Assembly: GCA_022772085.1 (NCBI GenBank)
Contig: JALFBN010000009.1
Location: forward strand, 86,428-150,427
Origin: Porphyromonas sp.
Lineage (GTDB): Bacteria > Bacteroidota > Bacteroidia > Bacteroidales > Porphyromonadaceae
Length of the DNA stretch: 64,000 nucleotides
Direction: 5' to 3'
This document shows positions 1 to 64,000 of this stretch, in pieces; position 1 is the first letter of the stretch, and every line of letters starts with the position of its first letter. Both the position numbers and the translations under genes were made by a program. Below the pieces are notes generated by a model. The model saw only the letters and a program-made list of their open reading frames with translations. It ran no database searches and was not told where the DNA came from.

Positions 1-627
1 TACCTCCTCCCCGATGAGGGTTGAATAGGGCTTATCCGTACAATAGAAATCCCAATCCGGATAAGAAGCCAAAGCCCATGCAATCTCCTCAGACTCATGG
101 GCATGTACAATGCTATTCTTCTGGTAGAAGCGCCAATCATACCCACTAGCGATGAACAAGAGGTTGTTAAGAAAACGGAACATAAAGATCTCGTTCAGTT
201 CATCACCTGCCTTGAATCGAGTATTAAAATCTCGATCGCAAGTAATGGAGATATGCTCCGGGGTATTGATTAGTCCCTCAACATCTTGTGGACCCGCAGG
301 ACCACGAACGATGGGACTACACACATCGCCTATCTTGTTGAGGAAGTCACGGTATTTCTTGTTCCCATCTCGAAAGAGAGAGAAGCATGTCATACTATCT
401 TGCATAACAAAAGAAAACATATGCAAACTCCAGTCTATCCCAAAAGAAGATGCCTCCTCTTTTGAGAGGTTATAACCACTATAAGAAGGAGCTAACAAAC
501 AGGTGTCTGCATCCACAAAAGAGGAGATGTAATGATCGTATTTGATCCTATTATCACAGCTAGAGAGAGCCACAACTGCCAATATATGCAAGGCGCAATA
601 GCGCAATAAAGACCTTACTTTTTTCAT
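1..627 (-). CDS. Putative lipoprotein, 3' end outside the window
   Basis: The open frame starts at an ATG at 627 and runs 209 codons off the left edge without a stop. It begins MKKVRSLLRYC and has a hydrophobic stretch ending in LSSC, a signal peptidase II lipobox at about residues 21-24, so the product should be a lipid-anchored envelope protein. The rest is a soluble, aromatic-rich domain (for example RFLNNLLFIASGYDWRFY) that I do not recognise. The start is supported by the signal sequence beginning directly at this ATG. No neighbour suggests a function. Confidence 0.7.
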   Translation of the reverse strand, partial: MKKVRSLLRYCALHILAVVALSSCDNRIKYDHYISSFVDADTCLLAPSYSGYNLSKEEASSFGIDWSLHMFSFVMQDSMTCFSLFRDGNKKYRDFLNKIGDVCSPIVRGPAGPQDVEGLINTPEHISITCDRDFNTRFKAGDELNEIFMFRFLNNLLFIASGYDWRFYQKNSIVHAHESEEIAWALASYPDWDFYCTDKPYSTLIGEEV

Positions 628-691
628 TTCTATCACAAGCTAAAGAAGTAAACCATGTTAGAGAAGAAAATGTGCCCAAATAGAGGGGCGT

Positions 692-808
692 TTAATGGAA
701 GGATGAATCTTGCCTAATTGGGTCTTTTGGGGACTCTTGGCAACTGCAAACAAGTAAGACAGTCAAGCCTAGCAAGGAACTTAAATACTGTTTTCTTTTC
801 TGTTTCAT
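692..808 (-). CDS. Very short lipoprotein-like ORF (38 aa), possibly a remnant
   Basis: From the ATG at 808 the frame encodes 38 residues: a basic start MKQKRKQ, a hydrophobic segment and a lipobox LLVCSC, followed by only about 19 residues. It looks like a signal peptide for a lipoprotein whose body is missing. It may be a real mini-lipoprotein or the 5' remnant of a decayed gene beside the lipoprotein gene at 1-627. The frame is open further upstream to 940, but that extension has no signal character. Weakly supported. Confidence 0.3.
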   Translation of the reverse strand: MKQKRKQYLSSLLGLTVLLVCSCQESPKDPIRQDSSFH

Positions 809-940
809 CAACATATCCATCATTCTATCAAAACCGCAACACAGAGGGGATACTCTACTCTCTGAGTGCACTTTGCATTTCGTTATTGTAGCACACAATA
901 TAGATATTATCAATCGGAACAAGACTATTACATTTTTCAT

Positions 941-1285
941 CTCTTTACAAGCATTCAGGACTGCCTATCCAAAGTAAGAGATACAAAATGAATACGACCC
1001 CTAAGCAACAAGCCACGAAACTTAGGCCAAAGAGCGTTACTCCCAAAGCATCTTAAATGCAGCCCAAAAGGACAAAAAGCACAGCCCTGTAGCTCAAAAG
1101 TTTTAGGCCTGTGTTTTTTTATTTTTCAGGCGCAAAAGAAATCCTCTCCTTGACAGAACGCAAAAAAGCCGACACAGGACAGACAAAGAATAGAAGCAAA
1201 TAACGACTTTTGACAGTAATAAGTACCAACCCTATTCGACGTAGAGTCAGCAAGCAAAAAGGAGGAGCAATTGCCCCACGATCCC
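941..1285. other. Intergenic region with a dispersed GGGC/AAAAGTTTT motif
   Basis: No convincing coding frame is present. Around 1064-1135 there is an AT-rich element containing GCCCTGTAGCTC, AAAAGTTTTAGGCCTG and a T run. Related word combinations recur in other intergenic regions of this window (see findings). The 3' end leads into the promoter of the histidine kinase gene. Confidence 0.4.
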
Positions 1286-1293
1286 TATCTTTG
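1286..1293 (+). promoter_or_regulatory. Bacteroidetes -7 box TATCTTTG for the histidine kinase gene
   Basis: TATCTTTG fits the TAnnTTTG consensus of the Bacteroidetes primary sigma factor. It ends only 4 nt before the ATG at 1298, so transcription would begin at or next to the start codon. I see no clear TTTG -33 box at the usual distance. Confidence 0.5.
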
Positions 1294-1297
1294 CGAC

Positions 1298-2467
1298 ATG
1301 AAAAGTCCCAAGCGATACAAACTCTCGCTCAACATCCTACTGGCGATCCTTGCCATTGCCGTGGCAACGCTACCGGTCCTCCTCTTCCAGAGGCAACAGG
1401 CGCGCATGGTTCAGGAGGAGCGTCATAAGCTGGAGCTATGGGCAGAGGCAACGGAAGCTCTTGCCGGCGATGAGGAGGAGCACGCCCTCAACCTCATCCT
1501 GCACATCATCCAAAGCAACAAGACCATACCGATCATCCTCACAACGGAAGGAGACTCCATCGTCTCTTTCAACAACATTACCCTCCCCCCTCAATCCGAT
1601 ACCACCGCTCTCCTAAAGGAAGAGCTCAAGAAATTCCGTGGAGGCTATCCTCCCATTGCCATAGACCTCGGCGAGGAGGGGCGACAATATCTCTACTATG
1701 CCGATAGCTCCACCCTGCGCGAATTGGTTCTTTTCCCCTGGTTGCAAGGAGCGGTCTTTGTGCTCTTTGTCGTGATCGTGATAGCTGCCTCCATAGGGGC
1801 AAGACACAGTGCTCAGAATCGGCTGTGGGTCGGCTTGTCCAAGGAGACCGCCCACCAACTCGGCACTCCGATCTCCTCTCTGATGGCATGGACCGAACTG
1901 CTCCGCGCCGAGGGCTCCACGCAAGAGGAGACCCTCCGAGAGATGGACAAGGATATAGAACGCCTCCAAATCATCGCGCATCGCTTTCAAAAGATCGGAT
2001 CCGAGCCACGCCCCGAGCTCTGCGATCTGTGCCGAGAGGTGCGCTCCTCCATAGCCTACATGGAGGGACGCATCAGCCGTGGGGTTACCATCTTCTACGA
2101 TCTCCCTTCGGAGGAGGAAGTGCTCCTTGCCAAACTCATACCCACCCTCTGGAGCTGGGTATTGGAGAATCTGATCAAGAATGCCGTCGATGCCATGCAA
2201 GGAAAAGGGGAGATAACCCTACATTTGGAGCGGCGAGGCAACTTCGCTTTTATCGATATTACCGACACGGGATGCGGTATCGCTCCACGCAATCGGAGGC
2301 GCATCTTCGCTCCGGGATTCTCCACTAAAAAAAGAGGTTGGGGACTCGGGCTCTCTCTCGCAAGGCGCATCGTCGAGACCTACCACCATGGGCGTATCCT
2401 ACTCTTGCGTAGCGAAGTGGGCATCGGCACCACTTTCCGAATAAAAATACCGCTTTATGAAAAGTAA
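1298..2467 (+). CDS. Membrane sensor histidine kinase
   Basis: A 389-residue two-component sensor kinase. A first membrane segment lies at about residues 10-30. A periplasmic domain of roughly 110 residues follows, then a second segment (GAVFVLFVVIVIAASIGA) near 150. The dimerisation helix holds the phospho-accepting histidine in KETAHQLGTPISSLMAW. The ATPase domain shows an N box (WVLENLIKNAVDAM), a G1 box (DTGCGIAP), an F region (FAPGFSTKKRG) and a G2 box (WGLGLSLARRIVE). The ATG at 1298 was chosen over an in-frame ATG at 1271 because the -7 box TATCTTTG lies between them. No response regulator is adjacent, so the kinase is an orphan here. Its stop overlaps folB by 11 nt, so the two are translationally linked. 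Confidence 0.9.
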   Translation: MKSPKRYKLSLNILLAILAIAVATLPVLLFQRQQARMVQEERHKLELWAEATEALAGDEEEHALNLILHIIQSNKTIPIILTTEGDSIVSFNNITLPPQSDTTALLKEELKKFRGGYPPIAIDLGEEGRQYLYYADSSTLRELVLFPWLQGAVFVLFVVIVIAASIGARHSAQNRLWVGLSKETAHQLGTPISSLMAWTELLRAEGSTQEETLREMDKDIERLQIIAHRFQKIGSEPRPELCDLCREVRSSIAYMEGRISRGVTIFYDLPSEEEVLLAKLIPTLWSWVLENLIKNAVDAMQGKGEITLHLERRGNFAFIDITDTGCGIAPRNRRRIFAPGFSTKKRGWGLGLSLARRIVETYHHGRILLLRSEVGIGTTFRIKIPLYEK

Positions 2468-2810
2468 AATCCACCTGCATCATATGCGCTTCTATGCCTA
2501 CCATGGGGTGCTGCCTCAGGAGCAAAAGGTAGGCAATTGGTTTTGGGTCGATCTATCTCTGAAGGTGGATCTGAGTCGTGCAGCCCTTTCCGACGACCTC
2601 CAAGATACGCTCAACTATGCCGAAGTATACGACCTCGTTGCCGAAGAGATGACAATACCTTCCCAACTCCTGGAGCATGTCGCAGGACGCATCATCCGAC
2701 GATTGCAACAACAATTCTCTCTCATACAGGGGATACGTATCGAACTCGGGAAAGAATATCCCCCATTCAAGCAACATGCCGAGGGTGTGAGCATCATAAT
2801 GGAGTGCTAA
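2457..2810 (+). CDS. folB: Dihydroneopterin aldolase FolB
   Basis: A 117-residue protein of the family's usual length. It cleaves 7,8-dihydroneopterin to 6-hydroxymethyl-dihydropterin and glycolaldehyde in folate biosynthesis, in the cytosol. Visible family features are the N-terminal strand with FYAYHGVLPQEQ, the DTLNYAEVYDLV segment containing the pterin-binding region, and the C-terminal KEYPPFKQHAEGVSI. The ATG lies inside the last codons of the histidine kinase gene. It is the only other gene in that transcription unit, and the pairing of a sensor kinase with folB has no obvious functional reason. A hairpin at 2873-2908 follows. Confidence 0.92.
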   Translation: MKSKIHLHHMRFYAYHGVLPQEQKVGNWFWVDLSLKVDLSRAALSDDLQDTLNYAEVYDLVAEEMTIPSQLLEHVAGRIIRRLQQQFSLIQGIRIELGKEYPPFKQHAEGVSIIMEC

Positions 2811-2872
2811 GAGTTTATAGGGGACTTTGTTACAAAAGCACATATCAATCATACACCATACAACTACACAAA

Positions 2873-2908
2873 AGGGAGTAGTGCTGAGACTTGCACTACC
2901 CCCTTGCT
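2873..2908. terminator. Hairpin terminator between folB and the fimbrial operon
   Basis: An inverted repeat with arms GTAGTGC and GCACTAC extended by G/C-rich ends (GGGA..., CCCCC) lies between convergent genes. On the minus strand it is followed by CCCTTTTG; on the plus strand the U-tract is weak. It probably serves both directions. Confidence 0.6.
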
Positions 2909-2969
2909 AATTATCAGGATATAAGTTGCGAGGTTCACAGGAAGAGCACTCCCAACTATATATAGGAGA

Positions 2970-5900
2970 TCAACTGCGTTTATCCTTTACACAACGTACA
3001 TAGATATTAGACAAGCCGGTCGTTCCAGACTGAACATGCCAATTATATCCTGGATTATGTAACAAATACATATGCTCTGAACCAGTGGAACTGGTACGTG
3101 TTGCCGTATAAAAAGCCATGCCATTCGTCAGTTTTACATTCGTACCATCACCCCAAGTAAGGTTGAAATTCGTATTGTCAAAAACTGATACGATATAGCC
3201 CATTTCACGAAAGTTGGGGATACGCCAACCTCCCAGTCCAGCCTCTGTATAAGTAGCACAAGGATTAGAAGAGCCATTATACGGAAGCCATTGCTTGGCA
3301 ACATAGAATTCCTTGTATGGCATATCCTTTGCATCGCGGATAGTATGGTCACCCAGCTCTCCACTGGAGACGAAATTTTTGGGCAATCTCAAAAGGTGTG
3401 GATTGAGTAGATTCAAATCGATAAAAAGACGATTTGATCCACCCTCAACCATAGCGGTTCCCAATTGATCAAGATATCCAGGACCATCTACGGCAGAACC
3501 CAATCGACGAACGCAGCGGTGAGAATATCCTTCCATTGCATTCCCATTAGCCAAAATAGTTGGGTTACTATTCGTAGCAAATACTTGACTAGACCAAAGG
3601 TAAGATGCCCTTATCACCCCTCCTTCCTTTTTCACCGTGGAACTTACGAAGCTGTAGTTTTGACGTGTTCCATGGTTTACTACGTCATTGTAAAGGCGTG
3701 CGTCAGCAGGGAGAGCGTCTTCTCCCAAACCAAGTTCCATCAACTGAATAATGGAGGGAAGATACCAGCGTACTTCATCTTGATCAATCTTACCATTGCG
3801 ATTAAGATCTCGATTGCGATAGAGACATGCTCTTTTTAAATCTTCAGTAGTACCCGTTGGTCTTATAGGAGCAGAATCAAGATCTTTTTCATTCCCCCAA
3901 TAGTAGGTTTTCCAATCTAGATTATTCCATCCTCCCCACTCCTGGGTAAGTGGGCGGAACCCAACCATGTGAGTCCAATTGCGCCAACCATCATATTTGA
4001 ACCAACCGAGAACCTGATCTGAAAATCCGGAAAACTGAGGATAATCCAACCACCCTCCCTTATATCTCATATTCTTATTACCATCTACATAACCAATTTC
4101 ACTAAAAGCCTCTAAGCCATACCCCTGTAAACTTGTCTTTCTCATGTCACTCCAATCACTCGGCAAATACTCATGCGATGCAAAATCGGGAGCCACAGTC
4201 ACGGATTGATTGTTGTACGGAGTATAGAGAGGTCTTTGCACAACTCGGAAAAGAGGGTTCGATAGATAGGTGGATTTGCCATCTCGGCTTACATTATAGT
4301 TTTTATAAACCAAGAGAGTACGAGGACCCTTACCCACAAAAGTATCCCACTTGACGGGGGCATCTGTCAGAGGGTGTTTCTCGTAATAGTATTCATCAAA
4401 GTAAACCGTGGCATAAGCATCATCCTTTTGTACCGGGTTGCTCGCCTTGTAACTGAATATGGTATAATCATTTCCCTGATAGTTGGTACGACCATAGCAA
4501 TTAATAGACCAATCATGAGGGGCCCTTTTGTCATTCAGGATAACCTGACACCACTGATAGATGTTCTTGATCAAATGTTCTTCCTTAATACCGGCAGGCC
4601 ATGTATTGGTAGAATAAAGAGGACTACCATCCCCATTCTGCGATGGATAACGACACTCTATATTTTGAGTTCCTCCAAAGTAATACAACCATTTTTGGTA
4701 TCCATCCATATTGTTGCGGCGGATCCTAACCCAATCGGCAAGCTTCAAGAATCGCTCTCGCTTGGTGGCGTCATTCATAAGCTCTGCCCCTGAAAGAGCA
4801 CTACTTCCGTAGGGAGTTGTTACAACGAAATAAAGGCTGTTAACATCAAGAGTTCGGTAAGCATCATCCCAATGGAAGGCGAGCAATCTCTGCTCATAGT
4901 GCGAGTCCAGTTCCCAATTCCATCGAGGAGCACCCGAGGATGCCATCCCTTCGGTGCCGGTATGACGCTCATCATCGGTATAGCCGGGGGCATCTCTCCG
5001 AGCCTCCACAATGAGATCTTTAACTCCCGTAACCTTGATCTTGTATTGGTAGTAATTGTTACGCTCTACCTTATAGTCGTTCGCATCTTTATTAAAGTAT
5101 CCCAAGGGTATGGTGTAGAGTACCTGAGCTCGCACGTTATCGGGGTTGCCCGATAGAGAGGTATCGGAAGGCCCCTCATAGGTACCCTTGATCTGCACAT
5201 AGGTACAGTACTTGGGAGCGTACTCGAAGTATCCATTATTGCGATAGTGGACGTGAGGATCGTTGGTCGGCACTCCTCCGATGTCATACTTCACCCTCTT
5301 GGCACGCAAGCGGTAACGGTCCGTTTCGTTGGGCGTCGTGGATGAAGAGATCTCCTTTTGGCGGTTCTTACGATTTTCAAACGTGTAGAACGCAAACTCG
5401 TTACCATAGCCCGAACCTTCCCACTCGTGCCACTCATCCTTATGCTGATCCGCATTGAAGTAAGCCTCGGTGTGGAAGTAGTCACCCTCGGCATCGGTAC
5501 CTGAAGCATCGTGATTGTTATTGGCAGTCGTGAATGCACGCTCCATAAGATATGCCTTGCGAGGCAGATTGACGACACGCCACCCCTCGGGGATGAATGT
5601 ACGACCACTAACCGTCTCAAGAGTAAACTCCACCTTGGCAGCAAGGCGAGAGACGTGTACATTGATGATTTCAGCATCATTGCGTATGGTATACTCCTGA
5701 TTGGGATCGGAGGACATGAGGAAAGAAGCGGCTTTGTCTTGGGCAAAAATCGTCTCTTCTCCGCTGTTGTATTCCGCCGCTTTATCCTGCAAGTCGCTAA
5801 AGCTATTCACCTTAGAGGAGCCATCTGCATTGAAGAAGGCATCTTTGCTCAGCCCTGTAACCGTAGCGTGCGAGGCCGTAGCCAGGTTGGTAATGGCCAC

Positions 5901-6239
5901 GATCTTCTTAACCCCTGTAGTCGTGGTCACCGATATGGTTTTCTCTGATATTTGATTTACATTGTCCACGAAAATCCCTTGTGGTTTGGAGTTGAGATTG
6001 CCTCCGTCGAATATAAAGAGAGCCACGTTGTAGAGCATATTTTCGTCATCGGGAGCAGCAGCCGCGCGCATCTCCTTCTGAGGGCTTTCGGGCACCGATA
6101 TGGCAAATTTTACCGTTACGGGGACCCCCTCCTCATACTCTCCATTGCGAGGAGCATAACATTGAGTAAAAGCGAAGAGCCCTACAAGAGCCACCAATAC
6201 ACTCCACACTCTATAATATCTATTATTATGTACGTTCAT
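2970..6239 (-). CDS. Large fimbrial accessory/tip lipoprotein (DUF4906-like)
   Basis: About 1,089 residues, the last gene of the fimbrial operon. The N-terminus is a signal sequence ending FAFTQC. A fimbrillin-type N-terminal domain follows (VPVTVKFAISVPESPQ; LYNVALFIFDGG; KKIVAITNLA), resembling Bacteroidales fimbrial tip proteins. A long C-terminal half is rich in Trp and Tyr. Residues encoded near 3773-3811 form an EF-hand-like loop, DLNRNGKIDQDE, followed by RWYLPS, a combination seen in large Bacteroidales fimbrial proteins. The frame is open to 6281 and would overlap the upstream gene; the ATG at 6239 gives a normal signal peptide. By position it is probably the tip or accessory subunit, like FimC-E or Mfa3-5 in P. 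gingivalis. I see no von Willebrand A domain of the Mfa5 kind. Confidence 0.75.
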   Translation of the reverse strand: MNVHNNRYYRVWSVLVALVGLFAFTQCYAPRNGEYEEGVPVTVKFAISVPESPQKEMRAAAAPDDENMLYNVALFIFDGGNLNSKPQGIFVDNVNQISEKTISVTTTTGVKKIVAITNLATASHATVTGLSKDAFFNADGSSKVNSFSDLQDKAAEYNSGEETIFAQDKAASFLMSSDPNQEYTIRNDAEIINVHVSRLAAKVEFTLETVSGRTFIPEGWRVVNLPRKAYLMERAFTTANNNHDASGTDAEGDYFHTEAYFNADQHKDEWHEWEGSGYGNEFAFYTFENRKNRQKEISSSTTPNETDRYRLRAKRVKYDIGGVPTNDPHVHYRNNGYFEYAPKYCTYVQIKGTYEGPSDTSLSGNPDNVRAQVLYTIPLGYFNKDANDYKVERNNYYQYKIKVTGVKDLIVEARRDAPGYTDDERHTGTEGMASSGAPRWNWELDSHYEQRLLAFHWDDAYRTLDVNSLYFVVTTPYGSSALSGAELMNDATKRERFLKLADWVRIRRNNMDGYQKWLYYFGGTQNIECRYPSQNGDGSPLYSTNTWPAGIKEEHLIKNIYQWCQVILNDKRAPHDWSINCYGRTNYQGNDYTIFSYKASNPVQKDDAYATVYFDEYYYEKHPLTDAPVKWDTFVGKGPRTLLVYKNYNVSRDGKSTYLSNPLFRVVQRPLYTPYNNQSVTVAPDFASHEYLPSDWSDMRKTSLQGYGLEAFSEIGYVDGNKNMRYKGGWLDYPQFSGFSDQVLGWFKYDGWRNWTHMVGFRPLTQEWGGWNNLDWKTYYWGNEKDLDSAPIRPTGTTEDLKRACLYRNRDLNRNGKIDQDEVRWYLPSIIQLMELGLGEDALPADARLYNDVVNHGTRQNYSFVSSTVKKEGGVIRASYLWSSQVFATNSNPTILANGNAMEGYSHRCVRRLGSAVDGPGYLDQLGTAMVEGGSNRLFIDLNLLNPHLLRLPKNFVSSGELGDHTIRDAKDMPYKEFYVAKQWLPYNGSSNPCATYTEAGLGGWRIPNFREMGYIVSVFDNTNFNLTWGDGTNVKLTNGMAFYTATRTSSTGSEHMYLLHNPGYNWHVQSGTTGLSNIYVRCVKDKRS

Positions 6240-6273
6240 CATACAAGATTGATCTATGTTTCGTATTCTTCTT

Positions 6274-8160
6274 TTACTCAAAATCGGGGATCGTGATCGT
6301 CTTTTGAACCCACGACTTCACAATAACTTTGATCTGCTTGGTCACGGAGGGATCAGGCTCCGGCTCGGGAGTAGGTACGATGATGAAAACATCGTAAGTA
6401 TGCCCCGGGAGTATATCGCCCGAGTAGAGACTGCGGATCAATGGATTGGTTGCAGGGTTAACGTCTGCCGTGGAGATCCCATCCAAACGCTCACCGAAAG
6501 GTACCCAATGCGTCCAATAGGGATCGTCCATGGACTTATGTGTGCTATAAACTGAGGCATCTCTATCTGCATAGTAAGTTGCTATCAAGATGCGAGGATA
6601 ATAAAAACTTCCCACTTGAGAGAACCAGTAGCAGTTCTTATATCGAGAGAATCCCGAAGCATAGTGCGGGCTTAAACTTGGATCTTTAATGGCAATAAGA
6701 CTCTTTAGCGTGGCGACAGCGGACTGATCCACCTCATTGAGAAGCGGAGCATCAAACGGAGCAATGTACTGGGGAAGCAAGAACATATAGTCCTGCGGAT
6801 TGGCACGCATGGCCTCACAAACAGCATCATCGTTGGTCCCCTGAGGTGCCGCTTTGAGTTCGGGATATTTCAAATCACCTGAGGCAAACTCCACAGCATA
6901 CGCATCATTGTATGTACGAGCCCCTGCAGGATTGAAGCTCACGGAGTAGAGATCCGTCGTGGGATCGCCATGCGATCTTCTGAACGAGGGGGCAGCCACC
7001 GAAGGCATGGAGATAAATCCGATACCTCGCAAGCCAATACGTTGCCGAGGACCATTGGGAGCCCCTACATTCCTGGGGTTGTCCTTATCCTTTGCGATAA
7101 AGATCCGCACACGCGCATAGTCGCGATAAAGCGGTATATCTACATCAAACTGTGTGTCCGATGGATGCGCAGCAATAAGGGCATCGACATCCACCGTCGT
7201 ACAACTTGAAGCCAAGGCATTGTGAGGCAACTTATACACGCCGTTATAGTTATAGTTCTCATTGAGAGGCTTCGTGGGGTTATTAAGAGCGACCATATCG
7301 GCATAGCTACCGATCCGGATCTTACGCGTTTCATTAAATGATACCGCAGCATCCGGAGAGCCGGTACCATGCCCCGTACCCGTTCGATGGGGATGGGTGT
7401 CGTAGTCCGTCGTTTGATAACGCCAAGAAGGACCTCCTCCCGCATCATTTGCCCATGAGTTATAGGCATCCATTGGTGTGTTTTGGTCTTTGTGCCCCGC
7501 CATCGGATAGGCCACCAAAGCGTTTACACCTGCCGTTTTAGAGGGATGAAGCACGATGGGAAACCCTGCAAACTTATCGTATCGAGGATCCGTACCTCGG
7601 ATCCAAAAGTCATTGAGTGAGGGGTGAAGTACATTGGGATTGCCTCCCTTTGCGATGAAAGTATAACTGAGGCGAGTCCCTTCGGAGGCTTCCTTCTTCG
7701 CATCGGGACGGAAGTAATAAACACCATCGGTACCCATATGTATGCCTGCCAAATTGGGATAGTAAAGCGCATAGATGTCCTTTCGCCCCCCATAAAGAGG
7801 GATCTCCTCCTGCGAATCGTACTTCCACGGTTGAGCATTGTTTTGACGAAACTCGATCATCTTCTCAAACTCGATAATACGCGTTACAACGTCCACCACG
7901 GCAATAAAAATAACGGGATTCTGTCCGGGCTCGGGAGCCACTCCGTCAAAACTCTCCAAAGGGTTGGTGTTATCGGGGCTTCCCAGATTGATACTCAGGG
8001 GCACATTTATCACGGGATCGCCTTGTGGCGCACGAGCCGACGTCCCGGATTGGGGTCCTGCAGATCTGCTGCACGAAGCCAACAGAAGCGCAACGGCAGG
8101 CACAAGAGCCAGGAGACGATGGGTATAATACAGTACTTTATGCATCTCAATAAATCTCAT
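6274..8160 (-). CDS. Fimbrial accessory lipoprotein
   Basis: A 628-residue exported lipoprotein, third in the fimbrial operon. The signal peptide ends in LLLASC (cysteine near residue 30), with possible starts at 8160 or at the ATG at 8145. After the lipobox comes a fimbrillin-like strand (VINVPLSINLGSPD) and a segment NPVIFIAVVDVVTR comparable to the lfvFd segment of the family. The C-terminus carries a beta-rich tail (KQIKVIVKSWVQKT) similar in position to the terminal strand of the major subunit. It probably joins the shaft to the tip or is a tip component. The assignment rests on position and general architecture, not on a recognised subfamily. Confidence 0.65.
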   Translation of the reverse strand: MRFIEMHKVLYYTHRLLALVPAVALLLASCSRSAGPQSGTSARAPQGDPVINVPLSINLGSPDNTNPLESFDGVAPEPGQNPVIFIAVVDVVTRIIEFEKMIEFRQNNAQPWKYDSQEEIPLYGGRKDIYALYYPNLAGIHMGTDGVYYFRPDAKKEASEGTRLSYTFIAKGGNPNVLHPSLNDFWIRGTDPRYDKFAGFPIVLHPSKTAGVNALVAYPMAGHKDQNTPMDAYNSWANDAGGGPSWRYQTTDYDTHPHRTGTGHGTGSPDAAVSFNETRKIRIGSYADMVALNNPTKPLNENYNYNGVYKLPHNALASSCTTVDVDALIAAHPSDTQFDVDIPLYRDYARVRIFIAKDKDNPRNVGAPNGPRQRIGLRGIGFISMPSVAAPSFRRSHGDPTTDLYSVSFNPAGARTYNDAYAVEFASGDLKYPELKAAPQGTNDDAVCEAMRANPQDYMFLLPQYIAPFDAPLLNEVDQSAVATLKSLIAIKDPSLSPHYASGFSRYKNCYWFSQVGSFYYPRILIATYYADRDASVYSTHKSMDDPYWTHWVPFGERLDGISTADVNPATNPLIRSLYSGDILPGHTYDVFIIVPTPEPEPDPSVTKQIKVIVKSWVQKTITIPDFE

Positions 8161-8183
8161 TTGTTTAGAGAATCGTTTTTGTC

Positions 8184-9209
8184 TTAGAATATAGGATGCG
8201 TATCGTTATTGGTCCACGGAGCAACGCTCACGGTCATATCGACAGGCTTTTGAATAAAATAGAGGGGGATAACCGCCTCCTGCATCATGCGTTTGCGGTC
8301 GCAGTCGTAAAAACTGTTTTGGTACTTCTTTCCCTCTTGCTTGGCTTTCATGAAAGAGTTGATGGCCGTAGAAACATAGCGTGAGAAGTCCACAGTGCAA
8401 AGGGTCTTGTTACCCTCTTTGAGTACAACTGCGGAAGCATCTTTGGTACTAAAGCGCAGCATATTGTATTGCAAGCCAAAGCGGAGCTCCTTGTCCTGCC
8501 TTGCAAGTGGCAAGCGCTGAAAGGTGAGCGATCCCGAACGAGAGGCTTCTATGGGATTGTCTACAGAGGGCTTGAACGAAAAGGCCGCGGGCATCGCACC
8601 CATCGTCAAGGTAAAAGTCTTTGCTTTCTGATCCGCATACCATGCAGAGGCCCGAGCTGCATCGGCACAACTCAAACGTGCATCGATCTGCACGTGCTGC
8701 GAATAAAAGGTAAGAACGTTCTCGCTACGTCCTGCGGAGACGATCTGTAAGGCACACTCCCCCAAATACAAAGAATCAAAGCCCGAGGATACAATGCCCC
8801 CGGCTTTAGGTTGATCTTTATGGGAAACGACAGCCCCGGATCCGTAAGTACCCTCTCCGGCAAGATGCGACTGTCCGAAGAGATTGCCCACAGCGACGGC
8901 TCGGTAGTTACCGGGAGCCAAATCCAACTTAATACCCGGCTTCATCGGAGCTTGGAAGCGATCCAAGTCGGCTTGGGTCAACTTGTGCTGCTCCACAATT
9001 GCGTTTTGATCGTTATAGATGAAAAGGTCTATTTGATGGAGATACTCGGGAAGATGCTCCACAGTCGTATCATCATCGGCATGGTACGAAAAAGCCAGAT
9101 AGTTATCCCGACACTGCGATAGGTCGTCATAAAAAGGGCTACAAGCCCCCAAAATAAGGGCCGACAGGGCGAGAGTTATACCAATATATATGTATCGAAG
9201 CTTGATCAT
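8184..9209 (-). CDS. Fimbrial anchor lipoprotein (FimB/Mfa2-like)
   Basis: A 341-residue lipoprotein with lipobox LILGAC at residues 18-23, directly downstream of the major subunit. The sequence after the cysteine, with an early Cys (DDLSQCRDNYLAFSYH) and QIDLFIYNDQNAIVEQH, is the characteristic opening of the FimB/Mfa2 family, which anchors fimbriae to the outer membrane and limits their length. LDLAPGNYRAVAVGNL is the matching central strand. The C-terminus VAPWTNNDTHPIF is almost the same as that of the major subunit (TPWTNNNVKPVF). Loss of FimB/Mfa2 in P. gingivalis is known to give long, shed fimbriae; that role is inferred here from family and position. Confidence 0.85.
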   Translation of the reverse strand: MIKLRYIYIGITLALSALILGACSPFYDDLSQCRDNYLAFSYHADDDTTVEHLPEYLHQIDLFIYNDQNAIVEQHKLTQADLDRFQAPMKPGIKLDLAPGNYRAVAVGNLFGQSHLAGEGTYGSGAVVSHKDQPKAGGIVSSGFDSLYLGECALQIVSAGRSENVLTFYSQHVQIDARLSCADAARASAWYADQKAKTFTLTMGAMPAAFSFKPSVDNPIEASRSGSLTFQRLPLARQDKELRFGLQYNMLRFSTKDASAVVLKEGNKTLCTVDFSRYVSTAINSFMKAKQEGKKYQNSFYDCDRKRMMQEAVIPLYFIQKPVDMTVSVAPWTNNDTHPIF

Positions 9210-9287
9210 AGCCTATGCTTATAGTAAATGTTGTTTGTATTGTATCAATCGGAGAAAAGGCATAAACGCTTTTTCGGGGATAATGTT

Positions 9288-9330
9288 GCTCCCCCTCCTC
9301 CTCCCAATAAAGGAAGGAGAAGGGAAAGCT
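9288..9330 (-). other. Purine/pyrimidine-rich imperfect hairpin between the major subunit and anchor genes
   Basis: The 156-bp gap between the major subunit and anchor genes contains a pyrimidine-rich arm and a complementary GGGAGGAGGAGGGG arm around a short AT loop, read on the minus strand. There is no T run after it. It could act as an RNA stability or attenuation element that makes the shaft subunit more abundant than the anchor. Pairing is imperfect. Confidence 0.3.
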
Positions 9331-9365
9331 TTAGGGAAACAGTCCTCTAACAAGGGACGTCAAAA

Positions 9366-10847
9366 TCAGAATACGGGTTTTACGTTGTTATTGGTCCAAG
9401 GAGTAACGGTTACGTGAACAGCAAGGTTCTTCTTACCATCGTCTGTAATGTCAGGATTACCGTTATCGGGTACCGTTGGGTCGTCGCTATCTACAACAGG
9501 ACCGTCAGGTTTGCCGTCACCATCACCGTCAGGGTTGTTTCCATCGCCATCGACATCACCAGCCTTACGGATATTGATCGTCAGCAGTTGGGCACCCTTG
9601 GCCATATTGGCATCAGTAAAGGAAGCCTCTCCCAAATAACCTTCGATATTGATGTAGCGCTTAGAATCGCGAACCTGAGCACCACCAATATAGAAATGCA
9701 GTTTAGGAGCAGTACCACTAGTCTTAGCATAAACAAGCTTCGTAGCATTATCATCCTTTGCAAAGAAGTTGAATGCGGCTACTTTATTATTTGCAGGATT
9801 TGCATTGTCGACTGTAAGGACAGACTTCAAACCTCCGGCTACATAGTAAGAGGCAACGGCACTACGATCATCGGTACCAAACTTGAGTGTACCATTACTT
9901 ACCGTATAACCTTCGCTCTGCTTCTGAATCTGACGAAGAGAAGACATCATACCAAACTTACCGGTTGCAAAATCAAGTGTATACTTGTCATTAAAACGGT
10001 TCATGAAAAGACCTGTGTTATCAGCACTAACATTCACAACTTTAAAAAAGTCATTCCAAGTCTTTGTTCCACCATTGAAACCAACATGTGCGGTAGGGGT
10101 GTAGTAAGTAGAACCATTCATCCCTGCAGGATCTGTAGCAAAGAGAGCAATGGCCTCTGCCTTAGTCATACCACCTGCCATCTTCTCTGCAACAAACCTA
10201 TTGATGGCTGTTTCATATTCTGCCTTTGCACTTGCATCCTTGAACTTAACAGCAACAAAGTCAACATCTTCCACTTGGAAGCGGTTCATAAGACCCTCTG
10301 CCTTAATGTTCATGGCAATAACCTTACGACCCGTATTGTTAGGGTTATGACCATAATCTTCCACTTCTGTCGCAGCAGCAAGATCTGAAACATTGTAGTA
10401 AACGGCTTCGTTAGCAACAACCTTCAAATCAAGAATGGTAGTCGGAAGAGTAGAACCATTTGCTGTGATATTTCCTTGGGGATTTACGATGGTAATAACC
10501 TTGCTAACTTCGGAACTTACGTCATTGAACTTCCATCCGTTGTCATCATTCTTTCCAAGTGCAGAACCTTGCATAAGTTGGGTAAGATCAGCATTCTCGA
10601 AACGCTTGCCTTCAATTACTTTGTTAGTAGCGTCTACGAGGTACATGTCCACTGCTTTCACGCTGGCAGCTGCTTGGTCAGCGATCTTGTCAGTGGCATC
10701 ACCAATAGCGGCACGAGGTGCACTACCGAGGGTTAGGCTAACCACGAGGTCCTTTGGACCGTTTTCTTTGTTCGGCTCATTCTTCTTACAAGAAGCGAAC
10801 AGCGTCAATGCCAAAGCAGACGCAGCGAAGTACTTCAATACTTTCAT
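9366..10847 (-). CDS. Major fimbrial subunit (FimA/Mfa1-like fimbrillin)
   Basis: A 493-residue lipoprotein precursor with lipobox LTLFASC (residues 14-20). The mature N-terminal strand DLVVSLTLGSAPRAAIG contains an Arg in the position where type V fimbrillins are cut by an Arg-specific protease to expose the donor-strand groove. Family segments follow: VKAVDMYLVDA near residue 70 and KVITIVNP near 120. Two domains and a C-terminal donor-like tail (HVTVTPWTNNNVKPVF) complete it. Residues about 429-470 form an unusual Asp/Gly-rich linker with DVDGDGNNPDGDGDG. It is first in the operon, consistent with highest expression, behind a roughly 690-nt leader from the promoter at 11537-11568. Lipid-anchored export followed by polymerisation is inferred from the type V pilus family. 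Confidence 0.85.
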   Translation of the reverse strand: MKVLKYFAASALALTLFASCKKNEPNKENGPKDLVVSLTLGSAPRAAIGDATDKIADQAAASVKAVDMYLVDATNKVIEGKRFENADLTQLMQGSALGKNDDNGWKFNDVSSEVSKVITIVNPQGNITANGSTLPTTILDLKVVANEAVYYNVSDLAAATEVEDYGHNPNNTGRKVIAMNIKAEGLMNRFQVEDVDFVAVKFKDASAKAEYETAINRFVAEKMAGGMTKAEAIALFATDPAGMNGSTYYTPTAHVGFNGGTKTWNDFFKVVNVSADNTGLFMNRFNDKYTLDFATGKFGMMSSLRQIQKQSEGYTVSNGTLKFGTDDRSAVASYYVAGGLKSVLTVDNANPANNKVAAFNFFAKDDNATKLVYAKTSGTAPKLHFYIGGAQVRDSKRYINIEGYLGEASFTDANMAKGAQLLTINIRKAGDVDGDGNNPDGDGDGKPDGPVVDSDDPTVPDNGNPDITDDGKKNLAVHVTVTPWTNNNVKPVF

Positions 10848-11780
10848 ACTTTTCGTTTTTAAATTTATAATTGAATTTTGTTGTTATAGATCAGTTTTAC
10901 TGTTTTTTTTGCGTATTCTCCCTCCGTCCACACAAGAATGTGCGCACAACATCATCCCTTTGCACAAGGTTAGGACATAGTTACTCTAACAACTCAAAAA
11001 AGATGAGAGAACCGTATCATACATCAAAGTGAAAGCGCGAGGAGACACAACTTGTCATCCAAAACAACAACATGTCATAAAGGGGATATACCTGTCCTCA
11101 TGGATATACATCCACGATCGCCACAAAGCATGACAAGTATACGCTTGATCCGTTTCTCTTTTACCTCGCTTACAGACTCCTGACTAGAGAGGAGAGTCTA
11201 AGGCTATTTTCTTTTAATCACAGGCACGAAGCAACCCTTTCTCAGAGAGAAATAGCAAGTGGCAACGCGCAAAACGTCTATTTAGTTTCATGAGCATCCG
11301 CACAAACAAATAATTGTACAAACCACGGAGACGAGCAAGAGGCGGGCTCTTCTATTCTCGCTTGACTCCTAACACGCGGGGACAACTTAGCTCAATCGGG
11401 AGCCGTACGCTATACGCACTCCACTTCAGGGGCAAAAGAGATCCATATTCTAAAATCTATTTCCAAAGGATCTCTCCACAACATTTCAATTTCTTTTTTA
11501 AGAGGTCTCTCTACGACCCATTATCAGAATACGGTGCAAAGGTAGGGAAAGAAATCGAACCATCCAAACGCCATTCAGACAAAAACCGTCCACTGAACAC
11601 AAATTTTATATCAAAAATTACCCCCCCCGTGACCAAATTCAACATCAAATGATCGCAGCGCAAGTAAAAAAAACACAAAATAATAAACAGTGAATACAAA
11701 AAGAAGAAAAGTTTTTCAAGAAAAAAAAGTTCAGCCTCTACACAAAAATCTCGGCTCAAGATACAAAATTGGGTCAAAAG
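10848..11780. promoter_or_regulatory. Fimbrial operon control region (930 bp)
   Basis: No convincing gene lies here. Between the subunit ATG at 10847 and pnuC it contains one canonical minus-strand promoter (11537-11568) and a run of eight C at 11621-11628 upstream of it. It also has a cluster of TGTCAT words: CTTGTCAT 11051-11058, CATGTCAT 11071-11078 and the inverted ATGACAAG 11130-11137. The resulting transcript would have a leader of about 690 nt. Confidence 0.5.
11537..11568 (-). promoter_or_regulatory. Canonical Bacteroidetes promoter for the fimbrial operon
   Basis: On the minus strand a TTTG -33 box (11568-11565) is separated by 20 nt from a TACCTTTG -7 box (11544-11537). This matches the Bacteroidetes consensus TTTG-N19/20-TAnnTTTG exactly. 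The only downstream gene on this strand is the major fimbrial subunit, about 690 nt away. Confidence 0.65.
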
Positions 11781-12419
11781 CTATCGCTTCGGGTGGATTT
11801 GCCCCCTGCGATAGAGGCGTAACCATCGAACCAAACCCACCACAGCGAGTATTGTATAAACAACAAAGAAGAGTGCCGTAATACGATACCCTTGCAAAAA
11901 GTAAAGAAGTGCGTAAAGAGCATTGGAGATGATAAAACAAAACCAATTCTCCACATATTTCTTGGCAAGAAGCCACATCCCGACAAAACCCATCGAGGTG
12001 GCAATACTATCCATCAGGGGTTGGGGACTATCAGTTATAAAGAGGAAGAGGGGCCAAAGAGCCACAGGCAGGAGCAGGCATACCATCAGTACTCCGAGCG
12101 TGGTACGACAGTGCACTCGCCCCGTAAGGTCGCGCAAGAGGCGAATCCCCGCCGAGGGATCTTCATGGGCCGACCCTCCCTCCACCGAACCACGTCTTGC
12201 CCTATGACTCCAAAGCCACCAGCCCCAAATGGAGGTGATAAGATAGTAGAGGTTAACTACAATGTTGCCATACACCTTACTCTGCCAAGAGAGGAAGATG
12301 TAAAAGAGGGGCAGGATGACGCCTACCCGCCAAAGCCACATACTCGCCTTGACCTCCAGGATCAGATAAAGGATCCCGAGCAAAGCGGCAATGAGTTCGA
12401 TGATCTGTATATAGTCCAT
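11781..12419 (-). CDS. pnuC: Nicotinamide riboside transporter PnuC
   Basis: A 212-residue integral membrane protein with about seven hydrophobic segments. It shows the PnuC signature: the first segment IIELIAALLGILYLILEV, then MWLWRVGVILPLFYIFLSW, the YLITSIWGWWLW motif, and a C-terminal NWFCFIISNALYALLYFLQGY. PnuC transporters facilitate uptake of nicotinamide riboside for NAD synthesis. The gene stands alone between the fimbrial control region and the carboxypeptidase gene. A charged loop after the third segment (RARRGSVEGGSAHEDPSAG) is longer than in typical PnuC. I see no NAD- or TPP-riboswitch upstream and no NadR gene nearby. Confidence 0.85.
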   Translation of the reverse strand: MDYIQIIELIAALLGILYLILEVKASMWLWRVGVILPLFYIFLSWQSKVYGNIVVNLYYLITSIWGWWLWSHRARRGSVEGGSAHEDPSAGIRLLRDLTGRVHCRTTLGVLMVCLLLPVALWPLFLFITDSPQPLMDSIATSMGFVGMWLLAKKYVENWFCFIISNALYALLYFLQGYRITALFFVVYTILAVVGLVRWLRLYRRGQIHPKR

Positions 12420-12635
12420 TATAAGAAGTAGTTCGTTACTTATCGTCCATGATGGCGGATGAAGTCACAGTCCATAGAAGGGAAAGAGGGGGAGGGAGAA
12501 CTTTTTCCCAATAAGAATATAGAGGTGATGGCAACACTGAAAGATCGTGCCTCGTTTGATTCGATGGCAGAGAGAGTCTCTCCCCACTTTCCAACACAAC
12601 GATACAGGGTAAATCATCTCCATAAGAGAAGATTA

Positions 12636-14099
12636 TTAGGGTAGAAAGAGGGTCTCCAAATAGCGTTGCATCACCCCACGCACCGCCGAGCGGTTGGCCA
12701 CTCCGTTGGCAAGCAATGCCACAGCATAGGTGCGCCCGCCATGATAAAGATAGCCTGCATAGGTCTGCACACCACTCATAGAACCGCTTTTGAGGAGGAG
12801 TTTGAGCCGAGAGTCTTTCATAAAGTTGCGCACCGTACCCTCTCGCCCTGCCCGCGGAATCGAAGAGACAAAGGCATCCAGCATCTGTACATCGGCATTG
12901 TTGGAGATCGCTACCAACATCTCTACCAGATCCTGTGCTGCCAAGCGATTGGCACGGGTCAGCCCCGATCCATCATAAAGCCGTGCACCCGAAGAGAGCG
13001 TGATCCCGAGCTCTCGGCAGATCCGTTGCTCCGCCTGCCATGCCTCCTCGTAAGAGGCTTGCACTGTGGGAACCAATGATTTGAAAAAGGCTTCGGCATA
13101 GTGATTGAGGCTTTGGTAGTTCATCTCTCGACAGAGATCGCGCAACGGGGGTGAATAATAGCGTCCGATAAGTCGTCCTTTGGGCTTCGTAGAGGCATCA
13201 AAACGCACCTCCGCCTGCCCCGTGACCTCGATAGCACCCTCCTCCCGGAGCATACGACGTATCAACCGAGCTGCATAGAGAGGCGGATGAGGCAAGTCTA
13301 TCGCTACACGTACCCGACTCTTATTGCACGGCAGTATACCGAGGAGCGTCCGCAACTCCGAGAGGTTTTTTCCATCCCCTTCCCACCCTTGCGTCTTACA
13401 ACTCACCGTAAGCTGATTATCCAATGCAATCCCCGGCTCAGGCGGATAGGCATCCACGAGCGTAATACTCTCCTTCGTCTTACCTGTGGAGAAGAAGAGA
13501 TCGAGCCAATTGTCGTACAGGTTGAAGCCAAAAACACCCGTTCCATAGTAATCCCCACGATCCTCGGATGCCCAGCGGGGGTGAATCCCCACCCGATCGA
13601 AGCGGGAGGCATCCACCACGATATTACCCTCGATACGGTGAATCCCTACCGAGCGTACCGCCTGCAGTAGGCTCCTTTGCCAACGTTCTTTGTCTTGAGT
13701 AAAATATTTGGAGTTAATCGAAGGGTCTCCGCTACCGATAATCACCAAATTGCCATGGAGAACTCCCTCCTGCACATGTCCCTCCAGCCGTATATCGGTG
13801 GCATAGGCATAGTCTGCCCCCAGCTTTGTCAAAATCGCCATGGAGGTGAATAGTTTGGTCACGGAAGCGGGCGTGAGTAGTCGCTTCGGTTCATAGCCCA
13901 CCGCAGAAGAGGCTCCGAGGGTGACATCCCTTAGGGCAAAGGAGTAGCGACCCTCGCCCTTGGCTTCGCTCCGCCGCACCAAACTATCGGCTCGCAACAG
14001 CGCGAGAGAGTCGATAACAAAGGAGCGACTCGCCCCGAGGGCATAGCCCCCCATCCCCCACACGAGGGGAAGTAATAGGAATAATAATCTCTTTTTCAT
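12636..14099 (-). CDS. dacB: D-alanyl-D-alanine carboxypeptidase / endopeptidase, PBP4 (DacB) family
   Basis: A 487-residue exported penicillin-binding protein of the S13 family, which trims or cleaves peptidoglycan cross-links in the periplasm. The ATG at 14099 starts a signal peptide (MKKRLLFLLLPLVWGMGGYALG). The catalytic serine motif is SVTK at residues 79-82, followed by SLN in YQSLNHYAEAFF and the KSG triad in LLKSGSMSGVQTYAGYL. The inserted domain typical of PBP4 lies between the first two motifs (NLVIIGSGDPSINSKYF region). It overlaps the end of mnmH by 4 nt, suggesting one transcript. The frame stays open to 14174, but that extension runs inside mnmH and lacks signal character. Confidence 0.9.
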   Translation of the reverse strand: MKKRLLFLLLPLVWGMGGYALGASRSFVIDSLALLRADSLVRRSEAKGEGRYSFALRDVTLGASSAVGYEPKRLLTPASVTKLFTSMAILTKLGADYAYATDIRLEGHVQEGVLHGNLVIIGSGDPSINSKYFTQDKERWQRSLLQAVRSVGIHRIEGNIVVDASRFDRVGIHPRWASEDRGDYYGTGVFGFNLYDNWLDLFFSTGKTKESITLVDAYPPEPGIALDNQLTVSCKTQGWEGDGKNLSELRTLLGILPCNKSRVRVAIDLPHPPLYAARLIRRMLREEGAIEVTGQAEVRFDASTKPKGRLIGRYYSPPLRDLCREMNYQSLNHYAEAFFKSLVPTVQASYEEAWQAEQRICRELGITLSSGARLYDGSGLTRANRLAAQDLVEMLVAISNNADVQMLDAFVSSIPRAGREGTVRNFMKDSRLKLLLKSGSMSGVQTYAGYLYHGGRTYAVALLANGVANRSAVRGVMQRYLETLFLP

Positions 14100-15124
14100 A
14101 AGTATTTTTCGATCCAAGAGCAGATCTCCATGGCACTGCGACAGGGATCGTCTTGCCGAGGAGAGAGTTCCCAAACAGGATTTATAGGGTTTGTTTTATG
14201 ATATGCTTTATCGTAATAGTCGAGTGCAAGACGTGCCGCATACAGGTAATCGCCTCGATCCAGAGCCTCCATCGCCTCCCGACTGCGCACGGCTCCCATA
14301 CGCTTTCGCAATACCCCGAAAGCCTGCTTGAGAGCCTCTGCACCCTGCGATGCATAGTCCGCCACGATCCGCCTCAAGCGATCGGCTTGCGGTATGGTAT
14401 AGGTGATGTAGGGGGCTTGTTGCATCCGATGCCAAAACTGAGGAGGGAGCGCACAATGACCAATGAATGCACTCTCTCCCTCGACAAGCACCCATCGCGC
14501 TGGATCAAGCGGTGCAAAGGCTTCGCCCAAAAGATTGAGGAAATGCTCTCCCGAGGGCTGAGTTTGCCCCTCTATGGCTCCAAAAACCGATCCTCGATGG
14601 CATGCCAACGCCTCCAGGTCAACCACTTGACCACCTATTTCAGCCATCTCACGAAGCACCTCCGTCTTGCCACATCCCGTACCGCCCCCTAAGACGACAA
14701 GGCGATATTGGAGGGGAATTTGTTGCATCTCTCGGTGATAGGTGCGATAGCCTCCCTCCAACCACCGAACCCGTAGGCCCACCGTCTCCAACAGCCACGC
14801 CACGGATTGGCTTCGCATCCCCCCACGGGCACAGTAGACGATCACCTCCCCCTGAGGAGAAGCAGACGCCAACGCCTCGGTGGCCAACGCCTCCATGTGC
14901 CTGCCGACATAGCCCAACCCCTGTACGATAGCGGCCTGCTCTCCTTTACGAACATAGGTCGTACCGACCGCAGCACGCTCCTCATCCGAAAAAAGCGGTA
15001 GAGACAAAGCCCCAACGATATGCCCCCTGCGATACTCCGATGGCGCACGAACATCCAAAATAGGGATGCCCTCTGCTCGGCTCGCCCGTAAAGCATTCAA
15101 GGTACATGAGGGAGGGGAATACAT
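14096..15124 (-). CDS. mnmH: tRNA 2-selenouridine synthase MnmH (SelU/YbbB)
   Basis: A 342-residue cytosolic enzyme that replaces sulfur by selenium in the wobble 2-thiouridine of tRNAs for Lys, Glu and Gln, using selenophosphate and a geranylated intermediate. The N-terminal rhodanese domain has the catalytic loop YCARGGMRS with Cys98, the WLEGGYRTYR-like boundary (WLEGGYRTYH), and then a P-loop domain with GGGTGCGKTEVL near residue 150. The length is close to the family norm. It lies between mutS and dacB. SelD, the selenophosphate supplier, is not in the window, so activity depends on a gene elsewhere. Confidence 0.9.
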   Translation of the reverse strand: MYSPPSCTLNALRASRAEGIPILDVRAPSEYRRGHIVGALSLPLFSDEERAAVGTTYVRKGEQAAIVQGLGYVGRHMEALATEALASASPQGEVIVYCARGGMRSQSVAWLLETVGLRVRWLEGGYRTYHREMQQIPLQYRLVVLGGGTGCGKTEVLREMAEIGGQVVDLEALACHRGSVFGAIEGQTQPSGEHFLNLLGEAFAPLDPARWVLVEGESAFIGHCALPPQFWHRMQQAPYITYTIPQADRLRRIVADYASQGAEALKQAFGVLRKRMGAVRSREAMEALDRGDYLYAARLALDYYDKAYHKTNPINPVWELSPRQDDPCRSAMEICSWIEKYL

Positions 15125-15156
15125 GGTACGAAATAGGGGAGAAAAGATTGAATCGA

Positions 15157-17802
15157 TTACAACTGAGACAGGCGCTCTTTGATCTGATGCAAACGATTAA
15201 GTGCCTCCAAAGGGGTAAGATTGTTAAGGTCGATGCCGACAATGTCGTCTCTAATCTCAACGAGCAGAGGATCTTCCAATTGAATAAAGGAGAGAGGAGC
15301 CAGCCCTTCGCTTGATCTATTCGCAAGGCGATTCTCCGCAGAGAGCGTATGCTCTTCCTCACAAGCACTCCCCGTTCGCAGAGCCGTATGCTCCGCCTCC
15401 AGCATGCCGAGCACCTCTTGAGCCCGACGCACAATACCCGTGGGCATCCCTGCCAATTTGGCAACCTGAATACCGAAGCTGTGCTCATTACCCCCTTCCT
15501 CCAACTTGCGTAAGAAGATCATTTGCCCATCGACCTCTCGAGCGGATACGTTGTAGTTGCGCACCCGATGGTGCAGGCGCGCCAGCTCATTGAGTTCGTG
15601 GTAATGCGTGGCAAAAAGAGTTTTGGGGTGCAGGGCCGGATGGTTGTGTAGGTACTCCACGATAGACCACGCAATGGAGACTCCATCGAATGTACTCGTA
15701 CCTCGCCCCAGCTCGTCGAAGAGGATCAGGCTCCGTGCCGATAGGTTGTTGAGGATGCTCGCCGCCTCCTGCATTTCCACCATAAAGGTGGACTCTCCCA
15801 AAGAGATATTGTCGCTTGCCCCAACGCGTGTGAAGATACTATCGACTACTCCGATAGAGGCGGATTGTGCCGGCACCCAACAGCCGATTTGTGCCATCAG
15901 CGTGATCAGTGCCGTTTGTCTTAGGAGGGCACTCTTACCGCTCATATTGGGTCCCGTGACGATCATAATCTGGCAATCGTTATTGTCCAGATGTACATCG
16001 TTGGCAATATAGGGTTCGCCCTGAGGCAACTGCCGCTCGATAACAGGATGCCTCCCCCCTTGAATGTCCAATACGAGGGAGTCATTGACTTCGGGCTTGC
16101 AATAGTTGTACGCCATCCCGACCTCCGCAAAAGAGCGCAGGACATCCAGCGAAGCAAGGAGGTGACTATTTTGGAGCAAATGCCCGACCGAGGGTTGCAC
16201 CTCCTCCACCAATTGAGCGAAGAGCCGAGTCTCTAGAGCAAGGATGCGTTCCTCAGCACCCAATATCTTACTCTCGTATTCTTTCAGCTCTTCTGTGATA
16301 TACCGCTCTGCATTGACGAGGGTCTGTTTACGGATCCACTCCTCGGGGACTCGGTCTTTATAGGTATTGCGCACTTCGATATAGTAACCGAAGACATTAT
16401 TAAAGCCCACTTTGAGGCTGGGAATACCGGTGCGCTCACTCTCGCGCTGCTGCAGAGCAAGGAGGTAATCTTTGCCCGAAAAGGCCAAAAGTCTCAACTC
16501 GTCCAACTCCTCATTATACCCCGTAGCAATGACTCCTCCCTTGTGTACCAAAGGAGGTGCATCGGGACTAAGCTCATAGCGGATACGCTCACGGATCTCC
16601 TCACAAAGGTGCAGCCCCTCGCCCAAAGAGCGGAGAGCCTCTACTTCACTCTCCATCGCACGCTTCTTGATCGGGACAAGAGCCTCCAAAGCATCCGCTA
16701 AATGCACCATCTCGCGCGGAGAAATACGCTTCATCGAGACCTTGGAAGCCAAACGCTCTAGATCGCCCATAGCTCTTAGGTTCTCCTCAAAGGTAAAGCG
16801 TACCTCAGGCTCCGCGACCAAAGCTCCAACGACTTGCTGCCGCTCCACAATGGGGGCAACCTCCCTCAGGGGAAAGGCGATCCACTGCCGTAAGAGGCGT
16901 GCTCCCATAGGTGTATAGGTGCGATCCAAAATATCTTTGAGACTACAGCCCCCTTGATTCATGGTACCCAGTAGCTCCAAACTACGAGCGGTGAAGCTAT
17001 CCAAACGCACATACTGCCCTTGGTCGATGCGATGTAAGGTGGTGATATGCCCCAATTCATGATGTTGAGTCAGGTCAAGGTAATTCAAGATTGCTCCGGC
17101 GGAAGCCAAAGCGCACTCCAATTCGTCCAACCCAAAACCCTTGAAATTTTTGACTGCAAAGTGACGAAGCAAGCGCTCCCGATTGTTACTCGGGATAAAA
17201 AGCCAGTCGTCCGCCTCATATATATAGGTGCGATAGGTGATTTGAGCATCATAGAGTGTACGCAGCGAGCGATCGATCAGTATCTCCTTGGGTCTGTAAC
17301 TCCCGAGCAGCTTATCCACAAGTGCGGCACTCCCCTCCGTGGCGAGAAATTCACCCGTGGAGAGATCCAAAAAAGCCACTCCGATACGATCCTTGGCAAA
17401 AGAGACGGCAGCGACATAGTTATTCTCCTTATTGTCGAGCACATTGTCGCTTACGGCTACCCCGGGGGTAACCAGTTCCGTAATCCCCCTCTTAACCAGC
17501 TTCTTGGTCAGTTTAGGATCCTCGAGCTGATCGCAAATGGCGACACGCTTACCCGCACGCACAAGGCGTGGGAGATAGGTCTCCAAGGCATGGTGTGGAA
17601 ATCCCGCCAACTCTACATGCTGAGCGACTCCGTTGGCTCGCCGTGTGAGCGTAATACCCAATATGCGAGAGGCTTCCACGGCATCCTCCAAAAAGGTTTC
17701 GTAAAAGTCACCCACTCGAAAAAGAAGAATGGCATCGGGGTGCTTCTTCTTAAACTGCAGGTACTGTTGCATCAGAGGGGTCTCAACTACATTTTTTGCC
17801 AC
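15157..17802 (-). CDS. mutS: DNA mismatch repair protein MutS
   Basis: An 881-residue mismatch-recognition ATPase. Domain I holds the mismatch-stacking Phe-x-Glu motif in GDFYETF near residue 33. The connector and lever domains follow, and the ATPase carries the Walker A motif [14 protein letters not shown], the [12 protein letters not shown] Walker B/signature stretch and the ATHYHEL switch. The C-terminal [14 protein letters not shown] is the dimerisation helix seen in bacterial MutS. The length fits. A -7 box (TATCTTTG) lies about 39 nt upstream on the minus strand. mnmH and dacB follow with small gaps, so the three may be cotranscribed. No mutL is present. Confidence 0.97.
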
Positions 17803-17840
17803 GGTGATAAGCCACTATATTACACTCTACTAACATCCTG

Positions 17841-17848
17841 CAAAGATA
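17841..17848 (-). promoter_or_regulatory. -7 box TATCTTTG of mutS
   Basis: The minus strand reads TATCTTTG, matching TAnnTTTG, and lies 39 nt before the mutS ATG at 17802. No TTTG is present 19-20 nt further upstream. Confidence 0.5.
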
Positions 17849-18290
17849 GGCTTTTAGCGACAAACTCGGTGCCTCCACCCCCTACCCATTCCGTGCTATT
17901 TGCCACGCCCCTCCCACGTAGCAAACAGGCCTCCCCTCCTCCATCAGGAGAGAAGACCTGTTTCTTATACCCTTAGTCCTCTAGAGAGACAAGAGCCTTT
18001 ACACCTCGGGCTTGTATTCTACGACATCAAACTCAACCTCCTCTTGATTACAACATAAAATACTCAAAAGTATAAGGCACCGAGACAGGCAAGCCCCCCA
18101 TATGCTGGACAACAACAGATCCATTACCCCAGGGGTACCCTCTGCCCAATGAGAAGAAAAATCTTCCGCACAAGATTTAACGAGGAAAGAAAGTACTGAC
18201 AGAATACTGAATATATAAAAAGGGAGGAGAGAACGAGCCCTACCTCCCCTCTATCTAGGGACACACAGCAGACGTATGTCTTGCCTATGG
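17849..18290. other. Intergenic region with two hairpins
   Basis: The stretch between mutS and the DUF799 gene has no gene. It holds an imperfect inverted repeat at 17917-17964 with outer arms AAACAGG and CCTGTTT, just upstream of mutS. A second, terminator-like hairpin at 18216-18250 is listed separately. Confidence 0.4.
18216..18250 (-). terminator. Terminator of the CsgG/lipoprotein operon
   Basis: On the minus strand GGGAGG and CCTCCC arms flank a loop of about 15 nt and are followed by TTTTTATA. It lies 41 nt after the DUF799 gene's stop. Confidence 0.5.
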
Positions 18291-18986
18291 TTATTTTACC
18301 GTGACGTGACTTAGATGCTGAGTATAGGCTTTCACCTCTTGATCTTTACCAAAGTCTGAGCGATATTTACCTGATGGCAAATCATTGAGAACAAAGATAT
18401 TTGCCTTACGAGCTACAGTTATTTTCTCCGTTAAAGCAGTTACAGCCATATTGCCCAACAAGCCTAATAGCCCTCCGCCTGATATCGTTTGAGATTGATC
18501 TAAAACAAGGTCAACCTTACGATTAAAGAGGGTGCTAGCATCTTTGGTCGACTTGAGGATATACTCAATTTCCACCTCTATACGAGAGAGTACTGAGTGC
18601 TTGTTCCACTTGGTTATTTTAGTAAAAAGAACAGCATCTGCACCAAATACATTTACAAAAGGAGTAAGGGACTTTGAGTCTATAAAGCGCTCAGCATCCG
18701 CAGCACTTTCTGCTTGAAGAAGTTCCATACTGAGGTTAGGAGAGAAAACATAATAACCTCTTTCCATTAGAGGCACTGCAAGAGATGTATGAAGATAATC
18801 CGCAGCTTCTACGGTGTTCGTCTGGTTTATCGGAGGCATTATAACGATAGAAGCTGGGGCATAGTCATACATCTTGGGGTATAACTTTCCCCTTGTCTCT
18901 ACAAGAGAAGGGCCGCAAGAGATAAGTAAAAATGAAGCGAGAACAAAAATGCCTGCAAGGGAGAGGGTGAAAAAACTCTTTTTCAT
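18291..18986 (-). CDS. DUF799 (GNA1162-like) lipoprotein
   Basis: A 231-residue lipoprotein with lipobox LLISCG. The mature protein begins PSLVETRGKLYPKMYDYAPASIVIMPPINQTNTVEAAD, the hallmark opening of the DUF799/GNA1162 family. The family has an anticodon-binding-like alpha/beta fold related to TolB N-domains. It is last in an operon with CsgG-like and DUF4810 proteins, the same trio found together in Neisseria and Haemophilus, where they are thought to form an envelope lipoprotein complex. Function is unknown. The ATG at 18986 was preferred over 18995 because MKKSFF starts the signal peptide cleanly. Confidence 0.8.
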   Translation of the reverse strand: MKKSFFTLSLAGIFVLASFLLISCGPSLVETRGKLYPKMYDYAPASIVIMPPINQTNTVEAADYLHTSLAVPLMERGYYVFSPNLSMELLQAESAADAERFIDSKSLTPFVNVFGADAVLFTKITKWNKHSVLSRIEVEIEYILKSTKDASTLFNRKVDLVLDQSQTISGGGLLGLLGNMAVTALTEKITVARKANIFVLNDLPSGKYRSDFGKDQEVKAYTQHLSHVTVK

Positions 18987-18998
18987 AACTTGCAATGA

Positions 18999-19352
18999 TT
19001 ACTTCTTGAATTGTTTAATGATTCGGCCGATAAACTTTTCACTTTCGGGATAAAGAGAGATTTCTTTCTCGAGAAGAGCGATCCCCTCTGCGTTCTTCCC
19101 CTGTTTTATGAGCATATATCCATACTCGGCACACATGCCAGGGGGAACAACCTTACGCCCCACATTTTGGGTTTCCATCAGCTTTTTATAAGTCTCCATA
19201 AGCTTAGCCTCGGCCTCAGGAGAGTGTTTTTTTGAATAAGCATAAGACGTATGCTCGTAGTTTTGCCAATTGTAGAGTTTATTTGAAACTCCACAAGAAG
19301 AGACACTGAGCAGGATAGCTAAGGCTAACCCGGTAGCAATACTTTTACTCAT
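18999..19352 (-). CDS. DUF4810 lipoprotein
   Basis: A 117-residue lipoprotein with lipobox LLSVSSC. The start of the mature protein (NKLYNWQNYEHTSYAYSKKHSPE) and the C-terminal half (CAEYGYMLIKQGKNAEGIALLEKEISLYPESEKFIGRII), which reads as one or two TPR-like helices, match the DUF4810 family. It sits 12 nt upstream of the DUF799 gene and in the family's usual place next to CsgG-like proteins. The pair probably forms a periplasmic complex with the CsgG homologue; this is inferred from conserved gene order. Confidence 0.8.
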   Translation of the reverse strand: MSKSIATGLALAILLSVSSCGVSNKLYNWQNYEHTSYAYSKKHSPEAEAKLMETYKKLMETQNVGRKVVPPGMCAEYGYMLIKQGKNAEGIALLEKEISLYPESEKFIGRIIKQFKK

Positions 19353-19381
19353 AAGAATAGTAATTACATAAAAGAAGAATT

Positions 19382-19723
19382 CTAGGGAAGGACGATAATC
19401 TTAGAGGCTCCTGCCGAAACAAAGACTTGATCCTCATATAGAGGCTGGCCCTCTTGGCTTGTGACCATCACGTAGTGCCGCCCCGGCGTTACTACTATAC
19501 GTGCCGCTTTGAGGGCTGCAACGTCCTTTCTTTTGGGCATAATCTCCATCGGTGCACGGTCATCAATTTTCAGCATTACCCATTTATTGACAAATTCTTT
19601 CTTTGCGCTAAGGATTATTTCGGAGGAGTCCCCTCTTCCTCCACTCATAGAAGCTGAAGAACCACAGCTCGCAAGAAGAAGCGTAAGACACAAGCCGAAG
19701 ACAAAAAAGAGACTTCTTTTCAT
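19382..19723 (-). CDS. Small lipoprotein of unknown family in the CsgG operon
   Basis: A 113-residue lipoprotein with lipobox LLLASC. After a Ser/Gly-rich linker the mature part has VNKWVMLKIDDRAPMEI, then a beta-rich C-terminus (RIVVTPGRHYVMVTSQEGQPLYEDQVFVSAGASKIIVLP) that looks like a PEGA-type beta sandwich. I do not recognise a named family. It lies between the CsgG-like and DUF4810 genes in the same direction. This position is not part of the standard trio, so it may be a Bacteroidetes addition. The ATG at 19723 was chosen because the signal peptide MKRSLFFVFG begins there. Confidence 0.6.
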   Translation of the reverse strand: MKRSLFFVFGLCLTLLLASCGSSASMSGGRGDSSEIILSAKKEFVNKWVMLKIDDRAPMEIMPKRKDVAALKAARIVVTPGRHYVMVTSQEGQPLYEDQVFVSAGASKIIVLP

Positions 19724-19778
19724 GAAAAACAAAAGTTTAAATGGACTTGATGTATAAGATAATACCTAGAGGATACTC

Positions 19779-20735
19779 TTACTCCGATTGTATAATGTAA
19801 TCACCCAGATTGTCGTTAGTAATAGAGACGCCTTGCACCTCTACAAGGGAAAACTCATTGTTAGGATCTTCTCCCCCAGTATAAGTCACCGAGACACTTC
19901 CCACCTTCTTACCTGGCAACTCAATGAAAGCTCCTGACTGAGGGTTTTTCACCTTTTTCCCCTTTGTCATTACAGAGAAGGTATCTCCTACAGCAACTCC
20001 TTGAGAGGGACCTCCGGCTATAACAACGCCATCAGCATCGGCATTGATGAAGTAGGTACGCCAAGGGCGGTCGCTAAATTTCTTGATTAGGTTCTCGACA
20101 AGTTGGTCAAAAGCCCCTGATATAGCCTTATCACTAAGTGTAGCATCAAACCCTGCCTTATCACCAAAACCAAGTGTGGTCTTCGAGGTCGTTTCTGCGG
20201 CACCCTTAGCCTCATCAGAAAAAATAATTTGTCCGGTAGAGACTTCTACCATACGCATGCTCACACCAGCCTCTACGACTTGTGTTTTTTGTGCCGTAAA
20301 AAGTCCATCCTTCCCGACCGTTTTTCTTCCAAACTCGGTTATAGAACCAAGAATAATAAAGTCTGCACCTATCTTTTGGGGAGACTGACCCTCGCCAAGC
20401 TCTTTGGCTACAACATCAAGATTGTCACGCTCAAGCAAGAGGAACTTCCCACTTGAGGCAAGTTTGGAGGAGAGAAAGTCTAGAGCCTGCTTGGCCATAG
20501 GGTCGTTTTCTCTATCGTAAAAAATACCCTTTCCATACTGAGTTTCATTAGAGAAGCGACCTATCGCCACTTTCCACTTGAGAACTCGATCGGCAGTCTT
20601 CACAACCGGAGCTGAGACAAGCGCTTTCGCCTCTTGCATTTCTCCTACTGTATTTTGGGCTAAAACAGAGGGCTCTTGAGCTATGCCTAATGCAACTGCT
20701 GCCCCAGCCCAAAGAAGTGCTTTATAACAATTCAT
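19779..20735 (-). CDS. CsgG/HfaB family protein
   Basis: A 318-residue protein with a cleavable signal peptide (ending SVLAQ, no lipobox cysteine). The domain is CsgG-like: WKVAIGRFSNETQYGKGIF, QALDFLSSKLASSGKFLLLERDNLDVVAKELGEGQ, GADFIILGSITEFGRKTVG, and VSMRMVEVSTGQIIFSDEAKG. The C-terminal part (VAVGDTFSVMTKG, VSVTYTGGED) forms an additional beta domain. CsgG in curli systems is an outer-membrane secretion pore, but homologues in this operon type have no curli genes and are thought to act in envelope lipoprotein complexes. It is preceded by the barrel protein gene and followed by three lipoprotein genes, with no terminator between them. Confidence 0.85.
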   Translation of the reverse strand: MNCYKALLWAGAAVALGIAQEPSVLAQNTVGEMQEAKALVSAPVVKTADRVLKWKVAIGRFSNETQYGKGIFYDRENDPMAKQALDFLSSKLASSGKFLLLERDNLDVVAKELGEGQSPQKIGADFIILGSITEFGRKTVGKDGLFTAQKTQVVEAGVSMRMVEVSTGQIIFSDEAKGAAETTSKTTLGFGDKAGFDATLSDKAISGAFDQLVENLIKKFSDRPWRTYFINADADGVVIAGGPSQGVAVGDTFSVMTKGKKVKNPQSGAFIELPGKKVGSVSVTYTGGEDPNNEFSLVEVQGVSITNDNLGDYIIQSE

Positions 20736-20755
20736 CGTAGCGTACTATCTAGTGG

Positions 20756-21289
20756 TTAAAAGAATGTGGTCAACCCAATTGCCATAGCTATGGTATTAGC
20801 CTTAATGGAGACGGCTTGAACAAAGTATCTGCTATGGAGATATTGAAGCCCCAAACCTACACCAACATGATCATTGACCATTAAGAGTCCGCCACCACTA
20901 ACTCCAAGACCAAGACCATTGAGGGCAGTACCTGCAGAAGATGCACCCGTATACCCTATTTGGGCTCCAATGTAGGGAATAAAATTTCTACCCATATTGA
21001 TGTAATAGGTCACTCCTGGCATTGCAGAGTAAATAACAGCACCTGAGGTAGAATTATAAAGGACACTTCCTGTCATCCCAAGGGCTATATTGTCCGCAAC
21101 AAAGTAGCCAAAAGAAGGAGTCAGAGAAAACGTAAATTCACTTTCACCCCCTGAGAATGTACTTTGGAATGCAAGTTGAGAAGCCCCCGTAAGGACAAAA
21201 TCCCCCTGATTAGTCTGAGCCTTAAGATTTTGAACCATGGAGCCTCCTAACATAAGGCTTGTTGCTAGCATTAATAAGATTCTTTTCAT
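20756..21289 (-). CDS. Small outer-membrane beta-barrel protein
   Basis: A 177-residue protein with signal peptide MKRILLMLATSLMLGGSMVQNLKAQ and about eight amphipathic, Gly-rich strands (for example FTFSLTPSFGYFVADNIALGMTGSVLY and NFIPYIGAQIGYTG), ending in a terminal Phe (GLTTFF) as expected for BAM-inserted barrels. It belongs to the OmpW/porin-like eight-strand barrels of Bacteroidetes; no specific function can be read. It is first in the CsgG operon and lies behind a canonical promoter. The ATG at 21289 was selected because the frame upstream of it overlaps the promoter and has no signal sequence. Confidence 0.75.
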   Translation of the reverse strand: MKRILLMLATSLMLGGSMVQNLKAQTNQGDFVLTGASQLAFQSTFSGGESEFTFSLTPSFGYFVADNIALGMTGSVLYNSTSGAVIYSAMPGVTYYINMGRNFIPYIGAQIGYTGASSAGTALNGLGLGVSGGGLLMVNDHVGVGLGLQYLHSRYFVQAVSIKANTIAMAIGLTTFF

Positions 21290-21340
21290 AATTCGTTTTA
21301 TATTAATATTAACAGAAAATACAAATACTAAATATCCGAA

Positions 21341-21372
21341 CAAAGATACAAAATAAATCGGATCTCAACAAA
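21341..21372 (-). promoter_or_regulatory. Canonical promoter of the barrel/CsgG operon
   Basis: On the minus strand a TTTG -33 box (21372-21369) is followed after 20 nt by TATCTTTG (21348-21341). Both boxes and the spacing match the Bacteroidetes consensus. The barrel gene's ATG at 21289 lies about 50 nt downstream. Confidence 0.7.
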
Positions 21373-21641
21373 AACGAGAGATCTTTCTTACTCTGCTTCA
21401 ACAGAAGCAAAGAAAATAAAAAAACACAAGGCTCTGAGGCGGACTTTTTGTAGAGAAGCAGGAAGGGAAGACTCACCCTAGAGGATATTTTCTGCTCCGT
21501 AAAACGCAAAAAAATTGCCGCCCAAAAGTTTTAGAGCTACAGACCTACACTTTTTTATTTCATAGGCAAAACGAAAACTTTTGAGGGGCTACAACTTTTG
21601 AGGCATAGGGCAGTAAATGGGGAGCTCCCCTGCCTAAGGGC
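21373..21641. other. Intergenic region with paired CTACA/AAAAGTTTT elements
   Basis: No gene. The segment 21522-21610 contains CCCAAAAGTTTTAGAGCTAC and, in inverted sense, CGAAAACTTTTGAGGGGC followed by CTACAACTTTTGAGGC. This is the clearest member of the dispersed element described in the findings. Confidence 0.4.
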
Positions 21642-21696
21642 AAAAAGAAATCCCCCCTAAAGAGTCGTGCATTGTGCTCTCTAGGGGGAATTTTTA
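21642..21696. terminator. Bidirectional terminator after hutU
   Basis: Arms TCCCCCCTAAAGAG (21651-21664) and CTCTCTAGGGGGA (21677-21689) form a strong stem flanked by T-rich tracts on both strands. It lies 22 nt beyond the hutU stop. Confidence 0.75.
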
Positions 21697-21718
21697 TCTC
21701 TCGGAAGAGAGAGGGATA

Positions 21719-23722
21719 TTACTCTAGCGGAATGAGGGATTCGATCAAGGCATCATCTGCCAAGAAAGGCATGGTGATGTGATAGCCATCAGCATGTGTC
21801 TTATTGAATTCGGCACTCGTCTCCATGGCATGTTCGTTGCGGGCCCAAGCTCTACGAGCCACGCCGCCCATGACGTCCCACGTCATAGCCGAGCGGAGGA
21901 TACTATCCACTCGCTCACTACCATCGAGTACCATACCAAAACCACCGTTGATAGACTTACCAATACCAACGCCACCACCATTGTGTAGAGCGATAAGACT
22001 CATACCACGAGCAGCATTACCCGCAAAACATTGCACTGCCATGTCAGCCATCACATTGCTACCATCACGGATATTGGAGGTCTCACGGAAGGGAGAGTCC
22101 GTACCGCTCACATCGTGGTGGTCACGCCCGAGCATGATAGGTCCTACCTCGCCATTGCGCACCATTTCATTGAAGCGGAGAGCAATAGCCAAACGCCCCG
22201 CAGCATCTTGATAGAGGATACGAGCTTGAGTGCCTACCACGAGATCGTTTTTCTCTGCATCGCGAATCCAAACATAATTATCTCGATCCTGCTCTCGACG
22301 GTCGGGGTTAATACACTCCATCGCTGCAGCATCCGTCTTGCGGAGATCCTCGGGCTTATTCGTAAGGCATACCCAACGGAAAGGACCATAGCCATAATCA
22401 AACAGCTCGGGTCCCATGATGTCTTCTACATAACTCGGCCAGATGAAGCCGTCTTTATCATCTACACCATTGCGACTGATCTCCTTAATGCCGGCATCAA
22501 AACAGCTCTTCATAAAGGCATTACCGTAGTCGAAGAAGTAAGTACCACGCCCAACGAGCGTCTTAATGGCCTCGAAGTGGCGGTGCAAGCCTTTGTTAAC
22601 CTCTTCTTCAAACTTGGCACGATCTTCTTTGAGTAGTCGGGTACGCTCCTCAAAAGTGAGGGTCACGGGGCAATAGCCACCCTCGTAGACAGCGTGGCAA
22701 CTGGTTTGGTCGGAGAGCAAATCAATGTGGATATTATTGGAGATGGCATAGTCCAAAAGGTCTACGACATTACCATGATAAGCGATAGAGCAAGCCTCGC
22801 CCGTCTTCTGAGCTTCGAGTGCCATGCGGAAAGCCTCTTCGCGGCATTCGGTACGATGCTTTACCCAGCCCTGCCCGTGGCGTGTATCGATACGACTCGA
22901 ATCAACCTCTGCCGTAATACTCACCGCACCTGCAATATCGGCAGCCTTAGGTTGTGCTCCACTCATACCACCGAGACCACTGGTGACAAAGAGTTTGCCT
23001 GCCAAGTTCCCCCCCGTAGGGATATGGAGCTGCATGCGCCCCGCATTAAGTAGTGTATTGAACGTACCATGTACGATCCCTTGTGGACCGATATACATCC
23101 AGCCTCCGGCGGTCATCTGACCATAGTTGGCAACCCCCATCTGGGCAGCAATCTCCCAATCTTTGAGGTTGTCGTAGAGCCCTACCATCATCGAATTGGT
23201 GATAATAACACGAGGCGCGCTTGGGTGCGAAGCAAAAAGACCTAGAGGATGACCGCTCTCGATGACGAGCGTCTCATTTTGGGTCAATTGCTCCAAATAC
23301 TTCATGATCAGACGGTACTGAAGCCAGTTTTGGCACACTTGTCCCGTCTCTCCATAGGTTACTAATTCATAAGGATAAAGTGCTACATCAAAGGCAAGAT
23401 TGTTTTGAATCATCACCTGAAAGGCCTTACCCTCCAAACAACGCCCCTTGTAATCGTCTATTGAAGTCGCTTTGAGGTCGCCCTCGGGACGGTAGCGATA
23501 ACCATAGATTTTACCTCTCGTCTTGAGCTCTTCGAGGAACTCGGGAGCAAGTTGTGCATGTAATTCACGAGGTACATAGCGCAAGGCGTTACGCAAAGCG
23601 ACGCGTGTTTGTGCCGGTGTTAGACGGAAACCACGATCGGGAGCTCGACGAATCCCTTCGACGAAAGCCGGATAAGCGGGTAACGTAGCATCTAAAGTTA
23701 AGGATGTTGTTCTATTTTCCAT
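21719..23722 (-). CDS. hutU: Urocanate hydratase HutU
   Basis: A 667-residue cytosolic NAD+-dependent enzyme converting urocanate to imidazolonepropionate, step two of histidine degradation. Family features include the GGMSGAQPKAADIAG stretch that follows the nucleotide-binding region (GKLFVTSGLGGMSGAQP), the catalytic-region YVEDIMGPELFDYGYGPFRWVC, the DHHDVSGTDSPFRETS loop, and LHNGGGVGIGKSINGGFG near the C-terminus. It is of the long form (about 670 residues, against roughly 555 in Bacillus), as usual in Bacteroidetes. No other hut gene is adjacent. The folate gene immediately upstream could support the formimino-folate branch. Confidence 0.95.
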   Translation of the reverse strand: MENRTTSLTLDATLPAYPAFVEGIRRAPDRGFRLTPAQTRVALRNALRYVPRELHAQLAPEFLEELKTRGKIYGYRYRPEGDLKATSIDDYKGRCLEGKAFQVMIQNNLAFDVALYPYELVTYGETGQVCQNWLQYRLIMKYLEQLTQNETLVIESGHPLGLFASHPSAPRVIITNSMMVGLYDNLKDWEIAAQMGVANYGQMTAGGWMYIGPQGIVHGTFNTLLNAGRMQLHIPTGGNLAGKLFVTSGLGGMSGAQPKAADIAGAVSITAEVDSSRIDTRHGQGWVKHRTECREEAFRMALEAQKTGEACSIAYHGNVVDLLDYAISNNIHIDLLSDQTSCHAVYEGGYCPVTLTFEERTRLLKEDRAKFEEEVNKGLHRHFEAIKTLVGRGTYFFDYGNAFMKSCFDAGIKEISRNGVDDKDGFIWPSYVEDIMGPELFDYGYGPFRWVCLTNKPEDLRKTDAAAMECINPDRREQDRDNYVWIRDAEKNDLVVGTQARILYQDAAGRLAIALRFNEMVRNGEVGPIMLGRDHHDVSGTDSPFRETSNIRDGSNVMADMAVQCFAGNAARGMSLIALHNGGGVGIGKSINGGFGMVLDGSERVDSILRSAMTWDVMGGVARRAWARNEHAMETSAEFNKTHADGYHITMPFLADDALIESLIPLE

Positions 23723-23737
23723 ATCTTGATAGAGTGA

Positions 23738-24292
23738 TTATGTTTTATTCGTAATGACTAAGTTCATGAGAAAATCCCACTCCTCGGCAGGCAATGATGC
23801 GAGGAGGCGGAAGTGAAAGGTTACCCCAATGAGGCGGGCATGGCACGCTCTTTGTAAATAGCGGTCGTAATAGCCCTTACCTCGCCCAAGGCGTACACCT
23901 TGCGGTGTAAAGGCCACCCCGGGCACAATGATCAGATCCAACGAAGCGGGATCGACCGCCTCTTCCATGGCTTGCGTGGGCTCGGTGATGCCAAAAGCAC
24001 CGCCCTCCCGCACCTGATCGACGCGATAAGGATAAAAATCCATCGTCTCAGCCCCCTCCACACGTGGAATGAAAAGCTCTTTCTCCCCCTGATGCGTAAG
24101 AAGCATTTGCATACTCGGCTCGTCGGGCAAAGCCTCAAAAAGTCCGATGCGGTGCGCCTGTTGCCACAATGCCGTTTGCTCTATTTGTCGGCAAATGGAG
24201 AGCGAAGCCTCATTGCGATACTCCGCCGTAAGGGTGAGCCTGTGGAGCCGGCGAAGTGCAGAGCGGATCTCTTGTTTGGGGATAGACATCAT
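23738..24292 (-). CDS. 5-formyltetrahydrofolate cyclo-ligase
   Basis: A 184-residue ATP-dependent enzyme that turns 5-formyl-THF into 5,10-methenyl-THF. The N-terminus IPKQEIRSALRRLHRLT, the central GAFGITEPTQ, and the signature DLIIVPGVAFTPQGVRLGRGKGYYDRYL identify the family (MTHFS/YgfA/FAU1). It lies 15 nt upstream of hutU and 16 nt downstream of the S41 protease gene, all in one direction. Histidine breakdown through HutU ends with transfer of a formimino group to folate, so pairing hutU with a folate salvage enzyme is plausible but not proven. Confidence 0.92.
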   Translation of the reverse strand: MMSIPKQEIRSALRRLHRLTLTAEYRNEASLSICRQIEQTALWQQAHRIGLFEALPDEPSMQMLLTHQGEKELFIPRVEGAETMDFYPYRVDQVREGGAFGITEPTQAMEEAVDPASLDLIIVPGVAFTPQGVRLGRGKGYYDRYLQRACHARLIGVTFHFRLLASLPAEEWDFLMNLVITNKT

Positions 24293-24308
24293 GCAGGACT
24301 TTTCGAAA

Positions 24309-25916
24309 CTATAACGACGTTCTAAACGAAGAACGGGCCTCCAACAGCGTAGGATCGTCCATATAATAAACTTGGTAGAAGGCTTCGACTCCTAATATAT
24401 ATTGTGCAATTTGGGCATAGAGGACTCTGCGGAAAAGCTCTTTGCTCTCGAAGAGCATCCCGGGACGCAACTCAATACCTTTTCCCGAGGCAAAGCGTCC
24501 GTAGTCTGCCACCAGCGATCCGATCCGATCCAGATAAGCCACAATGGCCATAGCATTGTCCAATTGAGAGAGTACGCCCCGATGGCTATCGGCATACAAG
24601 AAAGCATATTCAGTGAGTGTTCCACTCTCCAAACAACGTAAGTAGTAGCTATTGATACCGGTACTGTCTATCGGTATAAAGCGATCGGGCATGATACCCA
24701 AGCCCCCATAAACCACACGTCCTCTGTCTGTCTTATAGCGGGGGGCTTTTTTTAGCATCAGACTATCGAGGTTATTATCAAAGGACTCTCCTCCCTCAAA
24801 GCGACGAACCAAGTCCTGCTGGTAGAGGTCGACCTCTCCGAGCGTGTAGCTCTTTTGGATACAACGTCCCGAGGGGGTGTGGTAACGAGCAATCGTCAAT
24901 CGCAACTGCGAACTATCGGGGAGGTAAAAAGCAGTCTGTACCAATCCTTTCCCGAAGGATCGCCTCCCGATAATCGTGGCACGGTCATGATCTTGCATGG
25001 CTCCTGAGAAGACTTCGCTACTCGATGCCGAATGCTCATTGATCAAAATTGCCAAGGGAATATCCTGCAAAAGCCCACGACCATCAGCCCGATAGGACTC
25101 TTTGGGATAGGCCTTACCCTCGGTATAAACGATCAGCTGATCCTCCCGGAGGAATTCATTAGCCAAACGAATGGCAGGCTCCAGGTATCCACCTGCATTA
25201 TCACGTAGGTCTATGATGAGATTGTGAAGCCCTTTTTGCTTCAGTTGTGTGTATTTGTCAAGGAAGTCTGCCACCGTATTACGAGCCCATTGTGTGATGC
25301 GAATCACCCCCGTTGAGTCGTCAAGCATATACCCCACATCGACGCTGGTTACAGGTACTTCTCCACGCACTACGCTCTTAGTAACGGGCTCCCCATCCCT
25401 GAGGAGTCGGAGCTTCACGACAGAGCCGGCCTCTCCCATGAGCAGACTTCGGACGGAGTCGGGGAGCATTTTCTTACCTGCAAAGAGGTAGCTATCGGCT
25501 TTGAGGATGCGATCGCCTGCTTGCAAACCGGCCCTTTCGGAGGGTCCTCCGGGTAAAACCTCCAACACCACGGGGGTATCAATGATCGTATTAAACGAAA
25601 TACCGATACCATAGAAACTGCCCTCGAGACGCTGATTTTCTAGTTCACTCTCCTCACGAGAGATATAGGTCGAATGCGGATCCAACTCGGCAACCAACTT
25701 GGGCAGGAGGCGGAGTTGAAGCTCGCGTGTATCGATCGAATCGACGTAATGTTGCGAGATGATATCCAAGACCTGATCTATCGTACTCGCCGAGCGGGTA
25801 ATTCGATGCGAAAAAAATGGGAGTCGGATGATGAAAAACCAACTTAAACAGCCACCCAAGAGCAACCCTACGAAGGATGCAAAAACTATCGTAAGAGAGG
25901 AAAATCTTTTTTTCAT
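24309..25916 (-). CDS. C-terminal processing protease (S41 family, CtpA-like)
   Basis: A 535-residue serine protease with an N-terminal membrane anchor (SLTIVFASFVGLLLGGCLSWFFI) and a periplasmic body. A PDZ domain spans about residues 90-180 (YGIGISF...GPSERAGLQAGDRILKAD). The catalytic serine lies in EHSASSSEVFSGAMQD and the catalytic lysine in SFGKGLVQT, giving the Ser-Lys dyad of tail-specific proteases. The family cuts C-terminal tails of envelope proteins. Gly-Cys in LLGGCLS could be a lipobox, so lipid anchoring is an alternative to a membrane span. Confidence 0.93.
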   Translation of the reverse strand: MKKRFSSLTIVFASFVGLLLGGCLSWFFIIRLPFFSHRITRSASTIDQVLDIISQHYVDSIDTRELQLRLLPKLVAELDPHSTYISREESELENQRLEGSFYGIGISFNTIIDTPVVLEVLPGGPSERAGLQAGDRILKADSYLFAGKKMLPDSVRSLLMGEAGSVVKLRLLRDGEPVTKSVVRGEVPVTSVDVGYMLDDSTGVIRITQWARNTVADFLDKYTQLKQKGLHNLIIDLRDNAGGYLEPAIRLANEFLREDQLIVYTEGKAYPKESYRADGRGLLQDIPLAILINEHSASSSEVFSGAMQDHDRATIIGRRSFGKGLVQTAFYLPDSSQLRLTIARYHTPSGRCIQKSYTLGEVDLYQQDLVRRFEGGESFDNNLDSLMLKKAPRYKTDRGRVVYGGLGIMPDRFIPIDSTGINSYYLRCLESGTLTEYAFLYADSHRGVLSQLDNAMAIVAYLDRIGSLVADYGRFASGKGIELRPGMLFESKELFRRVLYAQIAQYILGVEAFYQVYYMDDPTLLEARSSFRTSL

Positions 25917-25955
25917 ACCCTCTATATATACAGCCGTCTTCTCTCTTATTGTTGA

Positions 25956-26405
25956 TTACTTTGATACCGATTCGATCGGGATAAACTGCACATCTATCCC
26001 TGCCTTTCGGAGCAGATCCACACCATCCGTAAGGCGATATTCCTCGGCATAGACCACGCGTTTTATTTTGCTTTGTATGATCAATTTGGCACACTCCAGG
26101 CAAGGCGATGCGGTAATGTATATGGTTGCTCCATCGCTATTATTGCCCGAGCAGGCCACTTTGGTGATGGCATTCGCCTCTGCGTGCAGGACGTAGGGAT
26201 AAGTAAGTCCCCCCTCATCTTCGCATACGTTCTCAAAACCCGAGGGAGTTCCATTGTATCCATCGGAAATAATCATCTGATCTTTGACGATGAGTGCACC
26301 GACCTGGCGTCGCTTACAATAGGAATTTTCGGCCCAGATGCGTGCCATTCTCAGATAGCGTTGATCCAGTACCAATTGTTTGTCTTCAGCCTGCCCCATA
26401 ATCAT
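25956..26405 (-). CDS. dCMP deaminase-family protein (ComEB-like)
   Basis: About 149 residues with a cytidine/deoxycytidylate deaminase fold. The zinc site is complete: HAEANA supplies the His and catalytic Glu, and SPCLECAK supplies two Cys. The loop DGYNGTPSGFENVCEDE is typical of dCMP deaminases, which feed dUMP to thymidylate synthesis. The frame is open to 26459, but the N-terminal extension is not family-like; the two ATGs at 26405 and 26399 are the best starts. It lies between the protease and pheS genes. Confidence 0.88.
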   Translation of the reverse strand: MIMGQAEDKQLVLDQRYLRMARIWAENSYCKRRQVGALIVKDQMIISDGYNGTPSGFENVCEDEGGLTYPYVLHAEANAITKVACSGNNSDGATIYITASPCLECAKLIIQSKIKRVVYAEEYRLTDGVDLLRKAGIDVQFIPIESVSK

Positions 26406-26467
26406 TGAATACCCGTTATTGCAATTACAAAACCCAAATCCATATTTGACACACAACAAGAAAGCCG

Positions 26468-27490
26468 TTAGTGTACGCCGTGGAATTGGGTCAAAAAGCG
26501 TTTGTCATTTTCGGAGAACTGGCGCAAGTCCTTAGCTCGGTACTTGAGGTTGGTAATACGCTCCACACCCAATCCAAAGGCATATCCGCTGTACTCTTCG
26601 GGATCAATGCCACTCTCACGCAGAACGTTGGGATCGACCATACCACAACCAAGGATTTCCACCCAGCCTGTATGCTTACAGAATCCACAACCCTCTCCAC
26701 CACAGATATTACAACTGATGTCCATCTCTGCACTCGGTTCGGTGAAGGGGAAGTAGCTGGGGCGCAAACGGATCTTGGTCTCGGGACCAAAGAGCTCACG
26801 AGCAAAGTAGAAAAGAACTTCGCGAAGATCGGCAAACGAAACATTTTTGTCGATATAAAGCCCCTCGATCTGATGGAAGAAGCAGTGTGCACGTGCCGAA
26901 ATCGCTTCGTTACGATACACACGCCCCGGACAAATCACACGGATCGGAGGTTTCGTATTTTGCATCACACGTACCTGCACCGATGAGGTATGCGTGCGCA
27001 ACAAGACGTCCGGATTGCGCTTCACAAAGAAGGTATCCTGCATATCTCGGGCCGGATGGTCAAGCGCAAAGTTAAGAGCAGAGAAGACATGATAGTCGTC
27101 TTCGATCTCAGGACCCAAGGCGATACTAAACCCGAGTTTAGCGAAGATTTGGACAATCTCCTCACGCACGAGGGTCAAGGGGTGACGCCCTCCAATGGGG
27201 GCAGGAGTAGCCGAGCGCGAGAGGTCGAAATGCTCTACGGCACTTTCTGTTCCAAGGGCTTCCCGCAAAGCATTGATGTGTTCTGTTGCTCGATTTTTTA
27301 CCTCATTGATCAGTGCGCCCAACGCCTTCTTCTCTTCGTTAGGTACACTCTTAAACTCTTCAAAAAGGGCCGGGATCAGTCCCTTTTTACTGAGGTATTT
27401 AATCCGTAAAGCCTCAACCTCTTCTTTGGTTTTGGCACATTGTGCACACACCTCCTCTTGGAGGGCGGCGATTTTTTCGGCTAGAGACAC
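26468..27490 (-). CDS. pheS: Phenylalanyl-tRNA synthetase alpha subunit
   Basis: A 340-residue class II aminoacyl-tRNA synthetase subunit. The N-terminal coiled coil (LAEKIAALQEEVCAQCAKTK) binds tRNA. Motif 1 is in GGRHPLTLVREEIVQIF, motif 2 in ICPGRVYRNEAISARAHCFFHQIEGLYID, and motif 3 in YAFGLGVERITNLKY. Four Cys in CNICGGEGCGFCKHTGW form a zinc-knuckle-like insertion seen in many bacterial PheS proteins. pheT is not adjacent. The length is normal for the family. Confidence 0.96.
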   Translation of the reverse strand: MSLAEKIAALQEEVCAQCAKTKEEVEALRIKYLSKKGLIPALFEEFKSVPNEEKKALGALINEVKNRATEHINALREALGTESAVEHFDLSRSATPAPIGGRHPLTLVREEIVQIFAKLGFSIALGPEIEDDYHVFSALNFALDHPARDMQDTFFVKRNPDVLLRTHTSSVQVRVMQNTKPPIRVICPGRVYRNEAISARAHCFFHQIEGLYIDKNVSFADLREVLFYFARELFGPETKIRLRPSYFPFTEPSAEMDISCNICGGEGCGFCKHTGWVEILGCGMVDPNVLRESGIDPEEYSGYAFGLGVERITNLKYRAKDLRQFSENDKRFLTQFHGVH

Positions 27491-27639
27491 AATCTTAGCT
27501 TCTTTAATGATTCCACTATTTATAACACATGCCCACCTCTCTATACCCTATCGATGAACGATTCTCAGGATAACGAAAGACGACAAGAGAGCACCCGTCT
27601 CCTCTCACTGGGAGGCTACGAGATACTCTTTTCTAATCA

Positions 27640-27704
27640 AATTCAAAACTCCCCTCCTCCACTTTGAGAGTCGGAAGCTCTGCTGAAAGGGGAACGAAGG
27701 GGAG
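27640..27704 (-). terminator. Terminator of gapA
   Basis: On the minus strand CTCCCCTTCGTTCCCCTTT and its imperfect complement AAAGTGGAGGAGGGGAG form a long stem. It is followed by TTTTGAATTT and lies just after the gapA stop. Confidence 0.6.
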
Positions 27705-27714
27705 CATGATTATG

Positions 27715-28800
<1,086 letters not shown>

Positions 28801-28837
28801 TTAGGAGCTGGGGATCAACGCCCGTCTACTCTCCTTG

Positions 28838-28845
28838 CAAAGGTA
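28838..28845 (-). promoter_or_regulatory. -7 box TACCTTTG of gapA
   Basis: Minus-strand TACCTTTG matches TAnnTTTG, 118 nt upstream of the gapA ATG. No TTTG is seen at the usual -33 distance. Confidence 0.5.
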
Positions 28846-28911
28846 CTAATAATTTGATGACCTAGCCCCCTCTTGTCACACCTTCCGGTAAGAGGAGCAC
28901 TTACCCACGGA

Positions 28912-28990
28912 ACAACAAAGAAAAAGCCCCCTCGAAAAAACTCAGGCGATCAGGATTTGAACTCCTGCCCAAGAATTTTTTCGATAGAGG
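28912..28990 (-). other. Imperfect hairpin downstream of the surface-protein operon
   Basis: Arms around CTCGAAAAAACTCAGG and CCTG...TTTTTTCGATAGAGG pair imperfectly. On the minus strand they are followed by GGGGGCTTTTTCTTTG. It probably terminates the operon ending at 29014. The inner CAGGAGTTCAAATCCTG resembles a tRNA T-arm but no tRNA surrounds it. Confidence 0.45.
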
Positions 28991-29013
28991 CCTCTAAACA
29001 AAAAAGTACAGGG

Positions 29014-29865
29014 CTACAACTTCAGAACCTTTTGGACTGTAACTTTTTCCGCACAGGACAGACGTACCAAATAGCAACCGCTCGGGAGTCCCTCCAGAGA
29101 GCATTCTAATCCGGAGCGTTGTTCGCAGAGGAGATCTCCACCCACACTATATACCTGTATGTACAAAGGGGACTCTGCCCCAACGACCCGCACTCGATCC
29201 CCCTCAAGGAGAACCAGCCACTCGGTATTTACGTTCGGAACCTCGACAAACGCTACGTTAGAACCGTCATAGTCTATCCACTCATCATACTTCTTCTCCT
29301 TAGAGTAGATGCAAATCTTGATGAGCCAATTGCGAGCCGTAGCCTCTCTCAGCATATCGGGAGTAAGCTCATTAAGATCTTCGGGATCTTCACAATCTTT
29401 GGCATAAAGAACTCCGGGAGTCGTAGAGGTGCGATCGGGAAGACTTCGTACCAAGAGGCGCATCTGCTCCTTTGGGAGGCGATTCCCTGCCACTTTGATA
29501 GAGGTCAAATCCCGTTGCGATCCGAGTGTCAATTGCTCTATCTGATTGTAGCTCAAACTAATCTCCCTAATATGAGGACATGGGGAGAGATCCACCTGCT
29601 TGAGTTTGCTACGTGTGAAATTGGCAACCGTAATCTCTCCTATAATTTTGATTGTAGGACTCTGTACGATTACCTCGCTCCAGTCCCCATTGAGGAGGTC
29701 CCCCGAAACTCCCTCTGCCTTTATATCTGTTAGGGATGTCAGGAAGAAGTACATTTTCTCTCCCACCGTAGTTGCCGTGGATAGGGAAATATGACTCTGC
29801 CCCCAAGAGTAGATGGGAATCAATGCAAGGAGGAATAGCGAAATCTTCTTATTCATAAACCTCAT
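29014..29865 (-). CDS. Secreted LRR-related protein with T9SS-like C-terminal domain
   Basis: About 283 residues with a signal peptide (MNKKISLFLLALIPIYSWGQ). Starts are possible at 29865, overlapping the upstream stop, or at 29856. Two or three degenerate leucine-rich units follow (KQVDLSPCPHIREISLSYNQIEQLTLGSQRDLTSIKVAGNRL). A module MRLLVRSLP...LREATARNWLIKI recurs in the proteins at 32949-34535 and 40749-42644. The C-terminus (YIQVYSVGGDLLCE...LPSGCYLVRLSCAEKVTVQKVLKL) has the form of a type IX secretion sorting domain. It looks like a shortened paralogue of the large LRR protein at the head of the operon. A surface or adhesive role is inferred. Confidence 0.75.
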   Translation of the reverse strand: MRFMNKKISLFLLALIPIYSWGQSHISLSTATTVGEKMYFFLTSLTDIKAEGVSGDLLNGDWSEVIVQSPTIKIIGEITVANFTRSKLKQVDLSPCPHIREISLSYNQIEQLTLGSQRDLTSIKVAGNRLPKEQMRLLVRSLPDRTSTTPGVLYAKDCEDPEDLNELTPDMLREATARNWLIKICIYSKEKKYDEWIDYDGSNVAFVEVPNVNTEWLVLLEGDRVRVVGAESPLYIQVYSVGGDLLCEQRSGLECSLEGLPSGCYLVRLSCAEKVTVQKVLKL

Positions 29866-31454
29866 CACAATATTCGTTTGGTTACTTGTAACTTACCATG
29901 GCACCGATACACGAGAATCAAAATCGGGGGGCTCATGCGAAAGGAAAGAGCGTACTCACCCACTGCCACGGACATAAAAGGAATAGCAATGCCATCGAGA
30001 CCATAAATGGATACGAGCTCCACTTCAGGGGACGTCGTGATGTAGATCATATCGCCTCGGCAAGAAAGCATCAAAGAGGACTCCTCCACTCCGAGATCCG
30101 ACAAACCACTCCATAGGGGATCTATTTCCCATCTTAGTATCGGCAATCCATTATTGTACGAAGAAGAGAGCAACCAAGTTTTATTAAAATCCCAGTTAGG
30201 ATAGGAATCCTCTTGCCTCATCTCCTCGGGAGATCGAGGTTTAACGTCACTATCACCTCCGTTAGGTCCCGCAATACCGGGGAGCGTGGGGTTAACCGTT
30301 TTATCGTAAATCACATTCTTGATCGTACCCGTACCATAACCACCCAAAACCGCTCCGACAAACATCGAAGACGTAGAGGCAGCAGTCACCTGCCCAATGG
30401 AATAAACACAATCCAGCAGTGAGGTACTATATGTAAAGAAACCACTCACTCCGCCTACATTCTGATCACCCTCAACCGCCGAGCTTGTATAGCAATTGCG
30501 AATGGTCGATTCGTTGGTACGTCCCGCAATACCTCCTACATAAGAGACGCCCATGACCTTGCCACAACGACTGACAGACTCCGATACTTTAGAGTGCTCT
30601 AGAGATCCAAAAAGACCTCCTGTCCACTCGCCTCCTTCGATGAGAGAGGTTGTGCAAGAGGCACGCTCCACCGTTGATTTATTGCAAAAACCAACAAGAC
30701 CACCGCAGTGGCGGGGTTGAATGCCATTGAACACAGTACCAAGGACTTGCCCTTGAGCATGGCAACCAATCACCGCCCCTTCTTCACACCAACCGATCAA
30801 TCCTCCAATATAATCACGACCCGACAGCGTAACATCTGCCGAAGAGTGCTCCGTGCGCCCCCAAGCCTGAAATCCGATCAAACCACCGGCATAAAAGGCC
30901 ATGCAATCAATCTCTGATTTTTTGACATGGCAATTTTCGATCCGAGACTCAAACGTATAGGCAAAAGCGACTGCCACATTTTCGAGTCCTGCCACAAAGG
31001 CATCTAACAATGTAAGGTTGCGCACCGATCCCTGAGCGACGTAGCCAAAAAGGGCTTGATATTCCTCTCCGGGGCGGTTGATGTAGAGATGCGTAATGCT
31101 ATGCCCTTGACCATCATAATGCCCCTCAAAGCCCGTCTTGGTACGGACTCCTCCGATCATGAAGTAGCCTCCGATCGGCATCCAGCCTTCTCCTCCATTA
31201 AGGTTCTTCGTTTCGGCAAGATCAATATCATTAACTTGTACGAAGTAGAGATCGCTCAGGTGATTACCTCCATTGACCATCTCTGCCATCCAAGCCAAAT
31301 GCTCAGGCGTGGAGATTTGATACGGGGACTCTGCAGTCCCAACTCCCTGAGAAGGGTTCATGGGACTAAACGTTCCCCCGGCCGCTGTAAGGGTAACAAA
31401 CCACAGGAAGGAAAGAGCTGTAAAGCTCTTTATAATCATCTTCTTGATACTCAT
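29865..31454 (-). CDS. GLUG-repeat surface protein
   Basis: A 529-residue exported protein. After the signal peptide it begins GVGTAESPYQISTPEHLAWMAEMVN, the usual entry to GLUG-type beta-helix proteins, then FEGHYDGQGHSITHLYI and LFGYVAQGSVRNLTL. Some eight GLUG-like turns follow (GGLIGFQAWG, GGLIGWCEEGA, GGLVGFCNKS, GGLFGSLEHS, GGIAGRTNES, GGVSGFFTYS, GAVLGGYGTG). The C-terminus (VELVSIYGLDGIAI...LVYRCHGKLQVTKRIL) is compatible with a T9SS sorting domain. It overlaps the downstream gene's start and follows the 31457 gene by 2 nt, so the four are one operon. GLUG proteins include adhesins and bacterial surface coats; the exact partner is unknown. Confidence 0.8.
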   Translation of the reverse strand: MSIKKMIIKSFTALSFLWFVTLTAAGGTFSPMNPSQGVGTAESPYQISTPEHLAWMAEMVNGGNHLSDLYFVQVNDIDLAETKNLNGGEGWMPIGGYFMIGGVRTKTGFEGHYDGQGHSITHLYINRPGEEYQALFGYVAQGSVRNLTLLDAFVAGLENVAVAFAYTFESRIENCHVKKSEIDCMAFYAGGLIGFQAWGRTEHSSADVTLSGRDYIGGLIGWCEEGAVIGCHAQGQVLGTVFNGIQPRHCGGLVGFCNKSTVERASCTTSLIEGGEWTGGLFGSLEHSKVSESVSRCGKVMGVSYVGGIAGRTNESTIRNCYTSSAVEGDQNVGGVSGFFTYSTSLLDCVYSIGQVTAASTSSMFVGAVLGGYGTGTIKNVIYDKTVNPTLPGIAGPNGGDSDVKPRSPEEMRQEDSYPNWDFNKTWLLSSSYNNGLPILRWEIDPLWSGLSDLGVEESSLMLSCRGDMIYITTSPEVELVSIYGLDGIAIPFMSVAVGEYALSFRMSPPILILVYRCHGKLQVTKRIL

Positions 31455-31456
31455 AA

Positions 31457-32911
31457 TTAGGGTATTAGGATCTTTACAGAGGCCTCTTCGGTCACTATTA
31501 TATAGCTTTGAGCCGATACGAGACGCGTTTTGGCTCCTCTAGCAAAAGATCCCGAAACCACCAAGCGACCCTCTACCGTGTAAATCTTTGCCTCTGTGTC
31601 TTGCTTCCATACCAAACCATCTGCAACCAGAGCAAAAGGGGAAGCCTCTTCAGTAATCGCCTCAATAGCAGTCGTTGCTCGTGCTTTCACGGGAATACTT
31701 GCCGTAGATTCTCCCGTAGCACACAACAATTTGGTATCAACCACCTCGCGCCCCGTAGGGGTGTACGAAAGTATCAGCGTACCTCCTGCAGCAGGGAGTT
31801 TATTGAGTGAGAGCGTGAGAGCGGGGATGGCATCACGCAATTGGAATAAGATTTCCTCCGTGGCGTTTTCGGCCGTAACAGTTATCTCGCGCGTCACCGT
31901 AGCACCTACGGCAACTGAACCGAAGTCTACGGTCTCAGGAGAAATACTCCATTTAATCTCGGGGGCTTCGTACTCAGCCATGGGCACAGCACTTACCTCC
32001 AAATTTTCAAATGCGTAAAGAGAGAGCGAGTTTTCGGTAAAATATTCACCACCACTCTTGTAGGGCACACCATTAACAACCCAATGGTGCAACTCAACCT
32101 TACCGTCGGGATTGTTGAAAGGGGCGATCTCAAAAAGAATCTCATTACCGGGGTCTACCGTACTGCCACTCTCCACCTCAGGGGAGCCGTATCGCCCACG
32201 ATCCATACACTTGATAACAGCAGTTTTAGGTTGTGAATAGGTGATTGTACGTGTCTCTCCGGACTTGTAAAACTTCACCTCCAAATGCATCCCGTCAACA
32301 ATGTTTTGCTTATAAAAAATATCGGGTTTAGAAGAAAATGGGAAGGTATCCAAAAGCCAACAGAGGATGAAGTGATCTTGGTCCACCGCCGAATCAAAAT
32401 AAACCGATCCTTTAAGAGGAAGCATGTATACATCGCCCCCCGGTTCCGTAGGTGCGATCTCAGTTCCATAATCGTCCTGCTCATCAATCTGTACCTTTTT
32501 GCCTTTAGATCCCTCTTTGGGTACTACAAAGGTCACAGGAACAAGCTTACGACAATCCACCCGAATCGTTGTCGTAGAGGCAGAAATCTGCTCAATTTGA
32601 TAGTTTTTTTTGTTGTATGATTTTGAGATTTCGTGCTCACGATTACCTGCTCCCTCAAACCACAAATAATCTACATACCCCTCCGCCGGAGTTACTTCCA
32701 GGCGAATTGTCGCACCCTTAGTCACGGAATAAGTATAACCATTGCTCTCGGGCTTCACCTCCAATGGAGTACCATCCTTGATCTCAAAGACTCGCTTAGA
32801 GTGGATAGACTCCAAATCCGAGGCAAAATCTACACGAACGTGCTCTGTCTGAGCCTGAGCAACAAATAAAGCTCCCAGAGAAAGGAGCAAAGCGAATAGA
32901 TGTCTTTTCAT
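31457..32911 (-). CDS. Secreted protein with Ig-like repeat and T9SS-like tail
   Basis: A 484-residue exported protein (signal peptide MKRHLFALLLSLGALFVAQAQ). The first 280 residues are beta-rich with InlB/Big-type features (TPAEGYVDYLWFEGAG; IAPFNNPDGKVELHHWVVNG). A choice-of-anchor or Ig-like domain follows (ISPETVDFGSVAVGATVTREITVTAEN). The C-terminus (AKIYTVEGRLVVSGSFARGAKTRLVSAQSYIIVTEEASVKILIP) resembles a T9SS sorting domain. It is the second gene in the four-gene surface operon. No enzyme motif was seen. Confidence 0.7.
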   Translation of the reverse strand: MKRHLFALLLSLGALFVAQAQTEHVRVDFASDLESIHSKRVFEIKDGTPLEVKPESNGYTYSVTKGATIRLEVTPAEGYVDYLWFEGAGNREHEISKSYNKKNYQIEQISASTTTIRVDCRKLVPVTFVVPKEGSKGKKVQIDEQDDYGTEIAPTEPGGDVYMLPLKGSVYFDSAVDQDHFILCWLLDTFPFSSKPDIFYKQNIVDGMHLEVKFYKSGETRTITYSQPKTAVIKCMDRGRYGSPEVESGSTVDPGNEILFEIAPFNNPDGKVELHHWVVNGVPYKSGGEYFTENSLSLYAFENLEVSAVPMAEYEAPEIKWSISPETVDFGSVAVGATVTREITVTAENATEEILFQLRDAIPALTLSLNKLPAAGGTLILSYTPTGREVVDTKLLCATGESTASIPVKARATTAIEAITEEASPFALVADGLVWKQDTEAKIYTVEGRLVVSGSFARGAKTRLVSAQSYIIVTEEASVKILIP

Positions 32912-32948
32912 TCCTTTATTCTAATTCTATATTCTTTATCCTTGATGA

Positions 32949-34535
32949 TCAAATCTGTAATTTAAAAGCACGATCTCCCGAACGGACAATGTATATGCCT
33001 CCAACTTCATCGGGTATCGAGAATGAGGCATGCCCCATGGCATCAGCCTTTGTCTCTCCCAAGCAAATGCCCTCTACCGAGTAAAACATGACAACAGAGT
33101 GCGCCAAGGCTCCCGACAATTCGATCGTTCCGTTCCCTCTTGAGAAAGAAAATGCCGTGCCATCTGCAACCACTTCTACGGCACTTGACTGCAAACCGTC
33201 ATACTCTACGGCATCATTTTCCGAGCCGTTAAAGTCGCAAACAAGCCAATTCTTTGCTTTGGCGATCTTCACATCTGTATCAAGGCATTTATTCCCCTCT
33301 GAACTTCCCTTACTGTCTATGACATAAATCAGAGCCAAAACGCCTTGCTCAGGCTGCGGTAGAGCTTGCATGATTGTAGTCATGGAGGCACCCTCTATCC
33401 TATTTCCCCAAAGCCTTACCTCGACCAGCTTAGGCATTCCCTCCAAATTAAGAGTTGTAAGCTTATTGTTGTTACAGGTCAAGTGGGTAAGTTTGGCATT
33501 GTGAGTCAAATCCAACCCTGAGAGGTTATTGTCCGAACAGATCAGTTTTTCCAATCCTCTATTGGCGGATAGATCGAGTTCTGTGAGCTTACAACCATCT
33601 ACCGTCAGCTCTTTGAGGGCTTGCAACTGCTTCAAGTCAATAGATTCAATCGGGTTCTTGCCACAATCCAATTCCTCTAGCAAATTGTGTGCACTCAAGA
33701 GCACTTGAGAGAGTTTATTCCCATAACAATAAAACCATTTTAACTTCTTATTTTCATCCACGTTAATCTCCGAGAGAAGATTATTAGAGCAACCCAATCC
33801 CTCGAGTTCTCTATTCTTTTTCAGGTCCAGTACCGAAATTTGATTTTGCCCACAACTCAGGACACGCAACTTTTCATTGTTGGATACATCCAATTGTGTC
33901 AGCTTATTGTCACGACAATACAACTCCGTAAGAGCCTTATTATCCCCTAGTGGTAAACTTTTGAGTGCATTATTATGGCAATAGAGGATCGCAAGCTCCG
34001 TATTGACCCTCAGGTTCAATTCCGAGAGTTTGTTATCGTAGCAGTAGAGACCTTGCAGGTGTTTATTTTGCGAAAGATCCAATGCATTTAGTGCATTGCC
34101 ACTACAATTAAGATGGGTCAAATGCTCATTGCTACGCACATCAATCCCCTCTAGTTTGTTGGAATAACAGTACAATTTTTTCAGTTCCGATGCCTGACTA
34201 ACATCCAGCTGAGTCAGCTTGGCATTGGAGCAATCAAGTTCCGTCACAAGCCCTTCGATGGTTATCAACTTATCCGAAAGCGTGTAGGTTATGGGCTTGC
34301 CGTTCACAAAGTCAGTTGCATTCTTTACGCCGGAGAGCTTAACCTCTCCCGTTGCAACGATTTTGATTTTAACTTTACTCCCGACACTCAACTCGGTTTT
34401 CATTGAGACTGTGGGATGAGACGAATTGCTGTCATCGGCAGCTCGGAGAGCTGTATTCGTCCACAAAGCAAGGATTAACAATCCTGCAAATTGCATCGTT
34501 TTTTTTCTCCAAATGGAGTTGATCGAATAATTCAT
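32949..34535 (-). CDS. Internalin-like cysteine-ladder LRR surface protein
   Basis: A 528-residue exported protein, first in its operon. Residues 99-371 hold thirteen 21-residue leucine-rich repeats with a cysteine at position 4 of nearly every repeat (LYCYSNKLEGIDVRSNEHL, LNCSGNALNALDLSQNKHL, and so on). In repeat 11 the Cys is displaced (LTVDGCKL). A stacked cysteine ladder of this kind is known from Listeria InlJ, and P. gingivalis InlJ affects biofilm formation. The shared SLP/KNW-type module follows (ALPQPEQGV...KIAKAKNWLVCDF), and then a T9SS-like C-terminal domain (VVMFYSVEGICLGET...GGIYIVRSGDRAFKLQI). A -7 box lies about 275 nt upstream, leaving a long leader. Confidence 0.85.
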   Translation of the reverse strand: MNYSINSIWRKKTMQFAGLLILALWTNTALRAADDSNSSHPTVSMKTELSVGSKVKIKIVATGEVKLSGVKNATDFVNGKPITYTLSDKLITIEGLVTELDCSNAKLTQLDVSQASELKKLYCYSNKLEGIDVRSNEHLTHLNCSGNALNALDLSQNKHLQGLYCYDNKLSELNLRVNTELAILYCHNNALKSLPLGDNKALTELYCRDNKLTQLDVSNNEKLRVLSCGQNQISVLDLKKNRELEGLGCSNNLLSEINVDENKKLKWFYCYGNKLSQVLLSAHNLLEELDCGKNPIESIDLKQLQALKELTVDGCKLTELDLSANRGLEKLICSDNNLSGLDLTHNAKLTHLTCNNNKLTTLNLEGMPKLVEVRLWGNRIEGASMTTIMQALPQPEQGVLALIYVIDSKGSSEGNKCLDTDVKIAKAKNWLVCDFNGSENDAVEYDGLQSSAVEVVADGTAFSFSRGNGTIELSGALAHSVVMFYSVEGICLGETKADAMGHASFSIPDEVGGIYIVRSGDRAFKLQI

Positions 34536-34650
34536 ATTTTTTATCTAAGTTAGGGTTACGGCACAATAAAAAACTCCACAAATTTGTAGAGAAAACGGGA
34601 TTATTCCCGAAAAGGGTTGCTCTTAAAAAGAGTTTTTTCAAAGACTCCAA

Positions 34651-34800
34651 TAGCCTAAATGGAGGGAGTCAAAAGCGGCATTTACCATAAGCCCGGATCT
34701 CCGTAGGAACAAAATTTCCATACGAAACCACTGAACCATTGCAAATAGTTCGACCCTCTCCCATGTTGTTACTTCTTATATGGCACCATCTCATGCCATC
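34651..34800 (-). ncRNA. Possible structured 5' leader of the surface-protein operon
   Basis: Between the -7 box at 34809-34816 and the ATG at 34535 the leader contains a hairpin GTATGGAAATTTTGTTCCTAC around 34704-34735. It also has GC-rich words (CGGAGATCCGGGC) in an otherwise AT-rich stretch and a GGGAGAGGG start. No known riboswitch or tRNA was recognised. The call is only that a structured untranslated leader is likely. Confidence 0.25.
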
Positions 34801-34808
34801 TCTTTAAG

Positions 34809-34816
34809 CAAAGGTA
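34809..34816 (-). promoter_or_regulatory. -7 box TACCTTTG of the surface-protein operon
   Basis: Minus-strand TACCTTTG matches the consensus. The nearest gene downstream is the cysteine-ladder LRR gene (ATG at 34535), giving a leader of about 265 nt. Confidence 0.5.
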
Positions 34817-34946
34817 GGGAAAGATCCTGAAATTATAGGCTAAAAACAAAAAAAGTAATGCCCTCTAGTAAAAACATTTTCGGGCAAAAATTTTTCGGAA
34901 ATGGGCCAACAATAATCGGAGTCATTCCCAAGCACCTTTGGGCAAA

Positions 34947-35603
34947 CTATTTGACACAGCGAAAAAGGGCAATCGGTGAAGTGGCACGAAGCTCCACCTC
35001 TCTGTAATAGTGTGCAAACTGCACTTGGTACTCGCTGAACGTCTGATTAGGAGGCATAAAAAAGCCCTTTTTTTCCAACACATGGCGAGCAATCCAATCG
35101 GGAATGCGACGCATCCCTCGCACATAAAGGCATCCGAAAAAGAGTCCGTTGGGTTTGAGTACGCGGTATATCTCTCGTATTGCTCGGGATTTATCGGGAA
35201 AAGCCTGAAATCCATTCATCGACAAGACAGCGTCAAAACTCTCATCGTCAAAGGGGAGGTTGCCCACATCGCCCTGCACAAAACGCAAAAAAGGAGGCAA
35301 AGCATCGCCAAAACGTCTTTTGGAAATCTCGATCATCTCCTCAGAGTAATCCAGTCCTACAATCTGCGCCACATCGGTCATTCTCAGGTATTTTTCATAG
35401 GTAAAGACAGCCGTACCTACGGGAACATCCAGCAACACTCCTGCAAAATCATTGGGAAGCATATCAAGAACTTCCCGAGCAATCTCATTGTCATCAATCC
35501 CCCACAGCCCACGCATATAGAGCCGAGACCACCACCGACGCCCCGTAAGGAGATCATCATAATGGTTCATTCGTTTGGTGTAAGCGCTTCTTTGTTCGTC
35601 CAT
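34947..35603 (-). CDS. Class I SAM-dependent methyltransferase
   Basis: A 218-residue methyltransferase. Motif I is LLDVPVGTAVFT, with post-I VGLDYSEEMIEISKRRF, motif II FVQGDVGNLPFDDESFDAVLSMNGFQAF and motif III EIYRVLKPNGLFFGCLY. It resembles UbiE/MenG-like small-molecule methyltransferases, but the C-terminus has no specificity signature I recognise. The ATG at 35603 was chosen because the family-like sequence starts there. It lies just after nrdB's terminator and is probably transcribed separately. The substrate is unknown. Confidence 0.8.
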   Translation of the reverse strand: MDEQRSAYTKRMNHYDDLLTGRRWWSRLYMRGLWGIDDNEIAREVLDMLPNDFAGVLLDVPVGTAVFTYEKYLRMTDVAQIVGLDYSEEMIEISKRRFGDALPPFLRFVQGDVGNLPFDDESFDAVLSMNGFQAFPDKSRAIREIYRVLKPNGLFFGCLYVRGMRRIPDWIARHVLEKKGFFMPPNQTFSEYQVQFAHYYREVELRATSPIALFRCVK

Positions 35604-35630
35604 AATCCCGTAATTTGGACTGCAATAGTA

Positions 35631-35671
35631 CAAAAAAAATGGTTAGAGAGTGTATTTACCACCCTCTAACC
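35631..35671 (-). terminator. Terminator of nrdAB
   Basis: On the minus strand GGTTAGAG and CTCTAACC arms (35671-35664 and 35648-35641) are followed by an A/T-rich tail with eight consecutive T. It lies 28 nt after the nrdB stop. Confidence 0.8.
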
Positions 35672-35698
35672 GAGTCTCATTTGCTATGAAAATCCGAT

Positions 35699-36739
35699 TT
35701 ATAGATCGTCTTCGATAGAAGCACTCTTGGCATACGCACTTGGTTTTGCCTCAAAAAAGTCTGTCTTAATCAGATTGGAATTGCTATACTGCGATACCCA
35801 ACTCATGCTGGCGGGTTCCTCCTCGTGCCCGGGAAAGATTACCCCCAATCCCAAGTTGGCACTGCGCAAGTTGGCAAGATACATGATATAGTCGCTCACC
35901 ATCTGCGTGGTAAGGCCTTCGATTTCATCGCCGATGACGTACTTCCCCCAAGCAATTTCCTGTAAAGCTCCCTCTCGGATCATCTCCAAAAATTCGGCTT
36001 CTCGCTCGGGAGTGAATAGTTCGGGCTGCTCCTGCTTGAGCTCCAAGATCATTGAACGGAAAAGCCACAGGTGCGTGTTTTCGTCACGGTTGATGTATCG
36101 AATCTCCTGCACCGACCCGGGCATCTTACCCATACGACCAAGGTTATAAAAGAACATGAATCCCGAATAAAAGTAGACCCCTTCAAGGATGTAATTGGCC
36201 ACCATCGTACGCAAAAGTTGCTCGGGTGTTTTATGAACCTGGAAGTCGTTATAGATATCTCCGATGAACTTATTTCTTTTGAGGAGATGCTCATCGTCAC
36301 GCCATTGATAGAGCACGGAAGTACGTTCCTCGGGAGAACAGATCGTATCAAGCATATAACTGTAACTCTGCGAATGCACTGCCTCTTGAAAGGCTTGGAT
36401 CGTGAGACAGAGATTTACCTCGTTGGCTGTAATATATTCACCCACATTGGGTAAGTTGGCTGTTTGGATGCTATCCAAGAAAATGAGAAAAGAAAGTATC
36501 TTATCGTACGCCTTCTTCTCCGCCGGACGTAGCAGACGATAATCCTTTACATCCTGGCTCATATTGATCTCCTCGGGGATCCAAAAGTTATTCATTGCCG
36601 TGCGATACCAATTGGATACCCATGCGTATTTGATATTATTGAAGTCATTGAGGTTGGTGGTATTGCCATTGATCAGCCGACGCTTCGACAGATCGATATC
36701 ACCATATTCATTAAAGAGAGCTTTCTTTTTGAGATCCAT
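35699..36739 (-). CDS. nrdB: Ribonucleoside-diphosphate reductase beta subunit
   Basis: A 346-residue class I ribonucleotide reductase small subunit, which holds the metal cofactor and radical. Metal ligands are visible in SFLIFLDSIQTANLPN (Asp region), EAVHSQSYSYML (E and H), VAN-type helix YILEGVYFYSGFMFFYNL, and RDENTHLWLFRSM (E and H). The C-terminal tail ends in an acidic stretch (SIEDDL), typical for docking to NrdA. It follows nrdA by 12 nt and shares its promoter. The radical-bearing Tyr appears in the VYFYSGF helix; the subclass (Ia or similar) was not decided. Confidence 0.92.
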   Translation of the reverse strand: MDLKKKALFNEYGDIDLSKRRLINGNTTNLNDFNNIKYAWVSNWYRTAMNNFWIPEEINMSQDVKDYRLLRPAEKKAYDKILSFLIFLDSIQTANLPNVGEYITANEVNLCLTIQAFQEAVHSQSYSYMLDTICSPEERTSVLYQWRDDEHLLKRNKFIGDIYNDFQVHKTPEQLLRTMVANYILEGVYFYSGFMFFYNLGRMGKMPGSVQEIRYINRDENTHLWLFRSMILELKQEQPELFTPEREAEFLEMIREGALQEIAWGKYVIGDEIEGLTTQMVSDYIMYLANLRSANLGLGVIFPGHEEEPASMSWVSQYSNSNLIKTDFFEAKPSAYAKSASIEDDL

Positions 36740-36751
36740 AATTTATAATCG

Positions 36752-39256
36752 TTATGCAGAACAGGTATCGCAAGCCTCTACTTCGAGAGCCAAGCTACGG
36801 ATATAGTAAAGAGTTTTTACCCCTTGGTGCCAAGCACGGAGATAGAGATCTCTAATCCCCCCAAAGGTGATCTCCTGCGTAATGTAGAGGTTGACACTCT
36901 GCGCCTGATCCAAGTGACGCTGACGAATGCCCGCTGCATCGATGACCCACTTCTGGTCAATCTGATGCGCTGTTTTGTAGAGCCAAAAGGTCTGATCAGA
37001 GAGATCGGGAGCTACACGAGGCACAATGGAGCCTTTCTTCTCCTCGAGAAAGAAGCGATTCATGATCGGATCTATACCGGCCGTAGTACCCGCTATGATG
37101 GAGGTCGAACTGGTCGGTGCGATGGCGAGGAGATAGGCATTGCGCATCCCCAACTCGGCCACTTGATGAGCTAATTTCTGCCAACGCTCACTCACATAGC
37201 CTCGCTTGGTGAAGTATTGCCCCGTCTGCCAATCACTGCCTGCAAAACGTGCATACGCCCCCTTCTCCGTAGCGAGGAGGGACGATGCCTCGATGGCGTA
37301 ATAATTGATCTGCTCGTAGAGTTTATCCATAAAGTCCAAATGCTCTTGGCTCTCCCATGAAATCCCTCGCTTTGCAAGCAGATGGTGATAACCGCTACTG
37401 CCCAACCCAATGGGTCGCATCTTCATATTGGTAATCTCGGCATAAGGGATCGGGTAGAAGTTGAGGTCGATCACATTGTCAAGAGCCCGCACAATGGTAT
37501 GAATGGTATCGCGCAACTCAACAGCATCATCCGTATCGATATTGCCCAATACGAGCGAGGCTAAATTACATACGACGAAGTCACCTGCAATAGTTTTCTC
37601 GACAACGACCTCTTCGCCCTCCTCCAACACGACCGTCTGCTGCTTCAGGCGGATTTCTCTTTGAGACTGCGCAATTTCGCTGCAAAGGTTGGAACAATAG
37701 ATAATCCCACAGTGCGGATTGGGATTCATCCGGTTGACGGTGTCTCGATTAAAGATGAAGGGAGTGCCCGTCTCTACGGCACTCTTAATGAGCAAACGCA
37801 ACATATCCTTGATGGCGATAGGGCGCTTGGCCAATCTATTGTCCTGCAAACACTCCTTATAACGTTGGGTCCACTCTTCGCCCCAATAGTCTTCGAGAGC
37901 ATATCCTTTGACTACAAGCACCTCATGAGGACAAAGCATATACCACGTTCCATTGGGATCAGTCTCTACTTGTTGCCAAAAGTAATCGGGAATGCAGACT
38001 CCGGGAAAGACATCATGTGCCTTCATCCGATCATCTCCATTATTGGTTCGTATTTGAAGAAATTCGGGCATATCCCGATGCCAAATATCAAGGTAAAGAG
38101 CCACAGAACCTTGCCTCACCCCGAGTTGATCCACCGCAATGGCGGTATCGTTGGCAAGCTTAACCCATTTGAGTACACCACCGGCCACACCTTTGAATCC
38201 TCGTATGTCGCTTCCAACAGCTCGCACTTTGCCAAGGTAAATACCCATACCGCCTCCATACTTGGAGACCTGTGCAAAATTGTCGATCGTGCGATAGATC
38301 CCGATCAGATTGTCAGGCATCACATCAATAAAACAGCTGGAAAGTTGGCTCAATGGCTTGCGCGCATTACTCATCGTGGGTGTTGCCATCGTAACTTTCA
38401 GTTGCGACAGCATCGTGTAGATCTTGGTAGCCCACTGCACCTTGTGTCGCTCGGGCATCGCCAGATGCATGGCAATCCCCATAAACATCTCTTGCGGACT
38501 TTCCAAGACGGTATGATCGCCCGAATGAATCAGGTATCGCTTGGCTATGAGGTGCAGACTACTATATGTGAGTAGATTGTTGCGACTATTATCGATAACG
38601 ACCGCAAGCTCATCAACCTCCTCCTTGGTGTAGTGCTCCAGGATGTAGTGTCCATAAAGCCCCTCTTCGGTAAGAAATTTAATCTTGTCGTAAAAACTTG
38701 TAAGGTGGTACTTCTCCTCCACCAGCTCCAACCCTTTACGCAATTCGAGTCCCAGGAATCGGGCAGCAATGAACTCCCAATGGGGAGCTTCAGGCGTGAT
38801 TAACTCCACGGCTGCTTTGGTGAGCATCTTGAGGGCATTCGCCCCCTCTTTATAGAAAGCGCAGAACTTGGCATAGAGCAGATCGAGAGCGTAGGCAGCC
38901 CCTTGGTACTGCTCCTGAATCTCTTTGAGGAGCGATATAACCTCTTCATCGCTGACCAATTGGCGAAAGCGATTGACCACTTCACGCGCCTCGCTGTGCT
39001 TGGTACGATAAAGAATGTAGGCCTTGGCTACCTTGTAATAACCACTAGCCATCAAGCGGGTCTCCACAATATCTTGTACCACCTCCACTTCGATGGCATC
39101 GGAAGTGGCGATCTCCGACAAAATTTGTTCACATAGAGTATTGAGCTCGGTCGTGGTAACACGTGTTTCGGTGGCTCGGAAAGCCCGACGCAAGGCGTTC
39201 TTGATCTTCTCGACAGAGAAGGGTTCTGTCTGTTTATTCCGCTTAATTATCTTCAT
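36752..39256 (-). CDS. nrdA: Ribonucleoside-diphosphate reductase alpha subunit
   Basis: An 834-residue catalytic subunit that reduces ribonucleoside diphosphates to deoxy forms. The N-terminal ATP-cone (MKIIKRNKQTEPFSVEKI...AFRATETRV) is present, so overall activity should be allosterically controlled. The barrel shows the conserved TPTMSNARKPLSQLSSCF, KYGGGMGIYLGKVRAVGSDI, FNRDTVNRMNPNPHCGIIYCSNLCSEI (radical-site Cys region) and PTSSTSIIAGTTAGIDPIMNRFFLEEKKG. The C-terminal CDTC pair is the redox shuttle. The ATG at 39256 was chosen because it begins the cone; the upstream open frame is unrelated. Confidence 0.95.
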   Translation of the reverse strand: MKIIKRNKQTEPFSVEKIKNALRRAFRATETRVTTTELNTLCEQILSEIATSDAIEVEVVQDIVETRLMASGYYKVAKAYILYRTKHSEAREVVNRFRQLVSDEEVISLLKEIQEQYQGAAYALDLLYAKFCAFYKEGANALKMLTKAAVELITPEAPHWEFIAARFLGLELRKGLELVEEKYHLTSFYDKIKFLTEEGLYGHYILEHYTKEEVDELAVVIDNSRNNLLTYSSLHLIAKRYLIHSGDHTVLESPQEMFMGIAMHLAMPERHKVQWATKIYTMLSQLKVTMATPTMSNARKPLSQLSSCFIDVMPDNLIGIYRTIDNFAQVSKYGGGMGIYLGKVRAVGSDIRGFKGVAGGVLKWVKLANDTAIAVDQLGVRQGSVALYLDIWHRDMPEFLQIRTNNGDDRMKAHDVFPGVCIPDYFWQQVETDPNGTWYMLCPHEVLVVKGYALEDYWGEEWTQRYKECLQDNRLAKRPIAIKDMLRLLIKSAVETGTPFIFNRDTVNRMNPNPHCGIIYCSNLCSEIAQSQREIRLKQQTVVLEEGEEVVVEKTIAGDFVVCNLASLVLGNIDTDDAVELRDTIHTIVRALDNVIDLNFYPIPYAEITNMKMRPIGLGSSGYHHLLAKRGISWESQEHLDFMDKLYEQINYYAIEASSLLATEKGAYARFAGSDWQTGQYFTKRGYVSERWQKLAHQVAELGMRNAYLLAIAPTSSTSIIAGTTAGIDPIMNRFFLEEKKGSIVPRVAPDLSDQTFWLYKTAHQIDQKWVIDAAGIRQRHLDQAQSVNLYITQEITFGGIRDLYLRAWHQGVKTLYYIRSLALEVEACDTCSA

Positions 39257-39285
39257 TGATCCCCAAGGATAGATTATTGCGATAA

Positions 39286-39293
39286 CAAAGGTA
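39286..39293 (-). promoter_or_regulatory. -7 box TACCTTTG of nrdAB
   Basis: Minus-strand TACCTTTG lies 30 nt before the nrdA ATG. No -33 TTTG is seen at 19-20 nt. I found no NrdR box pair by eye. Confidence 0.55.
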
Positions 39294-39498
39294 ATAGAAA
39301 GCCCTCCCCCACTATATAGACAAATCCTATCACTGAATAAATTCAAAGAATAACTTCTAAAACCACTCGGCTTTTAGGGCAAAGAACAACGCCGTCCCAA
39401 ATACATTTTTGGACAACATCGGGTAAAGAGCCCATCCCATTTTCGATCCAAAATTAAAAAATAGGCCTAAAACGAATCATTCATTGGGCAAAAAAGGG

Positions 39499-39506
39499 TA
39501 CTTTTG
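39499..39506 (+). promoter_or_regulatory. -7 box TACTTTTG of prs
   Basis: Plus-strand TACTTTTG matches TAnnTTTG and lies 141 nt upstream of the prs ATG. A divergent promoter for nrdA lies about 200 bp to the left. Confidence 0.5.
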
Positions 39507-39646
39507 CAGGGACTAAAGGATTTCGGTAGATCCCTATTACCCTCCAAGGGGGATTGCTCGACGAACAAGCCATCATGGGATATAGGTTTTGCCGAAACGG
39601 TCTGGTCGCAAAAAGGCTACGAGTAATCGAATAACTACTATTGATA

Positions 39647-40588
39647 ATGGTTTCAGAAAATCCTTTCTTGGTCTTCGGGGGATCCAGCTCCCAATACCTT
39701 ACCGAGCAAATTTGTAAAAGTTTGGGGTGCCCTATGGGGCGTATGACAACGCAACGCTTTGCCGATGGCGAGTTCGCTGTATCATACGAAGAGAGCATCC
39801 GTGGTAGAGATGTATTCCTAGTACAATCTACCTTCCCTTCGGCAGACAATCTGATGGAGCTTCTCCTGATGGTCGACGCTGCCAAACGTGCCTCGGCACA
39901 CTACATTACGGCCGTAATCCCCTACTTCGGGTGGGCACGTCAAGACCGCAAAGACAAACCCCGTGTATCCATTGGTGCAAAACTGATCGCCGACCTCCTC
40001 AGCACTGCAGGCATTACCCGCCTCATCACCATGGATCTCCATGCTGACCAAATTCAAGGGTTCTTCGATGTACCCGTAGACCACCTCTATGCATCGTCGG
40101 TATTCATGGAATACATTGAAAAGACCATGCCCCTGGACAATCTCGTTGTAGCCACTCCAGATGTAGGCGGTACCAAGCGTGCCAGTAGTTATGCACGCCA
40201 CTTGGGGGTACCCATGGTGATCTGCCACAAAACCCGTCTCCGTGCCAATGAAGTAGCCGAAATGCGTATCATCGGAGATGTAGAGGGTAAGGATGTACTC
40301 CTTGTAGACGATATCGTAGATACTGCCGGTACCATTACCAAGAGTGCGGATCTCATGCTCAAACACGGAGCTAAGAGCGTACGTGCCATGGCAAGCCATG
40401 CCGTAATGAGTGATCCCGCCACCGAGCGCGTGACCAATTCGGGTATGATCGAAATGATCTTTACGGATTCCATCCCCTATACCAAGGATTGCCCCAAGGT
40501 AAAGATCATCTCTGTAGCAGAACTTATTGCGGAGTCGATCAAGCGTGTTTGCAGCCACGAGTCGATTAGTTCTCTCTATTCGTTCTAG
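39647..40588 (+). CDS. prs: Ribose-phosphate pyrophosphokinase
   Basis: A 313-residue PRPP synthase, transferring pyrophosphate from ATP to ribose-5-phosphate for purine, pyrimidine, His, Trp and NAD synthesis. It has PYFGWARQDRKDKPR (ATP site), ITMDLHADQIQGFFDVPVDHLYA (divalent cation and PRPP site), and the signature DVLLVDDIVDTAGTITKSADLM with the 13-residue PRPP-binding motif. A TTG at 39641 is in frame, but the ATG at 39647 gives the usual N-terminus. It is the only plus-strand gene between 2810 and the right edge and is followed by a strong terminator. Confidence 0.96.
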   Translation: MVSENPFLVFGGSSSQYLTEQICKSLGCPMGRMTTQRFADGEFAVSYEESIRGRDVFLVQSTFPSADNLMELLLMVDAAKRASAHYITAVIPYFGWARQDRKDKPRVSIGAKLIADLLSTAGITRLITMDLHADQIQGFFDVPVDHLYASSVFMEYIEKTMPLDNLVVATPDVGGTKRASSYARHLGVPMVICHKTRLRANEVAEMRIIGDVEGKDVLLVDDIVDTAGTITKSADLMLKHGAKSVRAMASHAVMSDPATERVTNSGMIEMIFTDSIPYTKDCPKVKIISVAELIAESIKRVCSHESISSLYSF

Positions 40589-40634
40589 GCTCTATACGAA
40601 ACAAAGACTCCGGAGTTTTCCAACAAAGTCATTC

Positions 40635-40672
40635 AAAAAGGGGGATGCGCTGATGGCGTATCCCCCTTTTTT
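40635..40672 (+). terminator. Terminator of prs
   Basis: Perfect arms AAAAAGGGGGATGC and GCGTATCCCCCTTTTT (one mismatch in the middle) with a 7-nt loop, ending in a T run. The A run on the other side would let it also stop minus-strand transcription of the LRR gene ending at 40749. Confidence 0.85.
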
Positions 40673-40748
40673 CCTATAAGACGTTCCTTTTACGTGAGAA
40701 GGAACGCCTTCTCTTATTACAATAGCTCCCGAAAGCCCTCAAAGACAA

Positions 40749-42644
40749 CTATCGGGCAATGATAAGAGACTGTACCCAATCTCCCGCTTGTACATAGTAC
40801 ACCCCGGATGGCAATTCAGCCACCGATATACGTGCAGGTGCAGCCTCAGCAATGCAACGTAGGGCAATACTTCCGGATAAATTATAGAGGACAATCTCTG
40901 TGCCGGGCTCCACGCGACTGACTTCAATCCACTCCGTAGCAGGAGATGGGTATACCGACGGATTGGTGGAACCGATTGACTGAAGAGCATTACTCTGAAT
41001 TCCTTCATATTCTTCCATTTTGTCATTCATGTCTACAGAGAAGACCTTCCAATCTTTATCCATTGCCATTCGGACATCACTTACAAGACACTTGTTCTTG
41101 TCGGGTTCCGGTTGATTATCCTTTCGATAAACTACAAATTGTCCATACTCAAGGGCTCCGAGGCTCGTGGGAGGAACAAACTGAGGAAGACTCTTAACGA
41201 GATTAGTCATAGCTTCCCCCTCAATCTCATTATCGAAGACGATAACACTGATGAGTTTCGGTGAATGGAGTGTCAATTCTCGGAGGTAATTGACATGTAG
41301 CTGTACCTCTCGCAGAAGGGTATTCTGACTGAGGTCTATTTGCGAGATATTACATCCTGCCGCAAAGAGTTTCTCCAGTTTTGTGCAAGATTTTACGTTA
41401 ATATTCATCCATTTATTCCCTGAACAATTCAACTCTCTCAGATTGACCAAACCCGAAAGATCTTGCTTGGGGATATTGCTATTGATGCAGAAAAGTTGCT
41501 CCAAAGTCGTAATGGCAGAGACATTGATCGCTCCTACAGGACTATTGGAAGTATTGAGTACTTTGAGTTTTTTCGGTGTCCCCAAAACCAAATTGGAGAG
41601 GTTGGCATTGGAGCTGCAGTTAAGACTCTCCAATTCAGGATTGCCACTAATGTCCAGTGAGGTAACATGGACATCACTACAATTGAGGCTCTTAATTTTT
41701 CCCTTAATGACGAGATTTTGACTATTTAGTCGGTAGTAGCGACGACCTCCGGCTGTACTATGATAAGTTCCTCCCTCTACTTCAAAATCTTCACCCTCAT
41801 AAGCCTCCAAACCTAGAGGAATATAATTCTCTCCCTGACCTACGGTAAGTGCAGTGGTTAGTTTGATAACCTCATTCGATACATGAGGTTGGTAGTTTTC
41901 TCCCTTATAATCTTCATTGGCAGCCGTTCTGATGGCCCAATTCTTCTCTATCGCTACTTTAACCAAATCAGGTGTACAGACGTTCCCTTCGTCAGTCACA
42001 CTCGGATGCAAATCGACGAGGACAACAAACCCTTTATCCTTATCAACACGAGAAGGCAGTGAATTAATAAAAACCTTCATGTTGTCTTTTTTGATCTGAT
42101 TGCGATGCACGAAGATTATTCCCAAAGAAGTACATCTCGTCACATCCAAAGAGGATAGTTTATTCCCTCCGAGAGCCAGGATGGAAAGGTCTTGGAGCCC
42201 CTTCACATCAATTTTTTCCAATAGAGCTTGCTGTATGCCCAACTTTTTGATCTTAGGACACTTAGAGAAGTCAGCTTCCTGTATAAATTGGTTACCTCCC
42301 ATCATGTCCTCTGCAAAAAATTCTTCCAAATCCGGGGCGCTTTCGATCTTAAGACTTTTAATGCGAAAAGACGTAGCTTCAATCTTTTTGATCTTGCCTG
42401 TAATTTCTACCTCAGGACGTACAACTTTGTACCATTTGCAAGGGTTGCCAATCGCATTCACCCCATCTCGAAGGAATTGCAGAGCGTCCCCCACAACAGC
42501 TTCTTCATTGAGTGCCAATGCAACTTCGCCACCGACGGCGGCATTCGTAGTGAGAGAAACCTTGTCTTCTTGTGCTCCTGCTACGAAACAGCTCAAACAA
42601 GGAAGTAATAGGCCAAAAAGCCATGAGTAAATTCTTTTCTTCAT
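40749..42644 (-). CDS. Large secreted LRR protein with T9SS sorting domain
   Basis: A 631-residue exported protein (signal peptide MKKRIYSWLFGLLLPCLSCFVAGAQ). It is built of two halves, each with a beta-strand entry segment (VSLTTNAAVGGEVALAL; IKLTTALTVGQGENYIPL), several degenerate LRR turns (LSILALGGNKLSSLDV; LESLNCSSNANLSNLVL; LRELNCSGNKWMNINV) and the shared SLP/KNW-type module (NSLPSRVDKDKGF...IEKNWAIRT; KSLPQFVPP...MDKDWKVFS). The C-terminus (SVYPSPATEWIEVSRVEPG...LPSGVYYVQAGDWVQSLIIAR) is a clear type IX secretion sorting domain, including the Val-Tyr-Pro opening and the final strand. It is a duplicated-arm paralogue of the genes at 29014 and 32949. Adhesion or biofilm function is inferred from the InlJ relationship. 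Confidence 0.8.
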   Translation of the reverse strand: MKKRIYSWLFGLLLPCLSCFVAGAQEDKVSLTTNAAVGGEVALALNEEAVVGDALQFLRDGVNAIGNPCKWYKVVRPEVEITGKIKKIEATSFRIKSLKIESAPDLEEFFAEDMMGGNQFIQEADFSKCPKIKKLGIQQALLEKIDVKGLQDLSILALGGNKLSSLDVTRCTSLGIIFVHRNQIKKDNMKVFINSLPSRVDKDKGFVVLVDLHPSVTDEGNVCTPDLVKVAIEKNWAIRTAANEDYKGENYQPHVSNEVIKLTTALTVGQGENYIPLGLEAYEGEDFEVEGGTYHSTAGGRRYYRLNSQNLVIKGKIKSLNCSDVHVTSLDISGNPELESLNCSSNANLSNLVLGTPKKLKVLNTSNSPVGAINVSAITTLEQLFCINSNIPKQDLSGLVNLRELNCSGNKWMNINVKSCTKLEKLFAAGCNISQIDLSQNTLLREVQLHVNYLRELTLHSPKLISVIVFDNEIEGEAMTNLVKSLPQFVPPTSLGALEYGQFVVYRKDNQPEPDKNKCLVSDVRMAMDKDWKVFSVDMNDKMEEYEGIQSNALQSIGSTNPSVYPSPATEWIEVSRVEPGTEIVLYNLSGSIALRCIAEAAPARISVAELPSGVYYVQAGDWVQSLIIAR

Positions 42645-43310
42645 AATTTGTGTATAGTTTCTAATTTACTTTCTCTATCATAAAATTACTCGAAAATGAG
42701 CGGAAAAATGTTTTAAGGTATTATCATCTCATCTTTAAACACTTCAATCGAAAGTCATTCTTCTCTAAAAATGAGACCCTTCGGCCATTTACGATGTACT
42801 CCAAAATCTTTGGGATTCAGGATGTCGTCCTATATAATCCCAGTAAGAAGAGGATAATTAAAAGCCTCCTTCAAAATCATTTCCATTTTCTTTTCTACAT
42901 CATAAACTCTACATACAACACTTCGTGCTAACTAGACTGCAATAATACACATTAAAATTGGAACTGACAACATTTTTGCTATATTTTTTCTCAAATAAGG
43001 ACATTTTGTTCATATTCATCCAATGGGAACATTGCAAAGAGAAAGTCGATGGAATCAGATTTCCTCCTATTCACAAAGTATTATTTCCCAAAGAGTAAAA
43101 ATAATCGGAGCTCTTCCCTAAAGTCGAAGACTTGGTATGGATTCACGGAATACGGGGCAAAAGTTACAAAACTCCTGCCCTACACTTTTGCAATTCTAGC
43201 CCTGCATTTTCTCTCCTACTGCCCAAAAGTGTTTTGTCCCCTTTCTTCCTCTTTTATTATCCCTCTCTGCAACTCCTTACCGACCCTCGTTATCTCTCTC
43301 CCAAACTTTT
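42645..43310. other. Intergenic region without recognised gene
   Basis: AT-rich sequence between the LRR gene and gcvP. It contains a near-consensus minus-strand -7 box (TATTATTG, about 42940) that could serve the LRR gene. It also holds another copy of the dispersed GGGCAAAAGTT/CCCTACACTTTTG element at 43150-43225. Plus-strand open frames here have no protein-like composition. Confidence 0.4.
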
Positions 43311-43353
43311 CAAAAAAAAACTGCCCTTCAGAGGAAAATCCTCCAAAGGGCAG
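43311..43353 (-). terminator. Terminator of gcvP
   Basis: On the minus strand CTGCCCTTTGGAGGA and TCCTCTGAAGGGCAG form a 14-15 bp stem with a TTT loop, followed by nine T. Textbook intrinsic terminator, 67 nt after the stop. Confidence 0.92.
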
Positions 43354-43419
43354 CTCTATTTTGCGAGTCACCTACTCCTCTTCCCTATAAAAGGGAGAGA
43401 CCGTAGGGAAATCTATCTA

Positions 43420-46311
43420 CTACTTCGCTTGCTCCTCTTTGAGCTTAGCAAAGAAATCATCACATGCACACATCGTGGGTACAAGATTACGATCTCCATA
43501 ACCATTGTCCACACGAGCTACATTGATCCAGAACTTGTTGTCGTGCAAGAAAGGAAGGGCAAAAGCGGCCTTTTCACGCGAATAGCAGTGCTTCCACTCA
43601 TCTGCCACAATTTCATATTGAGGGTGTGGTGCATTCTTAAGTACGTTATCGTCTTTATCTGCCTTACCTTGAGCAATCTCTTGAGCCTCTTGATAGATGC
43701 AATCCATCACATCGCAGAAGCGATCAATCTCAGCCTTGCTTTCACTCTCGGTAGGCTCAATCATCAACGTACCATGCACAGGGAACGAAAGCGTGGGAGC
43801 GTGGTAACCGAAATCCATCAAACGCTTTGCAATATCGTTTTCATCAATACCGGTCTCCTCCTTTACCTTACGACACTCAAGGATCAACTCGTGACCAACA
43901 CGACCCGTGGCTCCCGTATATACAATACCATAGGTATCTTTGAAACGAGCTGCCATGTAGTTGGCATTTACAATAGAGAGTGCTGTGGCCATACGAAGCC
44001 CCTCAATACCCAGTAGGCGAATGTAGCTATACGTGATCACAAGTATTCCTGCCGATCCATAAGGAGCTGCTGACACCTGATTGGTACCATCACCAAAGCG
44101 GACAGCATGCTTGGGCAAGTGAGGAGCCAAATGCTGACGTACGCAAATAGGACCAACACCGGGCCCTCCACCTCCATGAGGGATCGCAAAAGTTTTATGC
44201 AGATTAAGATGGCACACATCTGCTCCGATGTAACCGGGATTGGTATGGCCTATCTGCGCATTCATATTGGCACCATCCATATAAACCTGACCGCCACAGT
44301 CGTGGATACGTTGACACAAGTCTACGATATTGGTCTCAAAAATACCATGCGTACTGGGGTAAGTGATCATCATGGCAGCAATTTGATCCTTGTGGGCTTC
44401 AGTCTGTGCCATGAAGTCGTCCCAGTCCACATTGCCTCGTTCATCCGTCTTTACAACGACGATCTTGTAACCACATTGTACGGCACTGGCAGGGTTTGTA
44501 CCATGTGCCGAAGCAGGCAAAATAACAACATCACGATGCCCCTGACCGATGCTTTCAAGGTAAGTACGGATCGTGCGAAGCCCCGTATATTCACCGCTGG
44601 CACCTGAATTTGCTTGGAATGACGTGGCGTCGAAGCCCGTGATCTTGGCGAGATAATCGGCAAGATTATCGATCATTTCGGTGTAACCCTCTACCTGATC
44701 ATCAGGTGCATAAGGGTGAATGTTGGCAAAGTAAGGATTGCTCAACGCGAAAAGTTCGCTCGCTGCATTGAGCTTCATCGTGCAGGAGCCGAGAGAAATC
44801 ATTGAGTGTGCTAGCGAAATATCCTTGCGATCAAGACGCTTAATGTAGCGCATCAATTCTGTTTCGGTATGGTAGTTCTTGAAAACATCATACTGCAAGA
44901 AGTCGCTTGTACGCTGCCACTTCCGATCCACATAAAGGGTATCTTGAGGTACATCGTCTACCGTAGGAGCTTCTTTACCGATAGCCTCAGCAAAAATATA
45001 ACCGAGGACACCCAAATCTGAAGGCAAGGTCGTTTCATCAATGCTGATTCCCACACAAGTGCAGCAATCGAAGTAACGAAGATTGACACGACAGTCGAGG
45101 GCGATCTCACGAAGGTGTTCCATATCCACCCCCTCGGGTAGCCCAACAACCAAGGTATCGAAGTAGTCCTTATTATACTGTTTATAGCCTAGCTTTTCGA
45201 GCATCGAAGCCAAATAACCTGCATAACTATGGATACGCCGTGCAATACTACGGAGTCCTTCTGCACCATGATATACAGCGTAGAATCCACTCATCGTAGC
45301 GAGCAGTGCTTGTGCCGTACAGATGTTTGACGTTGCCTTCTCACGCTTGATATGTTGCTCACGGGTCTGGAGGGCCAAGCGGTAAGCAGGACGTCCATAG
45401 GCATCCTTAGAGATACCAATGATGCGTCCGGGGATCTCACGCTTATACTCCATACGACAAGCCAAATAACCTGCAGAGGGGCCGCCAAAGTACATAGGGA
45501 TACCGAAGCGTTGAGCAGAGCCGAAAACGACATCAGCTCCCCACTCTCCCGGAGGGGTAAGCATCACCAGACTCATCAAATCCGCAGCTACGGCAATAAG
45601 GGAACCATTGGTCTTGGCTTTAGCTACAAAGTCCTCATAGTTGTTAATCGCCCCTACGGAGTCAGGATACTGGATAATAACTCCAAAGATATCAGGAGTA
45701 AACTCGAGTGTCTGGTAGTCACCTATAACGAGATTCATCCCTTGAGGGATCACACGGGTGCGGATCACAGCTTGCGTCGTCTCAAACACACGCTTGTCCA
45801 CGAAAATAGTATTAGCTCCGGCCTTAACCTGAGTGCGGCTACGTTCGTTGTAAAGCAAGAGGGCTGCCTCAGCACCAGCCGTTGCTTCATCGAGGAGAGA
45901 ACAGTTGGTCAATGGGAGAGCCGTGAGCTCGTTGATAACCGTTTGGAAGTTAAAAAGAGCCTCAAGACGCCCCTGCGAAACCTCAGCTTGATAGGGTGTA
46001 TAAGAGGTGTACCAAACAGGATTTTCGAGCACATTACGCTGAATAGGAGCAGGCGTCACCGTATCATACCAACCCTGACCTAAGTAAGAAGTAAAGGGTT
46101 TATTCTTAGAAGCGAGCTCGGCAAGATGCTCTGCCAATTCTCGCTCCGTCATCGCCTCGGGAATGTCGATTTGCTCTTTGAGGAAGATATTCTCAGGGTA
46201 CACTTGATGCATCAATTCGTCTACCGACTTAACACCAATGGTTGCCAACATCTCGGGTAGATCCTTTTCGGAAATACCCATGTGGCGCAATGAAAACTTA
46301 TTCGTATCCAT
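43420..46311 (-). CDS. gcvP: Glycine dehydrogenase (decarboxylating), P protein
   Basis: A 963-residue, PLP-dependent P protein of the glycine cleavage system, fused in the one-chain form. It releases CO2 from glycine and passes the aminomethyl group to the lipoyl H protein. The N-terminal half begins FSLRHMGISEKDLPEM and contains TPYQAEVSQGRLEALFNFQ and ALPLTNCSLLDEATAGAEA. The C-terminal half has the PLP lysine in HLNLHKTFAIPHGGGGPG and SLGSCTMKLNA. Length is standard. gcvT and gcvH are not adjacent, and the 5' end has no visible glycine riboswitch. Confidence 0.96.
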   Translation of the reverse strand: MDTNKFSLRHMGISEKDLPEMLATIGVKSVDELMHQVYPENIFLKEQIDIPEAMTERELAEHLAELASKNKPFTSYLGQGWYDTVTPAPIQRNVLENPVWYTSYTPYQAEVSQGRLEALFNFQTVINELTALPLTNCSLLDEATAGAEAALLLYNERSRTQVKAGANTIFVDKRVFETTQAVIRTRVIPQGMNLVIGDYQTLEFTPDIFGVIIQYPDSVGAINNYEDFVAKAKTNGSLIAVAADLMSLVMLTPPGEWGADVVFGSAQRFGIPMYFGGPSAGYLACRMEYKREIPGRIIGISKDAYGRPAYRLALQTREQHIKREKATSNICTAQALLATMSGFYAVYHGAEGLRSIARRIHSYAGYLASMLEKLGYKQYNKDYFDTLVVGLPEGVDMEHLREIALDCRVNLRYFDCCTCVGISIDETTLPSDLGVLGYIFAEAIGKEAPTVDDVPQDTLYVDRKWQRTSDFLQYDVFKNYHTETELMRYIKRLDRKDISLAHSMISLGSCTMKLNAASELFALSNPYFANIHPYAPDDQVEGYTEMIDNLADYLAKITGFDATSFQANSGASGEYTGLRTIRTYLESIGQGHRDVVILPASAHGTNPASAVQCGYKIVVVKTDERGNVDWDDFMAQTEAHKDQIAAMMITYPSTHGIFETNIVDLCQRIHDCGGQVYMDGANMNAQIGHTNPGYIGADVCHLNLHKTFAIPHGGGGPGVGPICVRQHLAPHLPKHAVRFGDGTNQVSAAPYGSAGILVITYSYIRLLGIEGLRMATALSIVNANYMAARFKDTYGIVYTGATGRVGHELILECRKVKEETGIDENDIAKRLMDFGYHAPTLSFPVHGTLMIEPTESESKAEIDRFCDVMDCIYQEAQEIAQGKADKDDNVLKNAPHPQYEIVADEWKHCYSREKAAFALPFLHDNKFWINVARVDNGYGDRNLVPTMCACDDFFAKLKEEQAK

Positions 46312-46340
46312 ATTAGTTATTATGATTTAGTATTTTGTAA

Positions 46341-46508
46341 TCAGATAAGCAACAGGAGACTTCTGCTTGAAGTAGGGAGCAATCGGTCTGCTTGTACGAG
46401 ATCGAAGGAAGACCCGAGGCCTGTATGACTCTCCTCCTTACGACCGAATAGACACAATACACCAATGGCTCCTAAAATAGCCACGCATGTATTCCGAATC
46501 TTTTGCAT
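46341..46508 (-). CDS. Possible small membrane protein (55 aa)
   Basis: From the ATG at 46508 the frame encodes a 55-residue peptide with one hydrophobic segment (NTCVAILGAIGVLCLFG) after a basic start (MQKIR), then a polar tail. Composition suits a small single-pass membrane protein. It lies between the hydrolase stop at 46531 and gcvP on the same strand, with short gaps. No family is recognised, and it may be a chance frame. Confidence 0.3.
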   Translation of the reverse strand: MQKIRNTCVAILGAIGVLCLFGRKEESHTGLGSSFDLVQADRLLPTSSRSLLLLI

Positions 46509-46530
46509 AATCAGTTCGAGAGTTTGAGGC

Positions 46531-47184
46531 TCACTTAATGTAATGATTTGCCCCACGTTCAAAGCCTATGGTACTTTGAGGTCCATGCCCCGAGTAGACA
46601 ATCGTTTCGTCATTAAGGGGCATCAATTGCGTTTTTATGCTATCTACGAGAGTCGTGTAACTCCCTCCAGGGAGATCGGTACGACCTATATCGCCCCCGG
46701 CAAAGAGTACGTCTCCGGAGAATAGAAGTCCTTGCCGGGGTTCGTAAAATGCCACATGGCCCGGAGTATGCCCTGGTACGAAAAGAGCCTCTAGATACGT
46801 ATCCCCCAGAGTAAAGCGTGTTCCTGTCTCAAAAGGATGATAGGACAGGTCTCGACGATCAGGGGTAGATGGCATCCCAAAAGCCTGCATTTGTTGATTG
46901 AATGAAGGCATCTTTTCAATCTCCACCCGATGCGCTTGAGGAGTCAGTCTCCACTTCTCCGCCGCGAATGGCACTCCCCACACATGGTCAAAGTGCAAAT
47001 GGGTAGCCAAGAGTAGGGTAGGGTGTGCATCTAGTTGTTCCACTTGCTCTACAAATAACTGCTCTTCTGCAGGCATCATACAACCACAGTCGATAATAGC
47101 CGCCTGCCGAGTCGTTTGATCGATCAAAAGGTAGGTATTAACCTGTACAAAGTTGAAACTAAAAGTATGTACTTCTATAGCCAT
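46531..47184 (-). CDS. MBL-fold metallohydrolase (glyoxalase II-like)
   Basis: A 217-residue cytosolic hydrolase with the metallo-beta-lactamase metal motif THLHFDHVWG (HxHxDH), a second His in VPGHTPGHVAFY, the bridging Asp in LLFSGDVLF and a final His in VYSGHGPQSTI. It belongs to the group of small glyoxalase II-like or persulfide dioxygenase-like hydrolases; substrate specificity cannot be read. It lies directly downstream of rsmG (7-nt gap) and presumably shares its promoter. Confidence 0.88.
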   Translation of the reverse strand: MAIEVHTFSFNFVQVNTYLLIDQTTRQAAIIDCGCMMPAEEQLFVEQVEQLDAHPTLLLATHLHFDHVWGVPFAAEKWRLTPQAHRVEIEKMPSFNQQMQAFGMPSTPDRRDLSYHPFETGTRFTLGDTYLEALFVPGHTPGHVAFYEPRQGLLFSGDVLFAGGDIGRTDLPGGSYTTLVDSIKTQLMPLNDETIVYSGHGPQSTIGFERGANHYIK

Positions 47185-47191
47185 AAGAGTC

Positions 47192-47833
47192 TTAAGTCAT
47201 TGGAAGGTAGACCACCCTCTTTTCTTGAAAATACGGATCGGGAAGGAACGGATAGAGATCATCCACAAGTACCTTATTCTTGTACGGCGTACATTCACCC
47301 TCCAGGTTGCCCCCCTTGAGAGCAATAATGCCATTAGGCAGGGCATTGCATCCTTTTTTTACGAAAAGATGTCGCGAAAGCTTCACCAACTCCACAAGCA
47401 ACATTGTGGCACGAGTAATCACAAAATGACAATCCTCTCGGAAGTCTTCGATGCGAATATGCGCTGTTGCGACATTCTGAAGCCCTAGTGAATCAGCTAC
47501 GGCTTGCGCTACACGTACTTTTTTACCAATACTATCGACGAGGGTAAAATGCACCTCGGGAAAGAAAATAGCGAGGGGAATCCCGGGAAATCCGCCTCCC
47601 GTACCGACATCAACAACCCTAGTACCTGGAGCAAAGCGCAACATCTTCATCACTCCTAGGGAGTGCAACACATGGTGCAGATAGAGATTGTCTATATCCT
47701 TTCGAGATATGACATTGATCTTGCTATTCCAATCCGCATAAAGAGCTTGTAACTGTGCAAATTGTCTTTTTTGCTGTTCGCTGAGCTCGGGGAAGACTTG
47801 ATAGAGTAGTGCTAATTGCTCCTCGGGTGTCAT
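47192..47833 (-). CDS. rsmG: 16S rRNA m7G527 methyltransferase RsmG (GidB)
   Basis: A 213-residue SAM-dependent methyltransferase of 16S rRNA. It contains QFAQLQALYADWNSKINVISRKD, the typical N-terminal helix pair with the WNxKxNLTs-like motif, the SAM motif VVDVGTGGGFPGIPLAIFFPE, then LVDSIGKKVRVAQAVADSLGL and the catalytic-side FVITRAT. Length is typical. A -7 box lies 43-50 nt upstream. This is the last chromosomal core gene before the distal end of the CRISPR array. Confidence 0.95.
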   Translation of the reverse strand: MTPEEQLALLYQVFPELSEQQKRQFAQLQALYADWNSKINVISRKDIDNLYLHHVLHSLGVMKMLRFAPGTRVVDVGTGGGFPGIPLAIFFPEVHFTLVDSIGKKVRVAQAVADSLGLQNVATAHIRIEDFREDCHFVITRATMLLVELVKLSRHLFVKKGCNALPNGIIALKGGNLEGECTPYKNKVLVDDLYPFLPDPYFQEKRVVYLPMT

Positions 47834-47875
47834 CTTTAAACTATCAACTAGAAGGACTTACTTGCTAAGCCCCCA

Positions 47876-47883
47876 CAAATATA
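47876..47883 (-). promoter_or_regulatory. -7 box TATATTTG of rsmG
   Basis: Minus-strand TATATTTG matches TAnnTTTG, 43 nt upstream of the rsmG ATG. It lies between the gene and the distal CRISPR end. Confidence 0.5.
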
Positions 47884-48000
47884 CGCTATATCTTGCAATT
47901 GACATCTCTATCTCCCGATTACACGCTCCTATCCAGCCTCCGATCTCTCGCATGGATTTTGGAGGGTATAAGTTATCTCTGTTTTTTTGCATCTACCAAG

Positions 48001-50122
48001 ATTACAATTCCGTTAAAGGTACAATTTGAAGAACTTGATGTTTAATACACGCCACGACCGTGTGTCATTTCAATTCTACTAAGGTACAATTTGGAGTGAT
48101 TCTGATGGCATGAATCAAGCACGTGCTGCAACTTTCAATTCCACTAAAGGTACAATTTGGAGGGACAACCCTTTTGCGAGTTTGTAACACTCGAGTACTT
48201 TCAATTCCACTAAAGGTACAATTTGGAGTTGTTCGCTTACAGCCTCTTATTGCTCCAGTTATGCACTTTCAATTCCACTAAAGGTACAATTTGGAGTCAA
48301 CTTCAAGAGTGCCTATATTGATATCATAATAGTCTTTCAATTCCACTAAAGGTACAATTTGGAGCCCGACGCCCTCGAGTCCGCGATATGGATGCTCAAC
48401 ACTTTCAATTCCACTAAAGGTACAATTTGGAGGCAATATTTTGCGGATCTGATGGGCAAATATTACCGCTTTCAATTCCACTAAAGGTACAATTTGGAGA
48501 CATCATACAAAGTAGGACAAACCAAAGGAGAATCCTTTCAATTCCACTAAAGGTACAATTTGGAGTCGAGATTGCAAGCATTCCTCGAATAATTTTTCGA
48601 CTTCTTTCAATTCCACTAAAGGTACAATTTGGAGGAAAGAAGCGCGTGAGATGTTTCGCAACCAGTATCTCACTTTCAATTCCACTAAAGGTACAATTTG
48701 GAGGGTTGTCTCCATTTCGTACTTAATCTGCTGAATGCGTTCTTTCAATTCCACTAAAGGTACAATTTGGAGTATAACATCCATACGCTGCGACATGAGT
48801 TCCATTTTCTTTCAATTCCACTAAAGGTACAATTTGGAGATATAAACTATGAGCCTACAGAATGATTAAAACTGTCTTTCAATTCCACTAAAGGTACAAT
48901 TTGGAGTTGTAAAATAAAAATGTCATGAATAAGATTGAAATACCAGCTTTCAATTCCACTAAAGGTACAATTTGGAGTCAAACACTGGAGGCACTAATAA
49001 TTACATATTGATAGGAACTTTCAATTCCACTAAAGGTACAATTTGGAGACATATTTCAAATTACGTTCTTGTTCGTACATCCAATCTTTCAATTCCACTA
49101 AAGGTACAATTTGGAGTATTTGTTCTGATTTTTCTTCTACTCTTAAACATCTTTCAATTCCACTAAAGGTACAATTTGGAGAAAAACAAACTTAGAACGA
49201 GGATAATCCGCAACATCCTTTCAATTCCACTAAAGGTACAATTTGGAGAATCCTATAATTATCAAAGATAATCCCGTTCCATGCTTTCAATTCCACTAAA
49301 GGTACAATTTGGAGCTAATACTCAGTATGGTTCTGAGGTTGGTCTTGACACTTTCAATTCCACTAAAGGTACAATTTGGAGTACTGATGCTGGTTCGTAT
49401 TATCTTGTTCATTTGTTCTTTCAATTCCACTAAAGGTACAATTTGGAGGCTGCAAACTTTGATGAATGGGAGCGCAACTCTGATCTTTCAATTCCACTAA
49501 AGGTACAATTTGGAGCAAACAAATGATGGGTAAGCACAAGTACAACTATCGTCTTTCAATTCCACTAAAGGTACAATTTGGAGAAGTGTGGGGCTTCAAG
49601 ATTCGGTTTGAGGAAGACACTTTCAATTCCACTAAAGGTACAATTTGGAGACAACAAGATGCTTCAATGGATAGGCACGCACCACGTCTTTCAATTCCAC
49701 TAAAGGTACAATTTGGAGTCCCCCTCGTATATCTCCTTGCCGTTCTTGTCTTTCCTTTCAATTCCACTAAAGGTACAATTTGGAGTTGTGATGTCTCGAC
49801 GGCTTGCGAAAATAGAACCCTCTTTCAATTCCACTAAAGGTACAATTTGGAGACACGAAGCCCGCAGCACCCTTGTTGTGCTCGAACCCCTTTCAATTCC
49901 ACTAAAGGTACAATTTGGAGCGTTCTTCATGATACAAATACACATACGCTTATATGTCTTTCAATTCCACTAAAGGTACAATTTGGAGTGGAATGATAGA
50001 CAAAGTCCTTGTCGAATATACGTGCTTTCAATTCCACTAAAGGTACAATTTGGAGTGCCAAAGAAACCTCTGAATCCGTCAAAGATGATAACTTTCAATT
50101 CCACTAAAGGTACAATTTGGAG
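48001..50122 (-). CRISPR. CRISPR array, 32 repeats and 31 spacers, transcribed leftward
   Basis: Thirty identical 31-nt repeats run from 48132 to 50122, preceded by two degenerate copies at 48001-48031 (five mismatches) and 48067-48096 (one base missing). Read on the minus strand, the repeat starts CTCCAAATTGTACC and ends GTGGAATTGAAAG. The ending gives the 8-nt ATTGAAAG 5' handle expected for Cas6-processed type I-B crRNAs. Period is 65-71 nt, so spacers are 34-40 nt, mostly 36-37; the two spacers between 48876 and 49018 are the longest. Degeneration at the left end, and the leader and cas2 at the right end, show that new spacers enter at the right and transcription runs leftward. All spacers look distinct by eye. 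Confidence 0.98.
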
Positions 50123-50488
50123 CCGTGAATTTAGACAAAAAATATCACACAAACAAACGGTTTGCAGAGGGTTTTCTACGGATTATCACGGGGAAAAAGT
50201 CGTCGATGTGCAATCCTATGAAAAGACATGGACAACGACAATACCATTATTTCTCTGTTAATCAAGTATTTCAAAGAACTCAATATACTCAAAAGACACT
50301 ACCCTCCGGAGCTAAGTACGACATTCGACACAAAACAATGACCGGCAATGAGTAATATTTCAATCAAATAAACCTATCTCGTCATAGCTTTTTGCGTTGA
50401 TCTCCCCCTAATAAGATCCATCTTTCGGGGCAAACAGACAATTAGAATGGAAAAAGAAACTTATATATCCCGCACATTCTTCAAAAAC
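50123..50488 (-). promoter_or_regulatory. CRISPR leader between cas2 and the array
   Basis: A 366-bp AT-rich, gene-free stretch between the cas2 stop and the first repeat. Its position beside the undegraded end of the array and next to cas1-cas2 marks it as the leader, carrying the pre-crRNA promoter and the integration signals. I found no exact TAnnTTTG box close to the first repeat. The sequence adjoining the first repeat on the minus strand is TCTAAATTCACGG. Confidence 0.75.
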
Positions 50489-50752
50489 CTAGAGGAAATT
50501 ATCAATTACGGCTCTCTCTTTCCCTAGAATTTCTTTCTCCAACCATCGTTGCTGTCGGGAAGAAAAAATGATAATACTATCCTCTTTCCGATCCAAAATG
50601 TAGGATGCTTCAATCTTTAATTCTTTGAGTTTAACCTCGGTTATCTCTCCTTCAAACACGGAGTTCTGAATCCAGTTCAGGTATCTACGACAAAGCTTCA
50701 GCATCTTAGCCGTACGCTTTTCGCCAACATCATATACCAAGATAACGTACAT
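50489..50752 (-). CDS. cas2: CRISPR-associated endonuclease Cas2
   Basis: An 87-residue Cas2, structural partner of Cas1 in the integrase complex. It begins MYVILVYDVGEKR with the ferredoxin-like first strand and its conserved Asp, followed by RRYLNWIQNSVFEGEIT and SIIIFSS. The ATG at 50752 overlaps the cas1 stop (TGATG). In-frame TTG and GTG codons just upstream are less likely starts. It is the last gene of the cas operon and abuts the leader. Confidence 0.93.
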   Translation of the reverse strand: MYVILVYDVGEKRTAKMLKLCRRYLNWIQNSVFEGEITEVKLKELKIEASYILDRKEDSIIIFSSRQQRWLEKEILGKERAVIDNFL

Positions 50753-51768
50753 CACCAATACATTCTAAAAGGTTCATAGGGCTCCATTCCCAACAAATCT
50801 TTTGCCAACTTGTAGCATTCAAGACGAACGAGGTGCTTATAACTTACCGAACGCCCCAAGCGTCTATGCTTTATAGTTTCACTTAATCGCTCCTCAAACG
50901 CTTGTACAAATATCTTCTTTCCCGATGGATTAAGCACGCAACGATTCAATTTATTATCAAAATGTCGCTCCTGCAACATGCCTTTATTCAAGACTTTGAA
51001 GATGGTTCGGTCCACAAGAATAGGTTTGAAGATCTCCGAAATATCCAGACAGAGGGAATAACGCCTCTCGCCCGGAGTGTGCAGAAAGCTGATTGTAGGA
51101 TTCAATTGCGTCTGGTGTATCGCTTTGAGGCAAATAGTATAGCACATCATATTACCAAACGAGATCAGAGCGTTAACTTCATTTTTTGGCGGACGTTTGC
51201 TTCTTGCTCCCATCTCAAAATCGTTAATAATCAGATCGAATGCAGCATAATAGGCCTGCCTTATATTTCCCTCAATCCCCATCAGCTCTTCTATGCTTTG
51301 TGTAGCAGGGATATGAGATGCGTATCGATCCATTTGCTCCATCATCAAATGCAAATCCTTACCTCGGTTGTTATAATAACTGAGATTCTTCTGCATATTG
51401 AATGCGGCACCCTGAATAAACTTCTGAGCTAGCAGGAGGCGTCGGTCTATATTTTGGTACGCCTGTGCCTGTGCCAAGAGCATTTTCCCGGAGAGAAGGG
51501 ACTCCTTGGGCATAAATGATCCCGTATAATTTTCATAGTAATCAAAAAAATGAACGGCAATATCGCTCTTTCCTAGGAAATTAAATAGAGAACTATTGGC
51601 ACGCAAAGAACCAAAGACGTACATATCTTCGACTGTTTCTACCGGAATATAACGAGGGGTTCCAGAAGTTTCCGTACCATCAGTTTTCTCTTCTATCGGA
51701 AGAAAACAGAGAGAATTGTCCTTTCGTGACAATTCTCCCGGATTGAACAAATAAAAGCTCTTCTTCAT
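50752..51768 (-). CDS. cas1: CRISPR-associated integrase Cas1 (type I-B)
   Basis: A 338-residue metal-dependent integrase that inserts spacers at the leader-proximal repeat. The active-site residues are present: Glu166 (MGIEGNIRQ), His230 (SFLHTPGERR) and Asp242/Glu245 (LDISEIFKP). The N-terminal beta domain is complete (YLFNPGELSRKDNSLCFLP; FGSLRANSSLFNFLGKSDIAVHFFDYYENYTG). The C-terminus (LVRLECYKLAKDLLGMEPYEPFRMYW) is typical for I-B Cas1. Full length and apparently functional, in contrast to the broken csp1. A 166-nt gap separates it from cas4, the largest inside the cas operon. Confidence 0.96.
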   Translation of the reverse strand: MKKSFYLFNPGELSRKDNSLCFLPIEEKTDGTETSGTPRYIPVETVEDMYVFGSLRANSSLFNFLGKSDIAVHFFDYYENYTGSFMPKESLLSGKMLLAQAQAYQNIDRRLLLAQKFIQGAAFNMQKNLSYYNNRGKDLHLMMEQMDRYASHIPATQSIEELMGIEGNIRQAYYAAFDLIINDFEMGARSKRPPKNEVNALISFGNMMCYTICLKAIHQTQLNPTISFLHTPGERRYSLCLDISEIFKPILVDRTIFKVLNKGMLQERHFDNKLNRCVLNPSGKKIFVQAFEERLSETIKHRRLGRSVSYKHLVRLECYKLAKDLLGMEPYEPFRMYW

Positions 51769-51934
51769 AAAACTGTATTTACATACCTAATATCTCCTAT
51801 TCACTTCCAATAAGAATATCTTTCTCTGATTTTCTCTCCAGCCTCCCTATGACAATCTCTTGAAAAATACTGCCCCATACTTCGAAAAGTCTTGCCCAAA
51901 ATCTTCAACTCTATTGGGGAAAATTTTTTGAGCC
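51769..51934. other. Gap between cas4 and cas1
   Basis: No gene. The cas4-proximal part (51880-51934) contains TGGGGAAAATTTTTTGAGCC and CCTAGGCCCGG, resembling the dispersed GGGC/AAAATTTT intergenic element. It could house a secondary promoter for cas1-cas2. Confidence 0.35.
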
Positions 51935-52492
51935 CTAGGCCCGGATTTTTTTAGGACTTCCACCCAAAGAAGATTCATCCATCTTCACTTCCCCTCCGGA
52001 GAAGCAGAAATCGCAATAACTGCAAAGCCTACAGATCCGAGACTTTGTGCAAGGAGGACAATTCGGACTGCTCGTAATCTCCTCTATATCAATTGTTATA
52101 TTCCTTATATTTTCTCGATCGATATCTGTTAATAGAACCTCTTCTCGCTTCCTCAATTTGGGATATTCCAATATCCCCGTTGCCCCTAATACCCCATTTA
52201 ACTCTAGGACGTAAAGATAATAAAGGAGTTGGAGGCGATGGGCTGGAGCTATTTTGTCCGACTTCTTTATCTCATGTACAACTTTATTCCTCGCATCATA
52301 GAAATCTACTTTGATCCCATCAATTGCAAGTTCTTCGTAGCGCACCGGACGTTGTGGATAGGATTCTTCATGGATCAACTTGCCTTCATAAACCAAATCC
52401 GAAGTATGCTCCATGACAATGCCCGAGGAAAACAGCCACAACTTCCGATGGCAAACTTGATAGTAATTAAAATGGGTTCCTGTGATGATCAT
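51935..52492 (-). CDS. cas4: CRISPR-associated exonuclease Cas4
   Basis: A 185-residue Cas4 of the RecB nuclease family with an iron-sulfur cluster. It trims prespacers and selects their PAM-side end for Cas1-Cas2. The first cluster Cys is in NYYQVCHRKLWLF and the other three are in the C-terminal Cys-rich segment (CPPCTKSRICRLCSYCDFC). Nuclease residues are in IDGIKVDFYD and the E-x-K motif in VHEIKKSDK. The ATG at 52492 (MIITGTHFNYYQ) is the family-like start; the frame is open to 52516, which would place the start inside the hairpin at 52503-52541. Confidence 0.93.
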   Translation of the reverse strand: MIITGTHFNYYQVCHRKLWLFSSGIVMEHTSDLVYEGKLIHEESYPQRPVRYEELAIDGIKVDFYDARNKVVHEIKKSDKIAPAHRLQLLYYLYVLELNGVLGATGILEYPKLRKREEVLLTDIDRENIRNITIDIEEITSSPNCPPCTKSRICRLCSYCDFCFSGGEVKMDESSLGGSPKKIRA

Positions 52493-52502
52493 AGTACAAA
52501 AC

Positions 52503-52541
52503 AAGAAGAGATGCACTTAACTCAAGAATGCATCTCTTCTT
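52503..52541 (-). terminator. Perfect 13-bp hairpin between csp1 and cas4
   Basis: AAGAAGAGATGCA (52503-52515) and TGCATCTCTTCTT (52529-52541) form a perfect 13-bp inverted repeat with a 13-nt loop. On the minus strand the stem is followed by GTTTTG. It sits exactly between the effector genes and the adaptation genes and overlaps no coding sequence if cas4 starts at 52492. It may be a leaky terminator or an RNA-processing or stability element. Confidence 0.6.
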
Positions 52542-52556
52542 TTGAATCCATATTCG

Positions 52557-53680
52557 TTAGCACTGATTTTCGTAATCGAAGGACTGCATCAATTGGATAA
52601 GGCGCTGCTCTGCTGCTTCAAGGGCATCGGCGCGTTCATTTTCCACCACAATATAAGCTGCACAAGGTAGAGTAACAAACAATTCTGCTCCGGCGGTTTC
52701 GTCCACGATAGGCTTCGCTTTGAGCTTATCTACTCCCTCATCAATCAGTTTGGCACGAATCGCTCCTGCAAGCGCATTGGCATTATCGCAAACAGCAACT
52801 GCCAAGGTTTCCATAATACTGAATGTACGTGCCTGGTTTGATGTGATACGCCAATTGAGCAGAGCATGAGCCAAAGCGGGAATCACCTTTTCACGCTCTT
52901 CTTTGGGTAATACGAGACACTTTCCGAATATGTTTTCACTATCAACCCATCCCAGTGCTCTCAATTTCTCAATCGTCTCCAGATCTACTTCCGGATCATG
53001 TTGATTGAGAGAGACCGAAAACAGCGTGCGTAAATCCACAGCAATATCATATACAAACAATCCCGAAGTCCGTTTATTATCTGGGATCCAATGACGTCGT
53101 GCCAATGTTGTACCCGTATTGCGCAAAAAAGCTTCTATCTCTTCCTCTGATAAAAGTTCCTTTTTTCCAGCAATGCGTACATTCACCGGATGATTGTCCG
53201 GACGGTCACTACGGTCAAAAGTGATATTCTCCCTTTGAACACCCGCAAGCAACGGATGCAATGGACGCATCGCAGAGATAGATAGAGGACTACGACGTTT
53301 TTTGGTAATCCCATCACCTGCCCGCATCCAACCTCCAATAAGTTGATCAATGTGCTGAGGGTCACAAGGAGACCAAGGTTCCTTTTGAGCATATTTGTTC
53401 GTATTAGTACACCTCGCACTAGATAGTCACAAGGAGACCAAGGTTCCTTTTGAGCTAACTCCTTCTTTGCTGTAATTTCGTAGTTAAACGTCACCGGAGC
53501 CATTTGTACGCTCAGGTGATCTGTGAGAGCCTCCAGGATAGAACGCTTCACTTGCTGCCCACTGGAATAGGCTAAAAAGCGATTAAACTGAGGATCAAAA
53601 TAGGTCTTTTGACCATCTTCAACACAGAATACCGTATGTTCTGCCCGCTTAAGAGCTCGCAAATAGATGTATGGATTCAT
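52557..53680 (-). pseudogene. csp1: csp1/cas7 (Cascade backbone), broken by a 65-bp insertion
   Basis: The PGING-type Cas7 that polymerises along the crRNA in Cascade. The N-terminal part (from 53680) reads NPYIYLRALKRAEHTVFCVEDGQ, FLAYSSGQQVKRSILEAL and FNYEITAKKELAQKEPW. Then the frame is lost, and a second frame carries SPLSISAMRPLHPLLAG and the rest to 52557. The cause is visible: a 30-bp sequence is present twice (53361-53390 and 53426-53455) with 35 unrelated bp between. Removing 65 bp restores one frame of 352 codons, the expected Cas7 size. As it stands, the N-terminal product ends at 53183 after a nonsense tail. A reinitiated C-terminal piece could start at the ATG at 53327, but neither should build Cascade. 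Confidence 0.92.
53361..53455 (-). repeat. 30-bp direct repeats flanking a 35-bp insert inside csp1
   Basis: Copies at 53361-53390 and 53426-53455 are identical over exactly 30 bp; the bases just outside differ on both sides. The 35-bp middle (53391-53425) has no copy that I could find in the window. The unit of 65 bp equals the shortest repeat-spacer period in the array (65-71). Confidence 0.95.
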
Positions 53681-53683
53681 AAC

Positions 53684-55000
53684 TTATTCTTTGTTAGTAT
53701 TTTTATTTATTACTGCATAGCGAAAACGAATCAACGTTAGGAAATAGGGAACATTGTCCGAGGGCATTACATTGATGCTCGATACAATATTCTCAAAATC
53801 CTCAATGGCACTATCCGCTTCCTCCACGATATTCTTCATTTGGTCTATAAAACTCTTTTTGTTAGTGGATTCCAAAAGAGCTTTTACCATGTTACTTCTT
53901 CCTGTTCGTGCCATTTTACCCCCTAGGGAAAAGTCCTGTAAAGTCAAGGCAAATGCCTTGGCTCTGTCCCATAATTCTTCATTGTTCAGCATAGCTAATA
54001 ACCAAATTTGATATGTTTCGTATTGTATTTTTTGTTCCTCGTTATCGGATTTATAGGTTGGTATCTTACCACTCTTCATTAGAGAACTGAGTCCTTTCGG
54101 TTCTAAAGCTTTCAGTCCGATAACCCCTTCTTTACAGGCCATAGAAAAACCAAATGCAGTTCCAAATAGTTTCATAACCGGCTTTCTCTTTTCGGTTCCA
54201 AAGTAGCGGACATACAATTCACTAACCCTGCGAATAGAAGACAAAACGAAAGGAATAAAACCAATAGTCGTATTGGTTTGACCAATATTGTACACATACC
54301 CCATCATCCGTGGGTCTTTGAAATGACAACTCACGGCTGCAATCAACTCAACCCACGGCAAGGTTTGAATCTCCACGAGGTCATCCTTTGTTGAAAAAGC
54401 ATCACCAAAATCCAACAAACCGGAGCCATCATTAATATCGTATTTTCTCTTAAGCCATTGTCCATTCCATGTATTTATTTGATTTCCTCGCATCCTAGGT
54501 GTGGTATTTAGATAGCTACGATACACCTCCCACCCCTCTGCAATATCAAGTAAAATATCGGGATTATTAAAGAGAATCGTCAAACCTCCTTGTATTCCGA
54601 TACCCAAACCTGCACCAATCCATGATAAATAACATTCTGAAGGATCCACCTGTTCCAGGACAATAGAGACCTGCCCTGAAGTGGTAGAAAGTGTATCTAC
54701 GGATGGATACCCGATAGCAATACTTGCATCAGGAAGGCCCGTACCAATTTTCGCAAGAAACTTCTCCAAGCGTTCTTTCCTTCGATCTGCTGTCTCAAAG
54801 GGTTTCCTCCCCAAAATCATATCTTTCCAAGACAATTTGGGATTCTCAAAAGGAGAATTGCCCGCAGTCATCAGATACTTCTCATGACCAAAGAAGAGCG
54901 GATAGTACACCTCCAAGAAGAAACTCTTAGGCGTATATGCCTTGTTATGTTTTTCATTGTATGCTTGTAAGAATATCTTACCTATAACTGATGTTATCAT
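53684..55000 (-). CDS. csp2: Csp2, Cas8-like large Cascade subunit (PGING subtype)
   Basis: A 438-residue protein between cas3 and csp1, in the position of the Cas8 large subunit that recognises the PAM and recruits Cas3. The sequence (for example FFLEVYYPLFFGHEKYLMTAGNSPFENPKLSWKDM and ASIAIGYPSVDTLSTTSGQVSIVLEQ) agrees with the Csp2 family named for P. gingivalis. An alternating Gly-rich segment (GAGLGIGIQGGLTILFN) lies in the middle. Start is an ATG 12 nt after cas3 and the stop lies 3 nt before csp1, consistent with one operon. It appears intact. Confidence 0.85.
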   Translation of the reverse strand: MITSVIGKIFLQAYNEKHNKAYTPKSFFLEVYYPLFFGHEKYLMTAGNSPFENPKLSWKDMILGRKPFETADRRKERLEKFLAKIGTGLPDASIAIGYPSVDTLSTTSGQVSIVLEQVDPSECYLSWIGAGLGIGIQGGLTILFNNPDILLDIAEGWEVYRSYLNTTPRMRGNQINTWNGQWLKRKYDINDGSGLLDFGDAFSTKDDLVEIQTLPWVELIAAVSCHFKDPRMMGYVYNIGQTNTTIGFIPFVLSSIRRVSELYVRYFGTEKRKPVMKLFGTAFGFSMACKEGVIGLKALEPKGLSSLMKSGKIPTYKSDNEEQKIQYETYQIWLLAMLNNEELWDRAKAFALTLQDFSLGGKMARTGRSNMVKALLESTNKKSFIDQMKNIVEEADSAIEDFENIVSSINVMPSDNVPYFLTLIRFRYAVINKNTNKE

Positions 55001-55012
55001 CGCATATTTCGT

Positions 55013-57130
55013 TTATAGCATTTCAAAACTCTTGTATCTCTCTATGGTGGCAAATTCACCTAGGTAGCCCAACTCCTTATCATAAGCACTATCAGGAATA
55101 ACATAGGGGTAGGCCCCCTCCTCTACTTGTGTAAGCCCCTTGAATCGAATTGCTTTTGATATAGGAATCTCAAACTCGACTCGAGAAGAATAATCCCCCT
55201 GTATGTAACCCATTTGATCACTCTCCGTAATACAACAGGCCGAATCGATCTCCAACATCTCAAGAATAACCGATTTAGGTTTGTGTTTTAGCTCTTTAAG
55301 AGTCCATTGCCCTCCTCTAAAAATGGAATGTAACTCAATATCAATAAGTGAAATATCGGGATAGACAAAATCCAACAAATGCTGCACTTCCGTCTCGTGG
55401 AGGGGTGCTCCATCTTTCAAAGCATCGAAACTTCTTTGCAAAATCTCCTGTTTGTAAGGTTTGCACTCAGCCTCTTGGTCAGAAGGTGCAAGGATATATA
55501 TGGGTTTTAGTTGCCCAATGGTCTCGTGGGATCGTCGCCTATTGATGCGACCGAAACGCTGAATTAACGAATCTATCGGTGCGCATTCCGTTACCATAAC
55601 ATCGAAGCTAATATCCAAACTAACCTCCACAACTTGAGTAGATACCACGATACACGCATTTGTACTCTTGTCATATACCTCCTTCAATTCTCGTTCTAGG
55701 CGTGCTCGATCTCCTCGCCTAAATCGACTATGAATGAGCATGGATTGAACATCGGGATACCTCTCTCGCAACTCCACGTAGAGCTCTTGGGAACGCTTCA
55801 CTTGATTGCAAACAAAAAGAAGTTTGCGTTTGTTTTGTATAGCCTTCTCTACAATGGGGATCGTATCCTCTAGAAAATCTACTTTATGAATCATATGTCG
55901 GTCAAAGGTTGTCAGCTCTTCATCCGACAACTTTACTTCATAAACCTTTTCAGATCCTCCTAAAAGGTCTAGTAATTTATCATACAAAACACTCGGCATC
56001 GTAGCAGTCCCAATGTGTACACGACAGCCCAAAGCAATAAGGATCTCAACGATCTTTAAGACCATAGCTTGAGCAACAAAAGAGTAGGTGTGTATCTCAT
56101 CCAAAATAACATCGCACCCTTGTAAGTCCAAAGCCATTGCCTCGTAACCCTTTAGTCCAAAGGCAATTGCTCCCATCTGATGGGGAGTAAGGACTTTAAT
56201 GGAGGCTCCCATATGGTGCGATAGTACCCGCTCATACTCACCCTTCAGCTTCAGGATAGATGCCGCATGAAGCGGATAAATCTGAGCTTCTGAGTCTTTC
56301 AGATCCAATTTGATCCTATCATACATAGCATTGATCGATGCCTGAAAAGGCAATGTATAGAAGACACGTCCTCTGCATCGCCTTAATAGGAAATCGGTCT
56401 TGCCCGCTCCGGTCGGAGCTGTTACCAAAGTATGTGCCCGAGGATCATCTGTCGATATTTTTGACAAGGGGTAGAGTGAACTTTTTCTCGTGTTGTAATA
56501 GGATAGGTCAGGAGTAATAAATAGCTTCTGGAGTGCGGTATCTGTGTAATCTTCCAGAGCTGAAGCCAAATGGTCAGCAGCCATCAGCAATCCTTTCCAA
56601 CGAGAACATTTTGGAGTAAGTCCCCTACAATAATCTAAAGCCTCCTGATAATTCGCTCGAGCCTCCTCGATAGAAATAGGATGTACCTTCCAACCCAATG
56701 CGTTCAAAATGCCCAAAGCCTCCGAACTCCACTCCTCAAAACATTTACTATGATCGCTAAAACAATTGACTTCTAATTCGTCCAAATCAATAAATCCTCG
56801 ACCTCTAACATCTCCATAAATAGATTTATGATGAGCAATGATCATACGGATTACTGTTTGTCTCTTCTCCAAATCCTCAATCAAGGATAAGAAAAACAAA
56901 GAGGCTATTTCGTGGCGAAAGACGGAGTCCGAAGGGGAGAACTCTTTCTGTTTCAATCGCTCTTGAAAGATTGGACTTGCCTTACCTATATCGTGTAGAT
57001 GCGCTCCCATACGAGCGAGTTCGGGATCTAAACCTACATTCTGAGCAATACAAACAGCCACCCGAGCAACATCATCAAGATGTTGCCGGAGCGTAGTCCC
57101 ATTACTCTTAGCCAAAATATGATCAAACAT
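55013..57130 (-). CDS. cas3: CRISPR-associated nuclease-helicase Cas3
   Basis: A 705-residue fusion of HD nuclease and DExH helicase that degrades target DNA after Cascade binding. HD-domain metal ligands are visible at His17, His46-Asp47 (HLHDIGK) and His100-His101. The helicase has Walker A TAPTGAGKT (238-245), DEIH (344-347), the GTATMPS motif III (373-379), the VVSTQVVEVSLDISFD segment and motif VI QRFGRINRR (523-531). All motifs are intact, so the protein should be active if Cascade could form. It lies between cas5 (7-nt gap) and csp2. Confidence 0.97.
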   Translation of the reverse strand: MFDHILAKSNGTTLRQHLDDVARVAVCIAQNVGLDPELARMGAHLHDIGKASPIFQERLKQKEFSPSDSVFRHEIASLFFLSLIEDLEKRQTVIRMIIAHHKSIYGDVRGRGFIDLDELEVNCFSDHSKCFEEWSSEALGILNALGWKVHPISIEEARANYQEALDYCRGLTPKCSRWKGLLMAADHLASALEDYTDTALQKLFITPDLSYYNTRKSSLYPLSKISTDDPRAHTLVTAPTGAGKTDFLLRRCRGRVFYTLPFQASINAMYDRIKLDLKDSEAQIYPLHAASILKLKGEYERVLSHHMGASIKVLTPHQMGAIAFGLKGYEAMALDLQGCDVILDEIHTYSFVAQAMVLKIVEILIALGCRVHIGTATMPSVLYDKLLDLLGGSEKVYEVKLSDEELTTFDRHMIHKVDFLEDTIPIVEKAIQNKRKLLFVCNQVKRSQELYVELRERYPDVQSMLIHSRFRRGDRARLERELKEVYDKSTNACIVVSTQVVEVSLDISFDVMVTECAPIDSLIQRFGRINRRRSHETIGQLKPIYILAPSDQEAECKPYKQEILQRSFDALKDGAPLHETEVQHLLDFVYPDISLIDIELHSIFRGGQWTLKELKHKPKSVILEMLEIDSACCITESDQMGYIQGDYSSRVEFEIPISKAIRFKGLTQVEEGAYPYVIPDSAYDKELGYLGEFATIERYKSFEML

Positions 57131-57137
57131 TTCTCGT

Positions 57138-57722
57138 CTATGATAATACGGCTTCTCCCCCTATTTCTATGCGTCCATACATAGGAGCATTTTCATCAAA
57201 GCGATTAAATCCAACCATAAAAGAGTCCGAATATGAAGGGTCAAATCGTAGCTCAAAGCCGGGTAAAGCAGAGAATTGAGATTCATCCATGGCTATAATA
57301 TCAGCATCAGGAAGCACAATGTCTTCGTTACGACACAAACACAAATGTTGTTTCGATGCCACAACGGCATCCTCTTCTGTCATAAAAGCAAGGTAAAGCG
57401 AGGGAGAAAGCATTATGCCTCGCCTAAGAATCGACTGATTCCTTACATAATAACGATTTTTCGCACTCCCTTTGGCTTCCCATGCCTGCGTCTGTGTTTT
57501 CTCTTGCTGCAGATCTATACCTTTGTAATGGAGCTTATGGCGAACAATTTTCTGTATCCCTTTTTCTGACAACGTTTCGGGAAATAACTTCTTTTCCATC
57601 CCCTCCACTATCGAAGGGGTTAGGAATTGCTGACTATAAGTCTCTCCATCCCGCACTGCAGTCCAAGGCTTGATATAGCCAAATGGACCTTGATAGTGAA
57701 CAACAAATAGCTTTTTATCCAT
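57138..57722 (-). CDS. cas5: Cas5 (PGING subtype, Cas5p)
   Basis: A 194-residue Cascade subunit that binds the crRNA 5' handle and caps the Cas7 filament. It begins MDKKLFVVHYQGPFGYIKPWTAVRD, a Cas5-type first strand with the P-F-G-(F/Y)-I-K-P-W-T element, and continues with the TFLTPSIVEGMEK-like region (QQFLTPSIVEGMEKKLFP). This matches the Cas5p branch of P. gingivalis-type systems rather than classic I-B Cas5h. It lies 7 nt downstream of cas6 and 7 nt upstream of cas3. Confidence 0.85.
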   Translation of the reverse strand: MDKKLFVVHYQGPFGYIKPWTAVRDGETYSQQFLTPSIVEGMEKKLFPETLSEKGIQKIVRHKLHYKGIDLQQEKTQTQAWEAKGSAKNRYYVRNQSILRRGIMLSPSLYLAFMTEEDAVVASKQHLCLCRNEDIVLPDADIIAMDESQFSALPGFELRFDPSYSDSFMVGFNRFDENAPMYGRIEIGGEAVLS

Positions 57723-57729
57723 AACCTCT

Positions 57730-58395
57730 CTACCTTATAGCTCCGAATCCAATCCCCGTAGAATTGCCCAGCCCTGCGTTCCAAATCAAAAGTTTTGTCT
57801 CAGGTTTTGCCACAATTCGTATGGGACACCAACTAACTTTATTTTTGATGCCTTTATAATCAATAAGCATTTCCTTAGAAATACCCTCGTAGGGGACAAA
57901 CTGAGCCATCGCATCTGCATCATCAATCCCTGCTGCAAGGAGTTTTTTCCGTAGGTTTAGCATCAAAATCTCATTTGCTTCGGGGTCTTGATACAATAGA
58001 TGCTTGTAGCGATGTTCTTCTTGCTTTACTTTAAGAAGAATAGGACTCGCCGGGTAAAACAAATCCCTACCACTCAAGTCCGGATCCTCTTCGATAACAA
58101 CCTCTCGAACAATCAATCCATCGAACATTTCGGGATCACGTTGAATTCCCCGTAGGATCTGTCTTAGGAAATCAGAGTTATGAGCCCCTACAAAGAAAGT
58201 TGCTCGATGATCAAAAAGGATACCCTTCAGATCTTTTACTGCCTTTCCTCCAGATAAACGAGAGAATGAAAAAAGGGAAGATTGCCCATGCCAATCATTG
58301 GGTCCTAACCACTTATGGATGCAACCCACCACTTTATGTTGGTGTACAAAGGGCACAATTGTCCTGTTTGCCTGTATGTCTAATAATAATCTCAT
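57730..58395 (-). CDS. cas6: CRISPR RNA endonuclease Cas6
   Basis: A 221-residue pre-crRNA processing enzyme, first gene of the cas operon. It begins MRLLLDIQANRTIVPFVHQHKVVGCIHKWLG, with the Cas6 first strand and a His (HKWLG) in the expected catalytic region. It ends with the family's Gly-rich loop, GLGNSTGIGFGAIR. The ATG at 58395 was chosen; the frame continues to 58770 but only as an out-of-frame reading of the ygcG 3' end. The ygcG stop is just 19 nt upstream, which leaves no room for a separate cas promoter. Confidence 0.92.
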   Translation of the reverse strand: MRLLLDIQANRTIVPFVHQHKVVGCIHKWLGPNDWHGQSSLFSFSRLSGGKAVKDLKGILFDHRATFFVGAHNSDFLRQILRGIQRDPEMFDGLIVREVVIEEDPDLSGRDLFYPASPILLKVKQEEHRYKHLLYQDPEANEILMLNLRKKLLAAGIDDADAMAQFVPYEGISKEMLIDYKGIKNKVSWCPIRIVAKPETKLLIWNAGLGNSTGIGFGAIR

Positions 58396-58414
58396 AGGCT
58401 TTCTAATAAACTGA

Positions 58415-59728
58415 TTACCAAGATCCTCCGGCTCCACCACCACCGGTGGAACCGCCTCCCCAGCCTCCGCCGGAACTTCCTCTAGAGCTACCAAAACCAC
58501 CACTTGACCAACCGCCAAAAACACTGCCTGCGGCAGCTGCCACAGCAGCGGTACTCGCCGAACTCGATTTATATCTCTTTCTGCGATCCTGATGCTTACA
58601 ATATTCACATTTGTAGTAGACCATATCATAGTCCGAATCCCCTTTCTTAATCCAAGAGTGATAGGCATACGTACCACAATTTGGACAACGAGAATAACGT
58701 GAATAGAGCTCTCTAATAGGATAAACTTGCTGATACCCACACAGACTACACTCCTGCGCCCCATATTCACGTGACTTCAAAACCGTCTCTAGATGTTGAC
58801 GATCATCAAGTAATGCATAGAGTTTGTTCGTATCCGTAATTGGTTGTAAGGTATCTTTTTGGCAACGAGGACAACGCTTGCTCTCTTTCGTAAGTTTGCC
58901 AATATGGTATTTACCGAAACTATAAAGAAGTATCCCTATCGGTAGACAAGCAATACCAAATATCAAGCCATATGTCCTATTCTTTGATTTAAGACGTGCC
59001 AACCGTTCGAAAGGAGTTTGATGGGCATATTTCCCCTTTTTCTCCACAATCTTATTCAGTTGCTTATATGACTTAACGGAAGTGTAGAGGATAATTAATA
59101 CATAGAAAAACCAAAATGTATAGAGCCCGTCAGTATCTTCATTCTCTCCTTGGTAACCTGATGCCGGATCCGTGCGCTCAGCTCCCTCAAATTTTCCTGT
59201 TTCTAAGACCTGATTAACGGCAGCAATACCGCTCAAGAGACCTTCTTGGTACTGATCTTCTTTGAAGAAAGGGATCATCCTATTACGTATAATGCTGGAG
59301 CAAGTAGCATCAGGTAAATTTCCCTCCAAGCCATAGCCCGTATTGATGAATATCTTATGTGAATCCATCACGAGCAGGATAAGTAAACCGCTATTGGTCT
59401 TTTTCGATCCCAATCCCCACGTGCGGAAGAGATCGACTGCGAACTCTTCAATAGCCTGATCTCCAATGGAAGGCAATACCACTAAGGCAGCATCGACCCC
59501 CCACCTTAGGCGCAGGTTATGCAACGCTTCGTCTAAAGAAGCAACCGCACTCTCATTAAAAAAATGAGCAGGATCCGACGTAAACCGAAGACTATCGCCT
59601 ACCTGTACATTGGGTACATCTTCGACCTTAAAAACGGGCTGACCCCCTTGTGAAAACCCTTCAGTCACACTAAAGAGAGTCAGCATCAGGCCCAAAAGGA
59701 TCGAAGCTGTGTATTTGTAAAAATTCAT
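58415..59728 (-). CDS. TPM-domain (YgcG-type) membrane protein
   Basis: A 437-residue envelope protein with signal peptide, then a TPM domain (residues about 35-190: VEDVPNVQVGDSLRFTSDPAHFFNESAVASLDEAL; WGVDAALVVLPSIGDQAIEEFAVDLFRTWGLGSKKTNSGLLILLVMD; IFINTGYGLEGNLPDATCSSIIRN). A transmembrane part follows, two zinc-ribbon-like Cys clusters (CPRCQKDT, CSLCGYQ, CPNCGTYA, CEYCKHQ) and a Gly/Ser-rich tail. TPM proteins of the YgcG group accompany LemA, as here (28-nt gap). The tandem zinc ribbons are unusual additions. The stop lies 19 nt before cas6. Confidence 0.88.
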   Translation of the reverse strand: MNFYKYTASILLGLMLTLFSVTEGFSQGGQPVFKVEDVPNVQVGDSLRFTSDPAHFFNESAVASLDEALHNLRLRWGVDAALVVLPSIGDQAIEEFAVDLFRTWGLGSKKTNSGLLILLVMDSHKIFINTGYGLEGNLPDATCSSIIRNRMIPFFKEDQYQEGLLSGIAAVNQVLETGKFEGAERTDPASGYQGENEDTDGLYTFWFFYVLIILYTSVKSYKQLNKIVEKKGKYAHQTPFERLARLKSKNRTYGLIFGIACLPIGILLYSFGKYHIGKLTKESKRCPRCQKDTLQPITDTNKLYALLDDRQHLETVLKSREYGAQECSLCGYQQVYPIRELYSRYSRCPNCGTYAYHSWIKKGDSDYDMVYYKCEYCKHQDRRKRYKSSSASTAAVAAAAGSVFGGWSSGGFGSSRGSSGGGWGGGSTGGGGAGGSW

Positions 59729-59756
59729 GGCTTCTCCTTTACTGTTTAGTCGTTAC

Positions 59757-60353
59757 CTAAAACTGGACCGTAGGCGCACGGTCTGCTCCCTCTTGCGCCT
59801 TAAACTGGGGACGAACGGAGAACCCAAAGATCCCCGATAGGATATTATTCGGGAAACGACGAACCAACTTATTATAGATCGTGGCGGCATCGTTGTATCC
59901 CTTGCGTGCCACTGTAATCCTATTTTCAGTACCTTCCAATTGAGCCTGTAGTTGCAAGAAATTTTCGTTTGCTTTCAACTCGGGATACTTCTCTACCACA
60001 ACCATCAAACGACTCAGCGCACTGGAAATACCATCTTGGGTCTTTTGGAAATTAGCGAGTTGCTCTTCAGTCATGTTGCTGGGATCGATTGTTGTTTGAG
60101 TAGCTTTAGCACGAGCTTCGATTACACCTTCGAGCGTTTCTTTTTCGTGTGCAGCGTAGCCCTTAACTACATTCACCAAGTTGGGGATAAGGTCGAGACG
60201 ACGTTGGTATTGGTTCTCTACCTCACTCCATTGCAAATTCACATTTTCATCCTCGGCCACCATGCCGTTATACCCTTTCATGAGCCAGCCTCCGATGAGA
60301 AGTACCAGCACCACAACCCCAATCAACACAAGAGGTTTCTTGTTCTTTGTCAT
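59757..60353 (-). CDS. lemA: LemA family membrane protein
   Basis: A 198-residue protein with an N-terminal membrane helix (PLVLIGVVVLVLLIGGWLMKGYNGMV) and the family signature NLQWSEVENQYQRRLDLIPNLVNVVKGYAAHEKETLEGVIEARAKA, followed by the long helical domain (GISSALSRLMVVVEKYPELKANENFLQLQAQLEGTENRITVARKGYN). It is typical in length. It pairs with the TPM protein gene downstream. The role of LemA/YgcG pairs is not settled; they are thought to act at the membrane. Confidence 0.92.
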   Translation of the reverse strand: MTKNKKPLVLIGVVVLVLLIGGWLMKGYNGMVAEDENVNLQWSEVENQYQRRLDLIPNLVNVVKGYAAHEKETLEGVIEARAKATQTTIDPSNMTEEQLANFQKTQDGISSALSRLMVVVEKYPELKANENFLQLQAQLEGTENRITVARKGYNDAATIYNKLVRRFPNNILSGIFGFSVRPQFKAQEGADRAPTVQF

Positions 60354-60380
60354 AGTCTAATTCATTATAAAAGTTAATAC

Positions 60381-60971
60381 TTATTTTCTCTGCTCAATAG
60401 GGCCTGAACCTTTCTTCACTGACCATCCGAAATAGCCGATAAAATTGCCCAAACCAAAATATTCACCATGAGAGTAGGCGAGGAGCTCACTCTTATGCAA
60501 TTCGAGTTTTCCTGTTTCAGTATTAAGTAATGACTCATCAACAGCCACACTGATAATCTCCGCTAAAAACATATCATGCGATCCAAGAGGGATGATCTCT
60601 CGCACACGACACTCCATACTTATGGGACTCTCTTGCACCAGAGGAGCTTGAATTATTTTAGGCATCTCTTGATGCAATCCCGTCTCTTGCCACTTATCGC
60701 AATTTCTACCACTAATGACACCTGCCCTGTCGGTAGCCTCCGCCATCGCAACTGTAGTCAAATTGAGTCCAAACTCCATGCTCTCCTTGATAAGTTCATA
60801 ACTATACCGCTCGGGGCGAATGCTCACGTAACACATGGCAGGATTGGTACAAACAATTCCTGTCCACGATGCTGTAAAGAGGTTGGATTCAGTACTACCA
60901 AACTGACCACTCGTAACAAGTAAAGCCGGCACAGGGCTTATCATAGTCCCTGGTTTCCAGTGTTGTTTCAT
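60381..60971 (-). CDS. Flavin reductase-like FMN-binding protein
   Basis: A 196-residue protein of the flavin reductase family, which binds FMN and often reduces it for a partner monooxygenase. Typical segments are PGTMISPVPALLVTSGQFGSTESNLFTASWTGIVCTNPAMCYVSIRPERYSY and the conserved DRAGVISGRNCDKWQETG. No monooxygenase partner is adjacent. It lies 16 nt after pyrI and 27 nt before lemA, in what looks like one transcription unit. The physiological electron acceptor is unknown. Confidence 0.88.
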   Translation of the reverse strand: MKQHWKPGTMISPVPALLVTSGQFGSTESNLFTASWTGIVCTNPAMCYVSIRPERYSYELIKESMEFGLNLTTVAMAEATDRAGVISGRNCDKWQETGLHQEMPKIIQAPLVQESPISMECRVREIIPLGSHDMFLAEIISVAVDESLLNTETGKLELHKSELLAYSHGEYFGLGNFIGYFGWSVKKGSGPIEQRK

Positions 60972-60987
60972 AAGAGTATATCTCTAT

Positions 60988-61452
60988 TTACTGCAATTCG
61001 ATCTCTTCACCCCACACCTTACGACCGCAATAGGCACATTGTATTGCCTCCGAATCCTCTTTTTTAAGAGCCCTGAAGCGAGTAGCCATAGGCTCATTAT
61101 TGGTAATGCACTTGGGATTAGAACAGCGCACGATACCTACAATTTCATCGGGTAGCTCTACACACTCCTTTTGTACCACCTTATAATCTCGGATCACATT
61201 GAGATGTACATTAGGTGCCACGAGGGCGATTCTATTAAGTACATCACGATCAAAAAAGTGATCAGCTATCTTGATAACACCCTTACGACCGAGTACCTTA
61301 CTTGGAAAGTTATTACCGATGGTAATAGGACTTTCCATTGTATCCAGATGCAAAAGGGAAGCCACCTCAAAAAGTTTGTTACTTGGTATGTGATCTATAA
61401 CAGTGCCATTGCAGATAGAAGCTACCGGCATCTCTTCGGAATACTGCTTCAT
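60988..61452 (-). CDS. pyrI: Aspartate carbamoyltransferase regulatory subunit
   Basis: A 154-residue regulatory chain with N-terminal allosteric domain (VASICNGTVIDHIPSNKLFEV) that binds CTP/ATP in E. coli, and a C-terminal zinc domain with CSNPKCITNN and CAYCGRK supplying the four Cys. Located 22 nt behind pyrB. Presence of pyrI shows a class B, allosterically regulated ATCase. Confidence 0.96.
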   Translation of the reverse strand: MKQYSEEMPVASICNGTVIDHIPSNKLFEVASLLHLDTMESPITIGNNFPSKVLGRKGVIKIADHFFDRDVLNRIALVAPNVHLNVIRDYKVVQKECVELPDEIVGIVRCSNPKCITNNEPMATRFRALKKEDSEAIQCAYCGRKVWGEEIELQ

Positions 61453-61474
61453 AGTACTTTGTACGAATTAAGAA

Positions 61475-62389
61475 TCAATTATTTACCTCTATGCCCAATA
61501 CTTCGGATAAAATACTCTGACGAACATAAAGTCCGTTGAGAGCCTGCTGGAAGTAATAGGCTGCAGGATGATTATCGACCTCTTGCGCAATCTCCTGCAC
61601 TCGGGGAAGAGGATGTAAAATACGTAAGTTGGGTTTAGCTAATCGAAGTAGATTATTATCAAGGATGTAGACGTTTTTAACCCGTTCATACTCCTCGGGA
61701 TCCGAAAATCGCTCCTGCTGTACCCGTGTCATGTAAAGTATATCTGCCTCAGCAATCACCTCAGGGGTGAACTCCGTGACTTCATCAAAAGGAATCGAAT
61801 GCTCCTGACAATAAGTACGATACTCGGCAGGAAGCGCCAACTCCTGAGGAGCAACAAAGATAAAGCGTGGCGAGAAAGGCTGCATCCCTTCAATTAGGGA
61901 GTGGATTGTGCGACCATATTTGAGGTCTCCCACCATCACAACTGTTTTCTGCTCCAATGTGCCTTGTGTCTGTCTAATGGAATAGAGATCCAAAAGAGTT
62001 TGCGAGGGATGCTGATTCGAGCCGTCACCCGCATTGACAATCGGTACAGGACTCACCTCGGTAGCATACTGAGCAGCACCCTCTAAGAAGTGCCGCATCA
62101 CAATCACATCGGCATAGTTTGAGACAATTTTGATTGTATCTTTGAGTGTCTCCCCCTTAGTACTGCTGGAAGTACGTGCATCTGAAAAGCCAATCACCTT
62201 TCCTCCCAAACGACAAACAGCCGTCTCAAAACTGAGCCTCGTACGTGTTGAGGGCTCAAAGAATAAGGTCGCCACCACACGGCCCTGCAAAAGATTCCGA
62301 TTTGGATTGCATTCAAAAAGGGCTGCTCGATCCAAAATACGTATAATGTCTGCTGCACTGCAATGACTAATAGAGACAAGGTGCTTCAT
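61475..62389 (-). CDS. pyrB: Aspartate carbamoyltransferase catalytic subunit
   Basis: A 304-residue enzyme forming carbamoyl-aspartate, the committed step of pyrimidine synthesis. The carbamoyl-phosphate motif [13 protein letters not shown], the [14 protein letters not shown] loop from the neighbouring chain, [11 protein letters not shown] and the [16 protein letters not shown] end segment are all present. It is the first gene of a same-strand run that continues without larger gaps through pyrI, flavin reductase, lemA and ygcG into the cas genes. A -7 box lies 123 nt upstream. Confidence 0.97.
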
Positions 62390-62511
62390 TGTTCGATCTA
62401 TAAATCAGTAATACCAAATCTTACGGAATCTGGAGAGTGGCTTAAGGGCGTATTCCCTAGATTTATGACCATCCGAGATCTTCGCTCCATTTATCCCCAA
62501 ACTGCTTAGTA

Positions 62512-62519
62512 CAAAGGTA
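62512..62519 (-). promoter_or_regulatory. -7 box TACCTTTG of pyrB
   Basis: Minus-strand TACCTTTG, 123 nt before the pyrB ATG. It is the last consensus -7 box that I find upstream of the pyrB-to-cas2 run. Confidence 0.5.
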
Positions 62520-62739
62520 ATTATTTTCGGTTGTACTTTCATGGATTTTTTAGGAGAATGAATAAAGGAATACGGAAAGGCGGTGTACACAAAAAATTGT
62601 ACCGTGAAACAGTAAAAAATAGAGGCTGCTACTTTCTTGGTTCAAGGGCAAGGGGTAAAAGTTTCACAGGCTGTAGCCTTTAAAATCCAGGGCAAAGGAA
62701 AAGAGCCTCCGAGATACTTCTTTTTCAAGTTCAAAGAGA
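62520..62739. other. Intergenic region without recognised gene
   Basis: AT-rich sequence. The segment 62636-62700 (GGGCAAGGGGTAAAAGTTTC, GGCTGTAGCC, CAGGGCAAAGG) resembles the dispersed intergenic element. No coding frame is convincing. Confidence 0.35.
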
Positions 62740-62745
62740 AAAATA

Positions 62746-62790
62746 TAAAAAACACTACTCCCAAAGAGCATTTCTCCCCAGGAGTAGTGT
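62746..62790 (-). terminator. Terminator of the SH3-like gene
   Basis: On the minus strand ACACTACTCC and GGAGTAGTGT (perfect 10-bp arms) flank a 19-nt loop and are followed by TTTTTTATATTTTT. It lies 55 nt after the stop of the gene at 62845. Confidence 0.85.
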
Positions 62791-62844
62791 ATCATTCAGT
62801 CACTATGATTCCTCTCTTTATTCCCTAAGAAAACAAAGCCTCTC

Positions 62845-63477
62845 TTACGAACAAAGGGTCACAGGATTGCCACAAAGTGCATCCATTTTCACCCATCCCG
62901 AAAAACTCTTGTTACGACTGTTGGTATGCTTTACTTTGACCCAATCCCCTTTTATCGCCTCCAGGGTAACAACTACATCCTCCCCAATACGTATAGATAC
63001 GGGTGCTGACATGGAGGGTTCGGTGAGAAGTTGGACATCCATACGTGTAGTGCATCCGAGAAGTGATCCGTGGATCCACATTGTAGGTACCTCTCCATCG
63101 CAATAAAGCTCCTCATCCGTGTCAATTACTTCGATACGATTGGCAATGCGAAACCAACCATTCCACTCCTCCAAAATGGTTACCATGTAACTATGCTCAT
63201 TGGGCATAAGTATACGCATAATCACCCCATTGGGTATCTGGCGTACATTGGTACCCGAAGGATCGGGATCAGTGACAAAAGCCTGAAATAGGGGCTCATC
63301 ACGATGGTTGCGATTGCGGTAGGTCTCCTTAAAAAGTTGCTGGGTACTCTTCTTGGTTGTCACCTTACTCGTCTTTGTCTTAGAGGTCGTTTGTGTTTTG
63401 TTTTGTGCTAAAGAAACACATGTGCTGAGGATCAGCAAACCAATCATGGTTAGATAGATTCTTACTTTTCGATTCAT
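62845..63477 (-). CDS. Exported SH3-like domain protein
   Basis: A 210-residue exported protein. The signal peptide MNRKVRIYLTMIGLLILSTCVSLAQ is followed by a Lys/Thr-rich linker. Two SH3-like units are apparent: DPDPSGTNVRQIPNGVIMRILMPNEHSYMVTILEEWNGWFRIANR and LLTEPSMSAPVSIRIGEDVVVTLEAIKGDWVKVKHT...SGWVKMDALCGN. Bacterial SH3 domains bind peptidoglycan or proteins. The ATG at 63477 starts the signal peptide; the in-frame ATG at 63501 adds an unlikely extension. Monocistronic. Confidence 0.75.
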   Translation of the reverse strand: MNRKVRIYLTMIGLLILSTCVSLAQNKTQTTSKTKTSKVTTKKSTQQLFKETYRNRNHRDEPLFQAFVTDPDPSGTNVRQIPNGVIMRILMPNEHSYMVTILEEWNGWFRIANRIEVIDTDEELYCDGEVPTMWIHGSLLGCTTRMDVQLLTEPSMSAPVSIRIGEDVVVTLEAIKGDWVKVKHTNSRNKSFSGWVKMDALCGNPVTLCS

Positions 63478-63524
63478 AATAACGGTATTATAACGATTCA
63501 ATCAATACTGCTACAAGGCTGTGA

Positions 63525-63532
63525 CAAAGGTA
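63525..63532 (-). promoter_or_regulatory. -7 box TACCTTTG of the SH3-like gene
   Basis: Minus-strand TACCTTTG, 48 nt upstream of the ATG at 63477. Confidence 0.5.
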
Positions 63533-64000
63533 ATTATTTTGTACATACATTATGTTACAATCCTGTAATTATCAATTATTGCACCCTATTTTGTTTTGAC
63601 CTTTTCTTCTATAAACTTGTAACCATCCAAGCCACAGATGGAATTTTGATTCTCCATGTTCTTTCGACCTTTTTGCTTTCTATTTCATTATTGATTATCT
63701 AAACATAGAATTACATAGTTGAAGAAAAAAGCATGTTTATAGTGTAGATACCTCTTTTCTTCAGAGTAGGAGTTTCCTGATTATAAACTGATATGTTGAC
63801 GATAAAATAACAAGTTATCCAACTTCTTATCGACATACTTTTTCTTTGATTTTTCTTGGTTTTTCTTCTGTTATCAACAATTACTTTTCCTGTTCTCTAT
63901 TTACTATTTCTGTTTTACGTCTCTCAGCAACCGTAGAAAAGTACTTCGATAATCCAATAATAAGTTCTGCTAACTTTGTTTGCAAAAGTCTCTGTAATTG
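63533..64000 (+). promoter_or_regulatory. AT-rich region with DnaA-box-like 9-mers and a rightward promoter
   Basis: No gene. It contains TTATCCAAC (63815-63823), TTATCGACA (63827-63835), TTATCAACA (63871-63879) and the complement of TTATCGTCA (63797-63805); the second and third differ from TTATCCACA at one position. A plus-strand -7 box TAACTTTG lies at 63971-63978, pointing to a gene beyond the right edge. It may be an origin-like or DnaA-regulated region, or simply AT-rich DNA. Confidence 0.35.

Follow-up and report, generated by a model that had tools for sequence, protein, structure and literature searches.

A type I-B cas7 gene of Porphyromonas interrupted by an insertion with repeat-spacer architecture, consistent with off-target spacer integration

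The cas7 gene of a type I-B CRISPR-Cas operon in a Porphyromonas sp. genome was found to be interrupted by 65 bp with the dimensions of a CRISPR repeat-spacer unit, which we attribute, with a probability of roughly 0.88, to off-target spacer integration by the type I-B Cas1-Cas2 using a mobile element as the donor. A sequence-only reading of the window (the whole 64,000-nucleotide stretch of DNA that was analysed) had proposed that the insertion has the architecture of such a unit. This proposal was supported by the identification of a donor, the CC and GG edges of the donor fragment, open cas1, cas2 and cas4 genes, relatives with an empty site, two further instances of the same 30/35/30 structure, and the match of the newest spacer in the array to a resident prophage.

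Two copies of a 30-bp cas7 stretch, located at positions 53361..53390 and 53426..53455 of the window (plus strand), were revealed by repeat comparison to be 100% identical at a start-to-start distance of 65 bp, and to enclose a 35-bp filler (53391..53425, plus strand). The perfect duplication around 35 bp described from the letters was thereby borne out, and the structure is confirmed as a real feature of the sequence as assembled. Each border of the insert is uncertain to within one base, since the donor also has C and G at these positions, hence parses of 30+35, 29+36 and 28+37 are possible. The duplication is accordingly at most 30 bp and the insert 35 to 37 bp depending on the parse, with a total that is always 65 bp.

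The affected gene (type I-B Cas7b; 52557..53680, minus strand) is frame-shifted by the 65-bp gain and is read as two pieces. Its 5' part enters the wrong frame past the insert (ORF 53183-53680, 165 aa), and its 3' part forms an open frame that begins at an internal start (ORF 52557-53327, 256 aa), these two ORFs in different frames agreeing with the frameshift that had been read from the sequence. Both pieces matched the PADLOC Cas7b model PDLC01493 (347 positions), at profile positions 1-85 and 96-347, such that normal Cas7 sequence does lie on either side of the insert, as previously claimed. A search of the host genome with the intact Cas7 of Porphyromonas endodontalis (352 aa) retrieved this locus as the sole match (residues 1-86 and 70-352), and no second cas7 copy was found elsewhere in the genome with this query. 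Alignment with the genes of P. endodontalis, a Porphyromonas MAG and Porphyromonas genome G006 demonstrated that the 30-bp stretch is single in all three, and that the extra 65 bp are present in the window only; the uninterrupted gene of related strains thus lacks the insertion in three of three cases, as the sequence-only reading had anticipated. The nearest named relative found was P. endodontalis ATCC 35406, whose Cas8 is 84% identical. As the gain shifts the frame of cas7, a full Cas7 backbone, and with it an interference complex, would not be expected, and interference has probably been lost in this cell through the break in cas7.

The operon is encoded on the minus strand in the order cas6b, cas5b, cas3, cas8b, cas7b, cas4, cas1 and cas2, followed by the array. 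PADLOC placed cas6b in the C-terminal part (residues 126-345) of an ORF at 57730..58770, the true start of which is probably internal, and also identified cas5b (57138..57722) and cas8b (53684..55000; PDLC01511, 580 bits), between which lies cas3, with HD and helicase domains (55013..57130; family match). The cas7, cas8 and cas5 genes had no match in NCBIfam or Pfam profiles, and all three were identified by the PADLOC models. Beyond cas7, the cas4 (51935..52516) and cas2 (50489..50758) genes were each recognized as an open ORF with a family match, and the type I-B cas1 (50752..51768), which encodes the probable integrase, is likewise open and matched TIGR03641 with 454.8 bits (cut-off 304.1). 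Intact cas1 and cas2 genes, both open with family matches, were therefore observed in the same genome as the insert. In the CRISPR array (48132..50122, minus strand), 30 identical repeats of 31 bp alternate with 29 spacers measuring 34-40 bp, and degenerate units run on to about 47990; the leader is assumed to be on the cas2 side because these degenerate units sit at the opposite end. The array period of 65-71 bp given in the earlier reading was correct, although the repeat is 31 bp and not 30 bp.

The filler, described in that reading as unrelated DNA, proved to be an exact copy of another site in the same genome. Together with one flanking base on each side it is identical at 37 of 37 positions to contig C17, 9844-9880, which is its only other occurrence in the host genome. 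This site lies in an open gene for a 489-aa DNA adenine methyltransferase (N6_Mtase and Eco57I domains). Contig C17 resembles an integrated mobilizable element because it also encodes a tyrosine integrase, a Mob_Pre relaxase and a Toprim/zinc-ribbon primase, and the donor of the filler thus looks like a mobilizable element integrated in the same genome. The donor region had no match in the phage collection, no relative of the donor methyltransferase was retrieved in the viral search, and nothing was detected in Rfam and tRNA scans of 20 kb of the donor contig. A contig of the viral collection (L270, 3017-4357) encodes an integrase sharing 97% identity with the integrase of the donor element, suggesting that this element or its close kin circulates.

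The donor fragment has CC immediately to its left and GG immediately to its right, an arrangement in which only 0.13-0.32% of positions in six host-genome stretches would place a 35-mer (CC and GG directly outside). Although a flanking direct repeat is the signature of target duplication, a small transposable element generating a 30-bp duplication is an exceedingly improbable source of this structure, considering that the 35 bp were found once elsewhere in the genome, inside coding sequence, and that no inverted repeat pair is present at the ends of the insert.

The recurrence of these dimensions was investigated by scanning 131 loci (2,387,458 bases, mostly Bacteroidota) for isolated pairs of perfect direct repeats (22 bp or longer, periods of 25-219 bp); the loci partly overlap, with 2.30 million unique 40-mer starts in the 2.39 Mb. 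A total of 23 isolated repeat pairs were found, 19 of which were set aside. Eleven of these were array-derived (L074, L127, L078, L064, L061, L050, L091, L112, L120, L037 and L122, with L050 assigned by resemblance only), three were scaffold gaps of N (L144, L163 and L031 at 20442), one was palindromic (L030, 27/53), one was of low complexity (L131), and three had other dimensions (L031, 31/101; L049, 31/125 and 104/28). The remaining four comprised three 30/35 structures, including that of the window, and one 32/34 structure. In Alkalitalea saponilacus, a DUF6155 gene located between cas7 and cas4 is split at its 3' end by an isolated 30/35/30 structure (L080, 9510-9604). Homologues of this gene are unbroken, and the second copy continues into the homologue-like ending (GWGFHD...YY) whilst the first does not (7 of 12 homologous loci compared). 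The third 30/35/30 structure is located between genes in Porphyromonas genome G006 (L148, 1615-1709; C1:901614-901708), where the relative G008 is about 65 bp shorter; its neighbours are a 236-aa gene and what we take to be a leucyl-tRNA-synthetase-like gene. Both of these genomes carry type I-B cas genes. The I-B repeat was found 119 times in genome G006, which consists of one contig of 2,354,886 bases; array 30.1 of Porphyromonas gingivalis ATCC 33277 is listed with 119 spacers in PMC13055991.

The fillers of the Alkalitalea, G006 and 32/34 structures were not found elsewhere in their own genomes (at E <= 0.001 for that of G006) or in the other DNA collected. The 87 loci near cas genes (1.52 Mb) held the window, the Alkalitalea case and the 32/34 case, and the 44 other loci (0.87 Mb) held one 30/35 case, hence no enrichment of such structures near cas genes was seen in this comparison. 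No case of this size was detected in 20 loci (326,500 bases) of the control genome G019, which has no Cas1 match and is 85% complete, or in 74 loci of viral contigs (981,757 bases), which yielded two and eight isolated pairs of other sizes, respectively. At the observed rate, this Cas1-negative and viral DNA (1.31 Mb) would be expected to hold one or two cases, and the result is therefore consistent with, rather than proof of, specificity. Further sampling returned no isolated pair in 20 additional loci of the host genome (367,870 bases), and none of this size in genomes G001 and G017, each with one Cas1 (5 loci and 100,000 bases each; three and one pairs of other sizes, respectively). Ten loci of G006 (200,000 bases) contained one tRNA-like pair and an isolated 33/34/33 structure (L231, 10922-11021) between genes beside a transposase-like gene, which is ambiguous.

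Several related arrangements were observed in the course of this survey. The 32/34/32 structure lies in a Tannerella MAG (L048, 6427-6524) just upstream of a cas6-like gene, and could either be a mini-array of two repeats or have been left by off-target integration in a system whose repeats measure 32 bp. In L078 (12441-12532), two repeat copies that enclose 40 bp directly follow cas7 within a cas operon and are separate from the main array, and six isolated duplications measuring 23-47 bp were observed within 14.6 kb of viral contig L269.

These comparisons bear on two other origins of the cas7 structure. The host assembly is a draft in 17 contigs, such that an artefact might be suspected, yet a chimaera would not be expected to generate a perfect repeat-length duplication around a spacer-length fragment, and the same dimensions were observed in two other genomes, one of which is a single contig; we regard an artefact as very unlikely. 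Alternatively, a staggered break in cas7 may have been filled in by break repair or template switching without Cas1, a 35-bp patch being copied from the other locus. This would agree with a filler copied from within the genome and with the single base that filler and cas7 have in common at either junction; against it stand the CC and GG edges of the source, the correspondence of both lengths to repeat and spacer, and the same pair of lengths in two other genomes. Furthermore, none of the three genomes in which a 30/35 case occurs yielded a Ku homologue (Ku of Bacillus subtilis was detected as a control), which speaks against end-joining, and we consider this route to be quite unlikely.

Off-target integration would account for both lengths. 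The 30-bp duplication is of repeat length when compared with the type I-B repeats of 29-31 bp in every array compared, and the 35-bp insert is of spacer length, falling within the range of the host array and of other type I-B arrays (mostly 33-40 bp). The host genome has three Cas1 genes, and the two outside the type I-B operon lie by further arrays, that on contig C3 with 32-bp repeats and 35-bp spacers (L191, from 3621) and that on contig C14 by one whose repeats are 36 bp and whose spacers are roughly 26 bp long (L192, from 11675). Judged by their repeats, the C3 array is probably of type I-C and the C14 array of type V-A (Cas12a). Integration by one of these systems rather than by type I-B is unlikely: the additional Cas1 genes and the 35-bp spacers of the C3 array would be in keeping with it, but the duplication cannot exceed 30 bp, against repeats of 32 bp (C3) and of 36 bp with spacers of about 26 bp (C14). 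Amongst the three Cas1 enzymes, the type I-B enzyme fits best to the sizes of duplication and insert.

We infer Cas1-Cas2 to be the agent, with events in the following order. The type I-B Cas1-Cas2, with Cas4, would load a fragment of about 35 bp from the resident mobilizable element, the two ends of which would be transferred, in the enzyme's usual pair of staggered strand transfers, to opposite strands of cas7 at points some 30 bp from each other, and not to the first repeat of the array. Gap filling of the two single-stranded halves would then double these 30 or so base pairs, a repeat length, and the resulting gain of 65 bp would break cas7, with cas1, cas2 and cas4 remaining open.

The target site resembles the repeat only modestly, and this resemblance is no more than suggestive. 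The duplicated cas7 stretch matched the array repeat at 14 of 30 positions (P = 0.042, relative to all 30-mers of a host-genome sample in both orientations). For the full-length repeat, the corresponding values were 0.097 for the G006 case and 0.053 for the Alkalitalea case, for which the background 30-mers were taken partly from other genomes (L083 and L077), and 0.010 for the three cases combined; for the ends alone they were 0.063 (window), 0.136 (G006) and 0.393 (Alkalitalea), or 0.077 combined. The leader end showed 6 of 8 matches (P = 0.006) in one of the four parses tested, namely the 29-bp parse. Under the 30-bp parse, G occupies both strand-transfer positions in the window, which holds for neither the G006 nor the Alkalitalea case. 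For a different Cas1-Cas2, Kim 2019 (PMC6895254) reports off-target sites that resemble the leader-repeat junction, with a preference for G. A canonical unit of the CRISPR array was also considered for the cas7 structure and rejected, the flanking 30-mer being cas7 sequence with so few matches to the repeat.

Perfect protospacers were found in the DNA examined for 2 of the 29 array spacers. The leader-side spacer (50056..50091, minus strand), the newest by position, matched a resident prophage on contig C14 (303967-304002) with CCA upstream, the target being a gene at 7703-8032 of L095 in a prophage that carries capsid, portal and terminase genes. The spacer at 48365-48401 matched contig C14 of P. 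endodontalis genome G005, with CCT upstream. The oldest, degenerate array unit resembled a conserved gene at seven places in six genomes (80-88% identity), with CC at the same position in all seven if the spacer is taken to start at the following G. Given CC at both perfect protospacers and at all seven of these places, the protospacer motif of this type I-B system is probably CCN, which is listed for type I-B of Clostridium and type I-C of Porphyromonas in Vink 2021 (PMC8482600). Comparison of the array with the phage collection gave one weak match only (87.8%, a Staphylococcus phage), which was not used, and a comparison of 3,425 spacers with the DNA collected returned the two known protospacers, with all other matches inside arrays or repeat regions. 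The terminase large subunit of the prophage (L095, 16697-19144) contains an inserted homing-endonuclease/LAGLIDADG domain, probably an intein.

The donor fragment has CC and GG at its edges, but the cut is one base off the canonical position, in that array spacers start after CCN whereas the cas7 insert starts after CC and keeps one motif base. This offset, the 31-bp array repeat against a duplication of at most 30 bp, and the weak likeness of the target were all counted against off-target integration, as were the absence of a further case of this size from 367,870 other bases of the host genome, the other structures' fillers for which no donor was found, and the small size (1.31 Mb) of the controls lacking Cas1; the overall reading was retained at the probability given above. 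The perfect match of the newest spacer to a resident prophage with CCA fits an interference machinery that is dead, without being proof of it. Type I-B spacers perfectly matching the strains' own prophage are likewise described for P. gingivalis in PMC10367356, where anti-CRISPR genes were considered, whereas here the broken cas7 would be a direct reason.

Off-target spacer integration is itself known. Nivala, Shipman and Church reportedly demonstrated it in vivo in 2018 (Nat Microbiol 3:310), giving rise to neo-CRISPR loci, and are said to have proposed natural cases in Yersinia pestis and Sulfolobus islandicus. Those loci reportedly share with the cas7 structure a spacer-length insert between repeat-length copies of the target outside an array; the present case differs in that an interference gene of the host itself was hit, the donor was traced to a mobile element within that host's genome, a type I-B system of the Bacteroidota is involved and the dimensions recur in other genomes. 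The 2018 study is cited in PMC11788318, PMC9456107 and PMC11687729. The Cas1-Cas2 of Streptococcus thermophilus (type II-A) integrates in vitro outside the array at sites that resemble the leader-repeat junction, with G preferred, although the products were probably half-site products on plasmids (PMC6895254), in contrast to the completed chromosomal insertion and modest site likeness described here. Ectopic acquisition inside arrays similarly places a spacer wrongly, yet still at a true array repeat (PMC7999890, PMC8047081), and not in a protein-coding gene. Off-target activity is also mentioned for a minimal type V-C Cas1 in PMC13034035. In the literature searched, with most subscription papers outside coverage, insertions of this kind were reported neither for a cas gene of the host itself nor for the Bacteroidota, and the apparent novelty is that the host lost an effector gene of its own to an insert of traceable origin.

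Little is known of how frequently CRISPR adaptation mutates its host in nature. This frequency becomes measurable with a scar whose donor and target are both known and which clearly breaks a gene: occurrences of the 30/35/30 signature can be tallied in any genome. Such an insertion would also provide a direct route to the loss of interference, after which spacers matching the cell's own genome become tolerable. More tentatively, and at somewhat less than even odds, the type I-B Cas1-Cas2 of the Bacteroidota may scar host chromosomes (three 30/35 structures in about 2.4 Mb), one such scar having disabled interference and let the prophage and donor element stay. Adaptation would then act as a mutator of its own immunity, perhaps reversibly, because the 30-bp direct repeats in cas7 could recombine.
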